Shown: positions 1 to 64,000 of the stretch, one piece after another | Layout: every line of letters starts with the position of its first letter | Numbering within the stretch: the first letter of the stretch is position 1 | NCBI GenBank assembly: GCA_001570385.1 | Contig: BBYL01000017.1 | Coordinates: forward strand, 124,001-188,000 | Direction: 5' to 3' | Length of the DNA stretch: 64,000 bases | From: Microtetraspora glauca | GTDB lineage: Bacteria > Actinomycetota > Actinomycetes > Streptosporangiales > Streptosporangiaceae | The notes under the pieces: generated by a model | Told to the model about the DNA's origin: nothing | Databases searched by the model: none | The model's input: the letters and a program-made list of their open reading frames with translations, nothing else | Made by a program: the position numbers and the translations under genes

Positions 1-100
1 CCACGCGGAGCCGGCCGCGGACGTCGCTGAGCGGCTCTCCGCACTCCGCGACGGGGAGGGAGGTCACGCGGGGATCGGAGATGAGGACGATGTCAGACAT
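1..100 (-). CDS. VanX-like D-Ala-D-Ala dipeptidase (M15), N-terminal fragment
   Basis: Only the first 33 codons are present; the gene runs off the left edge. The start is the ATG at 100-98. The fragment begins MSDIVLISDPRVTSLPV and continues ECGEPLSDVR. From memory, this is the characteristic N-terminus of actinobacterial M15 D-alanyl-D-alanine dipeptidases, zinc enzymes that hydrolyse the D-Ala-D-Ala dipeptide. The zinc ligands lie outside the window, so activity cannot be judged. It faces away from the ROK gene that follows and need not be related to it. Confidence 0.55.
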   Translation of the reverse strand, partial: MSDIVLISDPRVTSLPVAECGEPLSDVRGRLRV

Positions 101-307
101 GGTCAAAAACTACCCGCTCGCTGGGAGCGCCCGGACTGACCCGTCACCGACGCCCCTGAGGTGGCCCCGCGATCTCCCCGTCCCGCCCGGCCTGTCCGCC
201 GACCGGCTGACGACGACCGGATCCGCACGTTCCCCGCCCCTGCCGCCGACCGGCTGCCGGATCAGATGCACGCGTTCCCGCCGGAAGCCGGCCCACCGGC
301 TTCCGGA

Positions 308-1468
308 TCAGATCGTGGACGAGAAGACCTGCTCTCTCGCTTGGTCCAGTGCCGCCACCAGCGCGCCGCGCAGTACGGGATTGCCCTCGACCTGGCTGAC
401 CGCGACCTTGGGACGGCTCGGGCAGACCCGGGCCACCGCTTCCTCCACCCGGCGCGCGAGCTCCCACCCTCCGGCCCGCCCGATGTCGCCGCTCAGGACG
501 ACGAGCCCGGGATCGAGCACCACCGCCACCGCCGCCACGCCCACGGCGAGCCGTCCGGCCAGCTCCTCCAGGAAACCGGAGTTGCCGGTGGCGACCGCCG
601 TACGGACGAGGTCGGCGGCGGGCGCGGCGGCGAGGCCGTGCCCGGCCGCGACGCCGGCCAGCGCGTCCGTTCCGACCAGGCGCTGGAACGAGCCGGACTG
701 GGGCGCGGTGACGTCCGTCGGCAGCGGTTCGCCCGGTACGGGCAGCCAGCCGACCTCCCCCGCGCCCCCGGAGATGCCCCGGTGCAGCCGCCCGCCCAAC
801 ATGACGCCGAGCCCCTGGCCCACACCGGTCCAGAGGATGACGAAGTCGTCCACCCCCTTGGCGACGCCGTACGCCTGCTCGGCGAGGGCGACGAGGTTGA
901 CGTCGTTCTCTATGACCACGGACTCGCCGAGGCCGGCCCGCAGCCCCGCGAGCACGCCGACATGCCAGGCGGGCAGGTCGAACGAGTAACGCACGTCACC
1001 GGTCGCGGGATCCACCACGCCACGTGTCCCGATCACGAACGACCGCAGACGGGACATGTCGACGCTCGCCGTCGCGCACGCCCGGAGCACCGCGTTGCGG
1101 ACGATCCCCACCGGGTCGGCCGCCTCGGTCGGATCGACGGTCACCTCGGCCACGACCTCGCCGGCGATGTCGGCCACGGCGGCGGTGACGCTGTCCGGCA
1201 ACACCTCCAGAGCGGCCACGTACGCGCTGGTCGGGTCGACGGCGTAGAGCGCGGCGTTCGGGCCGCGCCCGCCCGGACGCTCACCGGCCGTGGTCACCAG
1301 CCCGCGCTCCTCCAGCCGCGCCAGGAGCTGGCCGGAGGTGACCCTGGAGAGCCCCGTCAGTTCCCCCAGCTCGCCGCGGGTGAGCGGGCCGTGCGCGACG
1401 AGCAGCTCGAGCGCGGCTCGGTCGTTCATCTGGCGCAGCAGCCGGGGGGTGCCCGGTCGTAGAGACAC
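308..1468 (-). CDS. ROK-family transcriptional regulator A
   Basis: A predicted sugar-responsive DNA-binding regulator of about 386 residues. An N-terminal winged helix (TPRLLRQMNDRAALELL, then a helix-turn-helix around GELGELTGLSRVTSGQLLARL) is followed by a C-terminal ROK sugar-kinase-like domain (VVIENDVNLVALAEQ, GGAGEVGWLPV). The Cys-rich zinc motif of Mlc/NagC-type ROK proteins is absent, as in many actinobacterial ROK regulators. I take the GTG at 1468 as start because an AGGAGG lies 8 bases upstream (1477-1482). An in-frame ATG at 1510 has no ribosome-binding site and abuts the operator. It diverges from a sugar ABC operon, which it probably controls in response to an imported sugar. 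It is paralogous to the gene at 6561-7754. Confidence 0.9.
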   Translation of the reverse strand: MSLRPGTPRLLRQMNDRAALELLVAHGPLTRGELGELTGLSRVTSGQLLARLEERGLVTTAGERPGGRGPNAALYAVDPTSAYVAALEVLPDSVTAAVADIAGEVVAEVTVDPTEAADPVGIVRNAVLRACATASVDMSRLRSFVIGTRGVVDPATGDVRYSFDLPAWHVGVLAGLRAGLGESVVIENDVNLVALAEQAYGVAKGVDDFVILWTGVGQGLGVMLGGRLHRGISGGAGEVGWLPVPGEPLPTDVTAPQSGSFQRLVGTDALAGVAAGHGLAAAPAADLVRTAVATGNSGFLEELAGRLAVGVAAVAVVLDPGLVVLSGDIGRAGGWELARRVEEAVARVCPSRPKVAVSQVEGNPVLRGALVAALDQAREQVFSSTI

Positions 1469-1518
1469 CGGCCGCGCCTCCTCTCTCTCGTCACGATCCG
1501 CTAACGGCATGTTTTTTT

Positions 1519-1545
1519 TAATAAAGTTTCTTGTTAGTTTAGCGA
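1519..1545. promoter_or_regulatory. Candidate ROK operator, copy 1
   Basis: Between the ROK gene and the binding-protein gene lies an imperfect dyad, TAATAAA-G-TTTCTTG (1519-1533), followed by TTAGTTTAGCGA. Positions 1523-1545 match 7802-7824, upstream of the second ROK gene, at 19 of 23 bases, and all differences are C/T. The location in a divergent promoter region suggests a shared ROK operator. Binding is inferred. Confidence 0.65.
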
Positions 1546-1635
1546 CAGCCGCCCCGGAGGCAAGCGATCAGGCCACGGGACGCGCGCCGACCGAGCGCCA
1601 CCCCCGACGTGAAGCCGGGAAGGGAGAAACCCAAC

Positions 1636-2973
1636 GTGAAGATCGTGAAGATCGCGGCCGCCACCACCGCGACCGCAGCTTTGGCCCTGGGACTCACCGC
1701 TTGCGGAAGCAGCGAGGAGAAGCCCACCGCACAGCAGTCCGCCGCCGAAACCGCGGCGGCGACCGGGCCGAAGTACGCCGGACAGACCCTGACCGTGTGG
1801 CGCCTCGGCGCTCCCACGGAGGTGTCCGACAAGTACATGGCCGACCTGGGCGCCAAGTTCAAGGAGGTCACCGGCGCGGAGGCCAAGGTCCAGTACATCC
1901 CCTGGCCGGACGCCCAGAAGAAGTGGACCGCCGCGCTCGCCGGAGGCGAGGGACCGGACGTCACCGAGTTCGGCAACGACCAGGTCTCCGCCTGGGTGCA
2001 GCAGGAGGCGCTCGCCGACATCACCGACCTGGTCAAGGGCGACCCCGACCTGCAGCAGATCCCGCAGAACCTGTGGAGCTACGAGACCATCGACGGCAAG
2101 GTCTACGCGGCTCCCTGGGGCGGTGGCACCCGGGCCGTGCTGTACCGCAAGGACTGGTTCGACAAGCTCGGCCTGTCCGTGCCGACGACGTGGGACGAGC
2201 TCGTCTCCGCGGCCAAGAAGATCGTCGAGAAGCAGGGCAAGGACGTGGACGGCTTCGCCTTCAACGGCGGATCGGACGCGAACATGTCGCTCTCGCCGTT
2301 CGTCTGGTCTGCCGGCGGCGACTTCGCCTCCTTCGAGGGCGGCAAGTGGGTGGGCAAGCTCACCGAGCCCGCCTTCAAGGAGGGCTTCCAGTTCTACACC
2401 GACCTGGTCGCCAAGGACGGCGTCTCCGGGAAGGGCCGGCTGACCCAGAACTCCGTCGACATCGCCCAGCGCTTCGCCGCGGGCAAGGTCGGCATGTACG
2501 TCACCGGCGGCTGGGACATCGCCGCGATCAAGGAACAGAGCAAGGGCAAGGTCGACGAGTCGAAGATGGCGTTCTTCTCGCTCCCCGCGAAGGACGGCAG
2601 CGGCCCGGCCCCGGCCTTCCAGGGCGGCAACGACATCGCCATCTGGAAGGACGCCAAGAACCCCGAGCTCGCCGCCGAGTACCTCAAGCTCGCCGCGGGC
2701 AAGGAGTTCGGCGTCCGGTACGCCAAGGAGGGCGGCCTGCTCCCGCTCTTCCCGGACGCGCTCGCCGAGATGGGCAACGACCCGGCGCAGAAGCCGTTCA
2801 CCGACACCTTCAAGGTCGCGAAGGGCTTCCCGGCCAGCCCGAACTGGGCTGAGGCCAACGACACCAAGGCCGTCCTGCAGAACGCGGCCCGCGCGGTGAT
2901 CGACGGCAAGAAGAGCGTCGACGAGGCTCTGGCCGCGGCCAACACCGAGCTCGAGACGATTCTCAACCAGTAA
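1636..2973 (+). CDS. Sugar ABC transporter substrate-binding lipoprotein
   Basis: Extracellular solute-binding protein, family 1 (MalE-like), about 445 residues. The chosen GTG at 1636 has a GGAAGGGAGA ribosome-binding site nine bases upstream and gives a lipoprotein signal ending LTAC, so Cys23 would be lipidated and the protein anchored outside the membrane. An upstream ATG at 1609 only adds charged residues. The mature part has the usual family segments (LTVWRLG, QKKWTAALAGGEGPDV, WGGGTRAVLYRKDWFD, KVGMYVTGGWDI). It is the first gene of a three-gene import operon with two permeases. No ATPase is encoded, so a shared MsiK-type ATPase elsewhere is likely. The ligand is unknown; the GH3 gene downstream suggests an amino-sugar or beta-linked oligosaccharide. 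Confidence 0.93.
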   Translation: MKIVKIAAATTATAALALGLTACGSSEEKPTAQQSAAETAAATGPKYAGQTLTVWRLGAPTEVSDKYMADLGAKFKEVTGAEAKVQYIPWPDAQKKWTAALAGGEGPDVTEFGNDQVSAWVQQEALADITDLVKGDPDLQQIPQNLWSYETIDGKVYAAPWGGGTRAVLYRKDWFDKLGLSVPTTWDELVSAAKKIVEKQGKDVDGFAFNGGSDANMSLSPFVWSAGGDFASFEGGKWVGKLTEPAFKEGFQFYTDLVAKDGVSGKGRLTQNSVDIAQRFAAGKVGMYVTGGWDIAAIKEQSKGKVDESKMAFFSLPAKDGSGPAPAFQGGNDIAIWKDAKNPELAAEYLKLAAGKEFGVRYAKEGGLLPLFPDALAEMGNDPAQKPFTDTFKVAKGFPASPNWAEANDTKAVLQNAARAVIDGKKSVDEALAAANTELETILNQ

Positions 2974-2977
2974 CGCC

Positions 2978-3997
2978 ATGACGACTCACACGTCGACAGC
3001 GGCCCGGGGCGGAGGGGACTCCTCCGCCCCGGCGCGGCGCCTGCGACAGCCGCCACGCCGATCCAGCGGGCTTCCCGACTGGGTCGTTCCGTACGCTCTG
3101 CTCCTGCCCGGTCTCCTGGTCATCGCGGCGCTGCTGCTCTACCCGCTGTACCAGATGATCGACATGTCCTTCCACAAGGTCGGACTGGCGCAGATCAAGA
3201 CGACCAACCCGCGACCCGCCGAGTTCGTCGGATTCGACAACTACACGCACATCTTCGAGTCCGACCTCTTCTGGCCGTCCCTGCGCAACACCTTCGCGTT
3301 CGCGGCCGTCACCGTCGCGCTGACCCTCCTCGTCGGCACGCTCGTCGGACTCCTGCTCAACAAGCTCGGCAAGAAGATGTCCACGTTCGTCATCGTCGGC
3401 ATCATGGCCGCCTGGGCCACCCCGCCCACCGCGCAGGCCATCGTCTGGAAGTGGCTGTTCGACTCGGACGCGGGCGTCGTCAACTGGGCGCTCAACCTGC
3501 TTCCCGACTGGCTGTCCGAACTGGTCTTCGGCCGGTCCGACTGGAGCGGCGAGCCCTGGTTCAACGACACGCTGACGCTCTACTTCGTGCTGATCGTCGC
3601 CGTGGTCTGGGCGTCCTTCCCGTTCATCGCGGTGTCGGTGCTCGCCGGTCTGAAGAGCATCCCCTCGGAGCTGTACGAGGCGGCCCGGGTGGACGGCTCG
3701 CGCGCGTTCACCACATTCCGCAAGATCACATTCCCGCTGCTCAAGCCGGTGTTCTCGGTGCTGATGGTGCTGTCCATCATCTGGGACTTCAAGGTCTTCA
3801 CCCAGCTCTACCTGCTGGCCGGGGGGACGGTGAACCGCGAGGCGTTCAACCTCTCCCTCTGGAGCTACGCCGAGGCGTTCAGCAGCCCGCCGAAGATGGG
3901 GCTCGGCGCCGCCATCGCGGTCGTGCTGACCGGCATCCTGCTGGTGATCACCTTCGTGTACGTCCGGCAGATCGTGAAGACGGAGGACGTGCGATGA
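2978..3997 (+). CDS. Sugar ABC transporter permease (MalF-like)
   Basis: A 339-residue inner-membrane permease of the binding-protein-dependent sugar family. Six hydrophobic segments begin near residue 35 (VVPYALLLPGLLVIAALLLY). The cytoplasmic EAA loop is clear near residue 232 (EAARVDGSRAFTTF, then ITFPLLKPV) and is where the ATPase would dock. The N-terminal 30 residues are polar and Arg/Pro-rich. The ATG follows the binding-protein stop by four bases and its own ribosome-binding site is weak, so translational coupling is likely. It ends in an ATGA overlap with the second permease, with which it should form the channel heterodimer. Confidence 0.95.
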   Translation: MTTHTSTAARGGGDSSAPARRLRQPPRRSSGLPDWVVPYALLLPGLLVIAALLLYPLYQMIDMSFHKVGLAQIKTTNPRPAEFVGFDNYTHIFESDLFWPSLRNTFAFAAVTVALTLLVGTLVGLLLNKLGKKMSTFVIVGIMAAWATPPTAQAIVWKWLFDSDAGVVNWALNLLPDWLSELVFGRSDWSGEPWFNDTLTLYFVLIVAVVWASFPFIAVSVLAGLKSIPSELYEAARVDGSRAFTTFRKITFPLLKPVFSVLMVLSIIWDFKVFTQLYLLAGGTVNREAFNLSLWSYAEAFSSPPKMGLGAAIAVVLTGILLVITFVYVRQIVKTEDVR

Positions 3998-4848
3998 ACG
4001 ACGGCCTGACCCGCAAGAAGTTCGGACGCGTCGCCCTCAACGGCGCCGGGATCGTCGTGTTCCTGTTCGCGGTCTTCCCCGTCTACTGGATGGTCGCCAC
4101 CGCGTTCAAGCCGAACGACCAGATCTTCACCACCCGATTCAACCCGATCCCGAGCCCGCCGTCGCTGGACCACATCTCGCGGGTGTTCACCAAGGGCGTG
4201 GCGGGGCACTCGATCTGGCAGTACCTGCTCAACAGCGCGATCGTGGCGGTCGTCACCGTGGTCATCGGCGCGGTGTTCGCGCTGCTCGCCGCGACGGCGG
4301 TGGCCAGGTTCAGGTTCAGGTTCCGCACCTCCTTCCTGATCCTGCTGCTGATCGTGCAGATGGTGCCCGCCGAGGCGCTGCTGATCTCGCTGTTCACCAT
4401 GGTCAAGCGGCTCGGGATGTACGACCAGCTCATCGGCCTGGTCGTGATCAACGTCGGACTGACGCTGCCGTTCTCCGTCTGGATGCTGCGCACGTTCGTC
4501 GCCGCGGTGCCCAAGGAGCTGGAGGAGGCGTCCTGGATCGACGGAGCCAGCCGGTTCACGACCTTCTGGCGGGTGCTGTTCCCGCTGGTGGCCCCCGGCC
4601 TGGTCGCCACCAGCATCTTCTCGTTCATCACCACCTGGAACGAGTTCGCCTACGCGTTGACGCTGATCAACGACCAGGGCAAGTACACGATGCCGGTGGC
4701 CCTGCAGTTCTTCGTCGGCCAGCGGTCGACGGACTGGGGCGGCATCATGGCCGCCTCGACCCTGATGACCATTCCGGTCCTCATCTTCTTCCTGCTGGTG
4801 CAGCGGCGCATGGTCTCCGGCCTCGTCGCGGGCGCCGTCAAGGGCTGA
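3994..4848 (+). CDS. Sugar ABC transporter permease (MalG-like)
   Basis: A 284-residue partner permease starting at the ATG inside the ATGA overlap at 3994-3997. The N-terminus MNDGLTRKKFGRVALNG leads into a first membrane helix (IVVFLFAVFPVYWMVATAF), as in the MalG subfamily. The EAA loop reads EEASWIDGASRFTTFWRV followed by LFPLVAPG. Six membrane segments are visible and the protein ends RRMVSGLVAGAVKG, typical of these permeases. It completes the transporter. The gap to the GH3 gene downstream holds a hairpin, so the glycosidase may be transcribed at a different level. Confidence 0.95.
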   Translation: MNDGLTRKKFGRVALNGAGIVVFLFAVFPVYWMVATAFKPNDQIFTTRFNPIPSPPSLDHISRVFTKGVAGHSIWQYLLNSAIVAVVTVVIGAVFALLAATAVARFRFRFRTSFLILLLIVQMVPAEALLISLFTMVKRLGMYDQLIGLVVINVGLTLPFSVWMLRTFVAAVPKELEEASWIDGASRFTTFWRVLFPLVAPGLVATSIFSFITTWNEFAYALTLINDQGKYTMPVALQFFVGQRSTDWGGIMAASTLMTIPVLIFFLLVQRRMVSGLVAGAVKG

Positions 4849-4900
4849 ACCCGCCCTCATCACTCCGCGCTGAACCACCAGCGCCGATCCACACCATCTC

Positions 4901-4930
4901 GTACGGCTCCGGCACACGCGGGAGCCGTAC
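4901..4930 (+). terminator. Hairpin between permease and GH3 gene
   Basis: GTACGGCTCC and GGAGCCGTAC form a perfect 10-bp stem with a 10-base loop, without a following T-run. It lies 52 bases after the permease stop and just before the GH3 ribosome-binding site. It may be a partial terminator or an mRNA-stabilising structure. Confidence 0.5.
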
Positions 4931-4958
4931 CACGACCATCTTGGAGCCGAAGACAGTC

Positions 4959-6413
4959 ATGTCCGACTACTCCGCGAGCATCGGCAACCGGGGGCTCTAC
5001 CGTCTCGCGGCCGGCACACTGCTCGTCGCCTTCCCCGGCACGACCGCCCCGGACTGGGTTCTCCACGAACTGGAGAACGGCCTCGGCGGTGTCACCCTCT
5101 TCGGATTCAACGTGGCGAGCCCCGAGCAGCTCGCCCGGCTCACCGGCCGGCTGAGCGGCACCGGCCGGCCGGTGATCTCGCTCGACGAGGAGGGCGGTGA
5201 CGTCACCCGCATCGCCTACCACACCGGCAGCCCGTACCCGGGCAACGCCGCGCTGGGCGCCGTGGACGACGTCGAGCTGACCGAGCGGGTCTATCGCTCC
5301 ATCGCCTCCGACCTCGCCAGGTCCGGCGTGAACCTCGACATGGGACCCGTGGCCGACGTCAACACCGCGGACGACAACCCGGTGATCGGCACCAGGTCCT
5401 TCGGCTCCTCCACCGACCTGGTCTCGCGGCACACGGTGGCCGCCGTGCGCGGGCTCCAGTCGCTCGGGATCGCCGCCTGCGTCAAGCACTTCCCCGGGCA
5501 CGGGGCGACGAGGCAGGACTCCCACCTGGAGATCCCCCGGGTGGACGTCCCGCGCGACCTCCTCTGGGAGCGCGAGCTGGCGCCCTTCCGGGCCGCCATC
5601 GACGCCGGCACCAAGTCGATCATGACGGCGCACGTGGCGGTCCCCCACCTCACCGGTACGGCTCCCGCCACGCTGTCCCCCGCCGCGCTGACCACGCTGC
5701 TCCGCCAGGAGATGGGCTACGACGGCGTGGTGATCTCCGACGCCCTCGACATGCACGCGATCACCAAGAGCGTCGGTCTGGGCGGCGGCGCCGTACTGTC
5801 CCTGGCGGCGGGCTCCGACCTGCTCTGTCTCGGGCCGCTGCCCACCCACGAGGAGATCCGCGGCATCCTGGACGAGATCATCCGGGCGGTGGGCGACGGC
5901 CGGCTGCCGCTCGCCCGGCTTGAGGAGGCCGCCGATCGCGTGGCGCTGCTGCGCGAGTGGTTCGCCGTGTCCCGTGATGAGGCCGCGGAGAGCAACGTCA
6001 TCGGCCTGGACGCCGCCCGGCGCGCCGTCACCCTCTCCGGGTCGGCGGCCCCCCTGGTGGATCCGTTCGTGATCGAGGTGGACACCCCGCCGACGATCGC
6101 GGTCGGCGACGTGCCGTGGGGCGTGGCGCCGTGGCTACCGGAGGCCGAGATCGTCCGGATCAAGCCGGACGAGGCCCAGCCCGCCACGCTGCTCAGCAGG
6201 GCCGAAGGCCGCTCGCTGGTCATCGTGCTCAAGGACGCGCACCGATACCCCCGGAGCCGCGACCTCGTCTCCGCCCTCCTGGCCGGCCGCCCCGACGGGG
6301 TGGTGGTCGAGATGGGGCTGCCCGTCTGGCGACCCGAGGCGGCGGCTTACATCGCGACGTACGGCGCCGCGCGGGCCAACACCCAGGCCGCAGTGGAGCT
6401 GCTGACGGCATAG
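4959..6413 (+). CDS. Glycoside hydrolase family 3, beta-N-acetylhexosaminidase-like
   Basis: Predicted to release terminal beta-linked sugars, probably N-acetylglucosamine, from imported oligosaccharides. The 484-residue product begins at the ATG at 4959 with GGAG upstream. It shows the GH3 TIM-barrel hallmarks LDEEGGDVTR (about 75-84), NLDMGPVADVN, and the NagZ-type motif KHFPGHG (176-182) followed by Asp187-Ser-His189, which in NagZ enzymes supplies the unusual acid/base. The nucleophile is Asp261 in VISDALDMHAI. No signal peptide is seen, so it should act in the cytoplasm after the ABC transporter. It is longer than NagZ because of a C-terminal domain of about 140 residues. Substrate identity is inferred from the His motif. 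Confidence 0.9.
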   Translation: MSDYSASIGNRGLYRLAAGTLLVAFPGTTAPDWVLHELENGLGGVTLFGFNVASPEQLARLTGRLSGTGRPVISLDEEGGDVTRIAYHTGSPYPGNAALGAVDDVELTERVYRSIASDLARSGVNLDMGPVADVNTADDNPVIGTRSFGSSTDLVSRHTVAAVRGLQSLGIAACVKHFPGHGATRQDSHLEIPRVDVPRDLLWERELAPFRAAIDAGTKSIMTAHVAVPHLTGTAPATLSPAALTTLLRQEMGYDGVVISDALDMHAITKSVGLGGGAVLSLAAGSDLLCLGPLPTHEEIRGILDEIIRAVGDGRLPLARLEEAADRVALLREWFAVSRDEAAESNVIGLDAARRAVTLSGSAAPLVDPFVIEVDTPPTIAVGDVPWGVAPWLPEAEIVRIKPDEAQPATLLSRAEGRSLVIVLKDAHRYPRSRDLVSALLAGRPDGVVVEMGLPVWRPEAAAYIATYGAARANTQAAVELLTA

Positions 6414-6456
6414 ACACCGTCCCGTACGCCCTCCGCGCTCACCAGGCGCCTCCCGT

Positions 6457-6493
6457 ACGCCCGGCCCGCGCTCACCCAGCGCGGGCCGGGCGT
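6457..6493. terminator. Bidirectional terminator between GH3 and ROK genes
   Basis: A perfect 16-bp inverted repeat (ACGCCCGGCCCGCGCT and its complement) with a five-base loop lies between the convergent GH3 and ROK stop codons. There is no U-tract, as is usual in actinomycetes. Confidence 0.85.
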
Positions 6494-6560
6494 TCGCGTA
6501 TCGGCGCGTTCGGGTTGTCCGGGCTTCGGGTTGTCCGGGCTCGATGCGTCGGCCACGCCT

Positions 6561-7754
6561 CTAGGACGCGAAGATCTCCTCACGGGCCTGCTCCAGCGCG
6601 GCCAGGACCGCACCGCGCAGCACGGGGTTGCCCTCGACCGCGGTGGTGACCACCTGCGGGCGGATCAGGCAGATCCGCGCGACGGCCTCCTCCACCCGCG
6701 TGGTCAGGCCCGCCCCTCCGGCTCGCCCGACCTCGCCCGCGAGGACCACCATGCCGGGGTCGAGCACCACACACACCGACGCGACCCCCAGGGCCAGGCG
6801 GGAGGCGATCTCGTCCAGCAGGGGGGCGCCGCGCTCCCCCGCCTCCACCGCGGCGGTCACGCACTCGGCGGCGCCACCGCCGACGAAGCCGTACTCGCGC
6901 GCCAGCTCGGTGACCGCCTCGGCGCTGACCAGCGACTGCAGGCCGCCGGCGAGTGACGGCAGCCGCCCGGGCGTCGCCTTCACGGCCTCGGCCAGCGGAA
7001 CGCCCGGCACCGGGAGATAGCCGATCTCGCCCGCGCTGCCGGACCTGCCCCGGTGCAACCGGCCGCCCAGGACGACGGCGAGACCGATGCCCCGGCCCAC
7101 CCAGACGAGCACGAAATCCTCGACGTCCCGGGCCGCGCCGTTGGCACGTTCCGCGACCGCGACGAGATTGACGTCGTTCTCGATGGTGACCTCACGGCGC
7201 AGGTCCCTGGCCAGCGCCTCGTGGATGCCCTCGTGCCAGTGCGGCAGGTCGAACGAGAACCGGACGTCGCCGGTCCGCGGGTCCACCACTCCGGGGGTGC
7301 CGATCACGACACCGCGCAGCCGCGACAGCGCCACCTTGGCCGATCTGCACGCCTTCACGACGGCGTTGTGCACGGCGGAGACCGGGTCATCGTGGGCGCT
7401 CGGCTCCGCGGTGACCTGCGCGACCACCTTGCCGTTGATGTCGGCGATGGCCGCCGTGACCAGGTCGGGGCCGACGTCCAGGCCCGCGACGTATCCGCAC
7501 GACGGCACCACGCCGTACAGCGCGGCGTTGGGTCCCCTGTTTCCCGCCTGCTCTCCGACGACCTCGACGAGGCCGCGTTCCTCGAGCCGGGCCAGGGTCT
7601 GCGAGGCGGTGACCTTGGACAATCCGGTCAGCTCGCCGATCTGGCCCCGGGTCAGCGGCCCCGAGGCGAGCAGCAGTTCCAGCGCGGCCCGATCGTTGAT
7701 CTCCCGCAGCAGTCTCGGGACGCCGGGCCGCCGCTCCACGGTCCTACTTTCCAT
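6561..7754 (-). CDS. ROK-family transcriptional regulator B
   Basis: A 397-residue paralogue of the ROK protein at 308-1468, with the same layout: an N-terminal winged helix (VPRLLREINDRAALELLL, then GQIGELTGLSKVTASQTLARL) and a ROK domain (VTIENDVNLVAVAERANG, GSAGEIGYLPVPG). Zinc-motif cysteines are again missing. The ATG at 7754 is preceded by a G-rich CGGGGGCG site. The gene is convergent with the GH3 gene and separated from it by a strong terminator, so it is transcribed alone. Its upstream region carries the second copy of the putative ROK operator, which suggests autoregulation and cross-talk with regulator A. Two related ROK proteins flanking one transporter-glycosidase cassette is notable. 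Confidence 0.9.
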   Translation of the reverse strand: MESRTVERRPGVPRLLREINDRAALELLLASGPLTRGQIGELTGLSKVTASQTLARLEERGLVEVVGEQAGNRGPNAALYGVVPSCGYVAGLDVGPDLVTAAIADINGKVVAQVTAEPSAHDDPVSAVHNAVVKACRSAKVALSRLRGVVIGTPGVVDPRTGDVRFSFDLPHWHEGIHEALARDLRREVTIENDVNLVAVAERANGAARDVEDFVLVWVGRGIGLAVVLGGRLHRGRSGSAGEIGYLPVPGVPLAEAVKATPGRLPSLAGGLQSLVSAEAVTELAREYGFVGGGAAECVTAAVEAGERGAPLLDEIASRLALGVASVCVVLDPGMVVLAGEVGRAGGAGLTTRVEEAVARICLIRPQVVTTAVEGNPVLRGAVLAALEQAREEIFAS

Positions 7755-7797
7755 GATCGCCCCCGAAGATCTATCACAAGGTGCGCCCGCGCCCGGT

Positions 7798-7824
7798 CAG
7801 CAAAGTTTCCTGCCAGCTTAGCGA
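7798..7824. promoter_or_regulatory. Candidate ROK operator, copy 2
   Basis: A dyad CAGCAAA-G-TTTCCTG (7798-7812) pairs at six of seven positions per arm and is followed by CCAGCTTAGCGA. Positions 7802-7824 match 1523-1545 at 19 of 23 bases. It sits about 45 bases upstream of the ROK B start and 100 bases upstream of the divergent EEP gene. Confidence 0.65.
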
Positions 7825-7927
7825 TCAGGCAATCCCCCCGCATCGGGCGGAACCACGAGACTCCCCGCTATTGCCCTCCCACCCGAGAAGTACGAGGATC
7901 ACTCATGTCTTCGGCAGAGGAGAGCGT

Positions 7928-9802
7928 ATGGCGGCACCGGTCACCGAACACCGCGGCATCCCCGCCGTCCGGCGGATTCCCCCGGGGATCAGGACTCCGG
8001 CCGCCATCGCCCTGGGCGTCCTCCTGCTCACCGACGCACTGCGCGTCTTCCTGCCCTCACTGATCACCCTGTACGGCAGGGCCGGCGACACCCCGCCGGA
8101 ACAGATGGGGATGTTCGCCGCCCTGTGGTTCGTCCTTCCCTTCGCCTCCGTGCCGGTCGCGCGGCTCACCGGAGCCCGCCCGATCCAGGTCTGCGGCGCG
8201 GTCGTCCTCGTCGCGGCCCGGCTCGGCCTGCAGGCGGCCGACGGCGGCGACCTCCAGCTCTACGTCTCCGCGACCGGCGTGTGCGCCGGCCTGGTCTTCC
8301 TGTACGGCACCGCCCGCACGGCCGCCCGGGAGGCGGTCCCGGTGGGCGTGGCGGCCGGACTGGCGATCTCCACCGTCGCGCACCTGATGCTCGACCGGAT
8401 GGACCTGGTCTGGCGGGACGGCCCGCTCCCCTGGCTCGCCGTCGTCGCCGTCTGCGCCGCCTTCCTGGCCTTCGTACGGCTCTCGCCCCCGTCGGACGAC
8501 CTCGCCCCCGCCGCCGTATGGTTCCTCGTCGGCCCCGTGCTCTTGATCGCGGGCATGACCTCGGGCGTCACCGCCTTCCCCGGCGGGATGTCGGAGCAGC
8601 ATTCGGCGGAGTTCGGCGTCGTCGCCATGGTGCTCCACGTCGTCGTCCTGTGCTGGGGCGTCGTCATCGCACGGACCGCCCAATGGGGCTGGTGGGCCGC
8701 GATCCTCCTGATCGCGACGTCGGCCTGGACCCTCGAGCCGTCCTCGCCGCTCTCCTTCGCCACCCCCCTGGCCCTGGGCGCGTGCCTGCGCTTCTCCGCG
8801 TGCGCCGCCACGCCCCCCGGCCGCCCTCCTCGCGGCGGCGTCGCCGTACTCGGCGGCATGGTGGTGTTCCTGGTCGCCACGTTCCTCTACTACGCGGCCT
8901 ACGACACGAACCTCGGCTTCCCCAACATGGTGATCCCGATCGCGGTGGCCGTGCTGGTGGCGGGTACGAGCGCGAAGGTCTCCTGGCGTCGCCCCCTCGT
9001 TCCCGCCGTGTGGCCGTACAGGAAGTGGCTGCCGACCGCCTTGATCCTGGGGCTGGTCACGGGGCTGTTCACCTGGCACCCGGACCCCGGCCAGCGCGAA
9101 GCGGCCCAGCCGGAGTTCACCTTGATCACGTACAACATCCGGATGGGATTCGGCCTCAAGGGCACCCTCGACCTCGACCGGATCGCCGACTGGGCCCGCG
9201 CCCAGCACCCGGACGTCGTACTGCTCAGCGAGGTGGACCGGGGGTGGCTCCTCAACGGCGGGCACGACGACCTGGCCCGGATCGCCGGGGGGCTCGGCAT
9301 GCGCTACTACTTCGCCCCGGCGGCCGACCCGCTGTGGGGCGACGCGCTGCTCACGAACCTTCCGGTCAAGGAGATCACCTCGCACGCTCTGGGGCGGCAC
9401 GACTACCCGACGGGTGCCCAGGCCCAGGCGATCGTGCTCACGGTCGGCGGCAAGGAGGTCGGGATCGTGAACAGCCACCTGCAGGCGCCGCCCGGCCAGG
9501 CCCCGGAGGTGGCGGAGATCGTACGGAACCTGGGCCGGCAGAACGGGACGACGCGGCCGGTGCTCCTCGCGGGAGACCTCAACACCACGCCGGACGACCC
9601 CGAGATGCGGGTCCTTTCGGCGGCCGGGCTGACCGACCCGCTGCTCGCACTCGGGAACCCGCCCACATCACCAGCCGACGATCCGGTCAAACGCATCGAC
9701 CACGTGCTGCTCACGCCGGGTTTGCGTGCGGTCGAGGCTCGGGTGCCGCGGGTCCCGTTCTCCGACCATCTCCCCATCGTCGTACGGCTCCGCCTCACCT
9801 GA
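7928..9802 (+). CDS. Polytopic membrane protein with C-terminal endonuclease/exonuclease/phosphatase (EEP) domain
   Basis: A 624-residue fusion. Residues 1 to about 390 hold many hydrophobic segments, roughly ten or more helices. From about 395 the protein has an EEP phosphoesterase fold: LITYNIRMGF, then VVLLSEVDRGW (metal-binding Glu), GDLNTTPDDPEM (about 548-559), RIDHVLL and FSDHLPIVV (catalytic Asp-His). The Asn, Glu, Asp and His residues expected for Mg-dependent phosphodiester hydrolysis are present. The ATG at 7928 follows an AGAGGAGAG site. Substrates could be nucleic acid, phospholipid or inositol phosphate; sequence alone does not decide. The catalytic domain follows the last helix directly, so its side of the membrane depends on the helix count. 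It stands alone between the ROK gene and the Rrf2 gene. Confidence 0.85.
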   Translation: MAAPVTEHRGIPAVRRIPPGIRTPAAIALGVLLLTDALRVFLPSLITLYGRAGDTPPEQMGMFAALWFVLPFASVPVARLTGARPIQVCGAVVLVAARLGLQAADGGDLQLYVSATGVCAGLVFLYGTARTAAREAVPVGVAAGLAISTVAHLMLDRMDLVWRDGPLPWLAVVAVCAAFLAFVRLSPPSDDLAPAAVWFLVGPVLLIAGMTSGVTAFPGGMSEQHSAEFGVVAMVLHVVVLCWGVVIARTAQWGWWAAILLIATSAWTLEPSSPLSFATPLALGACLRFSACAATPPGRPPRGGVAVLGGMVVFLVATFLYYAAYDTNLGFPNMVIPIAVAVLVAGTSAKVSWRRPLVPAVWPYRKWLPTALILGLVTGLFTWHPDPGQREAAQPEFTLITYNIRMGFGLKGTLDLDRIADWARAQHPDVVLLSEVDRGWLLNGGHDDLARIAGGLGMRYYFAPAADPLWGDALLTNLPVKEITSHALGRHDYPTGAQAQAIVLTVGGKEVGIVNSHLQAPPGQAPEVAEIVRNLGRQNGTTRPVLLAGDLNTTPDDPEMRVLSAAGLTDPLLALGNPPTSPADDPVKRIDHVLLTPGLRAVEARVPRVPFSDHLPIVVRLRLT

Positions 9803-9860
9803 CGGCGGATGACGTGAGGCGGCGTCGAACCACTGCCAACCAGGCGGGATAATCGACTAC

Positions 9861-10325
9861 ATGCGACTTTCTGCCCGTGTCGACTACGCCCTCCGTGCCG
9901 CCGCCGAGCTCGCCGCCGCGGGCGAGGGACCCACAACCGTGGGCGAGCTCGCCAAGGGTCAAGAGATGCCCCCCAAATACCTGGAGAACATTTTGCTCCA
10001 GATGCGCCGCGCGGGACTGGTTCGCGGTCAGCGCGGCCCGGAAGGTGGCTACGTCCTGGCCCGGCCCGCCGACCAGATCTCCCTCGCCGACGTGATCAGG
10101 GCCGTGGACGGGCCGCTGGCCAACGTCCGCGGTGAGCGGCCCGAACATGTGGGCTACACGGGCGCGGCCGAGGCGCTGCAGCAGGTGTGGATCGCGTTGC
10201 GCGCCAGCGAGCGGGCCATCCTCGAGGAGGTCACGCTGGAGCAGATCGCCAAGGGCGAGCTGCCGTCGAGGGTCACCGACCTCGCGTCCGACCCGTCCGC
10301 GTGGAACTCGCACACGCCGGTCTGA
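9861..10325 (+). CDS. Rrf2-family transcriptional regulator lacking cysteines
   Basis: A 154-residue winged-helix regulator beginning MRLSARVDYALRAAAELAA, the standard Rrf2 N-terminus. The recognition region is MPPKYLENILLQMRRAGLV and the wing is RGPEGGYVLARP. The three cysteines that bind the Fe-S cluster in IscR/NsrR/RsrR-type members are absent; the protein has no cysteine at all, so it cannot sense through a Cys-ligated cluster. It would be closer in kind to cluster-free members such as CymR. It is followed after one base by a DNA glycosylase gene, and the pair is almost certainly one transcript. What it senses and its targets are unknown. Confidence 0.9.
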   Translation: MRLSARVDYALRAAAELAAAGEGPTTVGELAKGQEMPPKYLENILLQMRRAGLVRGQRGPEGGYVLARPADQISLADVIRAVDGPLANVRGERPEHVGYTGAAEALQQVWIALRASERAILEEVTLEQIAKGELPSRVTDLASDPSAWNSHTPV

Positions 10326-10326
10326 C

Positions 10327-11112
10327 ATGCCCGAGGGCGACGCGGTCTACCGGGCGGCCAAGCGGCTGCGCCAGGCGCTCGACGGCCGGGTGCTCACCCG
10401 ATCGGACTTCCGGGTGCCCCGGCACGCCACGGCCGACCTGCGGGGCCGCGCCGTCCTCGAAACCGTCTCCCGCGGCAAGCACCTGCTCACCCGCGTGGAG
10501 GGCGATCTCACGATCCACACGCACCTGCGGATGGACGGCTCCTGGCGGGTCGTCCCCGCGAACCGGCCCGCACCGCGCGGCGACGTCGTACGGCTGATCC
10601 TCGCCAACGCGCGATGGCAGGCCATCGGGACGAGGCTGGGCGTCGTCGATCTGCTGCGCGGCGACCAGGAGGACCGCGTCGTCGGCCATCTCGGGCCCGA
10701 CCTTCTCGGCCCCGACTGGGACGCGGCGGCGGCGATACGGAATCTGCGCGAGGCGCCGGAGACGACCATCGGGGAGGCGCTGCTCGACCAGCGGAACCTG
10801 GCGGGGATCGGCACGATCTGGAGGGCCGAGACGCTGTTTCTCGCGCGTCTGTCGCCGTGGCGGGTGGTCGGATCCATGTCGGCGGACGAACTGGAAGGCG
10901 TGGTGACGCTCGCTCACCGGCTCATGGAGGCGAGCAAGGACGCTCCGGCTCCGGTCACCACGGGCGACTCTCGGCCAGGACGGGCGTTCTTTGTGTACGG
11001 CAGGGCACGCCGCCCCTGCCGGCGTTGCGGGAACCCGGTCAGCGGTGGGGAACTCGGGCCGCAGCCCTATGAACGATTGATCTATTGGTGTCGCGCCTGC
11101 CAGGGAGGCTAG
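10327..11112 (+). CDS. nei2: Fpg/Nei-family DNA glycosylase (Nei2-like)
   Basis: A base-excision-repair glycosylase/AP lyase of 261 residues. It begins [14 protein letters not shown]; after Met removal Pro2 is the nucleophile and Glu3 assists, and a Leu rather than a Phe/Tyr pattern after the N-terminus suits the Nei rather than the Fpg branch. Further signs are [20 protein letters not shown] and the helix-two-turn-helix [17 protein letters not shown]. The C-terminus carries a zinc finger (CRRC with CRAC 20 residues later). It should remove oxidised pyrimidines. The start lies one base after the Rrf2 stop. Its TAG stop shares the tetranucleotide CTAG with the stop of clgR on the other strand. 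Confidence 0.92.
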
Positions 11113-11474
11113 GCGGCGACCATGTCCTTGACCTCGGGAAAACCGTCGAACTCGGGACCGGGAAGGCCACCGGGAACGGTCTCCGGAATCGGCAGCCGCT
11201 CGTGCTCGGGCACGTCGGCAAGGACCGGGGCATGCTGGAGCTCGGCGAGCGCGAACTGGTCGGAGACCTCGCGCAGCACCTGCGACAGCGGAACACCGAG
11301 GGCGCCGCAAATCGAGGCGAGCAGCTCGGAGGACGCCTCCTTCTGACCGCGCTCAACCTCGGACAGGTAGCCGAGTGAGACACGCGCCAGGGTGGAGACC
11401 TCACGCAGGGTGCGGTTCTGCCGCACCCGCAGCCGCCGCAGCACATCACCGAGCAGCTGACGCAGCAGGACCAT
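11109..11474 (-). CDS. clgR: ClgR-type transcriptional activator of clp genes
   Basis: A 121-residue XRE-type helix-turn-helix regulator. The segment [21 protein letters not shown], split here only by context, is followed by [20 protein letters not shown] and [18 protein letters not shown], the ClgR signature. The protein ends VKDMVAA; ClgR of Streptomyces ends in Ala-Ala and is degraded by the ClpP protease it activates, so this tail is probably a degron. I choose the ATG at 11474, preceded by GGGAGGGAG; an open frame extends further but is not conserved in character. It is last in the ftsK-to-clgR block. Expected targets are clpP and other stress proteolysis genes. Confidence 0.9.
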
Positions 11475-11536
11475 CTGTCGCTCCCTCCCGAGCGCAGGCG
11501 TCTTCACGGCGCTCCGCGTGGTCGGTTCGTATCGCC

Positions 11537-11549
11537 CGTTCTTCGAACG
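11537..11549. promoter_or_regulatory. Possible ClgR self-binding site
   Basis: CGTTC-TTC-GAACG is a short dyad 63 bases upstream of the clgR start, within a region rich in GTTCG and CGAAC words. It resembles the GTTCG/CGAAC arms of published ClgR boxes only loosely. Confidence 0.25.
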
Positions 11550-11727
11550 CCCTTCGTACATAGTCCTCGCCGTCATCATTGGTTCGTTCGGCCCTTTCCC
11601 CGGCCGCTTTCCGGACTTGCTCCTCGCCGATGGCTCACGGACCTCACTCACAGCTCCACCGTACCCGTATCGAGCGACACCGCGGCAGACCGTGGCGAGC
11701 ATGTTCGCTGGTGACGTAACGCGGTAA

Positions 11728-12225
11728 TCACCCCGATTGTTCCCCCAAATTTGCCTCTAGCACACCTCTCAGCAGCTCCAAGGCCTCCTTGGCCGTGGCG
11801 TCGCGGATGTGCTCCCTGGACCCGGTCAACATCAGATCCCGGTGCCAGACGCGGGCTCGCGGACCGCAGACGGCGGCGTGGACGGTGCCGACCGGCTTTC
11901 CGTCCTGCGTGTCGGGGCCGGCCACCCCCGTGACGGCCAGGCCGTAGTCGGCCTCCGCCAGGTCGCGGACCCCCTTGGCCATGGCGGCGGCGACATCCGC
12001 ATGCACGGCGCCCTCCCGCTCCAGCAGGTCGGCGGGAACCCCGAGCAATTTGATCTTCAATTCGGTCGCATAGGCGATCACACCGCCGCGGAAGGCGGCG
12101 GAGGCGCCCATCGGGTCGGTCAGCGCGGCCCCGATCAGGCCGCCCGTCAGCGACTCGGCCACCGAGACGGTGGCCCCCTGCCGGACCAGCAGTGAGAGGA
12201 TCTGCGCTGCGGCGGAGCCCTTCAC
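11728..12225 (-). CDS. pncC: CinA C-terminal domain protein (nicotinamide-nucleotide amidohydrolase, PncC-like)
   Basis: A 165-residue stand-alone CinA/PncC domain. The family deamidates NMN to nicotinate mononucleotide in the pyridine nucleotide salvage cycle. The family signature [16 protein letters not shown] (about 20-35, with the candidate catalytic Ser25) is followed by [19 protein letters not shown] and [22 protein letters not shown]. The GTG at 12225 overlaps the pgsA stop as GTGA. The frame continues upstream, but that part only mirrors pgsA. The position between pgsA and clgR is conserved in actinobacteria. The nucleotidyl-binding N-terminal CinA half is absent, as usual for PncC. 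Confidence 0.93.
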
Positions 12226-12878
12226 TCGGCGCGCGACCTCCTCGCCACCTGGCGCAGCCGGACCGCCCGGACCACGTAGTCGACGCCCGTGCCGACCGTG
12301 ACGGCGATCGCGAGTCCCATCAGCAGCCACCGGATCAGGTCGGGTGCCTGCGGCAGGATGTAGAGCGCGATGGCCACGATCTGCAGAACGGTCTTCACCT
12401 TCCCGCCATAGCTGGCCGGAATCACGCCGTGCCGGATGACCAAGAACCGCAGCAGGGTCACCCCCGCCTCCCTGGCGATGATCACGATGGTGACCCACCA
12501 GGGGATCTCGCCGAGGATCGACAGGCTCACCAGCGCGGCCCCGATGAGGGCCTTGTCGGCGATCGGGTCGGCGATCTTCCCGAAATCGGTGATCAAGCCG
12601 TACCTGCGGGCCAGCCACCCGTCGAGCTGGTCGGTGAGCGAGGCGATGAGGAAGACCGCGAGGGCGCCGTACCTCCAGCCCTGGCCGTCCATGAAGAGGA
12701 ACACCGTGAAGACCGGGACGATCGCCAGCCGGACGATGGTCAGCGCGTTCGCGATGTTCCAGGTGCTGACAAGGCGAGCGGGAGCCTCGGCCGGCTCGGC
12801 GGTCCGGGACGCCGGCGGCTCCGGAACGATCTCCGGCGAGCTCGCCGCGGTCACCGGCGGCTCGCTGCGCTCGGTCAT
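12222..12878 (-). CDS. pgsA: CDP-diacylglycerol-glycerol-3-phosphate 3-phosphatidyltransferase
   Basis: A 218-residue membrane enzyme of the CDP-alcohol phosphotransferase family. It makes phosphatidylglycerol phosphate from CDP-diacylglycerol, the first committed step to phosphatidylglycerol and cardiolipin. The family motif is intact: [15 protein letters not shown] followed by KIADPIADK, giving D-G-x2-A-R-x8-G-x3-D-x3-D. The first 35 residues are polar and variable (Pro/Ala/Glu-rich), then [17 protein letters not shown] starts the membrane domain. The ATG overlaps the rimO stop (ATGA) and the stop overlaps the pncC start (GTGA), so three genes are translationally coupled. A related PIS-type synthase is possible, but length and locus favour PgsA. 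Confidence 0.92.
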
Positions 12879-14284
12879 GGACCGGCCTTGATCCGGGCGA
12901 TCAGGTCAACCCCCTCCGAATCGACGGCGACGGCCGGGACGATCTGCCCGGGCACCAGGCCGATGCCCTGGACGGTGACCGAACCGTCGACCTCAGGCCC
13001 CTGGTGGGCGGCGCGTCCCTCGTAGCCGCCGTCGCCCAGATCCTCCTCGATGAGGACCTCGAGGTCGGTGCCGATGCGCTCCTCCGCCCGCTGGGCGACG
13101 AGCTCCTCGGCCAGCTCGGACAGCGCGGCGACCCGCTCGTCCACGATCTCCTGGTCGAGCTTGCCGTCGAAGGACGCCGCCTCGGTGCCCTCCTCGTCGG
13201 AGTAGCCGAAGACGCCGATCACATCGAGCCTGGCCTCCTCGAGGAAGGCGACCAGCTCGTCGAAGTGCTCCTGGGTCTCGCCGGGGAAGCCGACGATGAA
13301 GTTGGAGCGCACGCCCGCCTCGGGGGCGCGCTCGCGGATCTGCTCCAGCAGGTCGAGGAACCGCCGGGGATCGCCGAACCGCCGCATCCGCCGCAGCACC
13401 GGCCCGCTGGCGTGCTGGAACGACAGGTCGAAGTACGGCGCCACGCCCTCGGTCGAGGCGATCACGTCCAGGAGGCCGGGCCGCAGCTCGGCCGGCTGGA
13501 GGTAGCTGACCCGGACCCGCTCGATGCCGTCGGTCGCGGCCAGCTTGGGCAGCAGCGCCTCCAGCGCCCTCAGGTCGCCCAGGTCCTTGCCGTACGACGT
13601 GGAGTTCTCGCTGACCAGCACGAGCTCCCTGACGCCCTGCTCGGCCAGCCAGCGGGCCTCCGCGAGCAGGTCCTCGGGACTCCTGGAGACGTACGCGCCA
13701 CGAAAGGCGGGGATGGCGCAGAAGCTGCACCGCCGGTCGCAGCCGGAGGCGAGCTTCAGCGAGGCCACCGGGCCGCCGCTCAGCCGCTTGCGCAGCGTGC
13801 GCGGGCCGCTGGCGGGGGCCAGACCCTCGGGCAGGTCACCGCCGTGCCCCGGGATCTGGGCCCGCGCCTGCTGCCGCTCGACAGGGCTGATCGGCAGCAG
13901 GAGCCGGCGGTCGCGCGGCGTGTGCGGCTTCAGCGCACGACCGGCCACCACGTCGTCGAGTCGCTCCCCGATCGAGGCGTAGTCGTCGAAGGAGATCACC
14001 GCGGCGGCCTCGGGAAGCGCGTCGGCGAGCTGGTCGCCGTAGCGCTCGGCCATGCATCCGGCGGCCACGACCTTGGCGCCGGAGTCCGCGGCCGCCAGCA
14101 GCGTGTCGATCGAATCCTTCTTCGCCGAATCGATGAAGCCACAGGTGTTGACGACGATGACGTCGGGCGTGTCATCGCCCATCTGCCAGCCGGCGGCTTC
14201 GAGACGCGCGGCCAGCTCTTCCGAGTCGACCTCGTTGCGCGCGCAACCCAAGGTGACCAGCGATACGGTTCGGCGAGAAGACAT
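12875..14284 (-). CDS. rimO: Ribosomal protein S12 methylthiotransferase RimO
   Basis: A radical-SAM enzyme of 469 residues that methylthiolates an aspartate of ribosomal protein S12. The N-terminal UPF0004 cluster ligands are Cys14 ([11 protein letters not shown]), Cys48 ([11 protein letters not shown]) and Cys77 ([11 protein letters not shown]). The radical-SAM triad is Cys182, Cys186 and Cys189 in [18 protein letters not shown]-terminal TRAM domain ([31 protein letters not shown]) ends the protein. The ATG at 14284 has no clear ribosome-binding site but has TACCGT a few bases upstream, so a very short leader is likely. It overlaps pgsA by four bases. All catalytic cysteines are present. 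Confidence 0.96.
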
Positions 14285-14313
14285 GATGAAACTACGGTAT
14301 CGGGAGTCGGGCC

Positions 14314-15042
14314 CTAGCGGGGACCCGGGACTCCCGCCCCGTAGGTTCGCCGCAGCGTCTCCCCCTTCTTGCCGGGCGTGCCGAGGTCCTTGCCGTTGAC
14401 TTCGAGGCGGACGGCGCCCGCGTCGCCGAAGACGACTTTGACCTGGTCACGAGCCTTCCAGGTGGAGGTCTCCCCTCGCGCCACGGTGCCCTGGAAGAGC
14501 TGGCGCCCCGCCCCGTCCCTGACGGTGATCCAGGACGACCTCTTTCCGATGACCTTGAGGACGACCATGTCGCCCTTCGCCTTCGCGGCGTCGTGCTCGG
14601 AGGCCCGTCCCGCCGCGGGCGCGCGCCCGCTGTGGGCCGCCGTCTCCCGCACCGGGTCGCCGGAACCGCCGATCAGCCGGACGATCCCGAACACCGCGGC
14701 GACCACCAGCGCGATCGCGAGCGCCATGGTCCAGTTGGGCGCCTTGCGCCCGCGTCCCCCGAGTGAGCGTCCCGCCTTGAAGACGCTCGCGGCGCGTACC
14801 GGCATGACGGACCCGCCGCGGAGTTCGTCGTACTGCCGGACCATCACCTCGGGATCGAGCCCGACCGCCCTGGAGATCGCGCGCAGATGCCCGCGCACGT
14901 AGAAGTCGCCTCCGCAGAGCGAGAAGTCGTCCCGCTCCATTGCCTCGATTATGGTCTCGCGTATGCGCGTGCGCTGGCTGAGCTGACTCACCGTCATGCC
15001 CGCCCGCTCCCGCGCCTCCGCCAGAGCTTCGCCAATGCTCAT
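14314..15042 (-). CDS. rodZ: RodZ-like helix-turn-helix membrane protein
   Basis: A 242-residue protein with a cytoplasmic RodZ-type helix-turn-helix ([20 protein letters not shown], then [20 protein letters not shown] and [15 protein letters not shown]), one membrane helix around residues 105-125 ([18 protein letters not shown]), a polar linker, and an extracellular DUF4115 beta domain ([19 protein letters not shown]). RodZ links the cytoskeleton to wall synthesis in rods; in mycelial actinomycetes the role is less clear. The start ATG at 15042 has GGGGGA upstream. It lies between ftsK and rimO, the usual actinobacterial order. Confidence 0.88.
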
Positions 15043-15171
15043 AGCTCACGTCCCCCGAAACGGCTACGCCCGGAACTATCACCCGTCAGCGACGTTGCGT
15101 AGTTGGTCCCATTCAATCAGTAGCCGATCCGAGACGGCGAAGCAGGGGCACCCCCCACCGTAGTGTCGCGG

Positions 15172-17712
15172 CTACTCTCCGCGCAGATCGGCGAGCAGGC
15201 CGGGCAGGTCGTCCGGCTTGACCATGACCTCACGGGCCTTGGAACCCTCGCTCGGGCCGACGACGTTGCGGCTCTCCAGCAGGTCCATCAGCCGGCCGGC
15301 CTTCGCGAAGCCGACCCTCAGCTTGCGCTGGAGCATCGACGTGGAGCCGAACTGCGTCGAGACGATCAGCTCCGCCGCCTGGACCAGCAGGTCGAGGTCG
15401 TCGCCGATCTCCTCGTCGACCTCGCGCTTGGCCGTCGCCGGAGCCGCCACGTCGTCGCGGTATTCGACCTGCATCTGGGTCTTGCAGTGCCCGACGACGT
15501 CGGCGATCTCCTTCTCGGAGACGAACGCGTTCTGCAGGCGCATGGGCTTGCTGGCGCCCATCGGCAGGAACAGCGCGTCACCCTGGCCGACCAGCTTCTC
15601 CGCTCCCGGCTGGTCGAGGATGACCCGGGAGTCCGCGAGCGAGGACGTGGCGAACGCCAGGCGGGACGGCACGTTGGCCTTGATGAGGCCGGTGACGACG
15701 TCCACGGACGGCCGCTGCGTGGCGATGACCAGGTGGATGCCGGCGGCGCGGGCGAGCTGCGTGATGCGGACGATGGAGTCCTCCACATCGCGCGGGGCGA
15801 CCATCATCAGGTCGGCGAGCTCGTCGACGATCACCAGGAGGTAGGGGTAGGGCTGGTAGACCCGCTCGCTGCCGGGCGGCGGCACGAGCTTGCCCGCGCG
15901 CACGGCCTTGTTGAAGTCGTCCACGTGCCGGAAGCCGCTGGCGGCGAGGTCGTCGTAACGCCGGTCCATCTCGCCGACGACCCACTCCAGGGCCTCGGCG
16001 GCCTTCTTCGGGTTCGTGATGATCGGCGTGATGAGGTGCGGGATGCCCTCGTAAGTGTTCAGCTCGACCCGCTTGGGGTCGACGAGCACCATCCGGACCT
16101 CGTCCGGGGTCGACCGCATCAGGATCGAGGTGATCAGGCCGTTGATGCAGGTCGACTTGCCCGCGCCGGTGGCACCCGCGATGAGGATGTGCGGCATCTT
16201 CGCGAGGTTCGCCACTATGGTCCGGCCCTCGACGTCCTTGCCGAGGCCCACGATCATCGGGTGGTGGTCCGCCTGGGCCACCTGGGAGCGCAGCACGTCG
16301 CCGAGCGACACCAGGTCCTTGTCGGTGTTGGGGATCTCCACCCCGATCGCCGATTTACCGGGGATCGGGGACAAGATCCTGACATCCGCGGACTTGACGG
16401 CGTAGGCGATGTTCTTGGTGAGCGCGGTGACCTTCTCGACCTTGACCGCGGGGCCCAGCTCGATCTCGTAGCGGGTGACCGTCGGCCCCCGCGTGAAGCC
16501 GATCACCTGGGCGTCGATGGCGAACTGCTCGAGGACACTGCTCAGCGCGTTCACCACGATGGTGTTGGCCTTGGTCTGCGGTTTGGGCGCCGACCCCGCC
16601 CGGAGCATCTGCGTGTCCGGCAGCGTGTACGGCCCGGCCTGCGGGGAGAGCACGAGTTGCTCGACCTTGCGCGGCGCCGGGGTGGGCAGCGGCGGCTGGG
16701 AGGGTGCCTTGCCCGGAGCGGCCGCGGCGTCCGGTTCGTCGTCGACCAGCCCCGGGACGATCTCCGGCGCGTGGTCGGCACGCCGCCCGCCCTCCTCCGA
16801 GAGCACGGGGGTGTCGTACGGCTTGACGTTGTCGCCGACCTCGCGTTCCTCGTCGGCGCCCGGCTTCTTTCGGGTGCGCTTCGGCCGGGGCAGCGGCTTC
16901 GTGCCCTTCGCCGGGGAGTCCTCGGGCCGCTGGAAGAGCATGTGCCTGATCTCGGCGAGGCGCTCGGGCACGCGGTGGACCGGGGTGGCCGTGATGACCA
17001 GGACGCCGAAGCCGGACAACATCAGGAGCAGCGGGATCGTGATGAACGCCGGCAGGATGCTCGACGGCGGGGCCGAGACGAGGAAACCCAGCATCCCCCC
17101 GGCCGCCGAGACCTTGTCCATGCCGTCGTTCACACCCCCGGAGGGGTACGGCGTGCCGTGGGCCACGTGGACGATCCCGAGGATGCCGGCGAGGAGCGCC
17201 GTCCATCCGATGCCCATCCGGCCCGTCTCGGCGTTCTGGTCGGGATGGCGCAGGAACCGCCAGGCGAGCAGACCGAGCAGGAACGGGACCGACCAGGTCA
17301 GCGCGCCGACGGTGCCGTGCACCACCGCGTCGACCACCGCGGCGACGCCGGTCTTGGTGTCCCGCCAGGTCATCGCCGCGAGCACGATCGCGCCCGCGAG
17401 CACGGAGAGGCCGAGGCCGTCGCGGCGGTGCGCCGGATCGAGATCGCGTGCGCCCTGTCCGAGAGCGCGTACGGCACCGCCCATGCCGTGGGCGAGCAGC
17501 AGCCAGAATCCGATGACCAGCTTGCCGATCATCATGAAGACCCAGCTGACCGGATCCTGGCCGGTCGCGACCTGACGATTGCGGGCCGGACGTGAACCCG
17601 ACCCGGATCGGCTGCGGGATCCCGCCGGAGTCCGCTTGGCGGGAGCCGGGCGGGACCCGGTCCGCGGCGTGGGACGCTTCCCTGAACCCTTGCCGGACGT
17701 ACGGGTGGCCAT
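15172..17712 (-). CDS. ftsK: DNA translocase FtsK/SpoIIIE
   Basis: An 846-residue septal DNA pump that clears chromosomes from closing septa. About 45 basic, Ser/Arg-rich residues precede a membrane domain of four to five helices (first VSWVFMMIGKLVIGFWLLLA; last FITIPLLLMLSGFGVLVIT). A charged linker follows, then the motor: Walker A GATGAGKSTC near residue 510, Walker B YLLVIVDELADLMM, and a C-terminal gamma winged helix (LRVGFAKAGRLMDLLESRNV) that reads polar KOPS-like sequences. I start at the ATG at 17712; the frame stays open upstream but is mirrored by the neighbouring gene. No good ribosome-binding site is seen, so the exact start is uncertain by some residues. Confidence 0.95.
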   Translation of the reverse strand: MATRTSGKGSGKRPTPRTGSRPAPAKRTPAGSRSRSGSGSRPARNRQVATGQDPVSWVFMMIGKLVIGFWLLLAHGMGGAVRALGQGARDLDPAHRRDGLGLSVLAGAIVLAAMTWRDTKTGVAAVVDAVVHGTVGALTWSVPFLLGLLAWRFLRHPDQNAETGRMGIGWTALLAGILGIVHVAHGTPYPSGGVNDGMDKVSAAGGMLGFLVSAPPSSILPAFITIPLLLMLSGFGVLVITATPVHRVPERLAEIRHMLFQRPEDSPAKGTKPLPRPKRTRKKPGADEEREVGDNVKPYDTPVLSEEGGRRADHAPEIVPGLVDDEPDAAAAPGKAPSQPPLPTPAPRKVEQLVLSPQAGPYTLPDTQMLRAGSAPKPQTKANTIVVNALSSVLEQFAIDAQVIGFTRGPTVTRYEIELGPAVKVEKVTALTKNIAYAVKSADVRILSPIPGKSAIGVEIPNTDKDLVSLGDVLRSQVAQADHHPMIVGLGKDVEGRTIVANLAKMPHILIAGATGAGKSTCINGLITSILMRSTPDEVRMVLVDPKRVELNTYEGIPHLITPIITNPKKAAEALEWVVGEMDRRYDDLAASGFRHVDDFNKAVRAGKLVPPPGSERVYQPYPYLLVIVDELADLMMVAPRDVEDSIVRITQLARAAGIHLVIATQRPSVDVVTGLIKANVPSRLAFATSSLADSRVILDQPGAEKLVGQGDALFLPMGASKPMRLQNAFVSEKEIADVVGHCKTQMQVEYRDDVAAPATAKREVDEEIGDDLDLLVQAAELIVSTQFGSTSMLQRKLRVGFAKAGRLMDLLESRNVVGPSEGSKAREVMVKPDDLPGLLADLRGE

Positions 17713-17777
17713 GATGCCGAAGGTACTCGCGAGACTCACCGATATCCCGGAGGCACGCCGAAGGGAGCTCCAGCCCG

Positions 17778-18539
17778 TCAGCTCTCCACGGTGCGACCGC
17801 CGAGCCAGGCGTGATCCGGATCGGCGGGGTCGAGCACGGGCAGTCCGGCGGCGTGGACCTCGGCGTCGTCCCGCGGGTGATAACCAAGCGCGCGGCCCGG
17901 CTCCAGATCGAGCCACCCACGGGTGTTGGCCGAGACGCCCCACACCAGGGCGTAGGTCAGGTCAGGCGCCGTCAGGCAGGCGTGCGCCAGCCGCACCATG
18001 TCGCCGGGGCTGAGCCAGGTGGACAACGCCCTGGCGTCCGGCGGGCGCGGCTCGAAGGAGCCGATGCGCAGGCACGCCACCCGCATGCCGTACCTGTCGG
18101 CGTAATACCGCCCGAGCGCCTCCCCGTACGCCTTGGAGACCCCGTACAGCGAGTCGGGGCGAACGGGGGTGTCGGCGGGCGCCGACTCCTGGCGGGGGGT
18201 GAATCCGGCCGCGTGGTTGCTGCTGGCGAAGACGACCCGCTCCACACCCGCGAGGCGCGCCGCCTCGAAGACCCGGTAGGTGCCCTCGATGTTGGCGCCG
18301 AGCACGCTCTCGAAGGACGCCGACGTCGAGGGGTCGCCCGCCAGGTGCACGACGGCGTGGACGCCTTCCATCGCGCGGGCGAGCGCTCCCGGGTCCGTGA
18401 TGTCGCCGACGACCTGATCGATGCCGGTGCCCTCGACGCGGACCCGGTCCATGAGACGCAGCCGGTGGCCGAGTCGGGGCAGCTCCTGGTGGAGGCAGGT
18501 GCCGATGTGCCCGGCGGCGCCGGTGATAAGGGTGAGCAT
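17778..18539 (-). CDS. udh: Uronate dehydrogenase (NAD-dependent epimerase/dehydratase family)
   Basis: Predicted to oxidise glucuronate or galacturonate to the aldaro-lactone with NAD+, the first step of the oxidative uronate pathway. The 253-residue product has a Rossmann motif GAAGHIGTCL at the N-terminus, the SDR catalytic pair in YGVSKAYGEALGRYYADR, and the uronate-dehydrogenase-like stretch CLRIGSFEPRPPDARALSTWLSP. The ATG at 18539 is preceded by TACCGT six bases away, with no ribosome-binding site, which fits leaderless translation. It is divergent from a 2-ketoglutarate-semialdehyde dehydrogenase-like gene acting lower in the same pathway. A general sugar epimerase is the alternative, but length and motifs favour uronate dehydrogenase. 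Confidence 0.82.
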   Translation of the reverse strand: MLTLITGAAGHIGTCLHQELPRLGHRLRLMDRVRVEGTGIDQVVGDITDPGALARAMEGVHAVVHLAGDPSTSASFESVLGANIEGTYRVFEAARLAGVERVVFASSNHAAGFTPRQESAPADTPVRPDSLYGVSKAYGEALGRYYADRYGMRVACLRIGSFEPRPPDARALSTWLSPGDMVRLAHACLTAPDLTYALVWGVSANTRGWLDLEPGRALGYHPRDDAEVHAAGLPVLDPADPDHAWLGGRTVES

Positions 18540-18545
18540 GAAGGG

Positions 18546-18551
18546 ACGGTA
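18546..18551 (-). promoter_or_regulatory. -10 element of leaderless udh promoter
   Basis: TACCGT on the minus strand fits the actinobacterial TAnnnT -10 and leaves six bases to the ATG, which would place the transcript start at or next to the start codon. Confidence 0.45.
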
Positions 18552-18705
18552 GCGGCGCGCACCGACATGATCCTCCTCGGTGGGCGCCATGGCCCCGGTG
18601 CCGTCCGGTCCCCCACCTGGGGCAGGATGGTGGCCAGCCGACCCCGGGCGGCCTCTCCGCCCTGCGCCGGACCACGCGAGAACGTGCGATTGGAGAGCAG
18701 CACCG

Positions 18706-20223
18706 ATGACCGTCTGGAGCGTCGACGCCCGCACCGGCGACCGCCGCGGCGAGTTCGCCGAGTCAACCGCCGAGCAGGTCGATCAGGCCTGCCGTACCGC
18801 CCAGGCGACCCTGCGTGAGCTGGACGCGGCGGGCCCGCGCGGCCGGGCGGAACTGCTCGACGCGATGGCCGCCGAACTCCAGGCCGCGGGCGACGCGCTG
18901 ATCGCCGCCGCCGACGCGGAGACCGCGCTCGGCGTGCCCAGGCTCACCGGCGAGGTGGGCCGCGCCGCCGGGCAGTTCCGGCTGTTCGCCGAGGCGTTGC
19001 GCGAGGGCTCCTACCTTGACGTGCGGATCGACCGGGCCGACCCGTCGGCGGCGCCGCCGCGGCCGGACCTGCGCCGGATGAACGTGCCGATCGGCGTGGT
19101 CGCCGTCTTCTCCGCCAGCAACTTCCCGCTGGCCTTCAGCGTCAGCGGCGGCGACACGGCGAGCGCGCTCGCGGCGGGCTGCCCGGTCGTGGTCAAGGCC
19201 CACCCGCTGCACCCCGAGACTTCGGAGATCGCCCTGGCCGCGCTGCGCGCCGGGGCGCGCGCGGCGGGCCTGCCCGAGGACGTCGTCCAGCTCGTCCACG
19301 GCCAGGACGCCGGGATCGCGCTGGTCCGCCATCCCGTCGTGAAGGCCGTCGGCTTCACCGGATCGGTGCCCGGCGGGCGCTACCTGCATGACGTGGCGAA
19401 GTCGCGGCCGGAGCCGATCCCCTTCTACGGCGAGCTCGGCAGCCTCAACCCGCTGGTGATCACCCCCGGCGCGGCCGAGGCGCGGACCACGGCCATCGCG
19501 TCCGGTCTCGCGGCGTCCGCGACGCAGGGGTCGGGCCAGTTCTGCACCAAGCCGGGCCTCGTCCTCGCCCCCGCCACGGAAGCGGGCCGCGCGCTGGTCG
19601 AGGCGATGGCCGGTCACTTCACCGAGATGGGCCCGCAGGTGCTTCTCGGCGACGGCATCCGCGGCGGGTTCCTCTCCGGGGCGGACGCCCGTGCCTCACT
19701 GCCCGGCGTGACCGTGGCCGCCACCGGCAAGCCCGGCGACGACCGGCAGGTGACCGCGCGGCTGCTGACCGCGCCCGCCGCGCTGCTCGCCGACGAGAAC
19801 GCGGCGGAACTGCTCCTCGAAGAGTGCTTCGGCCCGCTGACCGTCGTGCTGACGTACGCGGACGAGGAGGAGCTGGCGGCGACGCTGGCCGCCGTCCCCG
19901 GCAACCTGACCGCCACCCTGCACAGCGAGCCGGGCGAGGAGGAACTGGCCGCGCGGCTGGTGACCGTCCTGCGCGACCGCGCCGGCCGGCTGATCTTCAA
20001 CGGCTACCCCACGGGCGTCGCCGTCACATGGGCCCAGCAGCACGGCGGGCCGTACCCGTCGGCCACCGAGCCGGCCACCACCTCGGTCGGCACGGCCGCG
20101 ATCTTCCGTTTCCTGCGGCCGGTCGCCTACCAGGACACCCCGGCGGCCCTGCTGCCCGAGGCATTGCGCGACGGCAACCCGCTGGGGCTGCCCCGCCACG
20201 TGGACGGCGTCCTGGAACTGTGA
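18706..20223 (+). CDS. Aldehyde dehydrogenase, 2-ketoglutarate semialdehyde (2,5-dioxovalerate) dehydrogenase type
   Basis: A 505-residue NAD(P)-dependent aldehyde dehydrogenase. The nucleotide and substrate signature is VFSASNFPLAFSVSGGDTAS, with VKAHPLHPETSE and VGFTGSVPGGRYLHD; this SNFPLAFS/AHPxHP pattern marks the KGSADH subgroup rather than general ALDHs. The catalytic Cys lies near residue 280 in GSGQFCTKPG and the general base is in FYGELGSLNP. The enzyme would oxidise 2,5-dioxopentanoate to 2-oxoglutarate, the last step of oxidative uronate, aldarate and some pentose pathways. The ATG at 18706 has GGAGAG about nine bases upstream. It diverges from udh across 166 bases. The dehydratase steps between the two enzymes are not in this window. 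Confidence 0.88.
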   Translation: MTVWSVDARTGDRRGEFAESTAEQVDQACRTAQATLRELDAAGPRGRAELLDAMAAELQAAGDALIAAADAETALGVPRLTGEVGRAAGQFRLFAEALREGSYLDVRIDRADPSAAPPRPDLRRMNVPIGVVAVFSASNFPLAFSVSGGDTASALAAGCPVVVKAHPLHPETSEIALAALRAGARAAGLPEDVVQLVHGQDAGIALVRHPVVKAVGFTGSVPGGRYLHDVAKSRPEPIPFYGELGSLNPLVITPGAAEARTTAIASGLAASATQGSGQFCTKPGLVLAPATEAGRALVEAMAGHFTEMGPQVLLGDGIRGGFLSGADARASLPGVTVAATGKPGDDRQVTARLLTAPAALLADENAAELLLEECFGPLTVVLTYADEEELAATLAAVPGNLTATLHSEPGEEELAARLVTVLRDRAGRLIFNGYPTGVAVTWAQQHGGPYPSATEPATTSVGTAAIFRFLRPVAYQDTPAALLPEALRDGNPLGLPRHVDGVLEL

Positions 20224-20333
20224 CCCTCCGGGGCCGCCGGCTTGTCCGTACCCGGCTCCTCCGGGCCCCGCATATCCGTACCCCGGCTTCTCCCGGCTCC
20301 CGGAATGCCTGACCGTAGGCGAGAATCGATCCC

Positions 20334-23300
20334 ATGCGGTTCGGCATCCTGGGGCCCACTGAGGTACGGCGGGGCGACGGGCGTGCGGTTCCCGTGGGCG
20401 GGCCGCGCCTGCGCGCCCTCCTCGCGCTGCTGCTTTTGGACGCCGGCCGGGTCGTCACCACCGAGCGGCTGATCGACGGCCTCTACGGCACCGCGCCGCC
20501 GGCGGGGGCGGTCAACGCCCTCCAGGCGCAGATCTCCCGGCTCCGCAGCCTGCTCTCCGGGTCCCCGTCGGCCGACGGGGATCCGGTGGTGCGCCATCCC
20601 GCGGGCTACCTGCTGGCGGTCGATCCCGCGGACGTCGACGCGTACCGGTTCGAGCGGCTCGCGGCCGAGGGCCGGGGCGCCCTGGCGTCCGGTGACCCGG
20701 CACGCGCCGCCACGACGCTGCGCGCGGCACTCGACCTGTGGCGCGGGCCCGCGTTCGCCGATGTCGGCGACGCGCCGTTCGCGGCGGCCCAGGCAGTCCG
20801 GCTGGACGAGATGCGCCTCACCGCCGCCGAGGACCACGCGGAGGCCCGGCTCACGCTCGGCGGCCACCGCGAGCTGGTCGCGGAGCTCCAGGACCTGGTG
20901 GCCGCGCATCCACTGCGCGAACGGCTGTGCGGCCAGTTCATGCGGGCGCTGTACGCGTCGGGACGGCAGGCGCAGGCCCTCGCCGTCTACGAGGAGCTGC
21001 GGCGGCGGCTCGCCGACGAGCTCGGCGCCGACCCGTCGGCCGAGCTCGTCGGCGTCCACGTCGCCGTGCTCCGGGCCGATCCCTCCCTGGACGCCTCCCC
21101 CGCGCCGACCCGGCTGGGCCTGCCCGCCCAGATCACCGCACTGGTGGGCCGTACGGAGGAGCTGGACCGGGTGGGCAGGCTGCTCGCGGAGGCGCGGCTG
21201 GTCACGCTCACGGGCCCCGGCGGCACCGGCAAGACCCGGCTCGCGGCGGAGGCGGCGGCACGGCAGGACGGCGACGTCTGCTTCGTCGAGCTCGCCCCTC
21301 TCGGCGACGGCGCGGACCTGCCGCAGGCCGTGCTCGGCGCGCTCGGGCTGCGCCAGTCGGGGTCGATCACAGCCGCTCCCGGCAGGCAGGCGCCCGATCC
21401 TTCGGCCAGGCTGGCGGCGGCGCTCGCGGGCCGTTCCCTGCTGCTCGTCCTGGACAACTGCGAACACGTCGTCGACGCCGCGGCACGGCTCGTCGCGCTC
21501 CTGCTCGGCTCCTGCCCCGGCCTGCGCGTCCTCACCACCGGCCGGGAGGCACTCGGCATCACGGGGGAACGGCTCTGCCCGGTGCCGCCCCTCGCGCTGC
21601 CGCCGCCGGGCACATCCACCTCCGAGACGCTCGGCTATCCCGCGCTGCGGCTCTTCGCGGAGCGCGCCGTGGCCGTACGACCGGACTTCCTGATGGAGGC
21701 GGACGAGGCGGAGGCCGCCCTGCGGATCTGCGAGACGCTCGACGGGCTGCCGCTGGCGATCGAGCTGGCCGCGGCCAGGCTGCGCTCCCTGACCGCGGCG
21801 GAGGTGGCCACCCGGCTCGGCGCCGTCGGGGAGGGGACGCGGCGGGACAGGTTCGAACTGCTGTCCCGCGGCAGCCGTACGGCACAGCCCCGGCACCGCA
21901 CGTTGCGCGCGGTGGTGCAGTGGAGCTGGGACCTGCTCGACGGGAGCGAGCAGGTGCTCGCCAGGCGGCTGACGGTCTTCGCGGGCGGGGCGACCCTGGA
22001 GGCCGCCGAGCGGGTCTGCGGCCTGCCGGACACCGACGGCGTTCTCGCCTCCCTCGTGGACAAGTCGCTGGTCGAGGTCGTGGGCGGCCGCTACCGGATG
22101 CTGGAGACGATCCGCGCCTTCTGCGCCGAGCGGCTCCGCGAGGCCGACGAGGAGGAGCGGCTGCGCCGGGCGCACATCGCCTATTTCACCGAGCTGGCCG
22201 AGACCGCCGATCCGTACCTGCGGCGCACGGAGCAGCTTGAGTGGCTCCGACGGCTGGACCAGGAACACGACAACCTCCACGCCGCCCTCCACCGGGCCAC
22301 GGAGGCAGAGGATCTGGAGGACGCGCTGCGGCTCCTCTCCGCCCTGGCGGGGTACTGGTTCCTACGCGGCCTGCGTGCCGAAGGAGCGGCGTTGGGCGTG
22401 ACCCTCCTCAGGAAGATCGGGCCGGAACCCCCTCCCGGCCTCGACGAGGAGCACGCGCTCTGCGCGCTGACCGCCGCCTCGTCCGGCATCGACGCCCCCG
22501 AGATCGGCCCGTCGCTGGAGCGCGCCATCCGGTTCGTCGACCAGGCGGAGACCTCGCCCCGCCAGCCGTTCGTCACCGTGCTGCGCGCCGTCATCGTGGG
22601 GCCTCCGCCGGACTGGGACACCACCGACGAGCTCCAGTACCGGCTCGAACGAATCTCCCCGGATCCGTGGATGCACGCGCTGGGCCAGTTCAGCCGGGGA
22701 TACCTCCATGTCTTCCGCGGGCGCCCGGCCGACGCGGAGCGGGAGCTGACCTCGGTGCTCGGCGCCTTCCGGTCCATCGGTGATCGCTGGGGAATGGTGG
22801 CGACCCTGTCCGGGCTCGCGGACCTGGCCACCTGGCGAGGGGATTGGGCACGATCGGCGGCGCTGACCGACGAGGCGCTCGATCTCGCGGAACGGCTGGA
22901 GGCCACCATCGACGTGGCCGAGATGCTGTGCCGACGGGCCGAGGGCCGGAGCCGGAACGGTGACGAGGCCGGAGCCCTGGCCGACTACGAACGCGCCGCC
23001 GAGCTGGCCCTCGGGGCGGGCGCTCCCGAGGTCGTCGCGGCGGCTCACCTCGGGCTCGGCGAGTTGGCCCGGCTGCGCGGCGACCTGACCGAGGCGTCCC
23101 GCAGGTGTGAGTTCGCGCTGGAGAGCTGCACCACGGACGCGTTCGCCGTCGAGGAGACCCGGGCGCGCGTGTACGTCGCGCTGGGCTGGATCTCCGAGGC
23201 GGAGGGCGACGCCGACATGGCGCTGGCCTGGCACCGGCGGGCGCTGACGGTCGCGCACGATATCCGCAACCTGCCGCTCATGGCCCTCGTCGCCGAGGGC

Positions 23301-23570
23301 CTCGCCGGGGTGACGCTCCTCTCCGGTGACGCGGAACGGGCCGCGCTGCTTCTGGGCTCGGGCACGGCACTGCGCGGCTGCGACCGGGCCGGGCACCCCG
23401 ACCTCGTCCGCGTCATGACCGCGGCCAGGTCCATGCTCGGCACCGCCGCGTACGAGTCGGCCCGCGCGCGGGGCGAGGAGATGGCGCGCGGCGGTATCCG
23501 CGCGATCGGCGCCTCTCCCCATCCGGTGCTGACCGTCATGGAGGAGCACCTCATGACACTCGGCCGCTAG
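20334..23570 (+). CDS. AfsR/SARP-family regulator with NB-ARC and TPR domains
   Basis: A 1078-residue STAND-type transcriptional regulator. Residues 1 to about 95 form an OmpR-like winged helix (MRFGILGPTEVRRGDGRAV, RLRALLALLLLDAGRVV). The bacterial transcriptional activation domain follows to about 240 (VDAYRFERLAAEGRGAL, HPLRERLCGQFMRALY). An NB-ARC ATPase starts near 265 with Walker A GPGGTGKTRLA (about 293) and Walker B LLLVLDNCEHVVD. The C-terminal half is helical TPR-like repeats. Such proteins switch on antibiotic clusters or global secondary metabolism after ATP-driven oligomerisation. No biosynthetic genes are adjacent; the only plausible partner is the MFS exporter 170 bases downstream. 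The ATG at 20334 lacks a clear ribosome-binding site. Confidence 0.92.
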   Translation: MRFGILGPTEVRRGDGRAVPVGGPRLRALLALLLLDAGRVVTTERLIDGLYGTAPPAGAVNALQAQISRLRSLLSGSPSADGDPVVRHPAGYLLAVDPADVDAYRFERLAAEGRGALASGDPARAATTLRAALDLWRGPAFADVGDAPFAAAQAVRLDEMRLTAAEDHAEARLTLGGHRELVAELQDLVAAHPLRERLCGQFMRALYASGRQAQALAVYEELRRRLADELGADPSAELVGVHVAVLRADPSLDASPAPTRLGLPAQITALVGRTEELDRVGRLLAEARLVTLTGPGGTGKTRLAAEAAARQDGDVCFVELAPLGDGADLPQAVLGALGLRQSGSITAAPGRQAPDPSARLAAALAGRSLLLVLDNCEHVVDAAARLVALLLGSCPGLRVLTTGREALGITGERLCPVPPLALPPPGTSTSETLGYPALRLFAERAVAVRPDFLMEADEAEAALRICETLDGLPLAIELAAARLRSLTAAEVATRLGAVGEGTRRDRFELLSRGSRTAQPRHRTLRAVVQWSWDLLDGSEQVLARRLTVFAGGATLEAAERVCGLPDTDGVLASLVDKSLVEVVGGRYRMLETIRAFCAERLREADEEERLRRAHIAYFTELAETADPYLRRTEQLEWLRRLDQEHDNLHAALHRATEAEDLEDALRLLSALAGYWFLRGLRAEGAALGVTLLRKIGPEPPPGLDEEHALCALTAASSGIDAPEIGPSLERAIRFVDQAETSPRQPFVTVLRAVIVGPPPDWDTTDELQYRLERISPDPWMHALGQFSRGYLHVFRGRPADAERELTSVLGAFRSIGDRWGMVATLSGLADLATWRGDWARSAALTDEALDLAERLEATIDVAEMLCRRAEGRSRNGDEAGALADYERAAELALGAGAPEVVAAAHLGLGELARLRGDLTEASRRCEFALESCTTDAFAVEETRARVYVALGWISEAEGDADMALAWHRRALTVAHDIRNLPLMALVAEGLAGVTLLSGDAERAALLLGSGTALRGCDRAGHPDLVRVMTAARSMLGTAAYESARARGEEMARGGIRAIGASPHPVLTVMEEHLMTLGR

Positions 23571-23739
23571 AGCGGGCGCGTACGGCCCTGGTTGGGCCTG
23601 TGGGCCCGTGTGCGGCGCGCAGGAGCCACCCCGCACGGGAAGCCGGTGAGGGACCCGTGACGGCCCGCTGACGGGGTGCCGCGCCCGCCGTCAGCGTCTC
23701 GTCGGCGTTCCGTCAGCGGTCCCGGCGAATCTGCCGGAC

Positions 23740-25293
23740 ATGGAGAACATCACCCCTGGACGCCGCTGGGGCACGCTGGCGATCGCGTGCCTGGCCGTAC
23801 TGCTGCTGTCCATCGATCTCACCGTGCTGCACCTCGCCGTGCCCAAGCTGGTCACGGACATGAACCCGTCGGCCACCCAGCTGCTGTGGATCACGGACAT
23901 CTACGGCTTCGCGCTGGCCGGGCTGCTGATCAGCATGGGCAACCTCGGCGACCGGATCGGGCGCAAACGGCTGCTGCTCATCGGCGCCGTGACGTTCGGG
24001 GCGGCCTCCCTGGTGACGGCGTACGCTCCGAACCCCGAGCTGCTCATCGCCGCCCGAGCGGTGCTCGGCGTCGCCGGCGCCACGATCATGCCGTCCACGC
24101 TGTCGCTCATCCGCAACGTCTTCACCGACCCCAAGGAACGGACCTCCGCGGTCGGCATCTGGAGCAGCGTCACGGCCGTCGGCTTCGCCCTCGGACCCAT
24201 CGTGGGCGGCGCGCTGCTCGAGAGGTTCTGGTGGGGATCCGTCTTCCTGATCAATCTGCCCGTTGTCGCGGTGATCCTGGTGGCGGGCCTCGTGGTGCTG
24301 CCGGAGTCGCGCAACCCCCGGCCGGGACGCCTCGACGTCATCAGCGTCCCGCTGTCGGTCGTCAGCGTGCTCGCGCTCGTCTACGCCCTCAAGGAGGCCG
24401 CGCACAACGGCGTCGCCCACGTCCCCGTCGTCACCGCGGCTCTGATCGGGGTGGTCGCCCTCGCCGTTTTCATCCGGCGGCAGACCCGGATCGCCGAACC
24501 GCTCATCGATGTACGGCTGTTCCGGCGCAGGGCCTTCTCCGCCTCGGTCGGCGCCGAGCTCATCGCGATGTTCGCGATGCTCGCCATGTCTTTGGTGTTC
24601 GCGCAGTACTTCCAGCTCGTCGCGGGCCTGTCACCGCTGGTCGCCGCGCTCGCGAGCATGCCGGGCGGTCTCGCCGGAGGCGTGGGAGGCGCGCTCGCCG
24701 GGACGCTGGTGCACCGCTGGGGGCGGGCCAGGGTCGTCGCCCTGGGGCTCGCCATGACCGCTGTCTCGTTCGCCATGTTCCGCGGGCTCGGGACCGAGTT
24801 CGACTACCGCTATGTCCTGGCCGCGATGATCCTCCAAGGCATCGGCATCGGCTTCACCTTCGCCGTCACCAACGACACGGTGCTCGCCTCCGCCCCGAAG
24901 GAGCGTGCGGGCGCGGCCGGCGCGATCTCCGAGACCGCGCACGAGATGGGCGGCGCCCTGGGCATCGCCGTACTGGGCAGCGTGCTGAACAGCGTCTACA
25001 GCAGCGGGCTGCGGCTCCCCGCGAACCTTCCGCCCGGAGCGGAGGACCGGATCCGCGAGACGCTCGCGGGCGCGTTCGAGGTGGCGGCCACGCTGCCCGG
25101 CGACGTCGCGGGAGCCGTCACGACCGCGGCCGAGCGTGCCTTCGTCGAGGGCGTCCACACCACCGTGCTGACCGGCGCGGGCATCCTGCTCGCCCTCGCG
25201 CTGGTGGCCCTGTACGCGCTGCGCGGCGTGCCGAAGGTCATCCCCGAGCAGGAGGAGCCGGCGATCGGCCCCGTCCCGGAGAAGATCAGCTGA
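23740..25293 (+). CDS. MFS drug exporter, DHA2 family (14 TM)
   Basis: A 517-residue proton-coupled drug exporter of the QacA/LfrA type. Helix 1 carries AIACLAVLLLSIDLTVLHLAV, with the membrane aspartate typical of DHA2 carriers. MFS motif A is GNLGDRIGRKR, and motif C is in the fifth-helix region AVGFALGPIVGGALLE. About 14 hydrophobic segments are visible and the tail PEQEEPAIGPVPEKIS is cytoplasmic. It follows the AfsR-type regulator on the same strand and may be its target. Its last eight bases overlap the convergent DUF402 gene. The substrate cannot be read from sequence. Confidence 0.92.
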   Translation: MENITPGRRWGTLAIACLAVLLLSIDLTVLHLAVPKLVTDMNPSATQLLWITDIYGFALAGLLISMGNLGDRIGRKRLLLIGAVTFGAASLVTAYAPNPELLIAARAVLGVAGATIMPSTLSLIRNVFTDPKERTSAVGIWSSVTAVGFALGPIVGGALLERFWWGSVFLINLPVVAVILVAGLVVLPESRNPRPGRLDVISVPLSVVSVLALVYALKEAAHNGVAHVPVVTAALIGVVALAVFIRRQTRIAEPLIDVRLFRRRAFSASVGAELIAMFAMLAMSLVFAQYFQLVAGLSPLVAALASMPGGLAGGVGGALAGTLVHRWGRARVVALGLAMTAVSFAMFRGLGTEFDYRYVLAAMILQGIGIGFTFAVTNDTVLASAPKERAGAAGAISETAHEMGGALGIAVLGSVLNSVYSSGLRLPANLPPGAEDRIRETLAGAFEVAATLPGDVAGAVTTAAERAFVEGVHTTVLTGAGILLALALVALYALRGVPKVIPEQEEPAIGPVPEKIS

Positions 25294-25795
25294 CCAGGGA
25301 GAGCCACCGGTGGTGGGCGCCGCCGAAGGGCTCGATCCTGCGGTTCACGGCGTCCATCAGCCAGGCGGCCGACCGCTCCGCCTGGCTGATGATCTCCGCG
25401 GGATAGCCGTACAGCACCTGGTGCTCGGCGAACTCGTCCTCATCGTCGAGATGCAGGCGCCCGTCGCGCATCCGCAGCACGTCGAGATCGAGATCGACCA
25501 TGGTGACCTCACCGTCGCGCCACTCCGGCACGGTGGTGACGTCGCAGTAGATCTCCGCCTTGTGATCGTCGGGGTTGAACGTGGCCGTCCACCACGCGGC
25601 ACGGGGGAAGAGGATCACGAACGGCCGCTTCCACACGACCGGCGGCTCCGTACCCCTGCTGCCGCTGGTCCCGGCCGGACACCCCACCCAGACACCGAAC
25701 TCGTCGTCACCGAGCAGCCGCGCCGAATGGTTCCAGTGCAACGACCCGCCGTATTTGCGGTAGACGACCCTCACCTGATCCGCGTCGGCCGCCAC
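25286..25795 (-). CDS. DUF402 domain protein
   Basis: A protein of about 169 residues with the DUF402 fold (related to the FomD/YgaC phosphatase group, which hydrolyse nucleotide or CMP-linked phosphates in the presence of divalent metal). The segments YRKYGGSLHWNHSARLLG, AAWWTATFNPDDHKAEIYCD and VDLDLDVLRMRDGRLHLDDE show the conserved Trp, Tyr, Asp and Glu pattern, including the D-x-D-x-D-like metal site. I choose the GTG at 25795 because GGAGGAAAGG lies just upstream; a TTG at 25861 would add 22 residues but falls inside the hairpin region. The function here is unknown. Confidence 0.82.
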   Translation of the reverse strand: MAADADQVRVVYRKYGGSLHWNHSARLLGDDEFGVWVGCPAGTSGSRGTEPPVVWKRPFVILFPRAAWWTATFNPDDHKAEIYCDVTTVPEWRDGEVTMVDLDLDVLRMRDGRLHLDDEDEFAEHQVLYGYPAEIISQAERSAAWLMDAVNRRIEPFGGAHHRWLSLVS

Positions 25796-25866
25796 GCCGG
25801 TCCTTTCCTCCGGAGGAAGATGATCGAACCGAACGTACGCGGTCCCGCGCCGCGGGCACAAGGCAT

Positions 25867-25905
25867 GAGGAGCACCGGGGAACGCGTGGTTCCCCGGTGC
25901 TCCTC
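25867..25905 (-). terminator. Terminator downstream of rnj
   Basis: A perfect 17-bp stem (GAGGAGCACCGGGGAAC) with the five-base loop GCGTG lies five bases after the rnj stop and ends that transcription unit before the DUF402 gene. Confidence 0.88.
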
Positions 25906-25909
25906 GCCG

Positions 25910-27595
25910 CTATACCTCGACCACCACAGGGATGATCATCGGACGGCGGCGGTAGGTGTCGCTCACCCACCGGCCGACCGTACGGCGGACCGCGCGGCGG
26001 ATCTGCTGCACGTCCGCCACACCGTCCGCGGCCGCCTCCTGGAGGGCGATCTCGATCTGCGGGATCACTCCGTCGAGCGCCTCCGGGTCGATGCCCGAAC
26101 CGCGTGCGGTGATCTCCGGGCCGCCGGTCAGCTTGCCCGTGGTCGAGTCGACCACCACGACGACGGAGATGAAGCCCTCGTCTCCGAGGATGCGCCGGTC
26201 CTTGAGCGCGATGTCCGTGATGTCGCCGACCGAGGTGCCGTCGACGAACACGTAACCACAGGAGACGGCGCCGCTGATCCGCGCCTGCCCGTCGACGAGG
26301 TCGACCACCACGCCGTCCTCGGCGATGACGATGTTCTCGTCCGGGACACCGGTCAGCCGCGCGAGCTGCGCGTGCGCCCGAAGGTGCCGCCACTCCCCGT
26401 GCACCGGCATGAAGTTCGACGGCTTGGTGAGGTTCAGCACGTACAGCAGCTCACCTGCCGCCGCGTGGCCGGAGACGTGAACGCGGGCGTTGCCCTTGTG
26501 CACGACCTTGGCACCCCAGCGGCTGAGGCCGTTGATGACCTTGTTGACCGCGGTCTCGTTGCCGGGGACCAGGGAGGACGCCAGCAGCACGGTGTCGCCG
26601 GCGGCGATCCGGATGGGGTGGTCGCGGTTGGCCATCCGGGACAGCGCGGCCATCGGCTCGCCCTGGGAGCCGGTGCAGATCAGCACCACGTCCTCCGGCG
26701 GCCGCTCCTCGATCTCCCGGGAGTCGACCAGGAGCCCGGCCGGCACCCGGAGGTAGCCGAGCTCGCGGGCCACGCCCATGTTGCGGACCATGGACCGGCC
26801 GATCAACGCCACCTTGCGCCCGTGCTTCTCCGCCGCGTCCATGATCTGCTGTACGCGGTGGATGTGCGAGGCGAAGCTCGCCACGATGATGCGCTTCTCC
26901 GCGGTGCGGAAGACGTCGTCGATGACCGGGGCGATGTCCCGCTCGCTGGTGACGAAGCCGGGCACCTCGGAGTTGGTGGAGTCCGACATCAGCAGGTCGA
27001 CGCCCTCGGCTCCGAGCCGGGCGAAGCCGCCGAGGTCGGTCAGCCGCCCGTCCATCGGCAGCTGGTCCATCTTGAAGTCGCCGGTGTGCAGCACGATGCC
27101 GGCCGGCGTCCTGATCGCGACCGCCAGCGCGTCCGGGATCGAGTGGTTGACCGCGAAGAACTCGCACTCGAACGGGCCGAACCGGCGCCGCTCCCCCTCG
27201 ACGACCTCGACCTTGACCGGCTGCATCCGGTGTTCGGAGAGCTTGCTCTCGATCAGGCCCAGGGTCAGCCGCGACCCGACCAGCGGCAGGTCCCTGCGCT
27301 CCCGCAGGAGGTACGGCACCGCACCGATGTGGTCCTCATGGGCATGGGTCAGGACGACCGCCTCGATGTCGTCCAGGCGGTCCCTGATGTAGTCGAAATC
27401 GGGCAGGATCAGGTCGATGCCCGGCTGCTCGGGATCGGGGAACAGCACCCCGCAGTCGACCACGAGCAGACGGCCGTCGAACTCGAAGACCGCCATGTTG
27501 CGGCCGATCTCCCCCAGTCCGCCCAGCGCGACGATGCGCAGGCCGCCCGCGGGTAGTGATGGCGGAGGCCCGAGCTCGGGATGCGGATGGCTCAT
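25910..27595 (-). CDS. rnj: Ribonuclease J
   Basis: A 561-residue metallo-beta-lactamase/beta-CASP ribonuclease with endo- and 5'-exonuclease activity, central to mRNA decay and rRNA maturation in actinomycetes. The N-terminus holds GLRIVALGGLGEIGRNMAVF, the zinc motif THAHEDH (His84, His86, Asp88, His89) and the later ligand HTGDFKMDQLP. The beta-CASP region carries SDSTNSEVPGF, LICTGSQGEPMAALSRM and HVSGHAAAGELLYVL. The C-terminal domain is of normal length, ending RPMIIPVVVEV. It lies downstream of dapA on the same strand, as in Streptomyces, and is closed by a strong terminator. Confidence 0.97.
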   Translation of the reverse strand: MSHPHPELGPPPSLPAGGLRIVALGGLGEIGRNMAVFEFDGRLLVVDCGVLFPDPEQPGIDLILPDFDYIRDRLDDIEAVVLTHAHEDHIGAVPYLLRERRDLPLVGSRLTLGLIESKLSEHRMQPVKVEVVEGERRRFGPFECEFFAVNHSIPDALAVAIRTPAGIVLHTGDFKMDQLPMDGRLTDLGGFARLGAEGVDLLMSDSTNSEVPGFVTSERDIAPVIDDVFRTAEKRIIVASFASHIHRVQQIMDAAEKHGRKVALIGRSMVRNMGVARELGYLRVPAGLLVDSREIEERPPEDVVLICTGSQGEPMAALSRMANRDHPIRIAAGDTVLLASSLVPGNETAVNKVINGLSRWGAKVVHKGNARVHVSGHAAAGELLYVLNLTKPSNFMPVHGEWRHLRAHAQLARLTGVPDENIVIAEDGVVVDLVDGQARISGAVSCGYVFVDGTSVGDITDIALKDRRILGDEGFISVVVVVDSTTGKLTGGPEITARGSGIDPEALDGVIPQIEIALQEAAADGVADVQQIRRAVRRTVGRWVSDTYRRRPMIIPVVVEV

Positions 27596-27731
27596 GCGAA
27601 CTCCTCGATCCGCGCGCCGCGGTTCCCGATCATTCCCCCGCTCACCGGGTCTCCCCGCCGGTCGGCTGGGTTCCCCGGGAATCGCGACAGTTATGTCTGG
27701 TGATGCGCTCGCTCATTCGTCTCCATTGTCA

Positions 27732-28649
27732 CTAGCTATCTGCAAGCTTCAGGCCGCCCGCGACGAGGTCCACGCGCAGCATCGCGATCTGCTCTTCCGT
27801 CGCGTCGACGAGCGGCAGTCGTACGTGACCGGCGTCCTGGCCGATCAACCTCAACGCGGCCTTCGTCGCGATCGCCCCCTGGGTCCGCGTCATGACACCC
27901 GCGACCACGGAGAGCAGGCGGCGGTGCACGTCCAGGGCACCGGCGACGTTTCCGGACCGGTAACGCTCGATCATGGAGGCGAGGTCCGCGCCGGCCACGT
28001 GGCCGACCACGCTGACGAACCCCGCCGCGCCGACGGACAGCCACGCCAGGTTCACCAGGTCGTCACCCGAGTAGAACGCCAGGTCGGTGGCCGCCATCAC
28101 CTGCGATCCCGCGAAAAGGTCGCCCTTGGCGTCCTTGACCGCGACGATCCGCGGATGCTGGGCCAGCCGTATGAGGGTCACGGTCTCGATCGGCACCCCG
28201 GTCCGGGCGGGAATGTCGTAAAGCATCGCCGGAAGGCCGGTCGCGTCAGCCACAGCGGTGAAATGACGATAAAGGCCCTCTTGCGGCGGTTTATTGTAAT
28301 AGGGAGTCACCACCAGGAGGCCATGCGCCCCCGCACGCTCCGCGGCCCGGGCCAGCTCCACGCTGTGGTGGGTGTCATTGCTGCCCGCTCCGGCCACCAC
28401 CGTGGCCCGATCGCCCACCGCCTCGATCACCGCGCGGAGGATGCGATCCTTCTCAGCGTCGGTGGTGGTGGGGGACTCTCCCGTCGTGCCGCTCACGACC
28501 AGTCCGTCGTTGCGCTGCTCGTCGACCAGATAGGCGGCGAGACGCTGGACACCCTCGTAGTCGACCGCCCCATCCTGGGTGAACGGGGTGACCATGGCGG
28601 TCAGCATGCGGCCGAAGGGGGCGTCAGAGGTTCCAGTTGGCGATGCCAT
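27732..28649 (-). CDS. dapA: 4-hydroxy-tetrahydrodipicolinate synthase
   Basis: A 305-residue class I aldolase that condenses pyruvate with aspartate semialdehyde, the entry to the diaminopimelate/lysine branch. GRMLTAMVTPFTQDG opens the barrel. GTTGESPT binds the pyruvate carboxylate, Tyr144 (LYDIPART) is the proton relay, and Lys172 (IVAVKDAKGD) forms the Schiff base. The ATG at 28649 has no ribosome-binding site, but TAGCGT sits seven bases upstream, so it is probably leaderless. The frame continues upstream but loses family similarity. It lies next to rnj, whereas dapB is 9 kb away on the far side of an accessory insertion. Confidence 0.96.
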   Translation of the reverse strand: MASPTGTSDAPFGRMLTAMVTPFTQDGAVDYEGVQRLAAYLVDEQRNDGLVVSGTTGESPTTTDAEKDRILRAVIEAVGDRATVVAGAGSNDTHHSVELARAAERAGAHGLLVVTPYYNKPPQEGLYRHFTAVADATGLPAMLYDIPARTGVPIETVTLIRLAQHPRIVAVKDAKGDLFAGSQVMAATDLAFYSGDDLVNLAWLSVGAAGFVSVVGHVAGADLASMIERYRSGNVAGALDVHRRLLSVVAGVMTRTQGAIATKAALRLIGQDAGHVRLPLVDATEEQIAMLRVDLVAGGLKLADS

Positions 28650-28656
28650 AGACCGA

Positions 28657-28662
28657 ACGCTA
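28657..28662 (-). promoter_or_regulatory. -10 element of leaderless dapA promoter
   Basis: TAGCGT on the minus strand leaves seven bases (TCGGTCT) to the dapA ATG. The same arrangement, TACTGT-TCGGTAC-ATG, precedes cutC. Confidence 0.5.
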
Positions 28663-28742
28663 CCTGGATCCACCGAATCGGTGGACCTCGCCACCCCGTT
28701 ACACGGACGGCACCGCCCGGGGCCGGTGAGGACGGGATGGAA

Positions 28743-28788
28743 AGAGGCCGCCGATATGTGCTCGGGGGTACACAGATCAGCGGCCTCT
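28743..28788 (-). terminator. Long hairpin terminator upstream of dapA
   Basis: Two 18-base arms pair at 16 positions, starting AGAGGCCGC, around a 10-base loop, followed on the minus strand by CTTTCC. It ends the hypothetical gene at 28876-29193 and insulates dapA. Confidence 0.75.
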
Positions 28789-28875
28789 ACCGATGAATCG
28801 CCGTATCTTACGAGCGCGTTACACACAGCCGACGAGAATTTTCCGAACTTCGGGGCCGGCGGGCGTTCTCCCAGC

Positions 28876-29193
28876 TCACCGCACCTCCCCGATGAGCAGC
28901 CTGAGCCACAGGATCTCCATTCTCGCCGTGACGAGCCGCTCGCTCTCGTGGACCCTGGACCCGTCGGGCCCGCGTACGGTCCGGCGGATGAACACCAGGC
29001 CGCCCGAGTGGCACAGCTCGTAGATCGTCGCCTTGCACTCGCAGGTATGCCTGCGTACGCGGACCCGGTCGCTGCGCTGGGCCGGCACGAGCCAGTTGAT
29101 CTTTTCGTGCTTCTTCTGCAACGGAGCCACGTGAACACCGTGGTACGGCCCGGGAATCGGACTTTCCGGTACCGCCGTAGGGGGCGAATCCAT
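28876..29193 (-). CDS. Small hypothetical protein, 105 residues
   Basis: I do not recognise a named family. The ATG at 29193 has AAAGGTG upstream. The first 30 residues are Pro-rich (SPPTAVPESPIPGPYHGV). The C-terminal half is a compact basic domain with RRHTCECKATIYELCHSGG, where two or three cysteines could bind metal, and FIRRTVRGPDGSRVHESER. Proteins of this shape (a Cys pair, YELC, then a short beta hairpin and a C-terminal helix WLRLLIGEVR) recur next to GntR and XRE regulators in actinomycetes as far as I recall. It is divergent from the HutC-type GntR gene across 127 bases, so the two probably share a promoter region. Confidence 0.6.
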   Translation of the reverse strand: MDSPPTAVPESPIPGPYHGVHVAPLQKKHEKINWLVPAQRSDRVRVRRHTCECKATIYELCHSGGLVFIRRTVRGPDGSRVHESERLVTARMEILWLRLLIGEVR

Positions 29194-29320
29194 CGCCGGC
29201 GCACCTTTCACCATCTGATCCGCAAAGTTGGAATCACAGACATGGGCCATTACTCTGGGTTGTCCATCGGATACGCCAAGATTGGGCGACCGCATCAAGG
29301 CCCACCCCCAGGGATGGATG

Positions 29321-30058
29321 ATGGCCAATTCCGACCCGGTCTACCTGCGCGTAGTTGAGGACATCCGACGCCAGATCGTCGATGGCACTCTGCCGCCGGG
29401 CGCACCGATCCCCTCACGGCACCAGATCACGCGGAAGTACAGCGTCGGCGAGACCGCGGCACGGCACGCGTTGCGCGTGCTCGCGCACGAAGGGCTCATC
29501 GTCGGACGTGTCGGCTCCGGCCACCGCGTCCGCGAGAAACCGACACTGCTTCCGCTCTATCGAAGTCGCCTGCCCGACACGCTCGCGACGTTGCCGTCGG
29601 ACGTACAGGGCGGCGGATATCGCCCCACATGGAGCTGGCGGAGCGAGCTCTCGGAGGCTCCTCCGGAGATCGCCCAGCGGCTGAGACTCGGCCACGGCAG
29701 CCAGGTGACCAAGGTCTGGCACGTGGTCCGCGGCGACGGCCGGCCCATACAGCTCGCCACCTCCTATGAGCTGGTGGAGTTCAGCCAGGGCCACGGCCCC
29801 GACGAAGGCACCGCCGAGCGCAGGAGCGTCCTGGAACGGATGGCGGCCTCCGGGACGAAGATCACCGAGATCACCGAGAGCGTGCACATCAGGGTGCCGC
29901 AGCCGATCGAGAGCGACCTGCTCGAACTCCCGGCCGGGGTCCAGGTGATGCATGTCGAGCGCACCCACTGGACCGGCGACCGTCCCGTGGAGACCAGCGA
30001 CATCGTGATCCCCGGCGACCGGTTCCGCCTGGTCTACGGGATTCCGGTCCAGCTCTGA
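29321..30058 (+). CDS. GntR/HutC-family regulator with UTRA domain
   Basis: A 245-residue regulator. Residues 5 to 70 form the GntR winged helix (VYLRVVEDIRRQIVDGTLPP, IPSRHQITRKYSVGETAARH, LAHEGLIVGRVGSGHRV). Residues about 95-240 form a UTRA ligand-binding fold (EIAQRLRLGHGSQVTKVWHV, RPIQLATSYE, ITEITESVHIRVPQPIE, HWTGDRPVETSDIVIPGDRF). UTRA proteins bind small effectors such as sugars, histidine derivatives or phosphonates. Two adjacent ATGs (29318, 29321) follow AGGGATGG; I take the second for spacing. It diverges from a small Cys-containing protein and precedes radC by 52 bases. Confidence 0.88.
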   Translation: MANSDPVYLRVVEDIRRQIVDGTLPPGAPIPSRHQITRKYSVGETAARHALRVLAHEGLIVGRVGSGHRVREKPTLLPLYRSRLPDTLATLPSDVQGGGYRPTWSWRSELSEAPPEIAQRLRLGHGSQVTKVWHVVRGDGRPIQLATSYELVEFSQGHGPDEGTAERRSVLERMAASGTKITEITESVHIRVPQPIESDLLELPAGVQVMHVERTHWTGDRPVETSDIVIPGDRFRLVYGIPVQL

Positions 30059-30110
30059 CTGTCGGTGGCCGCTGGTAGAACCGATCCGGATTCCCCATCC
30101 GGAGGTGGCG

Positions 30111-30785
30111 ATGCGCGTCAAGGATCTGCCGGCGACCGACCAGCCCCGCGAGCGCCTGCTCGCCTCGGGTCCGACCGCGCTCGCCGACCGGGAGTTGCTC
30201 GCGCTGCTGCTCGGCTCGGGCAGCAAGGGCGCCAACGCCGTCGAGCTGGCCTCACGGCTGATCGCGCACTGCGGCGACCTGGGAGAGCTGGGCCGGTCCG
30301 AGCCCCATCGCCTGCTTGCGGTTCCCGGCGTGGGCCCCGCCAAAGCGGCCCGCGTCGCCGCCGCCTTCCAGCTCGTACGGCGTGCGCAGGCCGAGCCGGA
30401 GCGCACCCGCATCACCTGTTCGGGTGACCTGGCCGCCGCCGCGGCGCCACTCCTGCACGGCCAGGCGAAGGAACGCCTGGTCGTGCTGGTCTGCGACGCC
30501 AGAGGCAACGTCCTGCGGCGGACCCTGGCCAGCGAAGGGGGAAGCGACCACACCCCCGCGCCCATTCGCGACATCATCACCACCGTCCTCGTCTGTGGCG
30601 GAGCCGCCTTCGGCCTCGCCCACAACCACCCCAGCGGCTCGCTGGAGCCCAGCCACGCCGACCTCGAGGTCACCGCCCGCCTCCACAAGGCGGCCGAGAC
30701 CGTCGGCCTGCGCTTCCTCGACCACGTGATCGTCACCGACACGCGCTGGCGCCGGATCCCGCTTCCCCCTCCGGAAAACCCCTGA
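30111..30785 (+). CDS. radC: RadC family protein (JAB/MPN metallo-domain)
   Basis: A 224-residue RadC. The N-terminal helix-hairpin-helix part carries PRERLLASGPTALADRELLALLLGSG, split into the usual two segments, then LLAVPGVGPAKAARVAAAF. The C-terminal JAB1/MPN domain has the zinc motif AHNHPSGSLEPSHAD near residues 170-184, with the upstream Glu in ASEGGSDHTPAP. The biochemical role of RadC is unsettled: the historical link to DNA repair was withdrawn, and members are common in mobile islands. The ATG at 30111 has GGAGG five bases upstream. It lies among GntR regulators, not near repair genes, which supports an island setting. Confidence 0.93.
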   Translation: MRVKDLPATDQPRERLLASGPTALADRELLALLLGSGSKGANAVELASRLIAHCGDLGELGRSEPHRLLAVPGVGPAKAARVAAAFQLVRRAQAEPERTRITCSGDLAAAAAPLLHGQAKERLVVLVCDARGNVLRRTLASEGGSDHTPAPIRDIITTVLVCGGAAFGLAHNHPSGSLEPSHADLEVTARLHKAAETVGLRFLDHVIVTDTRWRRIPLPPPENP

Positions 30786-30884
30786 TCGCACGATGATACG
30801 TCTGGTTGTATCGTTCTGTCTAATGTAAAGGAACCATTGGCCCATACAGGCATAGCTCGACGAGACCCCTCGTAGCTGGTCGCC

Positions 30885-30890
30885 TATCTT
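30885..30890 (+). promoter_or_regulatory. -10 element of leaderless double-GntR gene
   Basis: TATCTT lies six bases before the GTG at 30897, with no ribosome-binding site. This fits a leaderless promoter. Confidence 0.5.
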
Positions 30891-30896
30891 GCGGAC

Positions 30897-31379
30897 GTGC
30901 TTGATCATGATGGCGACACCCACCTCTATGTGCAGATCGCCGAGATCATTAGGCGGCAGATCCTGCACGGCGAGCTCGCACCGGGGAACGCGGTCCCGAG
31001 CGAGGCCGCGATCCAGAGCCAGTTCGGAGTGGCCAGGACGACAGCGCGCCGGGCGTTCCACATGCTCCGAGAAGAAGGGCTCATCTACACCGTCCAGGGC
31101 GAGGGTACGTTCGTGGGCCCACCGGGCGAGGCGCCTCGTGAGCAGCGCAGGACGCCGCTGTACCGGCAGATAGCGGACGACGTCATCGCACGCATCCGCC
31201 GCGGTGAGCTGCGCCCGCGCCGACCGATACCTAGCGAGACCACGCTCCTGCAGCAGTACGACGTGGCACGCGAAACGGTGCGCAGGGCCGTCGCACTCCT
31301 TCGCGAGGAGAAGTGGGTCTACACCGTCCCGCAGCGAGGCAGCTTCGTCTCGCCGGAGGAGAACTGGCCCAAGGGTTAG
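30897..31379 (+). CDS. Double GntR winged-helix protein 1, no effector domain
   Basis: A 160-residue protein that consists of two complete GntR-type winged helices in tandem and almost nothing else. Domain 1 is LYVQIAEIIRRQILHGELAP with VPSEAAIQSQFGVARTTARR and GLIYTVQGEGTFVG (about 10-75). Domain 2 is LYRQIADDVIARIRRGELRP with IPSETTLLQQYDVARETVRR and WVYTVPQRGSFVSP (about 88-155). No UTRA, FCD or aminotransferase domain follows. One chain could bind a two-half-site operator by itself. The GTG at 30897 opens a GTGCTTGATC word shared with the start of the paralogue 44 bases downstream of this gene. Its targets and signal are unknown. Confidence 0.85.
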   Translation: MLDHDGDTHLYVQIAEIIRRQILHGELAPGNAVPSEAAIQSQFGVARTTARRAFHMLREEGLIYTVQGEGTFVGPPGEAPREQRRTPLYRQIADDVIARIRRGELRPRRPIPSETTLLQQYDVARETVRRAVALLREEKWVYTVPQRGSFVSPEENWPKG

Positions 31380-31423
31380 CGAATCCAGTCAACTGGTCGT
31401 ACCGGTACGTCTGCCCTCGGAAC

Positions 31424-31903
31424 GTGCTTGATCGAGATGGACCGATCCCGGTCTACAGACAGATCGCCGAGATCGTGCGGCTGCGGATCGACCGCGGCGA
31501 TCTGATGCCGGGCGAGGCGATTCCCAGCGAAGCGGAGCTGGAGGACGAGTACGGCATCGCTCGGATGACAGCACGACGCGTGGCCCGCGAGCTCAGGGAA
31601 CTGGGCCTCGTCCACACGGTCCAAGGAGAGGGCACATTCGTCGGGCAACCGGGAACGCCCCGGTCCGCCGAGCGCACACCCATCTATCACCGGATAGCCG
31701 CCGACATCAGCGCCCACATCCGCAAGGGCGAGCTTCAGACCAACAAACCGATCCCCAGCGAGAAGTCGCTCATGCGCCAGTACGGCGTGGCGAAGGCCAC
31801 CGTCCGGCAGGCCGTGGCGTTGTTGCGCATGCAGGGTTGGACATTCACCGTCGCCTACCGAGGGACCTACGTCTCGCCCCGGGAGAAATGGCCGGCGGAC
31901 TAG
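31424..31903 (+). CDS. Double GntR winged-helix protein 2, paralogue of the preceding gene
   Basis: A 159-residue tandem paralogue with the same two-domain layout: VYRQIAEIVRLRIDRGDLMP, IPSEAELEDEYGIARMTARR, VHTVQGEGTFVGQPG, then IYHRIAADISAHIRKGELQT, IPSEKSLMRQYGVAKATVRQ and VAYRGTYVSPREKW. The start GTG at 31424 is chosen by alignment with the first copy (both begin V-L-D-x-D-G). An upstream extension to 31313 overlaps copy 1 and shows no similarity. Roughly half of the aligned residues are identical by eye, so this is an old duplication. Domain 1 aligns with domain 1 and domain 2 with domain 2, so the fused unit itself was duplicated. Confidence 0.85.
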   Translation: MLDRDGPIPVYRQIAEIVRLRIDRGDLMPGEAIPSEAELEDEYGIARMTARRVARELRELGLVHTVQGEGTFVGQPGTPRSAERTPIYHRIAADISAHIRKGELQTNKPIPSEKSLMRQYGVAKATVRQAVALLRMQGWTFTVAYRGTYVSPREKWPAD

Positions 31904-32122
31904 CGGTCCCGTCCATGACGGTGAACTCAGCCGTCCCCTCCCCCGAACAGATGGCCGGATCCCCTGACTCTCGCGGTCATCTCGGGCACCGCCACGAGGG
32001 GGTATGCCACGTTCCTGGAAATTCGCGACGTTTTCCGACGGTTTGAGGGTAGTCACCATGTGCGGGACGGCCTATTCCTGCCGTGCCGTGATCGTCCCGA
32101 CAAGAGGTCCGGGGGGGATCTC

Positions 32123-32737
32123 ATGGTGAGACGGATTGTCCTACTGTTCGCCGTCATGATCACCGCCCTCGTGGCGGGGGCCGCCGGCGCTGTCGCGCAA
32201 CCCAGTCCCAGCCCCACTCACAGCCCCACGCACAGTCCCACGCACAGTCCCAGTCCCAGTGTGAGCGAGCAGGACCGTACGTTCCTGATCGAGGCCCATC
32301 AGGGCAATCTGGCGGAGATCCGAGCCGGAAGGCTGGCGGAATCGAAGGCGACCACAGCGTCCCTGCGCCAACTGGGCACCAGGCTGATCAAGGATCACAC
32401 GAAGCTCGACACGAAGGTACGGCAGGTGGCCAAGGAGGTCGGCGTCCAACTGCCCAGGGAACCGACCAAGCAGCAGCAGTCCAGCCTCAAGCAGGTGAGC
32501 GGGCTGAGCGGCACCAACTTCAACCGCGCATGGGTCCACATGCAGCAGATCGCCCACCGCCAGACCCTGGCAGCCGTCAACAAGGAGCTTTCGAGCGGCT
32601 CCTCGGAACCGGTCAAGAGGGTGGCGCAGCAGGCGAAGCCCATCATCAAGGAGCACCTGGCGCTCCTGAAGCAGCAGCAGGCGAGCATGTCTCCGCGCCC
32701 GCGCACGAGCACGCCGACCGCGCGCCCCACTCACTGA
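32123..32737 (+). CDS. Secreted DUF4142 protein
   Basis: A 204-residue exported protein. The ATG at 32123 follows a GGGGGGGAT site. The signal peptide RRIVLLFAVMITALVAGAAG ends at AVAQ. A low-complexity linker of PTHS and PSPS repeats (about 28-48) leads to the DUF4142 four-helix domain (EQDRTFLIEAHQGNLAEIRA, LRQLGTRLIKDHTKLDTKV, FNRAWVHMQQIAHRQTLAAV). DUF4142 is a ferritin-like fold of unknown function; the Glu and His residues on its helices could bind metal but are not a proven site. The C-terminus is Pro/Thr/Arg-rich and disordered. No neighbour suggests a pathway. Confidence 0.88.
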   Translation: MVRRIVLLFAVMITALVAGAAGAVAQPSPSPTHSPTHSPTHSPSPSVSEQDRTFLIEAHQGNLAEIRAGRLAESKATTASLRQLGTRLIKDHTKLDTKVRQVAKEVGVQLPREPTKQQQSSLKQVSGLSGTNFNRAWVHMQQIAHRQTLAAVNKELSSGSSEPVKRVAQQAKPIIKEHLALLKQQQASMSPRPRTSTPTARPTH

Positions 32738-32904
32738 TGAGCGGCCCACTCGGCGCCTCACCGGCGCTTCACTGAACGGCGCTTCACTGAACGGCGGAGC
32801 GGTACAGCCGTCTCCGGCGGGCCCGCCTCCGGGGGCGTCCGCGCGCGAGGGAACTCGCGGTGACTCAAGGACGACCTCGGAGGCGAAACCCGTCAGCCGA
32901 CTCA

Positions 32905-33050
32905 GAACGCGGGCCCCGAAACGCGGGCCCCAGCCAGACGGGCCCCGGGACACACGGGGCTCAGACACTCGGCACCCAGACACACGGGTCCCGACGCACG
33001 GGGCCCAGACACACGGGGCCCTGCCCGACGGGCCCCCGACACGCGGGGCC
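32905..33050. repeat. Degenerate 14-16 bp tandem array in a gene-free stretch
   Basis: The stretch 32738-33134 has no convincing gene. It holds about ten degenerate copies of a unit close to (A)GACACACGGGGCCC, for example at 32949-32962, 32977-32991 and 33007-33021. Each unit contains or nearly contains the palindrome GGGCCC, so the RNA could form many alternative hairpins. The array lies between the stops of the convergent DUF4142 and EamA genes and may act as a terminator region. Frames through it encode only biased, repetitive peptides. Confidence 0.7.
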
Positions 33051-33134
33051 AACCAGACAGTCAGACCGCCGGACGCTGTTCAGAACCCCGGGTGGGCAGC
33101 GCCGGCCCCAACCTGAGCCCCGCCGTTACACGAT

Positions 33135-34133
33135 TCACGCGCTGTCCGGAGGCCTCGTCCCGGCTCCGCGGCTCACCTGAGTGACCGCCACGCACACCAG
33201 CACGGCGAACGCCGCCGCCACCGTGGCCCAGCCGAACCGCTCGCCCATCAGCAGCCAGGCCCAGAGCAGCGTCAGCAACGGCTGCGCGAGCTGGACCTGC
33301 CCCGCGCGGGCGATGCCGCCCATGGCCAGCCCGGCGTACCAGGGGACGAAGCCGAGGAACATCGACACCAGCCCCACGTAGGCCAGGCCGGCCAGCGAGA
33401 CGCCGCTCGGCCGCGGATCGGTGGTGACCGCCAGCACGGCCGTCACCGGCACGGTGATCGGAGCCGCCACGACGAGGGAGTACGAGATGACACGCCAGCC
33501 CGGGGTCTCCCTCGCCAGCCGGCCTCCCTCGGTGTAGCCCGCGGCGGCACCCACCAGCGCCAGCAGCAGGAGCAGGTCGGCCCCCGCGAAACGGCCGCTT
33601 CCCCGGGTGAGGACGAAGACCGTGATGGACAACGCCCCGGCCGCGCAGGCGATCCAGAACAGCGCTCTCGGCCGCTCCCCCGCACGGAGGACGGCGCCGA
33701 CGGCCGTCGCTGCGGGCAGCAGGCCGGTGAGGACCGCGGCATGGGCCGTGCTCGCCCCGCCGTGCAGTGCCAGGGCGCTGAACAGCGGAAAGCCGAAGAC
33801 CACGCCCACCGCGATCACGAGGTACGCGCGCAGATGTTTCCTGGGCGGGAGCAGTGGGGCACCGGCCGCGGCGAGGCAGACGAGGGCGACCAGGGTCGCG
33901 ATGCCGGCGCGCGAGAAGGTGACGAAGTACGGGTCGAACCCCCGCATCGCGAAGACGGTGCCGGGAAACGAGCCGGAGAACGACACGACGCCCAAGCCGG
34001 CGAGCACCGTCCCCAGCCATGCGTGCCGCGTGACCTGCCGGACCGTGGCGCCTCGCCTATCCCCAGGCCGCCCGGCGCCGCCCCGGCCCGCCGCTACCGG
34101 CGTCAACTCGATAGCGCTATTGTCATCTCTCAT
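33135..34133 (-). CDS. EamA/DMT-family transporter
   Basis: A 332-residue drug/metabolite transporter with two EamA repeats, about ten helices. After a polar 33-residue N-terminus the first helix is LGTVLAGLGVVSFSGSFPGT; repeat 1 ends near ALSITVFVL and repeat 2 starts at LLLLLALVGAAAGYTEGG, with LAQPLLTLLWAWLLMGERFG as the family signature. The ATG at 34133 overlaps the ATG of the divergent MocR gene within CATG (34131-34134). Neither gene has a ribosome-binding site there. The MocR protein is almost certainly its regulator. Cargo of such MocR-EamA pairs is often an amino acid, vitamin B6-related compound or toxic metabolite, but this is not readable here. Confidence 0.9.
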   Translation of the reverse strand: MRDDNSAIELTPVAAGRGGAGRPGDRRGATVRQVTRHAWLGTVLAGLGVVSFSGSFPGTVFAMRGFDPYFVTFSRAGIATLVALVCLAAAGAPLLPPRKHLRAYLVIAVGVVFGFPLFSALALHGGASTAHAAVLTGLLPAATAVGAVLRAGERPRALFWIACAAGALSITVFVLTRGSGRFAGADLLLLLALVGAAAGYTEGGRLARETPGWRVISYSLVVAAPITVPVTAVLAVTTDPRPSGVSLAGLAYVGLVSMFLGFVPWYAGLAMGGIARAGQVQLAQPLLTLLWAWLLMGERFGWATVAAAFAVLVCVAVTQVSRGAGTRPPDSA

Positions 34134-34153
34134 GAATGACGATAGCAGTATCG
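34109..34153. promoter_or_regulatory. Paired palindromic operators spanning the EamA/MocR start codons
   Basis: Two copies of a CRATAGYRCTATYG-like palindrome, CGATAGCGCTATTG (34109-34122) and CGATAGCAGTATCG (34140-34153), lie 31 bases apart centre to centre, about three helical turns. The region also forms a 16-base inverted repeat (34111-34126 with 34136-34151, 13 of 16 pairing) around the overlapping CATG start codons. The arrangement fits a MocR dimer binding both sites and blocking both transcripts. Confidence 0.7.
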
Positions 34154-35571
34154 TCCGTCTGGCCGCGATCCTCCGTGGCGAGGCAGAGCGGTCCCGGCCG
34201 GGCGATCGGCTGCCGTCGAGCCGCGAGTTGATGCGGCGGCACGGCGTCAGCCCCGTGACGGTGTCCCGTGCCATCGCGCAGCTGACCGCCGAAGGCCGGA
34301 TCGTGACCAGGCCGGGCAGCGGGGCCTTCGTGGCCCCCGCGCGCGGGTACGCCGCCGAGGCGCCCGACCTGTCGTGGCAGACGGTGGCACTCGGAGATCG
34401 GGTGGTCGACGACTCCGCGGTCGCCGGGTTGCTCGCCCGGCCGGCCGACGGTGTGATCCCGCTGACCGGCGGCTATCTCACGCCCGACCTGCGCCCGATG
34501 AAGGCCCTGTCGGCCGCCGCCGCGAGAGCCGTACGCCGTCCGGAGTCGTGGTCGCTGCCCCCACTGAACGGCATCGCCGGCCTGCGGCGATGGTTCGCGA
34601 GCGAGGCGGGCGGCGCGGCGACGCCGGACGACGTCCTCGTGGTCAGCGGGGGCCAGGCCGGGCTCACCCATGCCTTCCGATCGCTGGCCGCCCCGGGCGA
34701 GCCCGTCCTGGTCGAGACCCCCACCTACCCGGGGGCGCTGGCGGCGGCCAAGGCCGCGGGGTTGCGGCCGACCGCCGTACCGATCGACCAGGACGGCGTA
34801 CGGCCCGACCTGCTGGCTGAGGCGTTCGCCGTCACGGGGGCGCGGGTCTTCCTCTGCCAGCCCACCCTGCACAACCCCACCGGCGCGACTCTCACCCCCG
34901 AGCGCAGGCAGCAGGTGCTCGCGGTCGCGCGGGCGGCGGGGGCGTTCGTGATCGAGGACGACTACGCCCGCTATCTCGGAGACGGTCCCGCCCCGCCCTC
35001 CCTGGGGTCGATGGACACGCACGGCACGGTCGTGCACATCATCTCGCTGAGCAAGATCTCCGCGCCGAGCATGCGGGTGGCGGGCGTCGTGGCCCACGGC
35101 CCGGCGGCGCACCGCCTCCGGGCGAGCCAGGTGGTGGAGTCGTTCTTCGTGGCCCGCCCGCTCCAGGAGACCGCGCTGGAGTTCGTCACCTCGCCGGGCT
35201 GGCGACGACACCTCGCCGCCGTGCGGCAGGAGATCGCCGCCAGGCAGGAGGCGCTTCTCACCGGCCTGGCCCGGCACGTGCCGGAGGCGGAGGTCCACCT
35301 CCGGCCGCGCGGTGGCCTGCACGCCTGGCTCCGGCTCCCCCAGGGGACGGACGAGGCGGCGGTCGTGGAGGCCGCACAACGCCGGGGGGTGACGGTCAGC
35401 CCGGGCCGCATCTACTACCCGTCGGAACCGCCAGGAGCGCGCCTCAGGGTCACCCACATCGCGGCGACCGGCCTGGCCGAACTCGACGAGGGGATACGCC
35501 GCCTCGGTGCCGCGTTCCGGGAGCAGACGGGATCGCCGACCGGATGGCAGGAGCGCCGCGGACATCCATGA
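34132..35571 (+). CDS. MocR-family PLP-dependent transcriptional regulator
   Basis: A 479-residue fusion of a GntR winged helix (residues 5-75: PGDRLPSSRELMRRHGVSPV, GRIVTRPGSGAFV) to a fold-type I aminotransferase domain. The PLP site is intact: LCQPTLHNPTGATL, IEDDYARYL, and the Schiff-base lysine near residue 307 in IISLSKISAPSMRVAG. These proteins sense PLP or an amino-acid-PLP adduct and regulate a divergent gene, here the EamA transporter. The ATG at 34132 overlaps the transporter's ATG. Translation of a leaderless or near-leaderless transcript is likely, and the operator extends into both reading frames. Confidence 0.92.
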   Translation: MNDDSSIVRLAAILRGEAERSRPGDRLPSSRELMRRHGVSPVTVSRAIAQLTAEGRIVTRPGSGAFVAPARGYAAEAPDLSWQTVALGDRVVDDSAVAGLLARPADGVIPLTGGYLTPDLRPMKALSAAAARAVRRPESWSLPPLNGIAGLRRWFASEAGGAATPDDVLVVSGGQAGLTHAFRSLAAPGEPVLVETPTYPGALAAAKAAGLRPTAVPIDQDGVRPDLLAEAFAVTGARVFLCQPTLHNPTGATLTPERRQQVLAVARAAGAFVIEDDYARYLGDGPAPPSLGSMDTHGTVVHIISLSKISAPSMRVAGVVAHGPAAHRLRASQVVESFFVARPLQETALEFVTSPGWRRHLAAVRQEIAARQEALLTGLARHVPEAEVHLRPRGGLHAWLRLPQGTDEAAVVEAAQRRGVTVSPGRIYYPSEPPGARLRVTHIAATGLAELDEGIRRLGAAFREQTGSPTGWQERRGHP

Positions 35572-35656
35572 CGACGCCGGTCGTACGCCCGTGAAGGTGC
35601 CGGTTATCACGCAACCTCCGACTCCCATACAGTGGTCACAGGAGGGGATCACGCAG

Positions 35657-36253
35657 ATGACAGGCCCCGCGGAACTGCTCCGCGACTTCGTGAACACCTA
35701 CGATGTCGAGTCGGACGTCGACGATCTCGCCTCACCGGCCGAGCTGGCCGTGTGGCTGCGCGAGCGCGGCCTGACCCAGGAGGGGGATCGCGCGGTCGAC
35801 GGCGACCTCGCCCTCGCCGTCCGCCTGCGCGAGGGCCTCCGTGACGCGTTGCGTCACAATCACGACGCGACGCCGTACGAGATCGGGGAGGGTCTCGACG
35901 CGGCCCTGGCGGCGCTCCCGCTGCGCGTGACGCTGTCCGGAGGGGTGCCCGCGCTTGAACCCGCGGCGTCCACGGCATCGGTGTCCGAGCCATCCGGCGG
36001 CTCCGGGATTTCTGGGGTGTCCGGGATGTCCGGCGCACTCGCCCGGATCGCGGCCTCGATCCCGGCCGCGCATGCCGACGGGATGTGGCCCCGACTGAAG
36101 GTGTGTGCGGAGAGCACATGTCAGTGGGCCTTCATAGACTCGTCCAAGAACCGCTCGCGGTCCTGGTGTTCCATGCGTGTTTGTGGAAACCGCACAAAAA
36201 CTCGGGCATATCGGGCACGACGCCAGGCGGACGGTTCGTCCCGCGTCTCCTGA
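35657..36253 (+). CDS. CGNR zinc-finger (ABATE domain) regulator
   Basis: A 198-residue protein with an N-terminal ABATE domain (AELLRDFVNTYDVESDVDDL, then WLRERGLT) and a C-terminal CGNR zinc finger: KVCAESTCQWAFIDSSKNRS, then WCSMRVCGNRTKTRAYRAR. Four cysteines (two CxxxxC-type pairs) bind zinc and the basic CGNR part is expected to contact DNA. The middle, about residues 95-135, is a Gly/Ser-rich linker (SGGSGISGVSGMSG). Members are stress or antibiotic-linked transcription factors of unknown ligand. The ATG at 35657 has AGGAGGGG 10 bases upstream. The GNAT gene follows 38 bases later and may be co-transcribed. Confidence 0.9.
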   Translation: MTGPAELLRDFVNTYDVESDVDDLASPAELAVWLRERGLTQEGDRAVDGDLALAVRLREGLRDALRHNHDATPYEIGEGLDAALAALPLRVTLSGGVPALEPAASTASVSEPSGGSGISGVSGMSGALARIAASIPAAHADGMWPRLKVCAESTCQWAFIDSSKNRSRSWCSMRVCGNRTKTRAYRARRQADGSSRVS

Positions 36254-36291
36254 CCAGTACGGTGATACATGCACAGAGAGGAGCCGGCCGA

Positions 36292-36894
36292 ATGGGTGTT
36301 AGATCTGCCCGTCTGGAAGACGTCGACGCGGTAACGAGCACCCAGATCAGGGCGTGGAAGTGCGGTTATCGCGACTTCCTCCCTCCCGGCCCGCTGGAGC
36401 AGATGACCGGTCCCGCCGCGGAGAAGATGTGGCGCCGCCAGTGGGACGAGGCGATCCTCTCGCCGCCCACACCGCGTCACCGCGTCCTCGTCGCGGTCGA
36501 GCGCGTGGTCCCCGACACGGACGCCTTCGCGGCCCTCGGGCCCGGCGGCATCCTCGCCAGCGCGGCGTCCCGGGCGTCCGACCGGGTCGTGGGGCTCGCC
36601 TCGCACGGCCCCGCCGAGGACCCCGACCTCCGCCCCTCCACGACCGCGGAGCTGCTGACCCTGCTCGTCGATCCCAACCACATCCGCCGTGGCCACGGGA
36701 GCCGCCTGCTCAACGCCACCGTCGACCACCTGCGCGAGGACGGCTACAGCACCGTCGTCACCTGGGTGTTCGCCGACAACCACCCGATGCTCGGCTTCCT
36801 CGAGTCGGCGGGCTGGGGCGAGGACGACGCGGAGCGCGTGCTCGACATGGGCCGTCCCATCAGGATGATCCGGCTCGGCACCGACATCAGCTGA
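36292..36894 (+). CDS. GNAT N-acetyltransferase
   Basis: A 200-residue acetyl-CoA-dependent acyltransferase. The N-terminal GVRSARLEDVDAVTSTQIRA is the usual GNAT beta1-alpha1 start. Motif A, which binds the CoA pyrophosphate, is LTLLVDPNHIRRGHGSRLLN. Motif B is VTWVFADNHPMLGFLESAGW. An insertion around residues 60-105 is longer than usual. The ATG at 36292 has AGAGAGGAG upstream. The substrate is not predictable. It follows the CGNR gene by 38 bases on the same strand. Confidence 0.88.
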   Translation: MGVRSARLEDVDAVTSTQIRAWKCGYRDFLPPGPLEQMTGPAAEKMWRRQWDEAILSPPTPRHRVLVAVERVVPDTDAFAALGPGGILASAASRASDRVVGLASHGPAEDPDLRPSTTAELLTLLVDPNHIRRGHGSRLLNATVDHLREDGYSTVVTWVFADNHPMLGFLESAGWGEDDAERVLDMGRPIRMIRLGTDIS

Positions 36895-37076
36895 CCTGCC
36901 TCAGGCATGATCAGGATTACCCGCCGGTCTCTCCGTCGCCATGGGCGTGGCGCGGCCGGCGGCGCACGCCCCATCCGCCCGGGGCCGGCACGCGGCCGCG
37001 CGGGCGATCTCGCCGGCCCACGGTTCGTGACCGTGCACAGGCTCCCACCCTCACGTGATCTCGCAAAGGTATAGAC

Positions 37077-37946
37077 GTGGCCACACCAGCTCAATGGGTC
37101 GCGGGAGCGCGCCCTCGTACTCTTCCCGCCGCGGTCGTCCCGGTCGCCGTCGGCACCGGTGTCGCCGTGGCCGAGGGCGGAGCCGTCTGGTGGCGGGCCC
37201 TCCTCGCCCTGTTCGTGGCGCTCGCGCTGCAGATCGGGGTCAACTACGCCAACGACTACAGCGACGGCGTCCGGGGCACCGACAAGGAGCGGGTCGGTCC
37301 GATGCGCCTCGTCGGGTCCGGCGTGGCCACGCCCAAGAAGGTGCTCGCCGCGGCCCTGGGATGCTTCCTCGCCGCCGCTATCGCCGGCCTGGTGCTCGTG
37401 GTGGCCACCCGCGCCTGGTGGCTCCTGCTGGTGGGGCTCCTGTCGATCCTGGCCGCGTGGTTCTACACCGGCGGATCCCGCCCGTACGGCTACCGCGCCA
37501 TGGGCGAGATCTCGGTGTTCGTGTTCTTCGGCCCCGTCGCGGTGGCCGGGACGACGTACGTCCAGCTTGAGCGACTGCCCTGGCTCGCCCTGGCCGCCGC
37601 CGTCCCGGTGGGGCTGCTCGCCTGCGCACTCCTCGTCGTCAACAACCTGCGCGACATCGTGACGGACGGACCGTCGGGCAAGCGCACGCTCGCCGTCGTC
37701 CTCGGCGACGGCCGCACCCGGCTGCTCTACGCGGCCGCGCTGATCGTGCCCTTCGCGATCGCGCTCGCCGTCGTCCCTGACCGGCCCTTCGCCGCCATCG
37801 CCGTGCTCGCGCTCCCGTTCGCCGTCGCGCCCATCCAGACCGTCCGCTCGGGAGCGACCGGTCCCGCGCTCATCGCGACACTGCAGCAGACCGGCCGCCT
37901 GCAACTCGCGTTCGGTGCCCTGTTCACCCTCGGCCTCGCCCTCTGA
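37077..37946 (+). CDS. menA: 1,4-dihydroxy-2-naphthoate polyprenyltransferase
   Basis: A 289-residue membrane prenyltransferase that attaches the polyprenyl chain to DHNA in menaquinone synthesis. The first Asp-rich motif is NYANDYSDGVRGTD (about 60-73) and the second is NNLRDIVTDGPSGKRTLAV. About eight to nine helices are seen. The start is the GTG at 37077 (VATPAQWVAGARPRTL) with AAAGG about seven bases upstream. No other men genes are adjacent, so it is a stand-alone member of the pathway. It converges on dapB with only 32 bases between stops. Confidence 0.95.
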   Translation: MATPAQWVAGARPRTLPAAVVPVAVGTGVAVAEGGAVWWRALLALFVALALQIGVNYANDYSDGVRGTDKERVGPMRLVGSGVATPKKVLAAALGCFLAAAIAGLVLVVATRAWWLLLVGLLSILAAWFYTGGSRPYGYRAMGEISVFVFFGPVAVAGTTYVQLERLPWLALAAAVPVGLLACALLVVNNLRDIVTDGPSGKRTLAVVLGDGRTRLLYAAALIVPFAIALAVVPDRPFAAIAVLALPFAVAPIQTVRSGATGPALIATLQQTGRLQLAFGALFTLGLAL

Positions 37947-37978
37947 GCACGCCGCCCGGGGCTACCCGCGGGTGACGC

Positions 37979-38728
<750 letters not shown>

Positions 38729-38772
38729 TACCCGGCGATGCCGCCGATCTTCACGCGCTGTCCGCGGACGCG

Positions 38773-38807
38773 CGAGGGGCCCGGATCATCCCGATCCGGG
38801 CCCCTCG
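38773..38807 (-). terminator. Terminator after the M16 peptidase gene
   Basis: A perfect 15-bp stem (CGAGGGGCCCGGATC) with loop ATCCC begins eight bases after the peptidase stop. It ends the long rimP-to-M16 unit. Confidence 0.88.
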
Positions 38808-38814
38808 TGTGCTC

Positions 38815-40125
38815 TCAGCTGATCGCCGCGCTGAAGTCCTTGTCGGCGTACGGACCGATGACGGCGAGCGTCAGCGGCCGGTTGAGGATGTCCTGCGCGA
38901 CAGCGTTGATGTCGTCGGGCGTGACCCCCTCGATCCGGGTCAGGACCTCGTCCACGGACATGAGCTGCTCGTAGACGAGCTCGCTCTTGCCGATCCGTGA
39001 CATGCGGGAACCGGTGTCCTCGAGGCCGAGGACGAGCCCACCGCGCATCTGGCCCTTGCCGCGGGCGATCTCCTCGGTTGTGATGCCCTCGGCGACGACC
39101 CGCGCCACCTCGTCCCGGCAGATCTTCAGAACATCGTCGATCTTCGAGGGGAGGCAGCCGACGTAGATGCCGAACTGGCCCGTGTCCGCGTACTGCGAGG
39201 TGTAGCTGTAGGCGCTGTAGGCCAGGCCGCGCTTCTCACGGATCTCCTGGAACAGCCGGGACGACATTCCGCCGCCCAGCGCCGCGTTCAGCACGCCCAG
39301 GGCGAACCTGCGGTCGTCGCCGCGGGAGACACCGGTCGTGCCCAGCACCAGGTTGGCCTGCTCGGTGGGCCGGTCGATGACCCGGACACCGGATCGCTGC
39401 TCGACACCGGGACCGTCGAGACGGGGAGGAGCGGGGGTCGCGGGACCCGTCAGGGCGCCCGCGCGCTGGTACGCCGTGGCGACGAGTTCCACGACACGCT
39501 CGTGGTTCACGTTGCCCGCCACCGAGACGACCGTCGTCGGGGGAAGGTAGTACCTCTGGTAGTACTCGTGGATGCGGTCGCGGGTGAGCGCGTTGATCGA
39601 GTCGTCGTTGCCCAGGATGGGCCGCCCGATCGGCGTGTCGCCGTACAGCTCGGCGGAGAACTGCTCGTGCACGACGTCGGACGGGTCGTCGTCGTGCATC
39701 GCGATCTCCTCCAGGATCACGCCGCGCTCGGACTCCACGTCCTCAGGGGTGATGAGGGAAGAGGTGACGACGTCGGCCAGGACGTCGATCGCCAGGGGAA
39801 GGTCCTCGTCGAGCACCCGCGCGTAGTAGCAGGTGTACTCCTTGGCGGTGAAAGCGTTGATCTCTCCGCCGATGCCCTCGATGGACGCCGAGATCTCCAT
39901 CGCGTCCCTCGTGGGCGTGCCCTTGAAGAGCAGATGCTCGAGGAAGTGGGTGGCCCCCGTGTGCTCGGGGGCCTCGTCACGGGAGCCGATGCCGACCCAC
40001 ATGCCGACGGCGACACTGCGCACTGTCGGCATGGTCTCGGTCACCACCCGGAGACCACCGGGAAGGACGGTGCGGCGGATGACCCCCGCACCGTCCTTAC
40101 CGGGATAGAGGATGGTGGTCGTCAC
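38815..40125 (-). CDS. M16 family zinc peptidase
   Basis: A 436-residue insulinase-type peptidase. The inverted zinc motif HxxEH is at residues 60-64 ([12 protein letters not shown]), with the distal Glu ligand in [16 protein letters not shown] second, inactive-like half carries [31 protein letters not shown] in pieces, the usual M16 R/Y substrate motif. Homologues always sit downstream of pnp in actinomycetes; their substrates are not established. The GTG at 40125 overlaps the pnp stop as GTGA, so it is translationally coupled to PNPase. Confidence 0.94.
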
Positions 40126-42419
40126 GAGTTGCGGTCGTCCCGTCCGCCACGGGTACGCCGGCGCGGCCGCTCGGTGCGCTCCTCCTGCTGCTGCGGCGCC
40201 TCGGCGGGCTCCGCCGCCTCGTCGCCGCCGGCGGCCTTCTCCGCGGCCTCCTTCTCGACGACCTCGACGGGCACGAGCGACAGCTTGCCGCGGGAGTCGA
40301 TCTCGGCGATCTCCACCTGGATCTTCTCGCCGACGTTCATGACGTCCTCGACGTTCTCGATCCGCTTGCCGCCGTGCAGCTTGCGGATCTGGGAGACGTG
40401 CAGCAGGCCGTCCTTGCCGGGCAGCAGCGAGATGAACGCGCCGAAGGCGGCGATCTTCACGACGGTGCCCAGGTAGCGCTCGCCGACCTCGGGCATGTGC
40501 GGGTTCGCGATGCCGTTGATCAGGGACCTGGCCGCCTCCGCGGACGGGCCGTCGGTCGCGCCGATATAGATCGTGCCGTCGTCCTCGATGGTGATCTCGG
40601 CGCCGGTGTCGTCCTGGATCTGGTTGATCATCTTGCCCTTGGGGCCGATGACCTCGCCGATCTTGTCGACCGGGACCTTGATCGTGATGATGCGCGGCGC
40701 CGTCGGGTTCATCTCCGCCGGGGAGTCGATGGCCTCCTGCATCACGTCGAGGATCGCCAGGCGGGCGGCCTTGGCCTGCTTGAGCGCCGCGGCCAGGACC
40801 GACGCCGGGATGCCGTCGAGCTTGGTGTCGAGCTGCAGAGCGGTGATGACGTCCTTGGTGCCGGCGACCTTGAAGTCCATGTCGCCCATGGCGTCCTCGG
40901 CTCCGAGGATGTCCGTCAGCGTCACGTACTGGTCGCCCTCGCCGATGAGGCCCATGGCGATGCCCGCGACCATCTCCTTGAGCGGGACACCCGCGTCGAG
41001 GAGGGCCATGGTCGAGGCGCAGACCGAGCCCATCGAGGTCGAGCCGTTGGACCCGAGGGCCTCCGACACCTGGCGGATCGCGTACGGGAACTCCTCGCGG
41101 CTCGGCAGCACGGGGATCAGCGCCCGCTCGGCGAGCGCGCCGTGCCCGATCTCGCGCCGCTTCGGCGAGCCGACGCGGCCCGTCTCACCGGTGGAGTACG
41201 GCGGGAAGTTGTAGTTGTGCATGTACCGCTTGGTCCGCTCGGGGTTGAGCGTGTCGATCATCTGCTCCATGCGCAGCATGTTGAGCGTGGTGATGCCCAG
41301 GATCTGGGTCTCGCCGCGCTCGAACAGGGCCGAACCGTGGACGCGCGGCACGACGTGGACCTCGGCGTTGAGCTGCCGGATGTCCTTGGTGCCACGTCCG
41401 TCGATGCGGACGCCCTCGCTGATGACCCGCTCGCGCATGAGCTTCTTGGTCAGCGACCGGAACGCGGCGCCGACCTCCTTCTCACGCCCCTCGAAGTCCG
41501 CGAGCAGCTTCTCGGCCGCGAGCGCCTTGACGCGGTCGATCTCGGTCTCGCGCTCCTGCTTGCCGGCGATGGTCAGGGCGGCGGCGAGCTCGCTGCGCAC
41601 CGCGCCGGTGACCGCCTCCAGGACGTCGTCCTGGTAGTCGAGGAAGATCGGGTACTCGGCGGTCTCCTTGGCGGCGACCTTCGCGAGCCTCGACTGCGCC
41701 TCGCACAGGACCTTGATGAACGGCTTGGCCGCCTCGAGGCCCTGGGCCACGGTCTCCTCGTTGGGCGCGACGGCGCCCTCGGCGACCAGCTTGAGCGTGT
41801 CACGGGTGGACTCGGCCTCGACCATCATGATCGCGACGTCACCGTCCTGCAGGACCCGGCCGGCGACCACCATGTCGAAGGTGGCGCCCTCCAGCTCGGC
41901 GTGCGTCGGGAACGCCACCCACTGGCCGTTGATCAGCGCGACGCGGACGCCGCCGATCGGGCCGGAGAACGGCAGCCCGGCGAGCTGGGTCGACAAGCTC
42001 GCCGCGTTGATGGCGACCACGTCGTACAGGTGCTCAGGGTGCAGCGACATGACGGTCGCCACGACCTGGATCTCGTTGCGCAGGCCCTTGACGAACGACG
42101 GGCGCAGCGGGCGGTCGATCAGGCGGCAGGTGAGGATCGCGTCCTCGGACGGCCGGCCCTCGCGACGGAAGAACGAGCCGGGGATCCGGCCCGCGGCGTA
42201 CATCCGCTCCTCGACATCGACGGTGAGCGGGAAGAAGTCCAAGTTCTCCTTGGGATGCTTGGACGCGGTGGTGGCGGAAAGGACCATCGTCTCCTCGTCG
42301 AGGTAGACGACGGCGCTTCCGGCCGCCTGGCGCGCGAGCCTGCCGGTCTCGAACCGGATCGTACGCGTGCCGAACGAGCCGTTGTCGATAACGGCTTCCG
42401 TGCTGTGGACACCCTCCAC
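40122..42419 (-). CDS. pnp: Polyribonucleotide nucleotidyltransferase (PNPase)
   Basis: A 765-residue 3'-5' phosphorolytic exonuclease; the actinomycete enzyme also adds RNA tails. Two RNase PH-like cores flank an alpha-helical domain (second core [20 protein letters not shown], with the catalytic region [19 protein letters not shown]). A KH domain ([20 protein letters not shown]) and an S1 domain ([18 protein letters not shown]) follow, with an acidic and then Arg-rich tail. The GTG at 42419 has AAGGAGG upstream; the frame remains open further 5' but is not conserved. It follows rpsO, the classic rpsO-pnp arrangement, with a hairpin between that may be processed by RNase III. Confidence 0.97.
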
Positions 42420-42771
42420 GGGGGACCTCCTTCTCGGGTCGGTCTCCCCACGTCCGTGTGCTGCGGTCGAGGCAGCCTGACCGGCTTTCCCCTTCCTTTG
42501 CCGGCTCCCCGTCAGGTGCAGCGCCGGTCTTCGATCGAAGCGCCCGGTTCCCTCCGCGGCTTGCGCCGCATGACCGGGGGCCACTACCGAGGACCGGCCC
42601 TCTCACGCCGCGGATCGCGCGTGTTGTTTGCTTGCGGACGCGGGGCACTGTCTGTCGGGTCGAAGGAGCCTGCTCGGCTCCCTCCTCCCTTTCGGCTATT
42701 AAGTTTGCGCGGTGTCGCAGCCGCTCTCATGGCGACTCGCCGAACCGTAGGCCTATTTTGACCTGATATGT
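42420..42771 (-). other. pnp leader region without a gene
   Basis: No coding potential is seen in this 352-base stretch upstream of pnp. On the minus strand it contains a GCGGC-GCAA-GCCGC hairpin with a GNRA tetraloop (42556-42569), the perfect palindrome CTTCGATCGAAG (42529-42540), and a repeated AGCCGG word. It is probably a structured mRNA leader, possibly the site of PNPase autoregulation known for pnp in other bacteria. Confidence 0.5.
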
Positions 42772-42803
42772 GAAAGGAGCGGCGTTGGATCGCCGCTCCT
42801 TTC
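42772..42803 (-). terminator. rpsO terminator / rpsO-pnp processing hairpin
   Basis: GAAAGGAGCGGCG pairs perfectly with CGCCGCTCCTTTC over 13 bp around a six-base loop, four bases after the rpsO stop. No U-run follows, so partial read-through into pnp is plausible. Confidence 0.85.
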
Positions 42804-42807
42804 CACC

Positions 42808-43077
42808 CTATCGACGAAGGCCGAGCCGCTCGATCAGCGAGCGGTAGCGGGTGATGTCCTTGGCCTGAAGGTACTTCAGGAGCCGGCGGCGACGGCCGAC
42901 CAGCAGGAGCAGCCCGCGACGGCTGTGGTGGTCGTGCTTGTGGGTCTTCAGGTGCTCCGTCAGGTCGCTGATGCGCTTGCTGAGCAGAGCGATCTGAACC
43001 TCGGGGGACCCGGTGTCACCCTCGGTGGTGCCGTACTCGGCGACGATGGCCTTCGTGGTGGCGGTGTCGAGCGACAC
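42808..43077 (-). CDS. rpsO: 30S ribosomal protein S15
   Basis: An 89-residue primary 16S rRNA-binding protein of the small subunit. All conserved S15 segments are present: [39 protein letters not shown] and [15 protein letters not shown]. The GTG at 43077 has AAGGAGA five to six bases upstream. It lies between ribF and pnp. S15 often represses its own translation through a leader structure, and a hairpin is seen upstream. Confidence 0.98.
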
Positions 43078-43096
43078 TGCATCTCCTTCTCTGGGA

Positions 43097-43141
43097 GGCA
43101 CGCGTGACGATGGTTCCAGCCCGCGAACGACCGTGCGTGCC
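43097..43141 (-). promoter_or_regulatory. Hairpin in the rpsO leader
   Basis: GGCACGC and GCGTGCC (7 bp) enclose about 31 bases just upstream of the rpsO ribosome-binding site. It could be an S15 autoregulatory element, which is known in several phyla, but the shape does not let me assign a published class. Confidence 0.35.
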
Positions 43142-43257
43142 TACAGTCGCCGTGACAGTCCGGCCATGCGGCGGGTATGCCCGTATGGATGGCCGACATG
43201 CAAGGCTACCATCGCATCCCGGCAACCAGGACTGGCCGAATGCCGATCACTCCCTGG

Positions 43258-44232
43258 TCAGCCGCTGGTCAGGCGCCGCGCCTCGTCCACGTCGGCGTGC
43301 ATCTGCTCGATGAGCGCGTCGATCGACTCGAACTTGAGGTTGTCGCGGAGCCGCGCCGTGAAGTCGACGGCCACGTGCAAGCCGTACAGGTCGAGATCAT
43401 CCCGGTCCAGCGCGTACGCCTCGACGGTCCGGGTGACGTTCTCGAAGGTGGGATTGGTGCCGATCGAGATCGCGGCGGGCCAGAGTTGTCCCTCGTAACG
43501 CGACGGCGACTGGGTGCACTGCAGGTAGCCGGCGTAGACGCCGTCGGCCGGGATGGCCGTGTGCTGCGGCGACTCGACGTTGGCGGTCGGGAAGCCGAGC
43601 GCCCTCCCCCGCTGGTGGCCCCGCACGACCACACCCTCCACCCGGTGCGGACGGCCGAGCGCGGCGGCGGCGCCCTCGACGTCGCCCGAGGCGAGCCGCT
43701 CGCGGATCTGGGTGGACGAGATCGTCTCGCCGTCGCTCACCAGGGGGACACCTTCCACCACGAAGTCGTACTTCTCGCCCAGCGTGCGCAGGGTGTCGAG
43801 ATCGCCGGAGGCCTTGTGGCCGAAGCGGAAGTTCTCCCCCACGACGACCCCCGCCGCGTGCAACCGGTCGACGAGCGCGGTCTGCACGAACTCGTCCGGC
43901 GACATGCGGGAGAACTCCAGCGTGAACGGCAGCACGCACACAGCGTCGACGCCCAGCGACCCCAGCAGGTCGGTGCGGCGGCGCGCGTCGGAGAGCTGTG
44001 GCGGGTGGCTGCCGGGGCGGACCACCTCGTCGGGATGGGGATCGAAGGTGACGGCGACGGAGGGAAGTCCGAGATTCGCGGCCATGTCCACCGCACGGGC
44101 CACCATCTGCTGGTGACCGCGATGCACACCGTCGAACACGCCGATCGTGACGACGGACCTGCCCCAGTTCTCGGGCACGTCGTCCAGTCCGTGCCAGCCC
44201 TGCACCTCGACCTCGATTCCTTTACTCGCCAT
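43258..44232 (-). CDS. ribF: Bifunctional riboflavin kinase/FAD synthetase
   Basis: A 324-residue enzyme that converts riboflavin to FMN and then FAD. The N-terminal adenylyltransferase carries VTIGVFDGVHRGHQQMV and TFDPHPDEVVRPG, with GENFRFGHKASGD and ISSTQIRERLASGD. The C-terminal kinase carries RGRALGFPTANV (nucleotide-binding PTAN) and GVYAGYLQ, with YGLHVAVDFTARLRDNLKF. I choose the ATG at 44232; upstream codons lie in the truB intergenic region. It sits between truB and rpsO as usual. Confidence 0.96.
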   Translation of the reverse strand: MASKGIEVEVQGWHGLDDVPENWGRSVVTIGVFDGVHRGHQQMVARAVDMAANLGLPSVAVTFDPHPDEVVRPGSHPPQLSDARRRTDLLGSLGVDAVCVLPFTLEFSRMSPDEFVQTALVDRLHAAGVVVGENFRFGHKASGDLDTLRTLGEKYDFVVEGVPLVSDGETISSTQIRERLASGDVEGAAAALGRPHRVEGVVVRGHQRGRALGFPTANVESPQHTAIPADGVYAGYLQCTQSPSRYEGQLWPAAISIGTNPTFENVTRTVEAYALDRDDLDLYGLHVAVDFTARLRDNLKFESIDALIEQMHADVDEARRLTSG

Positions 44233-44298
44233 CCGGCAGTAGACAAGACTGCCATGCCCGGACACCTGCCCGGGAACCAGCCCCCGCAGATCCACTTC

Positions 44299-45198
44299 TC
44301 ACGGCACGAAGACGGCCAGTGGCCGGGCCGTCCGCCCCCGCTCCTCAACGAGCGCGAGGAGCGTGCCGTCGGGGGCGAAGACTCCGATGGGCCCGGAGCC
44401 GAGCCCCTCGGCGGGCAGGCGGCCCCCGTGCGCGACCAGGCGGGCCTCCTCCTCGGTCACGTCCCGGCGCGGGAAGGCCGCCGCCACCGCGTCCGCCATG
44501 GGGAGGATCGCGCATTCCTCCGCCAGCTGATCGATCGTCCGCGCCGACTCGATCGTGTACGGCCCGACGCGGGTACGGCGCAGCCGGGTGAGGTGCCCCC
44601 CGACCCCGAGCCCGTTCCCGAGGTCCCGGGCGAGCGCCCGGATGTAGGTGCCGCTGGAGCAGGTGATGACGGCGTCGATGTCCACGACGTCGCCCTCGCG
44701 GCGGATCGCGGTCACCTCGAACCCGTACACGGTGACGGGACGGGCTGCCAGCTCCACCTCCTCGCCCGCGCGAGCCAGCTTGTAGGCGCGTTCGCCGTTC
44801 ACCTTGATCGCGCTCACCTGGGGAGGGACCTGCGTGATCTCCCCCGTGAGCGCCGCGATGCCCTTGCGGACGTCCTCGTCGGGAATGTGCCCCGCGGGCG
44901 TCGCGGCGACGGTCTCGCCCTCGGCGTCGTCGGTGTTGGTGCTCACGCCCAGCCGGATCGTGGCGTCGTACACCTTCTCGGTCAGTGCGAGATGGCCGAG
45001 CAGGCGGGTGGCCTTCTCGACGCCGACCACCAGCACCCCGGTCGCCATGGGGTCGAGGGTGCCCGCGTGGCCCACCTTGCGGGTGCCGGCGATGCCCCGC
45101 ATCTTGCCGACCACGTCGTGCGAGGTCCACTCGGCGGGCTTGTCCACGATGATGAGCCCGCTCGGGGGCGGGGTTCGCCTGGCCTTGGCCGTGCGCAT
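44299..45198 (-). CDS. truB: tRNA pseudouridine(55) synthase
   Basis: A 299-residue enzyme that makes pseudouridine 55 in the T-loop of tRNAs. The catalytic aspartate is in GHAGTLDPMATGVLVVG. Flanking signatures are GLIIVDKPAEWTSHDVV, GEITQVPPQVSAIKVNGERA and ITCSSGTYIRALARDLG. A PUA-like C-terminal domain follows. The ATG at 45198 has GGAGG about ten bases upstream. It lies between nrnA and ribF in the conserved cluster. Confidence 0.96.
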   Translation of the reverse strand: MRTAKARRTPPPSGLIIVDKPAEWTSHDVVGKMRGIAGTRKVGHAGTLDPMATGVLVVGVEKATRLLGHLALTEKVYDATIRLGVSTNTDDAEGETVAATPAGHIPDEDVRKGIAALTGEITQVPPQVSAIKVNGERAYKLARAGEEVELAARPVTVYGFEVTAIRREGDVVDIDAVITCSSGTYIRALARDLGNGLGVGGHLTRLRRTRVGPYTIESARTIDQLAEECAILPMADAVAAAFPRRDVTEEEARLVAHGGRLPAEGLGSGPIGVFAPDGTLLALVEERGRTARPLAVFVP

Positions 45199-45258
45199 GA
45201 AGGTGATCCTCCGCAAGATGGTCGAGAGGTCGAATCGGCCCGGAGCGGGGCCGGGCGC

Positions 45259-46299
45259 TCAGGGCGAGAGCAGGGGCCGGAGTGCCGCCATGATGTCCGC
45301 CGGGGACTCACGGGACGAGAAGCCGGCGGCACGGGGATGGCCTCCCCCGCCGAGCGCGGAACAGGCCCGCGCCACGTCCACGGCCCCCTTGGACCGCGTG
45401 GACACGTTCCAGGCGCCCACGTCGTCCTCCTTGAGCACCACGGCGACGTCCGCCTCGTCGACTCGGCGGATGACGTCGATCATGCCCTCCACCTCGTCGT
45501 ACGGCAGAGCGGCCGCGGCGCGGTCCGCCCGCGAGACGTAGGTCCAGACCAGGCCGTGACCGGCCGCGGCGGCGGGTTCGAGTGTGACCCTGCCGATCGC
45601 GACGCCGAGCACGGTGAGGTAGGCGAGCGGCGAGCCGTCCCACAGCTCCCGCGCGATCTCGTCGGGTCGCAGCCCGGCCCCGATCAGCCTCGCGGCCAGC
45701 TCGTGGACCTCGGGGGTGGTGGAGTACTTGAACGAGCCCGTGTCGGTCACCAGGGCGGTGTAGAGGCATGTCGCGACGTCGCGGTCCACGGCGAGCCCCA
45801 GCCGCCGGATGAGCTCGTCCGCAAGCACGGACGTGGCGGCGGCGGTGGGGTCCACCAGACACAGCGACCCGAACCCGGTGTTCGACGCGTGATGGTCCAC
45901 CACGATCAGTTCGCCGGCTCGACCGGCGTGGGGGGCGAGCAGACCCAGCCGCTCCATGGTGGACGCGTCGAACGTCATCATCACGCCCGGGTCGGCGGGA
46001 TATTCCGCAGGCTCCACGAGCAGGTCCTGGCCGGGCAGGAAGCGCAGCAGCCGGGGTACGGCGAAGCGGCGGTCACCGAAGGAGGCGACCACCGCCTTCC
46101 CCGCCCTCCTGAGGGCGAGGCCGAACCCGAGCATGGATCCGAGAGCGTCGCCGTCCGGCGACACGTGACAGGCCAGCGCGACCCGGTCGGCCGCGGCGAT
46201 CAGCTCGACCGCGCGCGTCCAGTCCTCCTCGGAGGGGCCCTGCGGGGCGGACGGCCCCGTGCCTCGCTCGCCCACGTCCTGCGTCACGTTCCGCGTCAC
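45259..46299 (-). CDS. DHH/DHHA1 phosphoesterase, NrnA-like oligoribonuclease/pAp phosphatase
   Basis: A 346-residue cytoplasmic phosphoesterase of the NrnA group, which degrades nanoRNA dinucleotides and hydrolyses 3',5'-pAp. The DHH domain shows ALACHVSPDGDALGS, FDASTMERLG and the eponymous VVDHHASNTGFG; the DHHA1 domain ends with GGGGHPRAAGFS. All metal ligands appear present. The GTG at 46299 is eight bases after the rbfA stop and has a weak ribosome-binding site, so coupling to rbfA is likely. The position rbfA-nrnA-truB is standard in actinobacteria. Confidence 0.93.
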   Translation of the reverse strand: MTRNVTQDVGERGTGPSAPQGPSEEDWTRAVELIAAADRVALACHVSPDGDALGSMLGFGLALRRAGKAVVASFGDRRFAVPRLLRFLPGQDLLVEPAEYPADPGVMMTFDASTMERLGLLAPHAGRAGELIVVDHHASNTGFGSLCLVDPTAAATSVLADELIRRLGLAVDRDVATCLYTALVTDTGSFKYSTTPEVHELAARLIGAGLRPDEIARELWDGSPLAYLTVLGVAIGRVTLEPAAAAGHGLVWTYVSRADRAAAALPYDEVEGMIDVIRRVDEADVAVVLKEDDVGAWNVSTRSKGAVDVARACSALGGGGHPRAAGFSSRESPADIMAALRPLLSP

Positions 46300-46307
46300 A
46301 TCCCGGG

Positions 46308-46793
46308 TCAGATCGCCTGGCGGCCGGGGCGCCCGGAGTCGTCGTCGCCCTCGTCGCCGGCCACCTCGCCGTCGTAGGTCTCCTCGAAGCGGTACGGGTC
46401 GGCGTCCCCGGCGTGCACCGCGCCCTCGGCCTTCTTCGCGATCTCCGCGTCCTTGGCCCTGGCCACGGCGAACAGGTCGTCCATGTGGCGGGCGCTGTCC
46501 GGCAGCGGGTCGTGCACGAACGTCAGCGAGGGAGTGTGCCGCAGACCGGTCTGCCGGCCCACCTCGGAACGGATGATCCCCTTGGCGCTCTCCAGCGCCG
46601 CGGCCGTACCGGCTCGCTCGACCTCCGAACCGAAGACGGTGTAGTAGACCGTCGCGTCGCCGAGATCGGCGGTGATCCGGGCGTCGGTCACCGTCACGAA
46701 GCCGAGACGCGGATCCTTGATCCGTCGCTCCAGCATTTCGGCGACCACCTGCTGAATGCGGTCGGCCAGCTTCCTGGCGCGCGCTGCGTCCAT
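46308..46793 (-). CDS. rbfA: Ribosome-binding factor A
   Basis: A 161-residue 30S maturation and cold-adaptation factor with a KH-like fold. Family segments are ARKLADRIQQVVAEMLERRI, DPRLGFVTVTDARITADLG and ATVYYTVFG, then LRHTPSLTFVHDPLPDSARH. The acidic C-terminal tail (EVAGDEGDDDSGRPG) extends beyond the core. The ATG at 46793 has GAAGGGGGGAG about eight bases upstream. Confidence 0.95.
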   Translation of the reverse strand: MDAARARKLADRIQQVVAEMLERRIKDPRLGFVTVTDARITADLGDATVYYTVFGSEVERAGTAAALESAKGIIRSEVGRQTGLRHTPSLTFVHDPLPDSARHMDDLFAVARAKDAEIAKKAEGAVHAGDADPYRFEETYDGEVAGDEGDDDSGRPGRQAI

Positions 46794-46847
46794 GGTCGCG
46801 CTCCCCCCTTCTCGGTTCATGTACGGCCGGCGCTCGGGCGCGGCCGT

Positions 46848-47147
46848 CTATTCTTCGTCGTCGTTGAAAAGCCGCTGTCGCGCGGACAGCAGCTCGATCT
46901 CCGGGCGGAAGGCGACGAGCCGCTCGCAGGCGTCGAGCACCTCGCCGCAGTTGGCCGCCGACGCCGACACCACGGCCACGCCGATCTCGGCACGACGATG
47001 CAGGTCGAGATGGCCGGTCTCGGCCACGGCAACCCCGGGAAACCGCCGTTGCACCTCGGCGACGAGGGGGCGGACCAGGGAGCGCTTCTGCTTCAGCGAA
47101 TGCACGTCGCCGAGCAGGATGTCCAGAGTTAGTGCACCGATATACAT
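46848..47147 (-). CDS. DUF503 family protein (YlxP-like)
   Basis: A 99-residue YlxP/DUF503 protein. [20 protein letters not shown] and [16 protein letters not shown] are the family start, with [20 protein letters not shown] following. Members bind near the infB-rbfA locus in most Gram-positive genomes and are linked to ribosome assembly, but the activity is undetermined. The ATG at 47147 has GGTGAAAT upstream. The gene begins 70 bases after the infB stop. Confidence 0.93.
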
Positions 47148-47217
47148 CGATATTTCACCGCGAACCAGACGGTCGCGCCGCCGCCCCCGCACAGGGCGAG
47201 GGCGGCGGCGGAACGCG

Positions 47218-50200
47218 TCACACGCGCGGCTTCTCCTGCATCTCGAACGTCTCGACGACGTCGTCGATCTTGATGTCGCTGTAACCGACACCGATACCGC
47301 ACTCGAAGCCCTCGCGGACCTCGGTCGCGTCGTCCTTGAAGCGGCGCAGCGACGAGACGGTGAGGTTGTCGGCCACCACGACACCGTCGCGGATGAGCCG
47401 TGCCTTGCTGTTGCGGGTGATCGTGCCCGAGCGGACCAGAGCACCGGCGATGTTGCCGATCTTCGGAACCTTGAAGACCTCGCGGACCTCGGCGGTACCG
47501 GTCCTGACCTCCTCGAACTCCGGCTTCAGCATGCCCTTGAGGGCAGCCTCGATCTCCTCGATCGCCTGGTAGATGACCGAGTAGTACCGGATGTCGACGC
47601 CCTCGCGCTCGGCCAGATCGCGTGCCCGGACCTCCGGACGCACGTTGAAGCCAATGATGACGGCGTTGTCGTCGGCGATCGCCAGGTTGACGTCGTACTC
47701 GGTGATCGCACCGACGGCGCGGTGCAGAACCCGGAGGTTGACCTCGTCGCCCACGTCGATCTTGAGCAGCGCGTCCTCCAGGGCTTCCACCGAACCGGAG
47801 ACGTCACCCTTGATGATGAGCTTGAGCTCGTCGACCTGGCCCTTCTCGAGGTCCTTGAACAGTTCCTCGAGCGTGCGCCGGCGGCCGGACTTCGCCATGT
47901 CGGCGATGCGCTGGCGGGCCGCCCGCTGCTGGGCGATCTGCCGCGCCATCCGGTCGTCGGAGACGACGATGAAGTTGTCGCCCGCGCGCGGGACGGCGGT
48001 CAGACCCAGCACCAGGACCGGACGCGACGGGTCGGCCTCTTCGACCGTCTCGCCGTTGTCGTCCAGCATCGCCCGGACGCGGCCGAACGCCTCGCCACAG
48101 ACGATGGAGTCGCCCACCCGGAGCGTGCCGCGCTGCACCAGCACGGTCGCCACCGGACCACGGCCCTTGTCGAGGTGCGCCTCGATCGCCAGACCCTGGG
48201 CGTCCATGTCGGGGTTCGCCCGAAGGTCGAGCTCGGCGTCCGCGGTCAGCAGGATCGCCTCGAGCAGGTTGTCGATGCCGAGGCCCTGCTTGGCGGAGAT
48301 GTCCACGAACATCGTGGATCCGCCGAACTCCTCGGCCACCAGGCCGTACTCGGTCAGCTGGGCCCGGACCTTGGTCGGGTCCGCACCCTCCTTGTCGATC
48401 TTGTTGACGGCGACCACGATCGGCACGTCCGCCGCCTGCGCGTGGTTCAGCGCCTCGATCGTCTGCGGCTTGACGCCGTCGTCTGCGGCGACGACCAGCA
48501 CCGCGATGTCGGTGGCCTGGGCACCACGGGCACGCATGGCGGTGAACGCCTCGTGACCGGGGGTGTCGATGAAGGTGATCTTGCGCTCTTCACCCTCGTG
48601 CTCGGTGGCCACCTGGTAGGCGCCGATGTGCTGGGTGATGCCACCCGCCTCGCGCGCGACCACGTTGGTGTGCCGGATCGCGTCGAGCAGCTTCGTCTTA
48701 CCGTGGTCGACGTGACCCATGACGGTCACGACCGGCGGCCGCGGCGCGAGGTCAGCCTCGTCGCCCTCGTCCTCACCGAACTCGATCTTGAAGGACTCGA
48801 GAAGCTCGCGGTCCTCCTCCTCGGGGCTGACGACCTGGATGATGTAGTCCAGCTCGGCGCCGAGCAGCTGCAGCGTCTCCTCGTTGACCGACTGGGTCGC
48901 GGTCACCATCTCGCCGAGGTGCAGCATGATCTGCACCAGCGACGCGGGGTTCGCACCGATCCGGTCGGCGAAGTCCGACAGGGACGCGCCGCGCGGCAGG
49001 CGGATGGTCTGCCCGCCACCGCGAGGAGCCTGGACGCCTCCGATCGTCGGAGCCGACATGTTGTCGAACTCCTGACGCCTCTGACGCTTCGACTTGCGAC
49101 CACGGGTCGGACGGCCCCCGGGACGACCGAACGCGCCGGCCGTGCCGCCGCCACGGCCGCGGCCACCGCCGCCACCGGGACGACCGGCGAAACCGCCGCC
49201 GCCACCCGGACCGCCACCGGCGCCACCGGGACGACCACCGCCACCGGTGCCCGTACGGGCGCCGCCGAAGCCGCCACCCCCACCGGGACGACCAGCACCG
49301 CCGCCACCGGGACGACCACCGCCGCCACCGGGACGACCGGCGCCACCGCCGGGACGACCGGCACCGCCGCCACCGGGACCAGCCGGGCGGCCCTGCGGCA
49401 TCATCATCGGGTTCGGACGCGGACCACCGGGACGCGGACCACCGGCACCGGGACCCGGACGGGGCCCACCGGCACCGGGACCGGGACGCGGACCACCCGC
49501 TCCGGGACCCGGACGCGGGCCACCGGCACCGGGAGCACCGGTGCGGGCGCCGGGCGGACGCGGCATGGCGCCGTCACGAGCGCCGTCGCGACGCGGCTCG
49601 CGGGGACCACGGTCACCGCGGTCACCACGGTCGGGACGCTCGCCGCCGTCACGGGCGCCGGGACGCGGAGGCCGCTGTCCCATGCCGCTCGCGGTCGACG
49701 AGAACGGGTTGTTACCCGGACGCGGGCCACGCGGGCCCGGCTTCGGCGCACCGGGACGCGGCCCCTGGCCCGCCGGAGCGGCGGGACGCGCACCCTGACC
49801 CGAGGGCGCACCGGGAGCCGCGGGGCCACCCGGAGCGGCCGCGGGACGCGGCGCGGGCGCCGGACGCGGGCCGGGCTTCGGCGCACCGCCACCCGGACGA
49901 GGACCGGACGCGGCCGGACGCGGGGTCTCGGGACGCGGGACTTCCGGACGCGGAGCCTGAGGACGCGCCGCCTCAGGCGCGGGCTGCGTCGGGTGAGGCA
50001 TCGGAACCGGACGGGGCGCGGGCCTCGGGCCCGGCTTGGGGACCGGCCTGACGCCGGCGTCCGGAGACTGGGAAACAGGCGCCGCCGCGCCACCGGCCTG
50101 GCCTTCGGCCGGCCTGGGCGCAGGCCTCGGCTGCGCCGGACGGGGAGACGGCTTGCCGCCACCCCTGGAGGAGTCGCCCTTACCGAACGCCTCCGTAAGT

Positions 50201-50334
50201 TTGCGGACAACCGGCGCCTCTATTGTTGAAGACGCCGATCGCACGAACTCGCCCATCTCGGTGAGCTTGGCCATCACGACCTTGCTCTCTACTCCGAACT
50301 CCTTGGCGAGCTCGTAAACCCGGACCTTCGCCAC
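47218..50334 (-). CDS. infB: Translation initiation factor IF-2
   Basis: A 1038-residue GTPase that places fMet-tRNA and joins ribosomal subunits. An IF2_N domain ([20 protein letters not shown]) is followed by a very long Pro/Gly/Arg-rich region, about residues 55-420, typical of actinomycetes but here highly repetitive. A second IF2_N-like segment ([20 protein letters not shown]) leads to the G domain: G1 [13 protein letters not shown]3 [16 protein letters not shown]4 NKIDKEG, G5 ISAKQGLGI. Domains II-IV follow with standard length. The GTG at 50334 has AGGGAG upstream. Confidence 0.97.
49436..49543. repeat. 27-bp in-frame tandem repeats within infB
   Basis: Three full 27-base units (49436-49462, 49463-49489, 49490-49516) and a partial fourth encode the nonapeptide GPRPGPGAG repeatedly. 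The unit is a multiple of three, so slippage would change the length of the IF-2 linker without a frameshift. Further GRPGGGG-type repeats flank it. Confidence 0.85.
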
Positions 50335-50526
50335 TGCACTCCCTAACTCGGCCCGGGAGGCTGGCAGTGCCGCCGGACCGTCGCTACCTAGACGTACTCA
50401 TCGCCGCGTGCTCATCAGGCGCTCATAGCAATCTGACTCCGCCCATCAACTCGGCGTCCCTTACATGACAGTTTCTTCCGACCTCATGCCGACTCTGAGA
50501 TCAGCAATTGGTAACCATTCACCCGG

Positions 50527-50823
50527 TCAACGCCGGGCGTCAAGCCCCGCGAGGAAGTCACGCAGACGCACCACATCGAGCGTCCTCCCGGTGCGGAAAG
50601 CACGGGAGAACGACCGGCGACGCATCGCGAGCTCCAGACAGCCCAGCGCGGGATGCAGTGAAGCACCCCGCCCAGGAAGCCGTCCTCGCAGGTCGGGGAC
50701 GATGACGTCCTCGACCACGACCAGGCGGAGCAGCTCGGACTTGACCGTGCGAACCCGGCAGCCCACACATGTTCTCAGCGGGGCCGCCCGGCCACCATAT
50801 TCCAGCTTACCTTGCCGACGCAT
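50527..50823 (-). CDS. ylxR: YlxR/RnpM family protein
   Basis: A 98-residue basic RNA-binding protein. [20 protein letters not shown] is the YlxR signature, followed by [20 protein letters not shown] and a C-terminal Arg-rich helix region ([13 protein letters not shown]). In Bacillus the homologue modulates RNase P. The ATG at 50823 lies inside the 3' end of nusA, a 17-base overlap, which is the only in-frame ATG before the signature. It sits between nusA and infB as in most bacteria. Confidence 0.92.
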
Positions 50824-51808
50824 CTGCGGGATCGGCCGGAGCCTCCTGGGTGTCCGGCCGGATGTCGATGCGCCATCCCGTGAGCCGGTTGGCGAGGCGG
50901 GCGTTCTGGCCCTCCTTGCCGATCGCCAGCGAGAGCTGGTAGTCCGGCACGATCACCCTGGCGACGCGGGCCTCCGGATCGACGACCTCGACTCGGGAAA
51001 CGCGGGCGGGCGACAGGGCATTCCCCACGAACTCCGCCGGGTCCTCCGACCAGTCGATGATGTCGATCTTCTCGCCGTGCAGCTCGGTCATCACGTTACG
51101 CACCCGCGAGCCCATCGGGCCGATGCAGGCGCCCTTGGCGTTGACCCCGCCCTTGCGGGAGCGCACGGCGATCTTCGTGCGGTGGCCTGCCTCCCTCGCG
51201 ATGGCGGCGATCTCCACGGTGCCGTCGGCGATCTCGGGCACCTCCAGCGCGAAGAGCTTCTTCACCAGGTTGGGGTGGGTCCGGGACAGGGTCACGGACG
51301 GGCCCTTCGGCCCCTTCTTCACCTGCACCACATAGCAGCGGATCCGCTCGCCGTGGCTGTATTCCTCGCCGGGGACCTGCTCGTTGTGCGGGAGGATCGC
51401 CTCGATCTTCCCCAGGTCGACCAGGACGACCCGCGGGTCCTTGCCCTGCTGGATGATGCCGGCGACGAGCTCGCCCTCACGGCTCGCGAACTCGCCGAAG
51501 TTGATCTCGTCCTCGGCGTCGCGCAGCTGCTGCAGGATCACCTGCTTGGCGGTGGTCGCGGCGATGCGGCTGAAGTTGCCGGGGGTGTCGTCGTACTCCC
51601 TGATCACCTCACCGCCCTCGCCGAGCTCGGCCGCCCAGATGCTGACGTGGCCGGAGGTCCGGTCCAACTCGGCCCTGGCCTTCTGCGCCGCGCCCTCTGT
51701 GCGGAAATAGGCGATCAGAAGCGCGTCCTCGATCGCCTTCACGACAAGGTCGAAGGAGATGTCCTTCTCCCGCTCCAGGCTGCGCAGGACGCTCATGTCA
51801 ATGTCCAC
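50807..51808 (-). CDS. nusA: Transcription termination/antitermination factor NusA
   Basis: A 333-residue RNA-polymerase-associated factor. An N-terminal domain ([20 protein letters not shown]) is followed by S1 ([20 protein letters not shown]) and two KH domains ([40 protein letters not shown]). As in other actinobacteria there is no C-terminal acidic repeat region. The GTG at 51808 has AGGGGGAG five bases upstream. It starts 11 bases after the rimP stop and overlaps ylxR by 17 bases. Confidence 0.97.
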
Positions 51809-51819
51809 AAGGCTCCCCC

Positions 51820-52320
51820 TTAGCCCTCGTCCTCGATGTCGCCATCGAGGTCATCGCCGTGGCCGTCGTCCGCCCGGCTGAACTCCACCTGGACCCGGCC
51901 ACGGGCCAGGTCCGCAAGATCGATGCGGTGCGCGCCGTCCAGTTCCACGCCGGACTCGTCGACACCGGTCACCCGTCCCTCGACGGAAGTGCCGTCCCGC
52001 AGGTCGGCCTTGACCAGCCGGCCACGGGCGCGCCGCCAGTGGCGCGGCTCCGTGAGAGGCCGGTCGACTCCCGGCGAGGTGACCTCCAGAACGTACGGAC
52101 TTCCGCCCAGCACGTCGGTCTGGTCAAGCTCCTTGGAGACGGACTGGCTGACCTCGGCCACGTCATCGAGGCTCACGCCGCCGTCGCGATCCACCACCAC
52201 ACGGACCAGCCGTCGCTTGCCCGCCGGAGTGATCGTCACGTCCTCCAGATCGAGCCCCTCGGCGGCGATCACCGGGCCGAGCAGCTCCAAAAGGCGGCCG
52301 CGTCGAGCATCGTCGCCCAT
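51820..52320 (-). CDS. rimP: Ribosome maturation factor RimP
   Basis: A 166-residue 30S maturation factor. Signature segments are [36 protein letters not shown] and [20 protein letters not shown], then a C-terminal SH3-like barrel ([15 protein letters not shown]). An acidic tail ends [11 protein letters not shown]. The ATG at 52320 has GGGAGG upstream. It is the first gene of the nusA-infB superoperon and is divergent from the DUF4439-type pair. Confidence 0.95.
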
Positions 52321-52430
52321 GCCGACCTCCCGATTCAATTGGCGTACCTCGCCGAATGTGCCAACAGCCTATCGACACCACGGGGCGGAAAGAGCGCCAC
52401 GCCTGGCGGCGAGTACCGCACCTTCCCCCT

Positions 52431-52436
52431 TACGAT
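52431..52436 (+). promoter_or_regulatory. -10 element of leaderless lipoprotein promoter
   Basis: TACGAT fits TAnnnT and lies eight bases before the GTG at 52445, which lacks a ribosome-binding site. Confidence 0.5.
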
Positions 52437-52444
52437 GCTGTGTC

Positions 52445-52981
52445 GTGGACGGAGGATCGACGCTGACGAGACGCTCCCTGCTGGGCGCCGCCGCGGCCGG
52501 CATGCTCGTCTCGGGCTGCTCGCCTACCCCCGCCGCGAAACCCCGCCCGTCGGGGCCTCCCGATCCCGAGACGGTGCTGCTCAGGTCGCTGATCGCGGAC
52601 AAGGAGAAGACGGTCGCCCTCTACCGGCGGGCCGCGCTCTCCCTGACCGACCTGGCCGCCGCGCTTCAGCCGTTCGAGCAGCGCCACCTGGCCCACCTGG
52701 CGGCCATGCGCCGCATGCTTCCCGAGGGAGCGGAATCGTCCGCGCCCGCACCGTCCACGCCTTCGACGGCCGGGCCCTCCGCGTCCACGACCGCCACGGC
52801 CGCGCCGTCCGCGTCGCCCTCGTCCGACGTCTCGCTGGCCGATCTGCGCGGCGCGGAACGCCGGGCCGCGGCAGCCAGGCCCGGACAGATGGCGGGGGCG
52901 TCCCCTGTCCTGTCCCAGCTCCTTGCCAGCGTCGGCGCGTGCGAGGCCGTGCACGTCATCGCCCTCGGGAGGCTGCGATGA
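52445..52981 (+). CDS. Tat-exported lipoprotein, helical (ferritin-like candidate)
   Basis: A 178-residue protein exported as a folded lipoprotein: twin arginines at residues 9-10 (TRRSLLGAAAAGM) and a lipobox VSGC with Cys25. The mature part has two helical stretches (ETVLLRSLIADKEKTVALYR and LQPFEQRHLAHLAAMRRML) with Glu and His residues in the spacing of a ferritin-like helix pair, a disordered Ser/Thr/Pro/Ala linker (about 100-130), and a last helix (SPVLSQLLASVGACEAVHVI). It overlaps the DUF4439 gene by ATGA, so the two products are made together. The family name is not certain; the fold call is inference from the partner and the helix pattern. Confidence 0.8.
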   Translation: MDGGSTLTRRSLLGAAAAGMLVSGCSPTPAAKPRPSGPPDPETVLLRSLIADKEKTVALYRRAALSLTDLAAALQPFEQRHLAHLAAMRRMLPEGAESSAPAPSTPSTAGPSASTTATAAPSASPSSDVSLADLRGAERRAAAARPGQMAGASPVLSQLLASVGACEAVHVIALGRLR

Positions 52982-53445
52982 ACGACCCGCTCGGAAAGGT
53001 GCTCTCCGCCGAGCACGCCGCCGTGTACGCCTACGGAGTGGTCGGGGCGAGGACCAAGGGCGCGCTGCGTACCAGGGCCACGGCCGGATTCGACGCCCAC
53101 AGAGCACGGAGGGATCGGCTGCGCGCGCTGATCGTGCAGCGGGGCGGCACACCGCCCGAGCCGGCCCCGACCTATCCCCTTCCTTTCGAGGTGAAGGACC
53201 AGTCGGACGCCGTGCGGCTCGCCACGCTCGTCGAGGAGCGGGTCGTCACCGCCTATCTGGAGCTGGCCGCCGACGAGGACGCGTCACTGCGGCGGCTCGC
53301 CGCCCAGGCGATGCAGGAGGGCGCGACCCGCGCGTACGGCTGGCACCCCGCGGTCGGCGCGTTTCCGGGGATGCCGGCGGAGAGGACCTCGGGCTCTCCC
53401 CTGGTGAAGATCGAACCCACACCGGTCCCTGCGGTCTCCCCGTAG
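52978..53445 (+). CDS. DUF4439 ferritin-like protein
   Basis: A 155-residue cytoplasmic four-helix protein. LSAEHAAVYAYGVVGARTKG is the family start, followed by FDAHRARRDRLRALIVQRGG, VRLATLVEERVVTAYLELAA and LRRLAAQAMQEGATRAYGWH. The helix Glu and His residues (SAEHAA, FDAHRARR, VEERV) resemble a di-iron ferritin-like arrangement, but metal binding is unproven. It starts at the ATG within the ATGA shared with the lipoprotein gene. The last codons and the stop fall inside a 30-bp tandem repeat, so the C-terminus (TPVPAVSP) may vary between strains. Confidence 0.88.
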   Translation: MNDPLGKVLSAEHAAVYAYGVVGARTKGALRTRATAGFDAHRARRDRLRALIVQRGGTPPEPAPTYPLPFEVKDQSDAVRLATLVEERVVTAYLELAADEDASLRRLAAQAMQEGATRAYGWHPAVGAFPGMPAERTSGSPLVKIEPTPVPAVSP

Positions 53446-53511
53446 GGCATGCCGGTCCCTGCGGATTCCCAGTAGGGCATACCGGTCACTCCGGGTCTCC
53501 CAGTTGGCGGG
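53422..53511. repeat. 30-bp minisatellite over the DUF4439 stop codon
   Basis: Three tandem 30-base units begin CCGGTCCCTGCGG (53422-53451), CCGGTCCCTGCGG (53452-53481) and CCGGTCACTCCGG (53482-53511). The first contains the TAG stop of the DUF4439 gene. Units 1 and 2 differ at only a few positions. Confidence 0.85.
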
Positions 53512-53552
53512 TCCGCGGGGCAGGGGGGTTGTCCCGTCGGGCCCGGCGAGCC

Positions 53553-53631
53553 GGGCCCGATGAAGGCGTCAGGCCCAGCGGGCCCGACGAAGGTGTCGGG
53601 CCCGGCGGGCCTGTGCCGTGTCAGGCCCGGC
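53553..53631. repeat. 27-bp minisatellite entering the proS 3' end
   Basis: Two 27-base units, starting GGGCCCGATGAAGG (53553-53579) and GGGCCCGACGAAGG (53580-53606), and a diverged third (53607-53631) form a tandem array that covers the proS stop codon. Internal GGGCCC-rich dyads could fold as hairpins and serve as the terminator of the convergent genes. Confidence 0.85.
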
Positions 53632-55363
53632 AGGCCGCGAGGACGCGGTCCATGGCCTCGGCGAGCGGGATCTCCTCCTTGGTCCCGGTCGCGCGGTCGC
53701 GCAGCTCGACCACGCCCTGCGCGAGGCCCCGGCCGATGATCAGCACGGTGGGCAGGCCGAGCAGCTCGGAGTCCTTGAACTTCACGCCCGGCGAGACGCC
53801 GGGGCGGTCGTCCACCAGGACGCGCAGGCCGCGTGACTCGAGCTCCTCGGCGAGCTGGGTCGCCACCTCGATCTGGTTCTCCTTACCGGTGCCCACGATG
53901 TGCACGTCGGCGGGCGCGATCTCGCGCGGCCACACGAGGCCGAGCGCGTCGTGCCGCTGCTCGGCCACCACGGCCACCGCGCGCGAGACGCCCACGCCGT
54001 AGGACCCCATGGTGACGCGGATCGGCTTGCCGTCGGGGCCGAGGGCGTCGAGCCCGGCGGCGTCGGCGTACTTGCGGCCGAGCTGGAAGATGTGGCCGAT
54101 CTCGATGCCGCGGTCGATGGACAGCGGGTGGGCGCAGCGCGGGCAGAGGTCGCCGGCCCGGATCTCCGCGGCCTCGATGGTTCCGTCGGGCTGGAAGTCG
54201 CGGCCGGCGACGACGTGGGCGGCGTGCTTGCCGGGCTCGTTCGCGCCGGTGACCCACGCGGAGCCGGTGACCACTCGGGGGTCGACGAGGTAGGTGATGC
54301 CCAGGGACGCGAGGACCTGCGGGCCGATGTAGCCGCGGACGAGTCCGGGGTGGCGGGCGAAGTCCTCGCCTTCGAAGATCTCCGGGATGCCGGGGGCGAC
54401 CGCGGCCTCGAGCCGCTTGAAGTCGACCTCACGGTCTCCGGGTACGCCGACGACGAGGGTCTCGACCTTGTCCGATCCGGGCGTGCGCACCTTCACGACG
54501 ATGTTCTTGAGGGTGTCGGCCGCGGTGATCCCGAGACCGAAGTGCTCGTTGACGTGGTCGACCAGCGACTCGATGGTCGGCGTGTTCGGCGTGTCCAGGA
54601 TTTCGAGGGCGGGATGCTCCACCGTCACCGCGGGCGGCGCGGACGTGGTGACCGCCTCGGCGTTCGCCGCGTATCCGCAGTTGTGGCAGGCGACGAAGGT
54701 GTCCTCTCCGGTGGGGCAGGGCGCGAGGAACTCCTCCGACGCCGAGCCGCCCATCGCTCCGGACATGGCGAAGCAGATCCGGTAGTCGATGCCGAGCCGG
54801 TCGAAGATGCGGATGTAGGCGTCGCGGTGCTGCTCGTAGGAGTGCTTGAGACCGTCGTCGTCGAGGTCGAAGGAGTAGGAGTCCTTCATGACGAACTCGC
54901 GGCCGCGCAGGATGCCCGCCCTCGGACGGGCCTCGTCGCGGTACTTCGTCTGGATCTGGTAGAGGGTGACCGGATAGTCCTTATAGGAGGAGTACTCCCC
55001 CTTGACCATGTCGGTGAACATCTCCTCGTGGGTGGGCCCGAGGAGGTAGTCGGAGCCCTTGCGGTCCTTGAGCCGGAAGAGCGTGTCGCCGTACTCGGTC
55101 CAGCGGCCGGTCGGCTCGTAGAAGTCGCGGGGCAGCAGCGCGGGGAAGAGCACCTCCTGGGCGCCCATCCGGTCCATCTCCTCACGCACCACGCGTGCGA
55201 CGTTCTCCAGGACGATCTTGCCGAGCGGCAGCCAGGAGTAGATGCCCGGGGCGACCCGGCGGATGTAGCCGGCGCGGACGAGCAGCTTGTGGCTCGGCAC
55301 TTCCGCGTCCGCCGGATCCTCACGCAGGGTGCGCAGGAACAGGGTCGACATACGCAGCAGCAC
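53621..55363 (-). CDS. proS: Prolyl-tRNA synthetase (bacterial type with editing insert)
   Basis: A 580-residue class II synthetase charging tRNA-Pro. The first stretch [20 protein letters not shown], then [18 protein letters not shown] is followed by motif 2 [19 protein letters not shown] and motif 3 [15 protein letters not shown]. The insert from about 230 to 390, which removes misacylated alanine, contains [20 protein letters not shown] small metal-binding-like CPRCAHPL and an anticodon-binding domain end the protein. The GTG at 55363 has GAGGAGTAG six bases upstream. It is the last conserved gene of the cluster at this end. Confidence 0.97.
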
Positions 55364-55445
55364 GGCTACTCCTCGGTCGCGATGGGTGATCTCATGAGAG
55401 ACGATGTGCTAAGGCTATCGACTCCTGGCCGCGGACCGCCCGTTC

Positions 55446-56111
55446 TTATATGGCGACGGCCAGTGTGTAGACCACGGCGAGCGCGAGCGCGATCCCGGAG
55501 GCGTGCAGCCGGCACGACAGGCTGGGCCTCAGACACAGGGCGCAGATCAGGCCGAGGGCGACCGCCGCGGTGGTGGCCCACTCCCAGGTCGGGGGCACCG
55601 TGCCGTTGATCCGGTCCAGGTAGCTGTCCACGACGTCGATGATGAAGAAGACGGCGAGCCCGCCCGCGGCGGCGTCACCCCACACGCCGCGCAGTCGGGT
55701 GAGCGAGGCCAGCACGCCGCTCAGCACCATGAGGAACAGCAGGCGGTTGAGCGAGTCGGCGGCCACCCCGTCCAGCGGGGACTGTCCCCCGAAGATCGCC
55801 GCGCCCAGGATCCGGGAGATCATCAGGCCGAACGCGGTGAGCGCGCAGTTGACCAGCGCCCAGCCGAACCCGAGCGACAGGCGCCCGGCCAGGATCACCA
55901 CGGCCAGGTAGAGATAGGGGTCAGCGGCCGCGAACACCTGCGCGGGAGCACGCCCGCCACCCAGCGCGGCGAGCGCTCCGACGACCACGCCCAAGGCGAG
56001 TCCGAGCAGCATGTCACGCTGGATACGGCGTTCCCACCGTTCCAGGTCGGCGAAGTCGCCGGGCAGTCCGCCCGACATTCGACGCCGGAACTTGTCCAAG
56101 GCCACAGCCAC
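55446..56111 (-). CDS. Integral membrane protein of unknown function
   Basis: A protein of about 221 residues with a short polar N-terminus (ALDKFRRRMSGGLPGDFADL, then ERWERRIQRD) and six or more membrane helices (LLGLALGVVVGALAALGGG, YLYLAVVILAGRLSLGFGWA, LLFLMVLSGVLASL and later ALALAVVYTLAV). I recognise no named family. The start is uncertain: GTG at 56111 has GGGGGA at good spacing, and an ATG at 56129 has no ribosome-binding site. It is divergent from the acyl-CoA dehydrogenase gene across about 115 bases and lies 80 bases from proS. Confidence 0.75.
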   Translation of the reverse strand: MAVALDKFRRRMSGGLPGDFADLERWERRIQRDMLLGLALGVVVGALAALGGGRAPAQVFAAADPYLYLAVVILAGRLSLGFGWALVNCALTAFGLMISRILGAAIFGGQSPLDGVAADSLNRLLFLMVLSGVLASLTRLRGVWGDAAAGGLAVFFIIDVVDSYLDRINGTVPPTWEWATTAAVALGLICALCLRPSLSCRLHASGIALALAVVYTLAVAI

Positions 56112-56194
56112 TCGATCCCCCGAAATCATACGAAAGTGGCAATAGCGAGTATATATCCACCCCAAAACAGGACAAAATACTCCCCAGGCCAGGG

Positions 56195-56219
56195 ATAACA
56201 AGCAACCGCTTGTTATGCT
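56195..56219. promoter_or_regulatory. Perfect palindrome overlapping the acyl-CoA dehydrogenase promoter
   Basis: ATAACAAGC-AACC-GCTTGTTAT (56195-56216) has perfect nine-base arms. Its right end overlaps the -10 hexamer TATGCT (56214-56219), which leaves seven bases to the GTG at 56227. A TetR-type repressor bound here would block transcription. Confidence 0.75.
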
Positions 56220-56226
56220 GCCGGGC

Positions 56227-57207
56227 GTGACCTCAACTGATGAACTGCGCGAGCTGCGCGCCGCCGTACGATCCTTCCTCGACGCCCACCCCGGCGCGGC
56301 GGACCAGGCCGCATGGCACCGGTTCGCCGGAGAGCTCGGGGTCGCCGGGCTCGCCGTCCCCGAGGAGTACGGCGGCGCCGGCTGCGGTCTCGCCGAAGTG
56401 GCGGTCGTCTGCGAGGAGATCGGCCGGGCCCTGTCCCCGCTTCCCTACCTTCCCACCGCCGTGCTCGCCGTATCCGCGATCAACGAGTCGGGAGACGACG
56501 AGGCCAAGGAGCGGCTGCTCCCCGGCATCGCCGACGGGACCGTGACGGCCACCGTCATCTTCCCCGGCGACGCCGAGCTCACCCTGGAAGGGGGACGCCT
56601 GAGCGGCGTCGCGCCGTACACGCTGGAGGGGGACGTGGTCCTCGCCTACGTCGGCGACGCCCTGGTCGAGGCGGTCCCCTCCGCTCGCAGGCCGCACGTC
56701 ACGATGGACGAGACCCGCCCGCTGGTCGAGCTGACCTTCGACGGCGTTCCGGCCCGCCGGATCGGGGACGCCGGGCCGTGCGACCGGGTCCGCGACCTCG
56801 GCGTCGCCGCCCTGGCCGCCGAGCAGGTCGGCGGGGCGGCGCGCTGCCTGGAGTCGGCCGTGGACTACGCCAAGCAGCGGCACCAGTTCGGGCGTCCGAT
56901 CGGCTCGTTCCAGGCGATCAAGCACAAGCTGGCTGACATGCTGCTCCAGGTGGAGTCGGCCAGGTCGGCCGCCTACCAGGCCTGTGCGGCTCCCGCCGAC
57001 GAGTCGCCGGTCTACGCGGCGATCGCGGGGTCGTACTGCACGGAGGCGTACCTGGCGGCGGCCGGGGAGAGCATCCAGATCCACGGCGGCATCGGCGTCA
57101 CCTGGGAGCACGACGCCCACCGCTACTTCAAGCGCGCGACCTCCGACGCCCAGCTCTTCGGGCCGCCGCAGGCGCACCGGGCACGGCTGGCCCAGACCGT
57201 GCTCTGA
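56227..57207 (+). CDS. Acyl-CoA dehydrogenase, short subunit type
   Basis: A flavoprotein of about 326 residues that oxidises acyl-CoA to enoyl-CoA. The N-terminal helical domain is TSTDELRELRAAVRSFLDAH, then GVAGLAVPEEYGGAGCGLAE; a reduced middle beta domain lies around 105-200; the C-terminal four-helix bundle carries YAKQRHQFGRPIGSFQAIKH and QIHGGIGVTWEHDAHRYFKR. At this length and with a reduced middle domain it resembles subunits of heterotetrameric dehydrogenases used on sterol-ring or other bulky acyl-CoAs, though no partner is adjacent. I favour the GTG at 56227 (leaderless); an ATG at 56215 lies inside the operator palindrome. Confidence 0.88.
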   Translation: MTSTDELRELRAAVRSFLDAHPGAADQAAWHRFAGELGVAGLAVPEEYGGAGCGLAEVAVVCEEIGRALSPLPYLPTAVLAVSAINESGDDEAKERLLPGIADGTVTATVIFPGDAELTLEGGRLSGVAPYTLEGDVVLAYVGDALVEAVPSARRPHVTMDETRPLVELTFDGVPARRIGDAGPCDRVRDLGVAALAAEQVGGAARCLESAVDYAKQRHQFGRPIGSFQAIKHKLADMLLQVESARSAAYQACAAPADESPVYAAIAGSYCTEAYLAAAGESIQIHGGIGVTWEHDAHRYFKRATSDAQLFGPPQAHRARLAQTVL

Positions 57208-57244
57208 CCGACGGGCGCCGACGGGCGGCCATGCGGCACGGGCG

Positions 57245-57715
57245 TCAGCCGCCGAGCAGTTCCTCCCAGTGCCGCCGGGAGCCGCTCCGGCCCCCCGGCT
57301 CTCCGCCGCCCTCGATCGAGGCGGACATCCGCCACAGGCCGGGAGTCGTGCGCAGGCGCTCCAGCCCGAGGGGGTCGACCGCGCGCAGCAGGAAGCCGAC
57401 GCCCATGACGTCGAGGTTCGCCGTCGTGGGCGTGACCAGGCCGGACGGACCGGCCAGGCTGCCCTCGACCCCCGGCTCGCGGACCCGCTCGATGACCAGG
57501 TCCGCCACCTCCGAGGCGTAGGGGCCGTCGCCCCACTCCACGTGCCAACTCTCGTCCGCCGCCCGCCACCACATGAGATCGCGGCAGGCGTCGCGCACCT
57601 CCGCCTCGCTGGACAGCGCCGCCATCACACGGCCGAGCGCCTCGTAGCGCCGGGCGTTCGGCACCGGCTCGACCTCCGCATGCCCTTCGGGCTGCCTCCT
57701 ACGGAATCCCCTCAT
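57245..57715 (-). CDS. Hypothetical protein, 156 residues
   Basis: I do not recognise this family. The ATG at 57715 gives MRGFRRRQPEGHAEVEPVPN, a basic start, then a helical domain (YEALGRVMAALSSEAEVRDA) with a WW pair (CRDLMWWRAADESWHVEWGD), followed by SLAGPSGLVTPTTANLDVMG and a short C-terminal tail (SGSRRHWEELLGG). No signal peptide or membrane segment is seen. It is convergent with the acyl-CoA dehydrogenase and divergent from the FprA-like reductase. Confidence 0.65.
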   Translation of the reverse strand: MRGFRRRQPEGHAEVEPVPNARRYEALGRVMAALSSEAEVRDACRDLMWWRAADESWHVEWGDGPYASEVADLVIERVREPGVEGSLAGPSGLVTPTTANLDVMGVGFLLRAVDPLGLERLRTTPGLWRMSASIEGGGEPGGRSGSRRHWEELLGG

Positions 57716-57991
57716 GTCTGGGAGCGTGCCATCCGGCTGCTGGTGCGTCCCCGGGTTTCTCCGCCTTTTGCCCACGAGGATCAACTTTGATCGTCACGGC
57801 AACCCCGCGCAACCCCTCATTCGCGACATTCCACCTGTACGGGCGGCGCCACGCCGTACATCGGGGGTGGCCGGAACGGGATCCGGCGAGGCCCGGGAAA
57901 AGAGATCACCGAGCGGTGGCGCGGCCGACCTGGCCCTATGGGGCCCTCGTGGTAAAGAATCACGTAAAGGACGCCTGCTTTGGAGGCGATG

Positions 57992-59323
57992 GTGACGTTG
58001 CGCGTGGCGATCGTGGGATCAGGCCCGGCCGGGATCTACACCGCCGAGGCCCTGACCAAGCAGTCAGGCGAGCCGATCGAGATCGACGTACTCGAACGGC
58101 TGCCCACCCCCTACGGGCTCGTCCGGTACGGCGTGGCCCCCGACCACACATCGATCAAGTCGATCGCGGGCTACCTGCGGCGGGTGCTCGAATCCCCCGG
58201 GGTGCGTTTCCTCGGCGGCGTCGAGCTCGGCGCGGACGTCTCCGTCGACGACCTGCTGGCCTGCTATGACGCGATCGTCTACTGCACCGGCGCGATGGTC
58301 GACCGGCACCTCGGCATCCCGGGCGAGGACCTGCCGGGCAGCGTCGCGGCGACCGACTTCGTCAACTGGTACTGCGGCCACCCGGACGTCCCCGCCGACA
58401 CGTTCACGCTGGACGCCGAGGATGTGGCGGTGATCGGCGTCGGCAACGTCGCGGTCGACGTGGTGCGCATCCTCGCCAAGACCGCCGACGAACTTCGCGG
58501 CACGGACGTACCGGAGGAGGTGCTCGACCGGCTCGCCGCCTCACGGGTCAAGCGGATCCACATGATCGGGCGCCGGGGCGCGGAGCACGCCAAGTTCACC
58601 CTCAAGGAGCTGCGCGAGCTCGGCGAGGTACCGAACGCCGACGTCCTGACCTACCCCGACGAGGTCGAGGTGGGTGACCTCGACGCTCTCTCCCGCCAGA
58701 TCAGGGGCAATGTCGACGTACTGCGCTCGTGGTCGGAGCGGGTCCCCGCGAACCGGCCGCGCAGGCTGGACGTGCGCTTCTGGCTGCGCCCGGTGGAGAT
58801 CCTGGGCACGGCGCACGTCGAGGGCCTCCGCCTCGAACGGACCCACCTTGTGGAGGGGCGGGTCACGGGCACCGGCGAGTACGAGACCATCCCGGCGGGC
58901 ATGGTGCTCCGTTCGGTGGGCTACCGGAGCGTGGCGCTTCCCGGCGTGCCGTTCGACGGCGCGACCAGCACCGTGCCCAACGTCGCGGGCAAGGTGACGG
59001 GAACCGACCGCCAGTACGTCGCCGGATGGCTCAAGCGCGGCCCGACCGGCGTGATCGGCACCAACAAGTCCGACGCCGCCGAGACCGTCCGCACGCTGCT
59101 CGCGGAGGTCACTCCCGGGACGGCGGGCACCAAGCTGGACGACGTCCTGAGCGCGCGGAGCCTCACCCCGGTGACGTACGAGGACTGGCTCGCGATCGAG
59201 GCGGCGGAGACCGACCTCGCCAGGACCCTGGGCAGGGGCGAACGCGTCAAGATCGTCGGACGTCCCGCCATGCTCACCGCCTGCGGTCGTGTCCCGCGGG
59301 ACACGGCGGGCGCCTCGTCCTGA
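57992..59323 (+). CDS. fprA: Ferredoxin/flavodoxin-NADP+ reductase, FprA (adrenodoxin reductase) type
   Basis: A 443-residue FAD enzyme that passes electrons between NADPH and ferredoxins, often supplying cytochromes P450. FAD-binding motif LRVAIVGSGPAGIYTAEAL starts at residue 3. The family stretch RLPTPYGLVRYGVAPDHTSI follows, then NADP-binding VIGVGNVAVDVVRILAK and the C-terminal RGPTGVIGTNKSDAAETV. The GTG at 57992 has GGAGG five bases upstream; the nearby ATG at 57989 is too close to it. No P450 or ferredoxin is adjacent. Length matches mycobacterial FprA. Confidence 0.93.
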   Translation: MTLRVAIVGSGPAGIYTAEALTKQSGEPIEIDVLERLPTPYGLVRYGVAPDHTSIKSIAGYLRRVLESPGVRFLGGVELGADVSVDDLLACYDAIVYCTGAMVDRHLGIPGEDLPGSVAATDFVNWYCGHPDVPADTFTLDAEDVAVIGVGNVAVDVVRILAKTADELRGTDVPEEVLDRLAASRVKRIHMIGRRGAEHAKFTLKELRELGEVPNADVLTYPDEVEVGDLDALSRQIRGNVDVLRSWSERVPANRPRRLDVRFWLRPVEILGTAHVEGLRLERTHLVEGRVTGTGEYETIPAGMVLRSVGYRSVALPGVPFDGATSTVPNVAGKVTGTDRQYVAGWLKRGPTGVIGTNKSDAAETVRTLLAEVTPGTAGTKLDDVLSARSLTPVTYEDWLAIEAAETDLARTLGRGERVKIVGRPAMLTACGRVPRDTAGASS

Positions 59324-59354
59324 CCCCTCCGGACGATTTTGCGAGGATCAGAGT

Positions 59355-60536
59355 ATGAAGACGACCCTGCCCGCACCGTCCGAGGTCATCGGAGCGTTCG
59401 AGGAGACCTACCGCGAGCAGTCGGAACGATTCACCGGGGACGAGCCCGCCTGGCAGCCGGTGCACACGGTGTACGTCCCCGCCGACCAGGTCTCCGCGGA
59501 CACCGTCGACGCCTGGGGACGCACGGCGACCGAGCTCCTCCACGAGCATCTCTTCTCCCCCGGCGAGCTGCCGCCGCTGTGCGGGCTCGATCCCGACCTG
59601 GCGGCGCCCGTACACGAGCGGGTCCGCAGAAAGCTGCGGATCGAGCCGGTCGAGGACCTCCGGATCGACTTCGAGGACGGGTACGGCCGGCGCCCGGACG
59701 CCGAGGAGGACCGGCACGTCGAGAGCGCCGCGGCGGCCGTGGCCGCGATGGCGCGGGCGGGCACGCTGCCGCGCCGCTGGGGGCTGCGGGTGAAGTCGTT
59801 CGCCGACGGCGACCCCGTACGGAGCGTCAGGACGCTCGACGGGTTCCTCACCGAGGTGGTCGCTCAGGTGGGGAGTCTGCCCGCGGGTTTCACCGTGACG
59901 TTCCCCAAGGTGCTCATGGAGGCCTATCTCGGGCAGTTCGCGGCCTGCCTGGAGACTCTGGAGGGCGCGCTGGGCCTGCCGGAGCGCACCCTGCGGTTCG
60001 AGATCCAGGTCGAGGCGCCGCAGACCGTGGCCTTCCTGCTGCGCTCCCCCGACCTGGTGCGGTCGCTCAAGGGGCGCCTGGCCGCGGCGCACTTCGGGGT
60101 GTTCGACTACACGGCTTCCTGCGGGTTGCCGCCGCACGAGCAACGACTGGACCACCCGGTGTGCGATCACGCCAGGGAGGTCATGCGCGTCGCGTTCGCC
60201 GGGACCGGCGTGGAGCTGTCCGACGGCTCGCTGGCCGCCCACCCCGCCTCCGACCGGACCGAGGACGTGCGCGCGCTGTGGGCCCGGCACGCCGCGCTGG
60301 TGGCCCACTCCCTGTCGAACGGCTTCTACCAGGGCTGGGACATGCATCCCTCACATCTGGTCAGCCGTTACGCGGCGGTGTACGCGTTCCATCTGGCCAA
60401 CTACGAGGAGTACTGCGCCCGGGTCGAGGCGTGGGAGCAGCGACGGGACGCGGGCGGCGGCGTGATGGACGAGCCCGCCACGATCAGGAGCCTGATGGCC
60501 GCCCTGCGCCGGGCCGACCACGCCCTGTCTCTCTGA
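59355..60536 (+). CDS. DUF6986 family protein, aldolase/citrate-lyase-like
   Basis: A 393-residue cytoplasmic protein with features of the HpcH/HpaI aldolase/citrate lyase barrel: LRIDFEDGYGRRPDAEEDRH (an acidic, metal-binding strand), RRWGLRVKSFADGD (substrate-binding Arg), TVTFPKVLMEAYLGQF, LRFEIQVEAPQTVAF and AAHFGVFDYTASCGLPPHEQ, with a His-containing GWDMHPSHLVSRYAAVY. Members usually bind Mg2+ through these Glu/Asp residues and act on pyruvate-like or acyl-CoA substrates. The specific reaction is unknown. The ATG at 59355 has GAGGA about eight bases upstream, and the gene follows fprA by 31 bases. Confidence 0.8.
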   Translation: MKTTLPAPSEVIGAFEETYREQSERFTGDEPAWQPVHTVYVPADQVSADTVDAWGRTATELLHEHLFSPGELPPLCGLDPDLAAPVHERVRRKLRIEPVEDLRIDFEDGYGRRPDAEEDRHVESAAAAVAAMARAGTLPRRWGLRVKSFADGDPVRSVRTLDGFLTEVVAQVGSLPAGFTVTFPKVLMEAYLGQFAACLETLEGALGLPERTLRFEIQVEAPQTVAFLLRSPDLVRSLKGRLAAAHFGVFDYTASCGLPPHEQRLDHPVCDHAREVMRVAFAGTGVELSDGSLAAHPASDRTEDVRALWARHAALVAHSLSNGFYQGWDMHPSHLVSRYAAVYAFHLANYEEYCARVEAWEQRRDAGGGVMDEPATIRSLMAALRRADHALSL

Positions 60537-60684
60537 CCCGCCTCCGGCGAGACGGGCTCGGGGCGCCCTTGAGGCGATGACCTTCCGGCGCCACTCGGGA
60601 CTCGTCCCTCGCCCGCTCGCTCCTACTCAGGTCACCGCCGCGCCCCTCGCGCCTCTCTGACCCGCCTCCGAAGGGCGGGGTCGA

Positions 60685-61365
60685 TCAGGCGCGATCGAGG
60701 AGGTGGCGCCAGGCGCGGACCCGGGTCCGGTCCACGGGGTCGATCCAGGATTCGCGTACGGCGCTGCCGACGTGGAAGGCGCGGACGCCGCGGTCTTTCA
60801 GCACGGGGACGTGCTCCTGCTTCAGCCCGCCTCCCGCCATGATGATCTCGCCGTCTCCGGCGTCGGTGCGTTCGCGCAGCACCGGCAGGCCGTCGCCGAC
60901 CCCCTTCGGGGAGCCGGACGTGAGAATGGTGGCCAGGTTCGGCAGCAGCCGTACGGCACGCCAGGCGGCCCGGACGTCGGCGGCGTGGTCGACGGCCCGG
61001 TGAAAGGTCCACGGCAACGGGGCGACCGCGTGGATGAGCGCCTCGGTCGCCTCCATGTCGACCGCGCCCTCGGCGGTCAGGAAGCCGAACACGAAGCCGC
61101 CCGCCCCCGCCCTGGCCAGTTCCTTGGCGTCGTCGCGGAGCCGGTCGAGCTCCTCGGGGGTGGCCGTGAAGCCCGCGTTGCACCGCAACATCACCATCTG
61201 GGGCAGCGCGCACGCGCTGGAGATCGCGGCCACCACGTCCGCCGAGGGGGTGAGCCCACCGGAGGCCATGTCGGACACGATCTCCAGGCGGTCGGCTCCT
61301 CCCTCCTCGGCGGCGACGGCGTCACGCACATCCAGCGCGATCACTTCCAGCAGTGGTGCGGTCAT
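60685..61365 (-). CDS. cutC: CutC family protein
   Basis: A 226-residue TIM-barrel protein of the CutC family. LLEVIALDVRDAVAAEEGGA, DRLEIVSDMASGGLTPSADV, LRCNAGFTATPEELDRLRDD and GAGGFVFGFLTAEGAVDME are family blocks, and LTSGSPKGVGDGLPVLRE with IMAGGGLKQEHV ends the barrel. The copper-homeostasis role assigned in E. coli is disputed. The ATG at 61365 has no ribosome-binding site, and TACTGT lies seven bases upstream, so it is probably leaderless. Confidence 0.92.
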   Translation of the reverse strand: MTAPLLEVIALDVRDAVAAEEGGADRLEIVSDMASGGLTPSADVVAAISSACALPQMVMLRCNAGFTATPEELDRLRDDAKELARAGAGGFVFGFLTAEGAVDMEATEALIHAVAPLPWTFHRAVDHAADVRAAWRAVRLLPNLATILTSGSPKGVGDGLPVLRERTDAGDGEIIMAGGGLKQEHVPVLKDRGVRAFHVGSAVRESWIDPVDRTRVRAWRHLLDRA

Positions 61366-61372
61366 GTACCGA

Positions 61373-61378
61373 ACAGTA
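61373..61378 (-). promoter_or_regulatory. -10 element of leaderless cutC promoter
   Basis: TACTGT on the minus strand, then TCGGTAC, then ATG. The layout is the same as at dapA (TAGCGT-TCGGTCT-ATG). Confidence 0.5.
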
Positions 61379-61427
61379 GCCGGTCCGTTTGCCACGCTGT
61401 ACGGCATGCGCCCTGTTCAGCATGCGA

Positions 61428-61982
61428 TCAGTACCTTGTGCGGGCGGATGTCACGGTGGCGCCCGCCTGCCGTTCGAAGAGCGCCCCCGACGCCCTGTGG
61501 GCCAGGTCGACGGTCCTGACGTGCCGGAATCCCAGCTCGGCGTAGTAGCGCTGGAGCCGGAGGTTGTCCTTCGAGCAGTCCAGCCGGAGCCAGCGCCTGC
61601 CCTCGGCGGCCGCGCGCAGCCCGGCCCAGTCGAGGAGCGCCTCGCCCAGCCCCTTTCCGGCGTACGCCCGGCTTACCGCCAGCTTGTGGACGTAGCGCGC
61701 GCTGTCGGGACGATCTGCCCGTCCCCAGAACTCGGGGTCGGCGTGGCCGTCGAGCGCGACCGTCGCGGCGGTGCCCGCCCCGTCGTCGAGGACGTACATG
61801 ACGCCCGCGTCGATGAGCGGCTCGATGCGGGAGGCGGGGAAGCCCTGCGCCGGCCACTGCCGTACCCCCTGGGAGTCGAGCCACTTCGCGGCGTCGGCGA
61901 GCAGGGCGAGCACGGACGGGAGGTCGCCGTGGGCGGCCCGGCGGAGGGTGAACTTCGCGGGCAGCATGATGTGGGACGGCAT
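61428..61982 (-). CDS. GNAT N-acetyltransferase
   Basis: A 184-residue acetyltransferase. FTLRRAAHGDLPSVLALLAD starts the fold, motif A is VHKLAVSRAYAGKGLGEALL, and LRLDCSKDNLRLQRYYAELG with FRHVRTVDL forms motif B. The middle part (WPAQGFPASRIEPLIDAGVM) is typical of GNATs annotated in actinomycetes without known substrate. The ATG at 61982 has AAAGGAA about seven bases upstream. Confidence 0.88.
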   Translation of the reverse strand: MPSHIMLPAKFTLRRAAHGDLPSVLALLADAAKWLDSQGVRQWPAQGFPASRIEPLIDAGVMYVLDDGAGTAATVALDGHADPEFWGRADRPDSARYVHKLAVSRAYAGKGLGEALLDWAGLRAAAEGRRWLRLDCSKDNLRLQRYYAELGFRHVRTVDLAHRASGALFERQAGATVTSARTRY

Positions 61983-62229
61983 GGTCGATTCCTTTCAGTG
62001 GTGCAATGAACACGGAAAGTCACCGATGGAGGGTGTACGCCTCCGCGCGGCCTCGACAGGCGTCTAGCGGGAACGGCCTTCCAGCGGCGTTCGCCCGCCG
62101 GATGGCGGCCTTCTCCAACGCATGGAGGAGGCAGGCCTGGACTCGTGCGACGGCGAGCGGGCCCCGCGGTCGCCCACGGGGAGGAACGAGGGGGAACGCC
62201 CCGTCAGTCGACGGGGGATCCGTGGCGCG

Positions 62230-62982
62230 TCAACGGGCTTCCAGCTCGTACCTGATGAGGTGCTTGTCGGCGGGAAGCACCGACACCGCGACGCGGACGG
62301 GAACGTCCTCCGGGTCGTATCCGACCCGGACGTAGACGACGACGGGCGTGCCCGGCTCCAGTTGGAGGCGCGCGGACTCGTCGGGAGTCGGCATCCGGGC
62401 GGAGATGTCGTCGATGACGCGGACCTGGGGGTGCCCGAGTTCTTCGAGCACCCGGTTCGCGCCCCTTCTGATGTCGCCGGGCCGGGCGATCTCGGACTCG
62501 GCGACGAAGGCGTACGGGAAGTATGAGTCGTTCGTGTTGTACGGCTGGCCGTCCACGTAGCGGAGCCGGCGCCTGACGACGGCGAGGGCCCGGCCGGCGA
62601 GGGCGAGCCGGGTCGCCACGTCCTCCGGAGGCTGGACGATGGCGACCTCGATGTCCTGGCCCGCCTCGCGCCCCTCGGAGGTGACGGCGTGCACAAAGGC
62701 GTCGATGCGGGGCTCGCCCGCGCGGAGGGACGACAGTTCGTCCTGCGGGCGGATGAGGAGCGGGCGGCGCTCGCGTACGAACGTTCCACGACGGCGCATC
62801 CTGAGGATGAGGCCCTCGTTCTCAAGCTCTCCCAGTGCCAGCCGCACGGTGTTGCGGCTGACCGCGTGGGCCTCCATGAGCTCGGCCTCGGTGGGGATCT
62901 GGTCTCCTGGCCCGAGCGCTCCCACGTAGATGGCCTTCCGCAACTCGGCGGCCACCTGCTGGTAGAGCGACGATCGTGCCAT
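62230..62982 (-). CDS. GntR/HutC-family regulator with UTRA domain
   Basis: A 250-residue regulator. The winged helix is SSLYQQVAAELRKAIYVGAL, then IPTEAELMEAHAVSRNTVRL and LILRMRRRGTFVRERRP (about 3-75). The UTRA domain (about 90-245) includes LALAGRALAVVRRRLRYVDG, YNTNDSYFPYAFVAESEIAR, VIDDISARMPTPDESARLQL and RVAVSVLPADKHLIRYELEA. The ATG at 62982 has GAGGGAAA four bases upstream. A small gene is divergent from it, and operator-like repeats lie between them. It could control itself and that gene. Confidence 0.9.
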   Translation of the reverse strand: MARSSLYQQVAAELRKAIYVGALGPGDQIPTEAELMEAHAVSRNTVRLALGELENEGLILRMRRRGTFVRERRPLLIRPQDELSSLRAGEPRIDAFVHAVTSEGREAGQDIEVAIVQPPEDVATRLALAGRALAVVRRRLRYVDGQPYNTNDSYFPYAFVAESEIARPGDIRRGANRVLEELGHPQVRVIDDISARMPTPDESARLQLEPGTPVVVYVRVGYDPEDVPVRVAVSVLPADKHLIRYELEAR

Positions 62983-63000
62983 TTTCCCTCAATCTACCCT

Positions 63001-63094
63001 TTTGTGCCAACAAATTTAGACGATCTCTGTCTTGCTGCAAACAACCACTTGACCTGAGGGCGCGGACCGCGCATTATCCAAACGTTGGTACAAA
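63001..63094. promoter_or_regulatory. Inverted operator-like pair upstream of the GntR gene
   Basis: TTTGTGCCAAC (63001-63011) and GTTGGTACAAA (63084-63094) are inverted 11-base repeats with one mismatch. The first also forms a local dyad TTTGT-4-ACAAA (63001-63014). They flank the divergent promoter region of the GntR gene and the small plus-strand gene. Confidence 0.5.
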
Positions 63095-63159
63095 TACATC
63101 CAATGGGAGCGGGGGCGCCGCAAGCGGTCCCTCACACCTACCAGAGCAGCGGAAGCGGG

Positions 63160-63390
63160 ATGTCGGTGCCGTCGGTATCTACCGAACTGACCGTCTGGTG
63201 CGAGAACGGGGTCTTCGCCTGGAATGAGGGCGATGTCGTCGTGACGCATCCGGCGGACGATCCGGCCGGCGCCGCACTGCTGATCAGGCGTTACCAGACA
63301 GGACCGGCCGGTCCCGGCGAGGACGACCGGCCGCCACGGACTCCGCGCGATCAAAGACGGCCACGACCCCAACCCTCGCCGGGGTCGTGA
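63160..63390 (+). CDS. Small hypothetical protein, 76 residues
   Basis: I recognise no family. The ATG at 63160 has a weak GGAAGCGGG site; an ATG at 63103 in frame would add 19 residues. The product starts MSVPSVSTELTVWCENGVFA and continues WNEGDVVVTHPADDPAGAAL, a plausible small beta domain, then a disordered basic Pro/Arg tail. It is divergent from the GntR/HutC gene, and its stop lies in a terminator hairpin. Such small partners of GntR genes are common in Streptomyces and relatives. Coding status is uncertain. Confidence 0.45.
   Translation: MSVPSVSTELTVWCENGVFAWNEGDVVVTHPADDPAGAALLIRRYQTGPAGPGEDDRPPRTPRDQRRPRPQPSPGS
63362..63389. terminator. Hairpin at the end of the small gene
   Basis: CACGACCCC and GGGGTCGTG pair over nine bases around a ten-base loop, overlapping the stop of the small gene. 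Confidence 0.6.
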
Positions 63391-63405
63391 CCGTCTCGCC
63401 CGGAG

Positions 63406-63452
63406 CGTGACGTGTCCTGGCGGGCCCCCCACGCCCGCCAGGACGCGTCACG
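63406..63452. terminator. Strong bidirectional terminator
   Basis: Two 19-base arms (CGTGACGTGTCCTGGCGGG and its complement, one mismatch) enclose a nine-base loop. It follows the preceding hairpin by 16 bases. Confidence 0.85.
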
Positions 63453-63868
63453 TCATCTCCAGGCCCCTGGAGCGGTCCTCTCACACGCACTCCCACGCGG
63501 ACGCCTCTCTTCCTCGTGAAGGGCGGTTCCCCTTCCGCCTTCCTCGCGCGGGCCGGTCCGCCTTCGTCGCCTTCGTCGCCTTCCTCGCCTTCGTCGCACC
63601 GGGAGACACCCACGCCGCCTCTCGCGCGGCCGTTCCCGTGCCGCCCCTCCCGCGATCTTCCGCGCCTTCCCTTTCGCGCTCCCACTCAGCGGGATTCCTC
63701 CAGCGCACGGCAAGGCCGCTCGACCCACGCTTTCAGCGAGGAGCGGCGGGAGCTGCGCGCGGCGTTCTCCCTGGTCACGTGCACGCACCTGCTGCCACAG
63801 ACCGCCACATAGAGGTCATCGGGAATGACAAAGCCCGTATCCGGCTTGACACTCAGCAGGGGTCGCCA
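63453..63868. other. Gene-free stretch with a short repeat
   Basis: I see no convincing gene in this stretch. It contains four tandem 9-base units close to CGCCTTCGT (63559-63594), and its frames give only biased peptides (poly-Arg/Gly on one strand, Ala/Phe/Val repeats on the other). The last part leads into the promoter of the gene at 63937. Confidence 0.6.
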
Positions 63869-63896
63869 TTGCGCCCTACCAAGCGCTTGCTAAGGT
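63869..63896 (+). promoter_or_regulatory. Promoter with a FadR/KstR2-like palindrome
   Basis: TTGCGC (63869-63874) and TAAGGT (63891-63896), 16 bases apart, make a plausible -35/-10 pair. Between them ACCAAGCGCTTGCT (63878-63891) contains the perfect palindrome CAAGCGCTTG and fits the published KstR2 pattern AnCAAGnnCTTGnT. A TetR repressor is the likely binder. Confidence 0.6.
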
Positions 63897-63936
63897 GTGC
63901 GCAGGACACGGACGGGACTGAGGAGGAAGCGCCAGG

Positions 63937-64000
63937 ATGAGCACCGACGCGGCCCGGCTGATCGCGCCGGACACCGTACGTCCCGCGTCGCACGGCCCCG
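63937..64000 (+). CDS. Truncated CDS at the right edge, family unknown
   Basis: The ATG at 63937 follows AGGAGGA (63921-63927) by nine bases, and the frame stays open to the edge. Only MSTDAARLIAPDTVRPASHG and one further codon are visible, too few to name a family. The FadR/KstR2-like operator just upstream hints at acyl-CoA or related lipid metabolism, but that is inference from the operator only. Confidence 0.55.
   Translation, partial: MSTDAARLIAPDTVRPASHGP

Follow-up and report, generated by a model that had tools for sequence, protein, structure and literature searches.

A palindrome at an acyl-CoA dehydrogenase promoter of Microtetraspora glauca as a probable KstR2-type operator with six-base spacing

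The acyl-CoA dehydrogenase promoter

The window, which is the whole stretch of 64,000 nucleotides analysed here, carries an acyl-CoA dehydrogenase (ACAD) gene with a palindrome at its promoter, a divergent gene, and a further site and gene near the window end:

55446-56129, minus strand: divergent gene, a membrane protein by eye from its translation; start at 56129 placed by eye
56195-56216, no strand: palindrome ATAACAAGC-AACC-GCTTGTTAT, putative operator, six-base (n6) form of the KstR2-type site
56199-56212, no strand: putative conserved operator core CAAGC-AACC-GCTTG, from the orthologue comparison
56214-56219, plus strand: likely -10 element TATGCT (TANNNT), placed by eye; all four genus members retain GCTTGTTATGCTGCC
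56227-57207, plus strand: acyl-CoA dehydrogenase (IpdE2-like) with GTG start, probably leaderless, from NF050027, PDB match and frame check
63878-63891, no strand: canonical two-base-spacer site ACCAAGCGCTTGCT, 0/10 mismatches to AnCAAGnnCTTGnT
63937-64000, plus strand: start of an HsaB-like flavin reductase gene that continues past the window end (L119 2937-3584)

The palindrome was perfect, with 9-base arms and a 4-base centre, and read on the plus strand. A search of the window with up to three mismatches returned it as the sole match, and 100 shuffles returned none. The preliminary description, made from the sequence alone, had placed a perfect palindrome at the promoter of the ACAD gene, and this proved real at 56195-56216; it had extended the span to 56227, and the last 11 bases (56217-56227) turned out to be the run-up to the first base of the GTG. 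CAAG and CTTG are separated by six bases, as had been claimed, and the inverted CAAG/CTTG half-sites expected of a KstR2 operator are present.

Read from GTG 56227, the ACAD protein has 326 residues. It scored 241 bits against the NCBIfam model NF050027 (IpdE2), under the equivalog cut-off of 450, and is thus called IpdE2-like and not IpdE2; its best PDB match was Tcur3481 (E 1.1e-37). IpdE2 is one half of the IpdE1-IpdE2 enzyme of the steroid C/D-ring pathway (PMC8708139), and since IpdE2 is its best match, the ACAD may act on a related ring acyl-CoA.

An alternative ATG at 56215, inside the palindrome, is in frame here. Because this ATG is out of frame in the sister genome G003, while the GTG start was retained in 4/4 genus members, the GTG start and a leaderless message are favoured; this frame check across the genus supported the earlier suggestion of a leaderless gene, and we regard the ACAD message as probably leaderless. 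The preliminary description had also let the palindrome overlap the -10 hexamer. TATGCT, placed by eye, does share the last three palindrome bases and lies at a plausible leaderless distance from the ACAD start, but a consensus promoter scan at the palindrome detected no plus-strand promoter, only a minus-strand one at 56175-56148, so that this part of the description held by eye and not by the scan. The minus-strand hit is a promoter-like site of the divergent gene. The palindrome stops some 20 bases short of it on the upstream side, so the divergent gene (55446-56129) might be co-regulated.

Conservation among orthologous promoters

An ACAD match at E <=1e-40 was present in 46 of 60 genomes; 30 loci were compared, and 9 of them, with the own gene counted, were taken as orthologues at >=66% identity. 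The core CAAGC-N4-GCTTG stood exact upstream of the ACAD gene in six of these nine (G000, the genome under study, to G003, G006 and G028), 27 to 43 bases 5' of the aligned start, and with one mismatch in two more (G030, 34 bases, and G018, 142 bases before the aligned start), whereas a recognisable site was absent upstream of the ninth, G031. The exact core was found in none of the other 21 ACAD loci; one of these non-orthologue loci (L032) had a one-mismatch match 486 bases before the aligned start. One-mismatch matches within ACAD coding regions were left out of these counts.

Within the genus (4 genomes), CAAGC-AAMC-GCTTGTTATGCTGCC was retained, whereas in place of the left ATAA of the palindrome the three sister species have GTGG, ATAG or ACAT. 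This variation indicates that the perfect 9-base arms are partly luck and that what is conserved is the core together with the -10 element, not the whole palindrome. The ACAD site of G028 reads AACCAAGCGATCGCTTGGTT; G006, G028, G030 and G031 have a further site, CCAAGCGAGCGCTTGG, in front of a luciferase-like oxidoreductase gene 3' of the ACAD gene. As a search pattern, exact AACAAGC-N4-GCTTGTT was discarded as too narrow (2/60 relatives; control 0).

Counts within the own genome were far less telling. The inner 18-mer AACAAGC-N4-GCTTGTT occurred exactly once in the 9.27 Mb genome. The same-spacing search of the genome that had been recommended failed to separate signal from control: at two mismatches it gave 5 places and the reversed control 7; the exact core likewise showed no excess (8 vs 27), and the two-base form with up to one mismatch gave 201 vs 184. 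Motif counts in the own genome were dropped as evidence because they did not clearly exceed the reversed control, and since own-genome abundance proves nothing, the case for the palindrome rests on conservation between genomes. A core no commoner than its reversed control is compatible with a chance palindrome or a protein-free RNA hairpin. We consider this extremely improbable, given that the core was retained in 8/9 orthologous promoters although the flanks differed in large part, and that a leaderless message would contain almost no palindrome sequence. The repressor family and operator class are well supported by sequence: the palindrome is most probably a true, conserved KstR2-type operator of the six-base form, unremarkable in kind and informative in detail.

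Comparison with published KstR2 sites

The KstR2 motif printed by Kendall et al. (2010, PMC3068626) is AnCAAGnnCTTGnT, with a two-base spacer; nine sites are given. The window site fitted this motif at best with 1/10 mismatches while its real half-sites lie six bases apart, and it is therefore not an instance of the printed form. Against ACCAAGC-N4-GCTTGGT, which is a yardstick of this analysis and not a published definition, it showed 2/14 mismatches and matched. The nine published sites showed 0, 1, 1, 1, 1, 1, 1, 2 and 3 mismatches of 14 to the same form, so that 8/9 fitted at <=2 mismatches and 7/9 at <=1; since they represent three promoters in each of three species from two genera, the nine cannot count as independent. 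In M. tuberculosis the three sites, all positive in the gel shifts of PMC3068626, had 1, 1 and 2 mismatches. The R. jostii ro04652/04653 site, ACCAAGCGATTGCTTGGT, is a perfect six-base fit with one mismatch to the two-base motif; in the same source it is predicted only and lies outside the gel shifts. Random 26-mers built around a perfect two-base site reached <=1 six-base mismatch in 0.4% of 20,000 trials. The fit of the published sites, ro04652/04653 included, places six-base spacing within the published repertoire of KstR2.

Both spacings occur near each other: the six-base palindrome, the two-base site at 63878 and a two-base site in the promoter of the candidate repressor gene described below. 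The 63878-63891 site lies 45 bases 5' of the flavin reductase gene, whose product scored 179.5 bits on the HsaB model (cut-off 230). G024 and G212 contain sites that match both spacing forms. A reading of two-base sites as two overlapping six-base sites was considered; several of those in G000 fitted the six-base form poorly (3 to 6/14 mismatches).

KstR2a, the candidate repressor

Four KstR2-like genes were found in G000, on contigs C17, C9, C18 and C23. We use the name KstR2a for the C17 protein and its relatives and KstR2b for the C9 and C18 proteins and theirs; both names come from this analysis. The first lies beyond the window:

G000:C17:194824-195402: KstR2-like TetR gene, here named kstR2a, 14.6 kb downstream of the palindrome

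The closest named solved structures to KstR2a were those of M. tuberculosis KstR2 (4w97, E 1.3e-50; 4w1u, E 1.4e-50), with the next TetR at 2e-21. Its top PDB match, 2ibd (E 4.7e-54), is labelled only as a possible transcriptional regulator; we take it to be Rhodococcus KstR2. KstR2a shares the stretch ILSGSLYHHF, presumably the recognition helix, with M. tuberculosis KstR2, and it scored 22 bits on the KstR model (cut-off 280). The KstR2a clade comprised 46 tree rows with an SH-aLRT of 97, in a quick tree whose deep fork is unresolved. Identity to M. tuberculosis KstR2 was 53% for the C9 paralogue vs 46% for KstR2a, and a reading of KstR2a as the plain orthologue was dropped because the C9 paralogue is closer.

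The kstR2a gene lay on the same contig as the ACAD gene, within about 60 kb, in 9/9 orthologue genomes. Its promoter in G000 contains a two-base site with 1/10 mismatches and a degenerate six-base site with 3/14. The site CAAGNNCTTG lay some 100 bases or less from the probable GTG, placed by eye, in 7/12 genomes (G000, G003, G006, G030, G100, G127 and G179), and no site was found near kstR2a in the other five (G024, G078, G098, G116 and G126). The KstR2-flavoured TetR operator of the preliminary description is thus supported, backed by the palindrome core, the linked KstR2-like gene and the ILSGSLYHHF stretch. We consider it highly probable, from sequence comparison, that the palindrome is an operator of the KstR2-family TetR repressor KstR2a.

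The motif across the family

ACCAAGC-N4-GCTTGGT occurred exactly in 49/200 family genomes and the reversed pattern in 4. A KstR2-like gene was present in 49/49 motif-bearing genomes vs 100/151 others (Fisher p 7e-8, with genomes counted as independent). These data bear on a rival reading, in line with the distinct-spacing repressor of the preliminary description, in which the palindrome is recognised by a protein from a different repressor family whose spacing is six bases. The shortness of the CAAG half-sites and a spacing unlike the printed KstR2 consensus speak for such a protein; the KstR2-like gene in every motif-bearing genome, the six-base form contained in published KstR2 sites, and the two spacings found near the repressor and its likely targets make it very unlikely. 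The call for a repressor with a distinct spacing was too strong, for the candidate is itself KstR2-like and published KstR2 sites include the six-base form. KstR2a thus stays the preferred repressor.

In 24/30 loci the motif lay at the start of a gene that matched an enzyme query: luciferase-like oxidoreductase in 15, alcohol dehydrogenase in 5, acyl-CoA ligase in 2, EchA20-like hydratase in 1 and thiolase in 1; the remaining 6/30 matched none of the eight enzyme queries. The labels alcohol dehydrogenase and ABC permease are our assumptions, given by eye. Since most queries came from site-bearing neighbourhoods, with L047 and L048 matching themselves, the figure of 24/30 characterises the regulon without testing it independently. 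In a set of 55 non-identical CCAAGC-N4-GCTTGG sites, the first spacer base was a purine in 97% of half-sites, giving the extended consensus ACCAAGC-RNNY-GCTTGGT; its A outside CCAAGC follows from the selection, most of the loci having been retrieved by a pattern that included it.

The composite operator of G212, ACCAAGCAAGCGCTTGGT, precedes hydratase, CoA-transferase-like and FabK-like genes, an order that we take, by eye, to be echA20-ipdA-ipdB-ipdC. NCBIfam placed the hydratase above the cut-off (PRK07938), the CoA-transferase and FabK matches were weak and below it, and the third gene had no match.

Two further places in G000 carry KstR2-type sites. The fourth KstR2-like TetR, encoded at the C23 locus (L006 4656-10120), has a two-base site of its own, and L006 also has a six-base site, AACAAGCAATAGCTTGGT, between permease-like and luciferase-like oxidoreductase-like genes (labels by eye). 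On C7, two KstR2-type two-base sites at 823695 and 823759 (L161 8690-8775) lie 64 bases apart, between divergent enoyl-CoA hydratase and acyl-CoA ligase genes.

KstR2b and the echA20-ipdA operator

The second type of KstR2-like gene is represented twice in G000:

L209 18899-19519 (G000 C9) and L247 (G000 C18): KstR2b paralogues with a changed recognition stretch

This stretch reads GGSLYYHF in 16/17 KstR2b loci and AGSLYYHF in 1. An ipdA homologue was found in 21/21 chosen genomes with an echA20-like gene adjoining (gene names given by eye). In 13/13 genomes with KstR2b, the echA20-ipdA promoter carried TAACAA(A/G)YGTT(T/A)GGT; in 8/8 genomes without it, the site there was of the CAAGCAAGCG type. 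Among these sites, that of G140 is truncated where the examined sequence ends, and G098 and G126 have CAAG, not CAAA, as the left half. Operator type and KstR2b presence therefore agreed in 21/21 genomes, counted as independent, eight of which had their operator read with KstR2b status already known. Upstream of 16 KstR2b genes, some of whose starts may be wrong, a 300-base stretch contained no CAAG/CTTG, CAAA/TTTG or TAACAA-type site; it is thus co-occurrence that ties KstR2b to the TAACAA-type operator.

In G000, the echA20-ipdA-like pair (C32, L217 11340-11390) has TAACAAATGTTTGGT in place of a CAAG/CTTG site. A palindrome upstream of the C9 gene, GACGGGGC-N6-GCCCCGTC, was noted as a possible site of this paralogue, and the G000 echA20 promoter lacks it.

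The ACAD palindrome could alternatively belong to one of these other KstR2-like proteins of the genome, either the C23 TetR, which has the same SGSLYHHF stretch and a AGCAAGCACTTGTT site upstream, or KstR2b on C9/C18, which is closer than KstR2a to M. tuberculosis KstR2 in identity. We regard this as unlikely. A C23-type match was absent from G001-G003 at E <=1e-25, yet the ACAD site is kept there, and KstR2b has the changed stretch, pairs with TAACAA-type operators in all 13 genomes and has no CAAG/CTTG site in the upstream regions scanned. Assignment of the palindrome to KstR2a remains preferred.

With less confidence, and leaning slightly against it ourselves, we put forward that KstR2 of this family has diverged into a pair of repressors, each with a code of its own: CAAG-type sites for KstR2a and TAACAA-type sites at echA20-ipdA for KstR2b. 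The lack of TAACAA-type sites upstream of the KstR2b genes and the counting of related genomes as independent speak against it. Under such a split, KstR2a would keep SGSLYHHF and read CAAG-type sites at both spacings, the palindrome included, while KstR2b (GGSLYYHF) would have taken the ring-opening operon echA20-ipdA. The side branch left to KstR2a would consist of the IpdE2-like dehydrogenase and the flavin reductase, with luciferase-like oxidoreductases in relatives. In G000, KstR2b seems to have taken over the ring-opening operon. A literature search, made on partial texts and with KstR2 structure and effector papers outside it, returned no account of a KstR2a/KstR2b split or of the six-base form as such.

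Discussion

In the model that we favour, the ACAD gene would be kept off by a KstR2a dimer that sits on CAAGC-N4-GCTTG and so covers the -10 region and the start of the leaderless message. Accumulation of a CoA thioester from steroid C/D-ring breakdown would release KstR2a, and the ACAD gene, the flavin reductase gene at 63937 and kstR2a itself would then be transcribed. The effector of KstR2 in Actinobacteria is HIP-CoA (PMC5380842). KstR2a may respond to HIP-CoA or to a related compound, given that the ring-opening operon of G000 seems to be under KstR2b. Binding, repression, the -10 element and, above all, the ligand are what we infer for KstR2a.

The KstR2 operators of Mycobacterium and Rhodococcus in PMC3068626, like the palindrome, have inverted CAAG/CTTG half-sites in promoter regions, and the system likewise combines a TetR protein having the same recognition stretch with a site in its own promoter. 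The R. jostii ro04652/04653 site listed there shares the six-base spacing, whereas the printed motif has a two-base spacer and ACC/GGT flanks and the palindrome has half-sites six apart and AAC/GTT flanks. KstR2 is known as a switch of genes for degradation of the last steroid rings. Its HIP catabolic regulon comprises echA20, ipdABC, fadA6 and fadE genes (PMC6593523 and PMC5380842). Our data resemble it in the IpdE2-like target and in the G212 composite operator before genes read as echA20-ipdABC, but differ in that the ACAD falls below the IpdE2 cut-off and that echA20-ipdA of G000 has a different operator. Unlike that regulon, the neighbourhoods here include luciferase-like oxidoreductases, an HsaB-like flavin reductase and lipid-transfer-type thiolases. 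KstR, which represses the upper cholesterol pathway, is also a TetR repressor of steroid catabolism; its motif, TnnAACnnGTTnnA, is unlike the palindrome (PMC5348764).

These results suggest ACCAAGC-N4-GCTTGGT, a palindrome of 18 bases, as a better description of the KstR2 site, the printed 14-base motif being one way to read it; the 18-base description would sharpen searches for steroid regulons. KstR2a and KstR2b, as a paired change of recognition stretch and operator, may offer a test case for how TetR repressors acquire new specificity. The comparison also suggests KstR2-type control in this family, in addition to the mycobacteria and rhodococci on which the motif is based.
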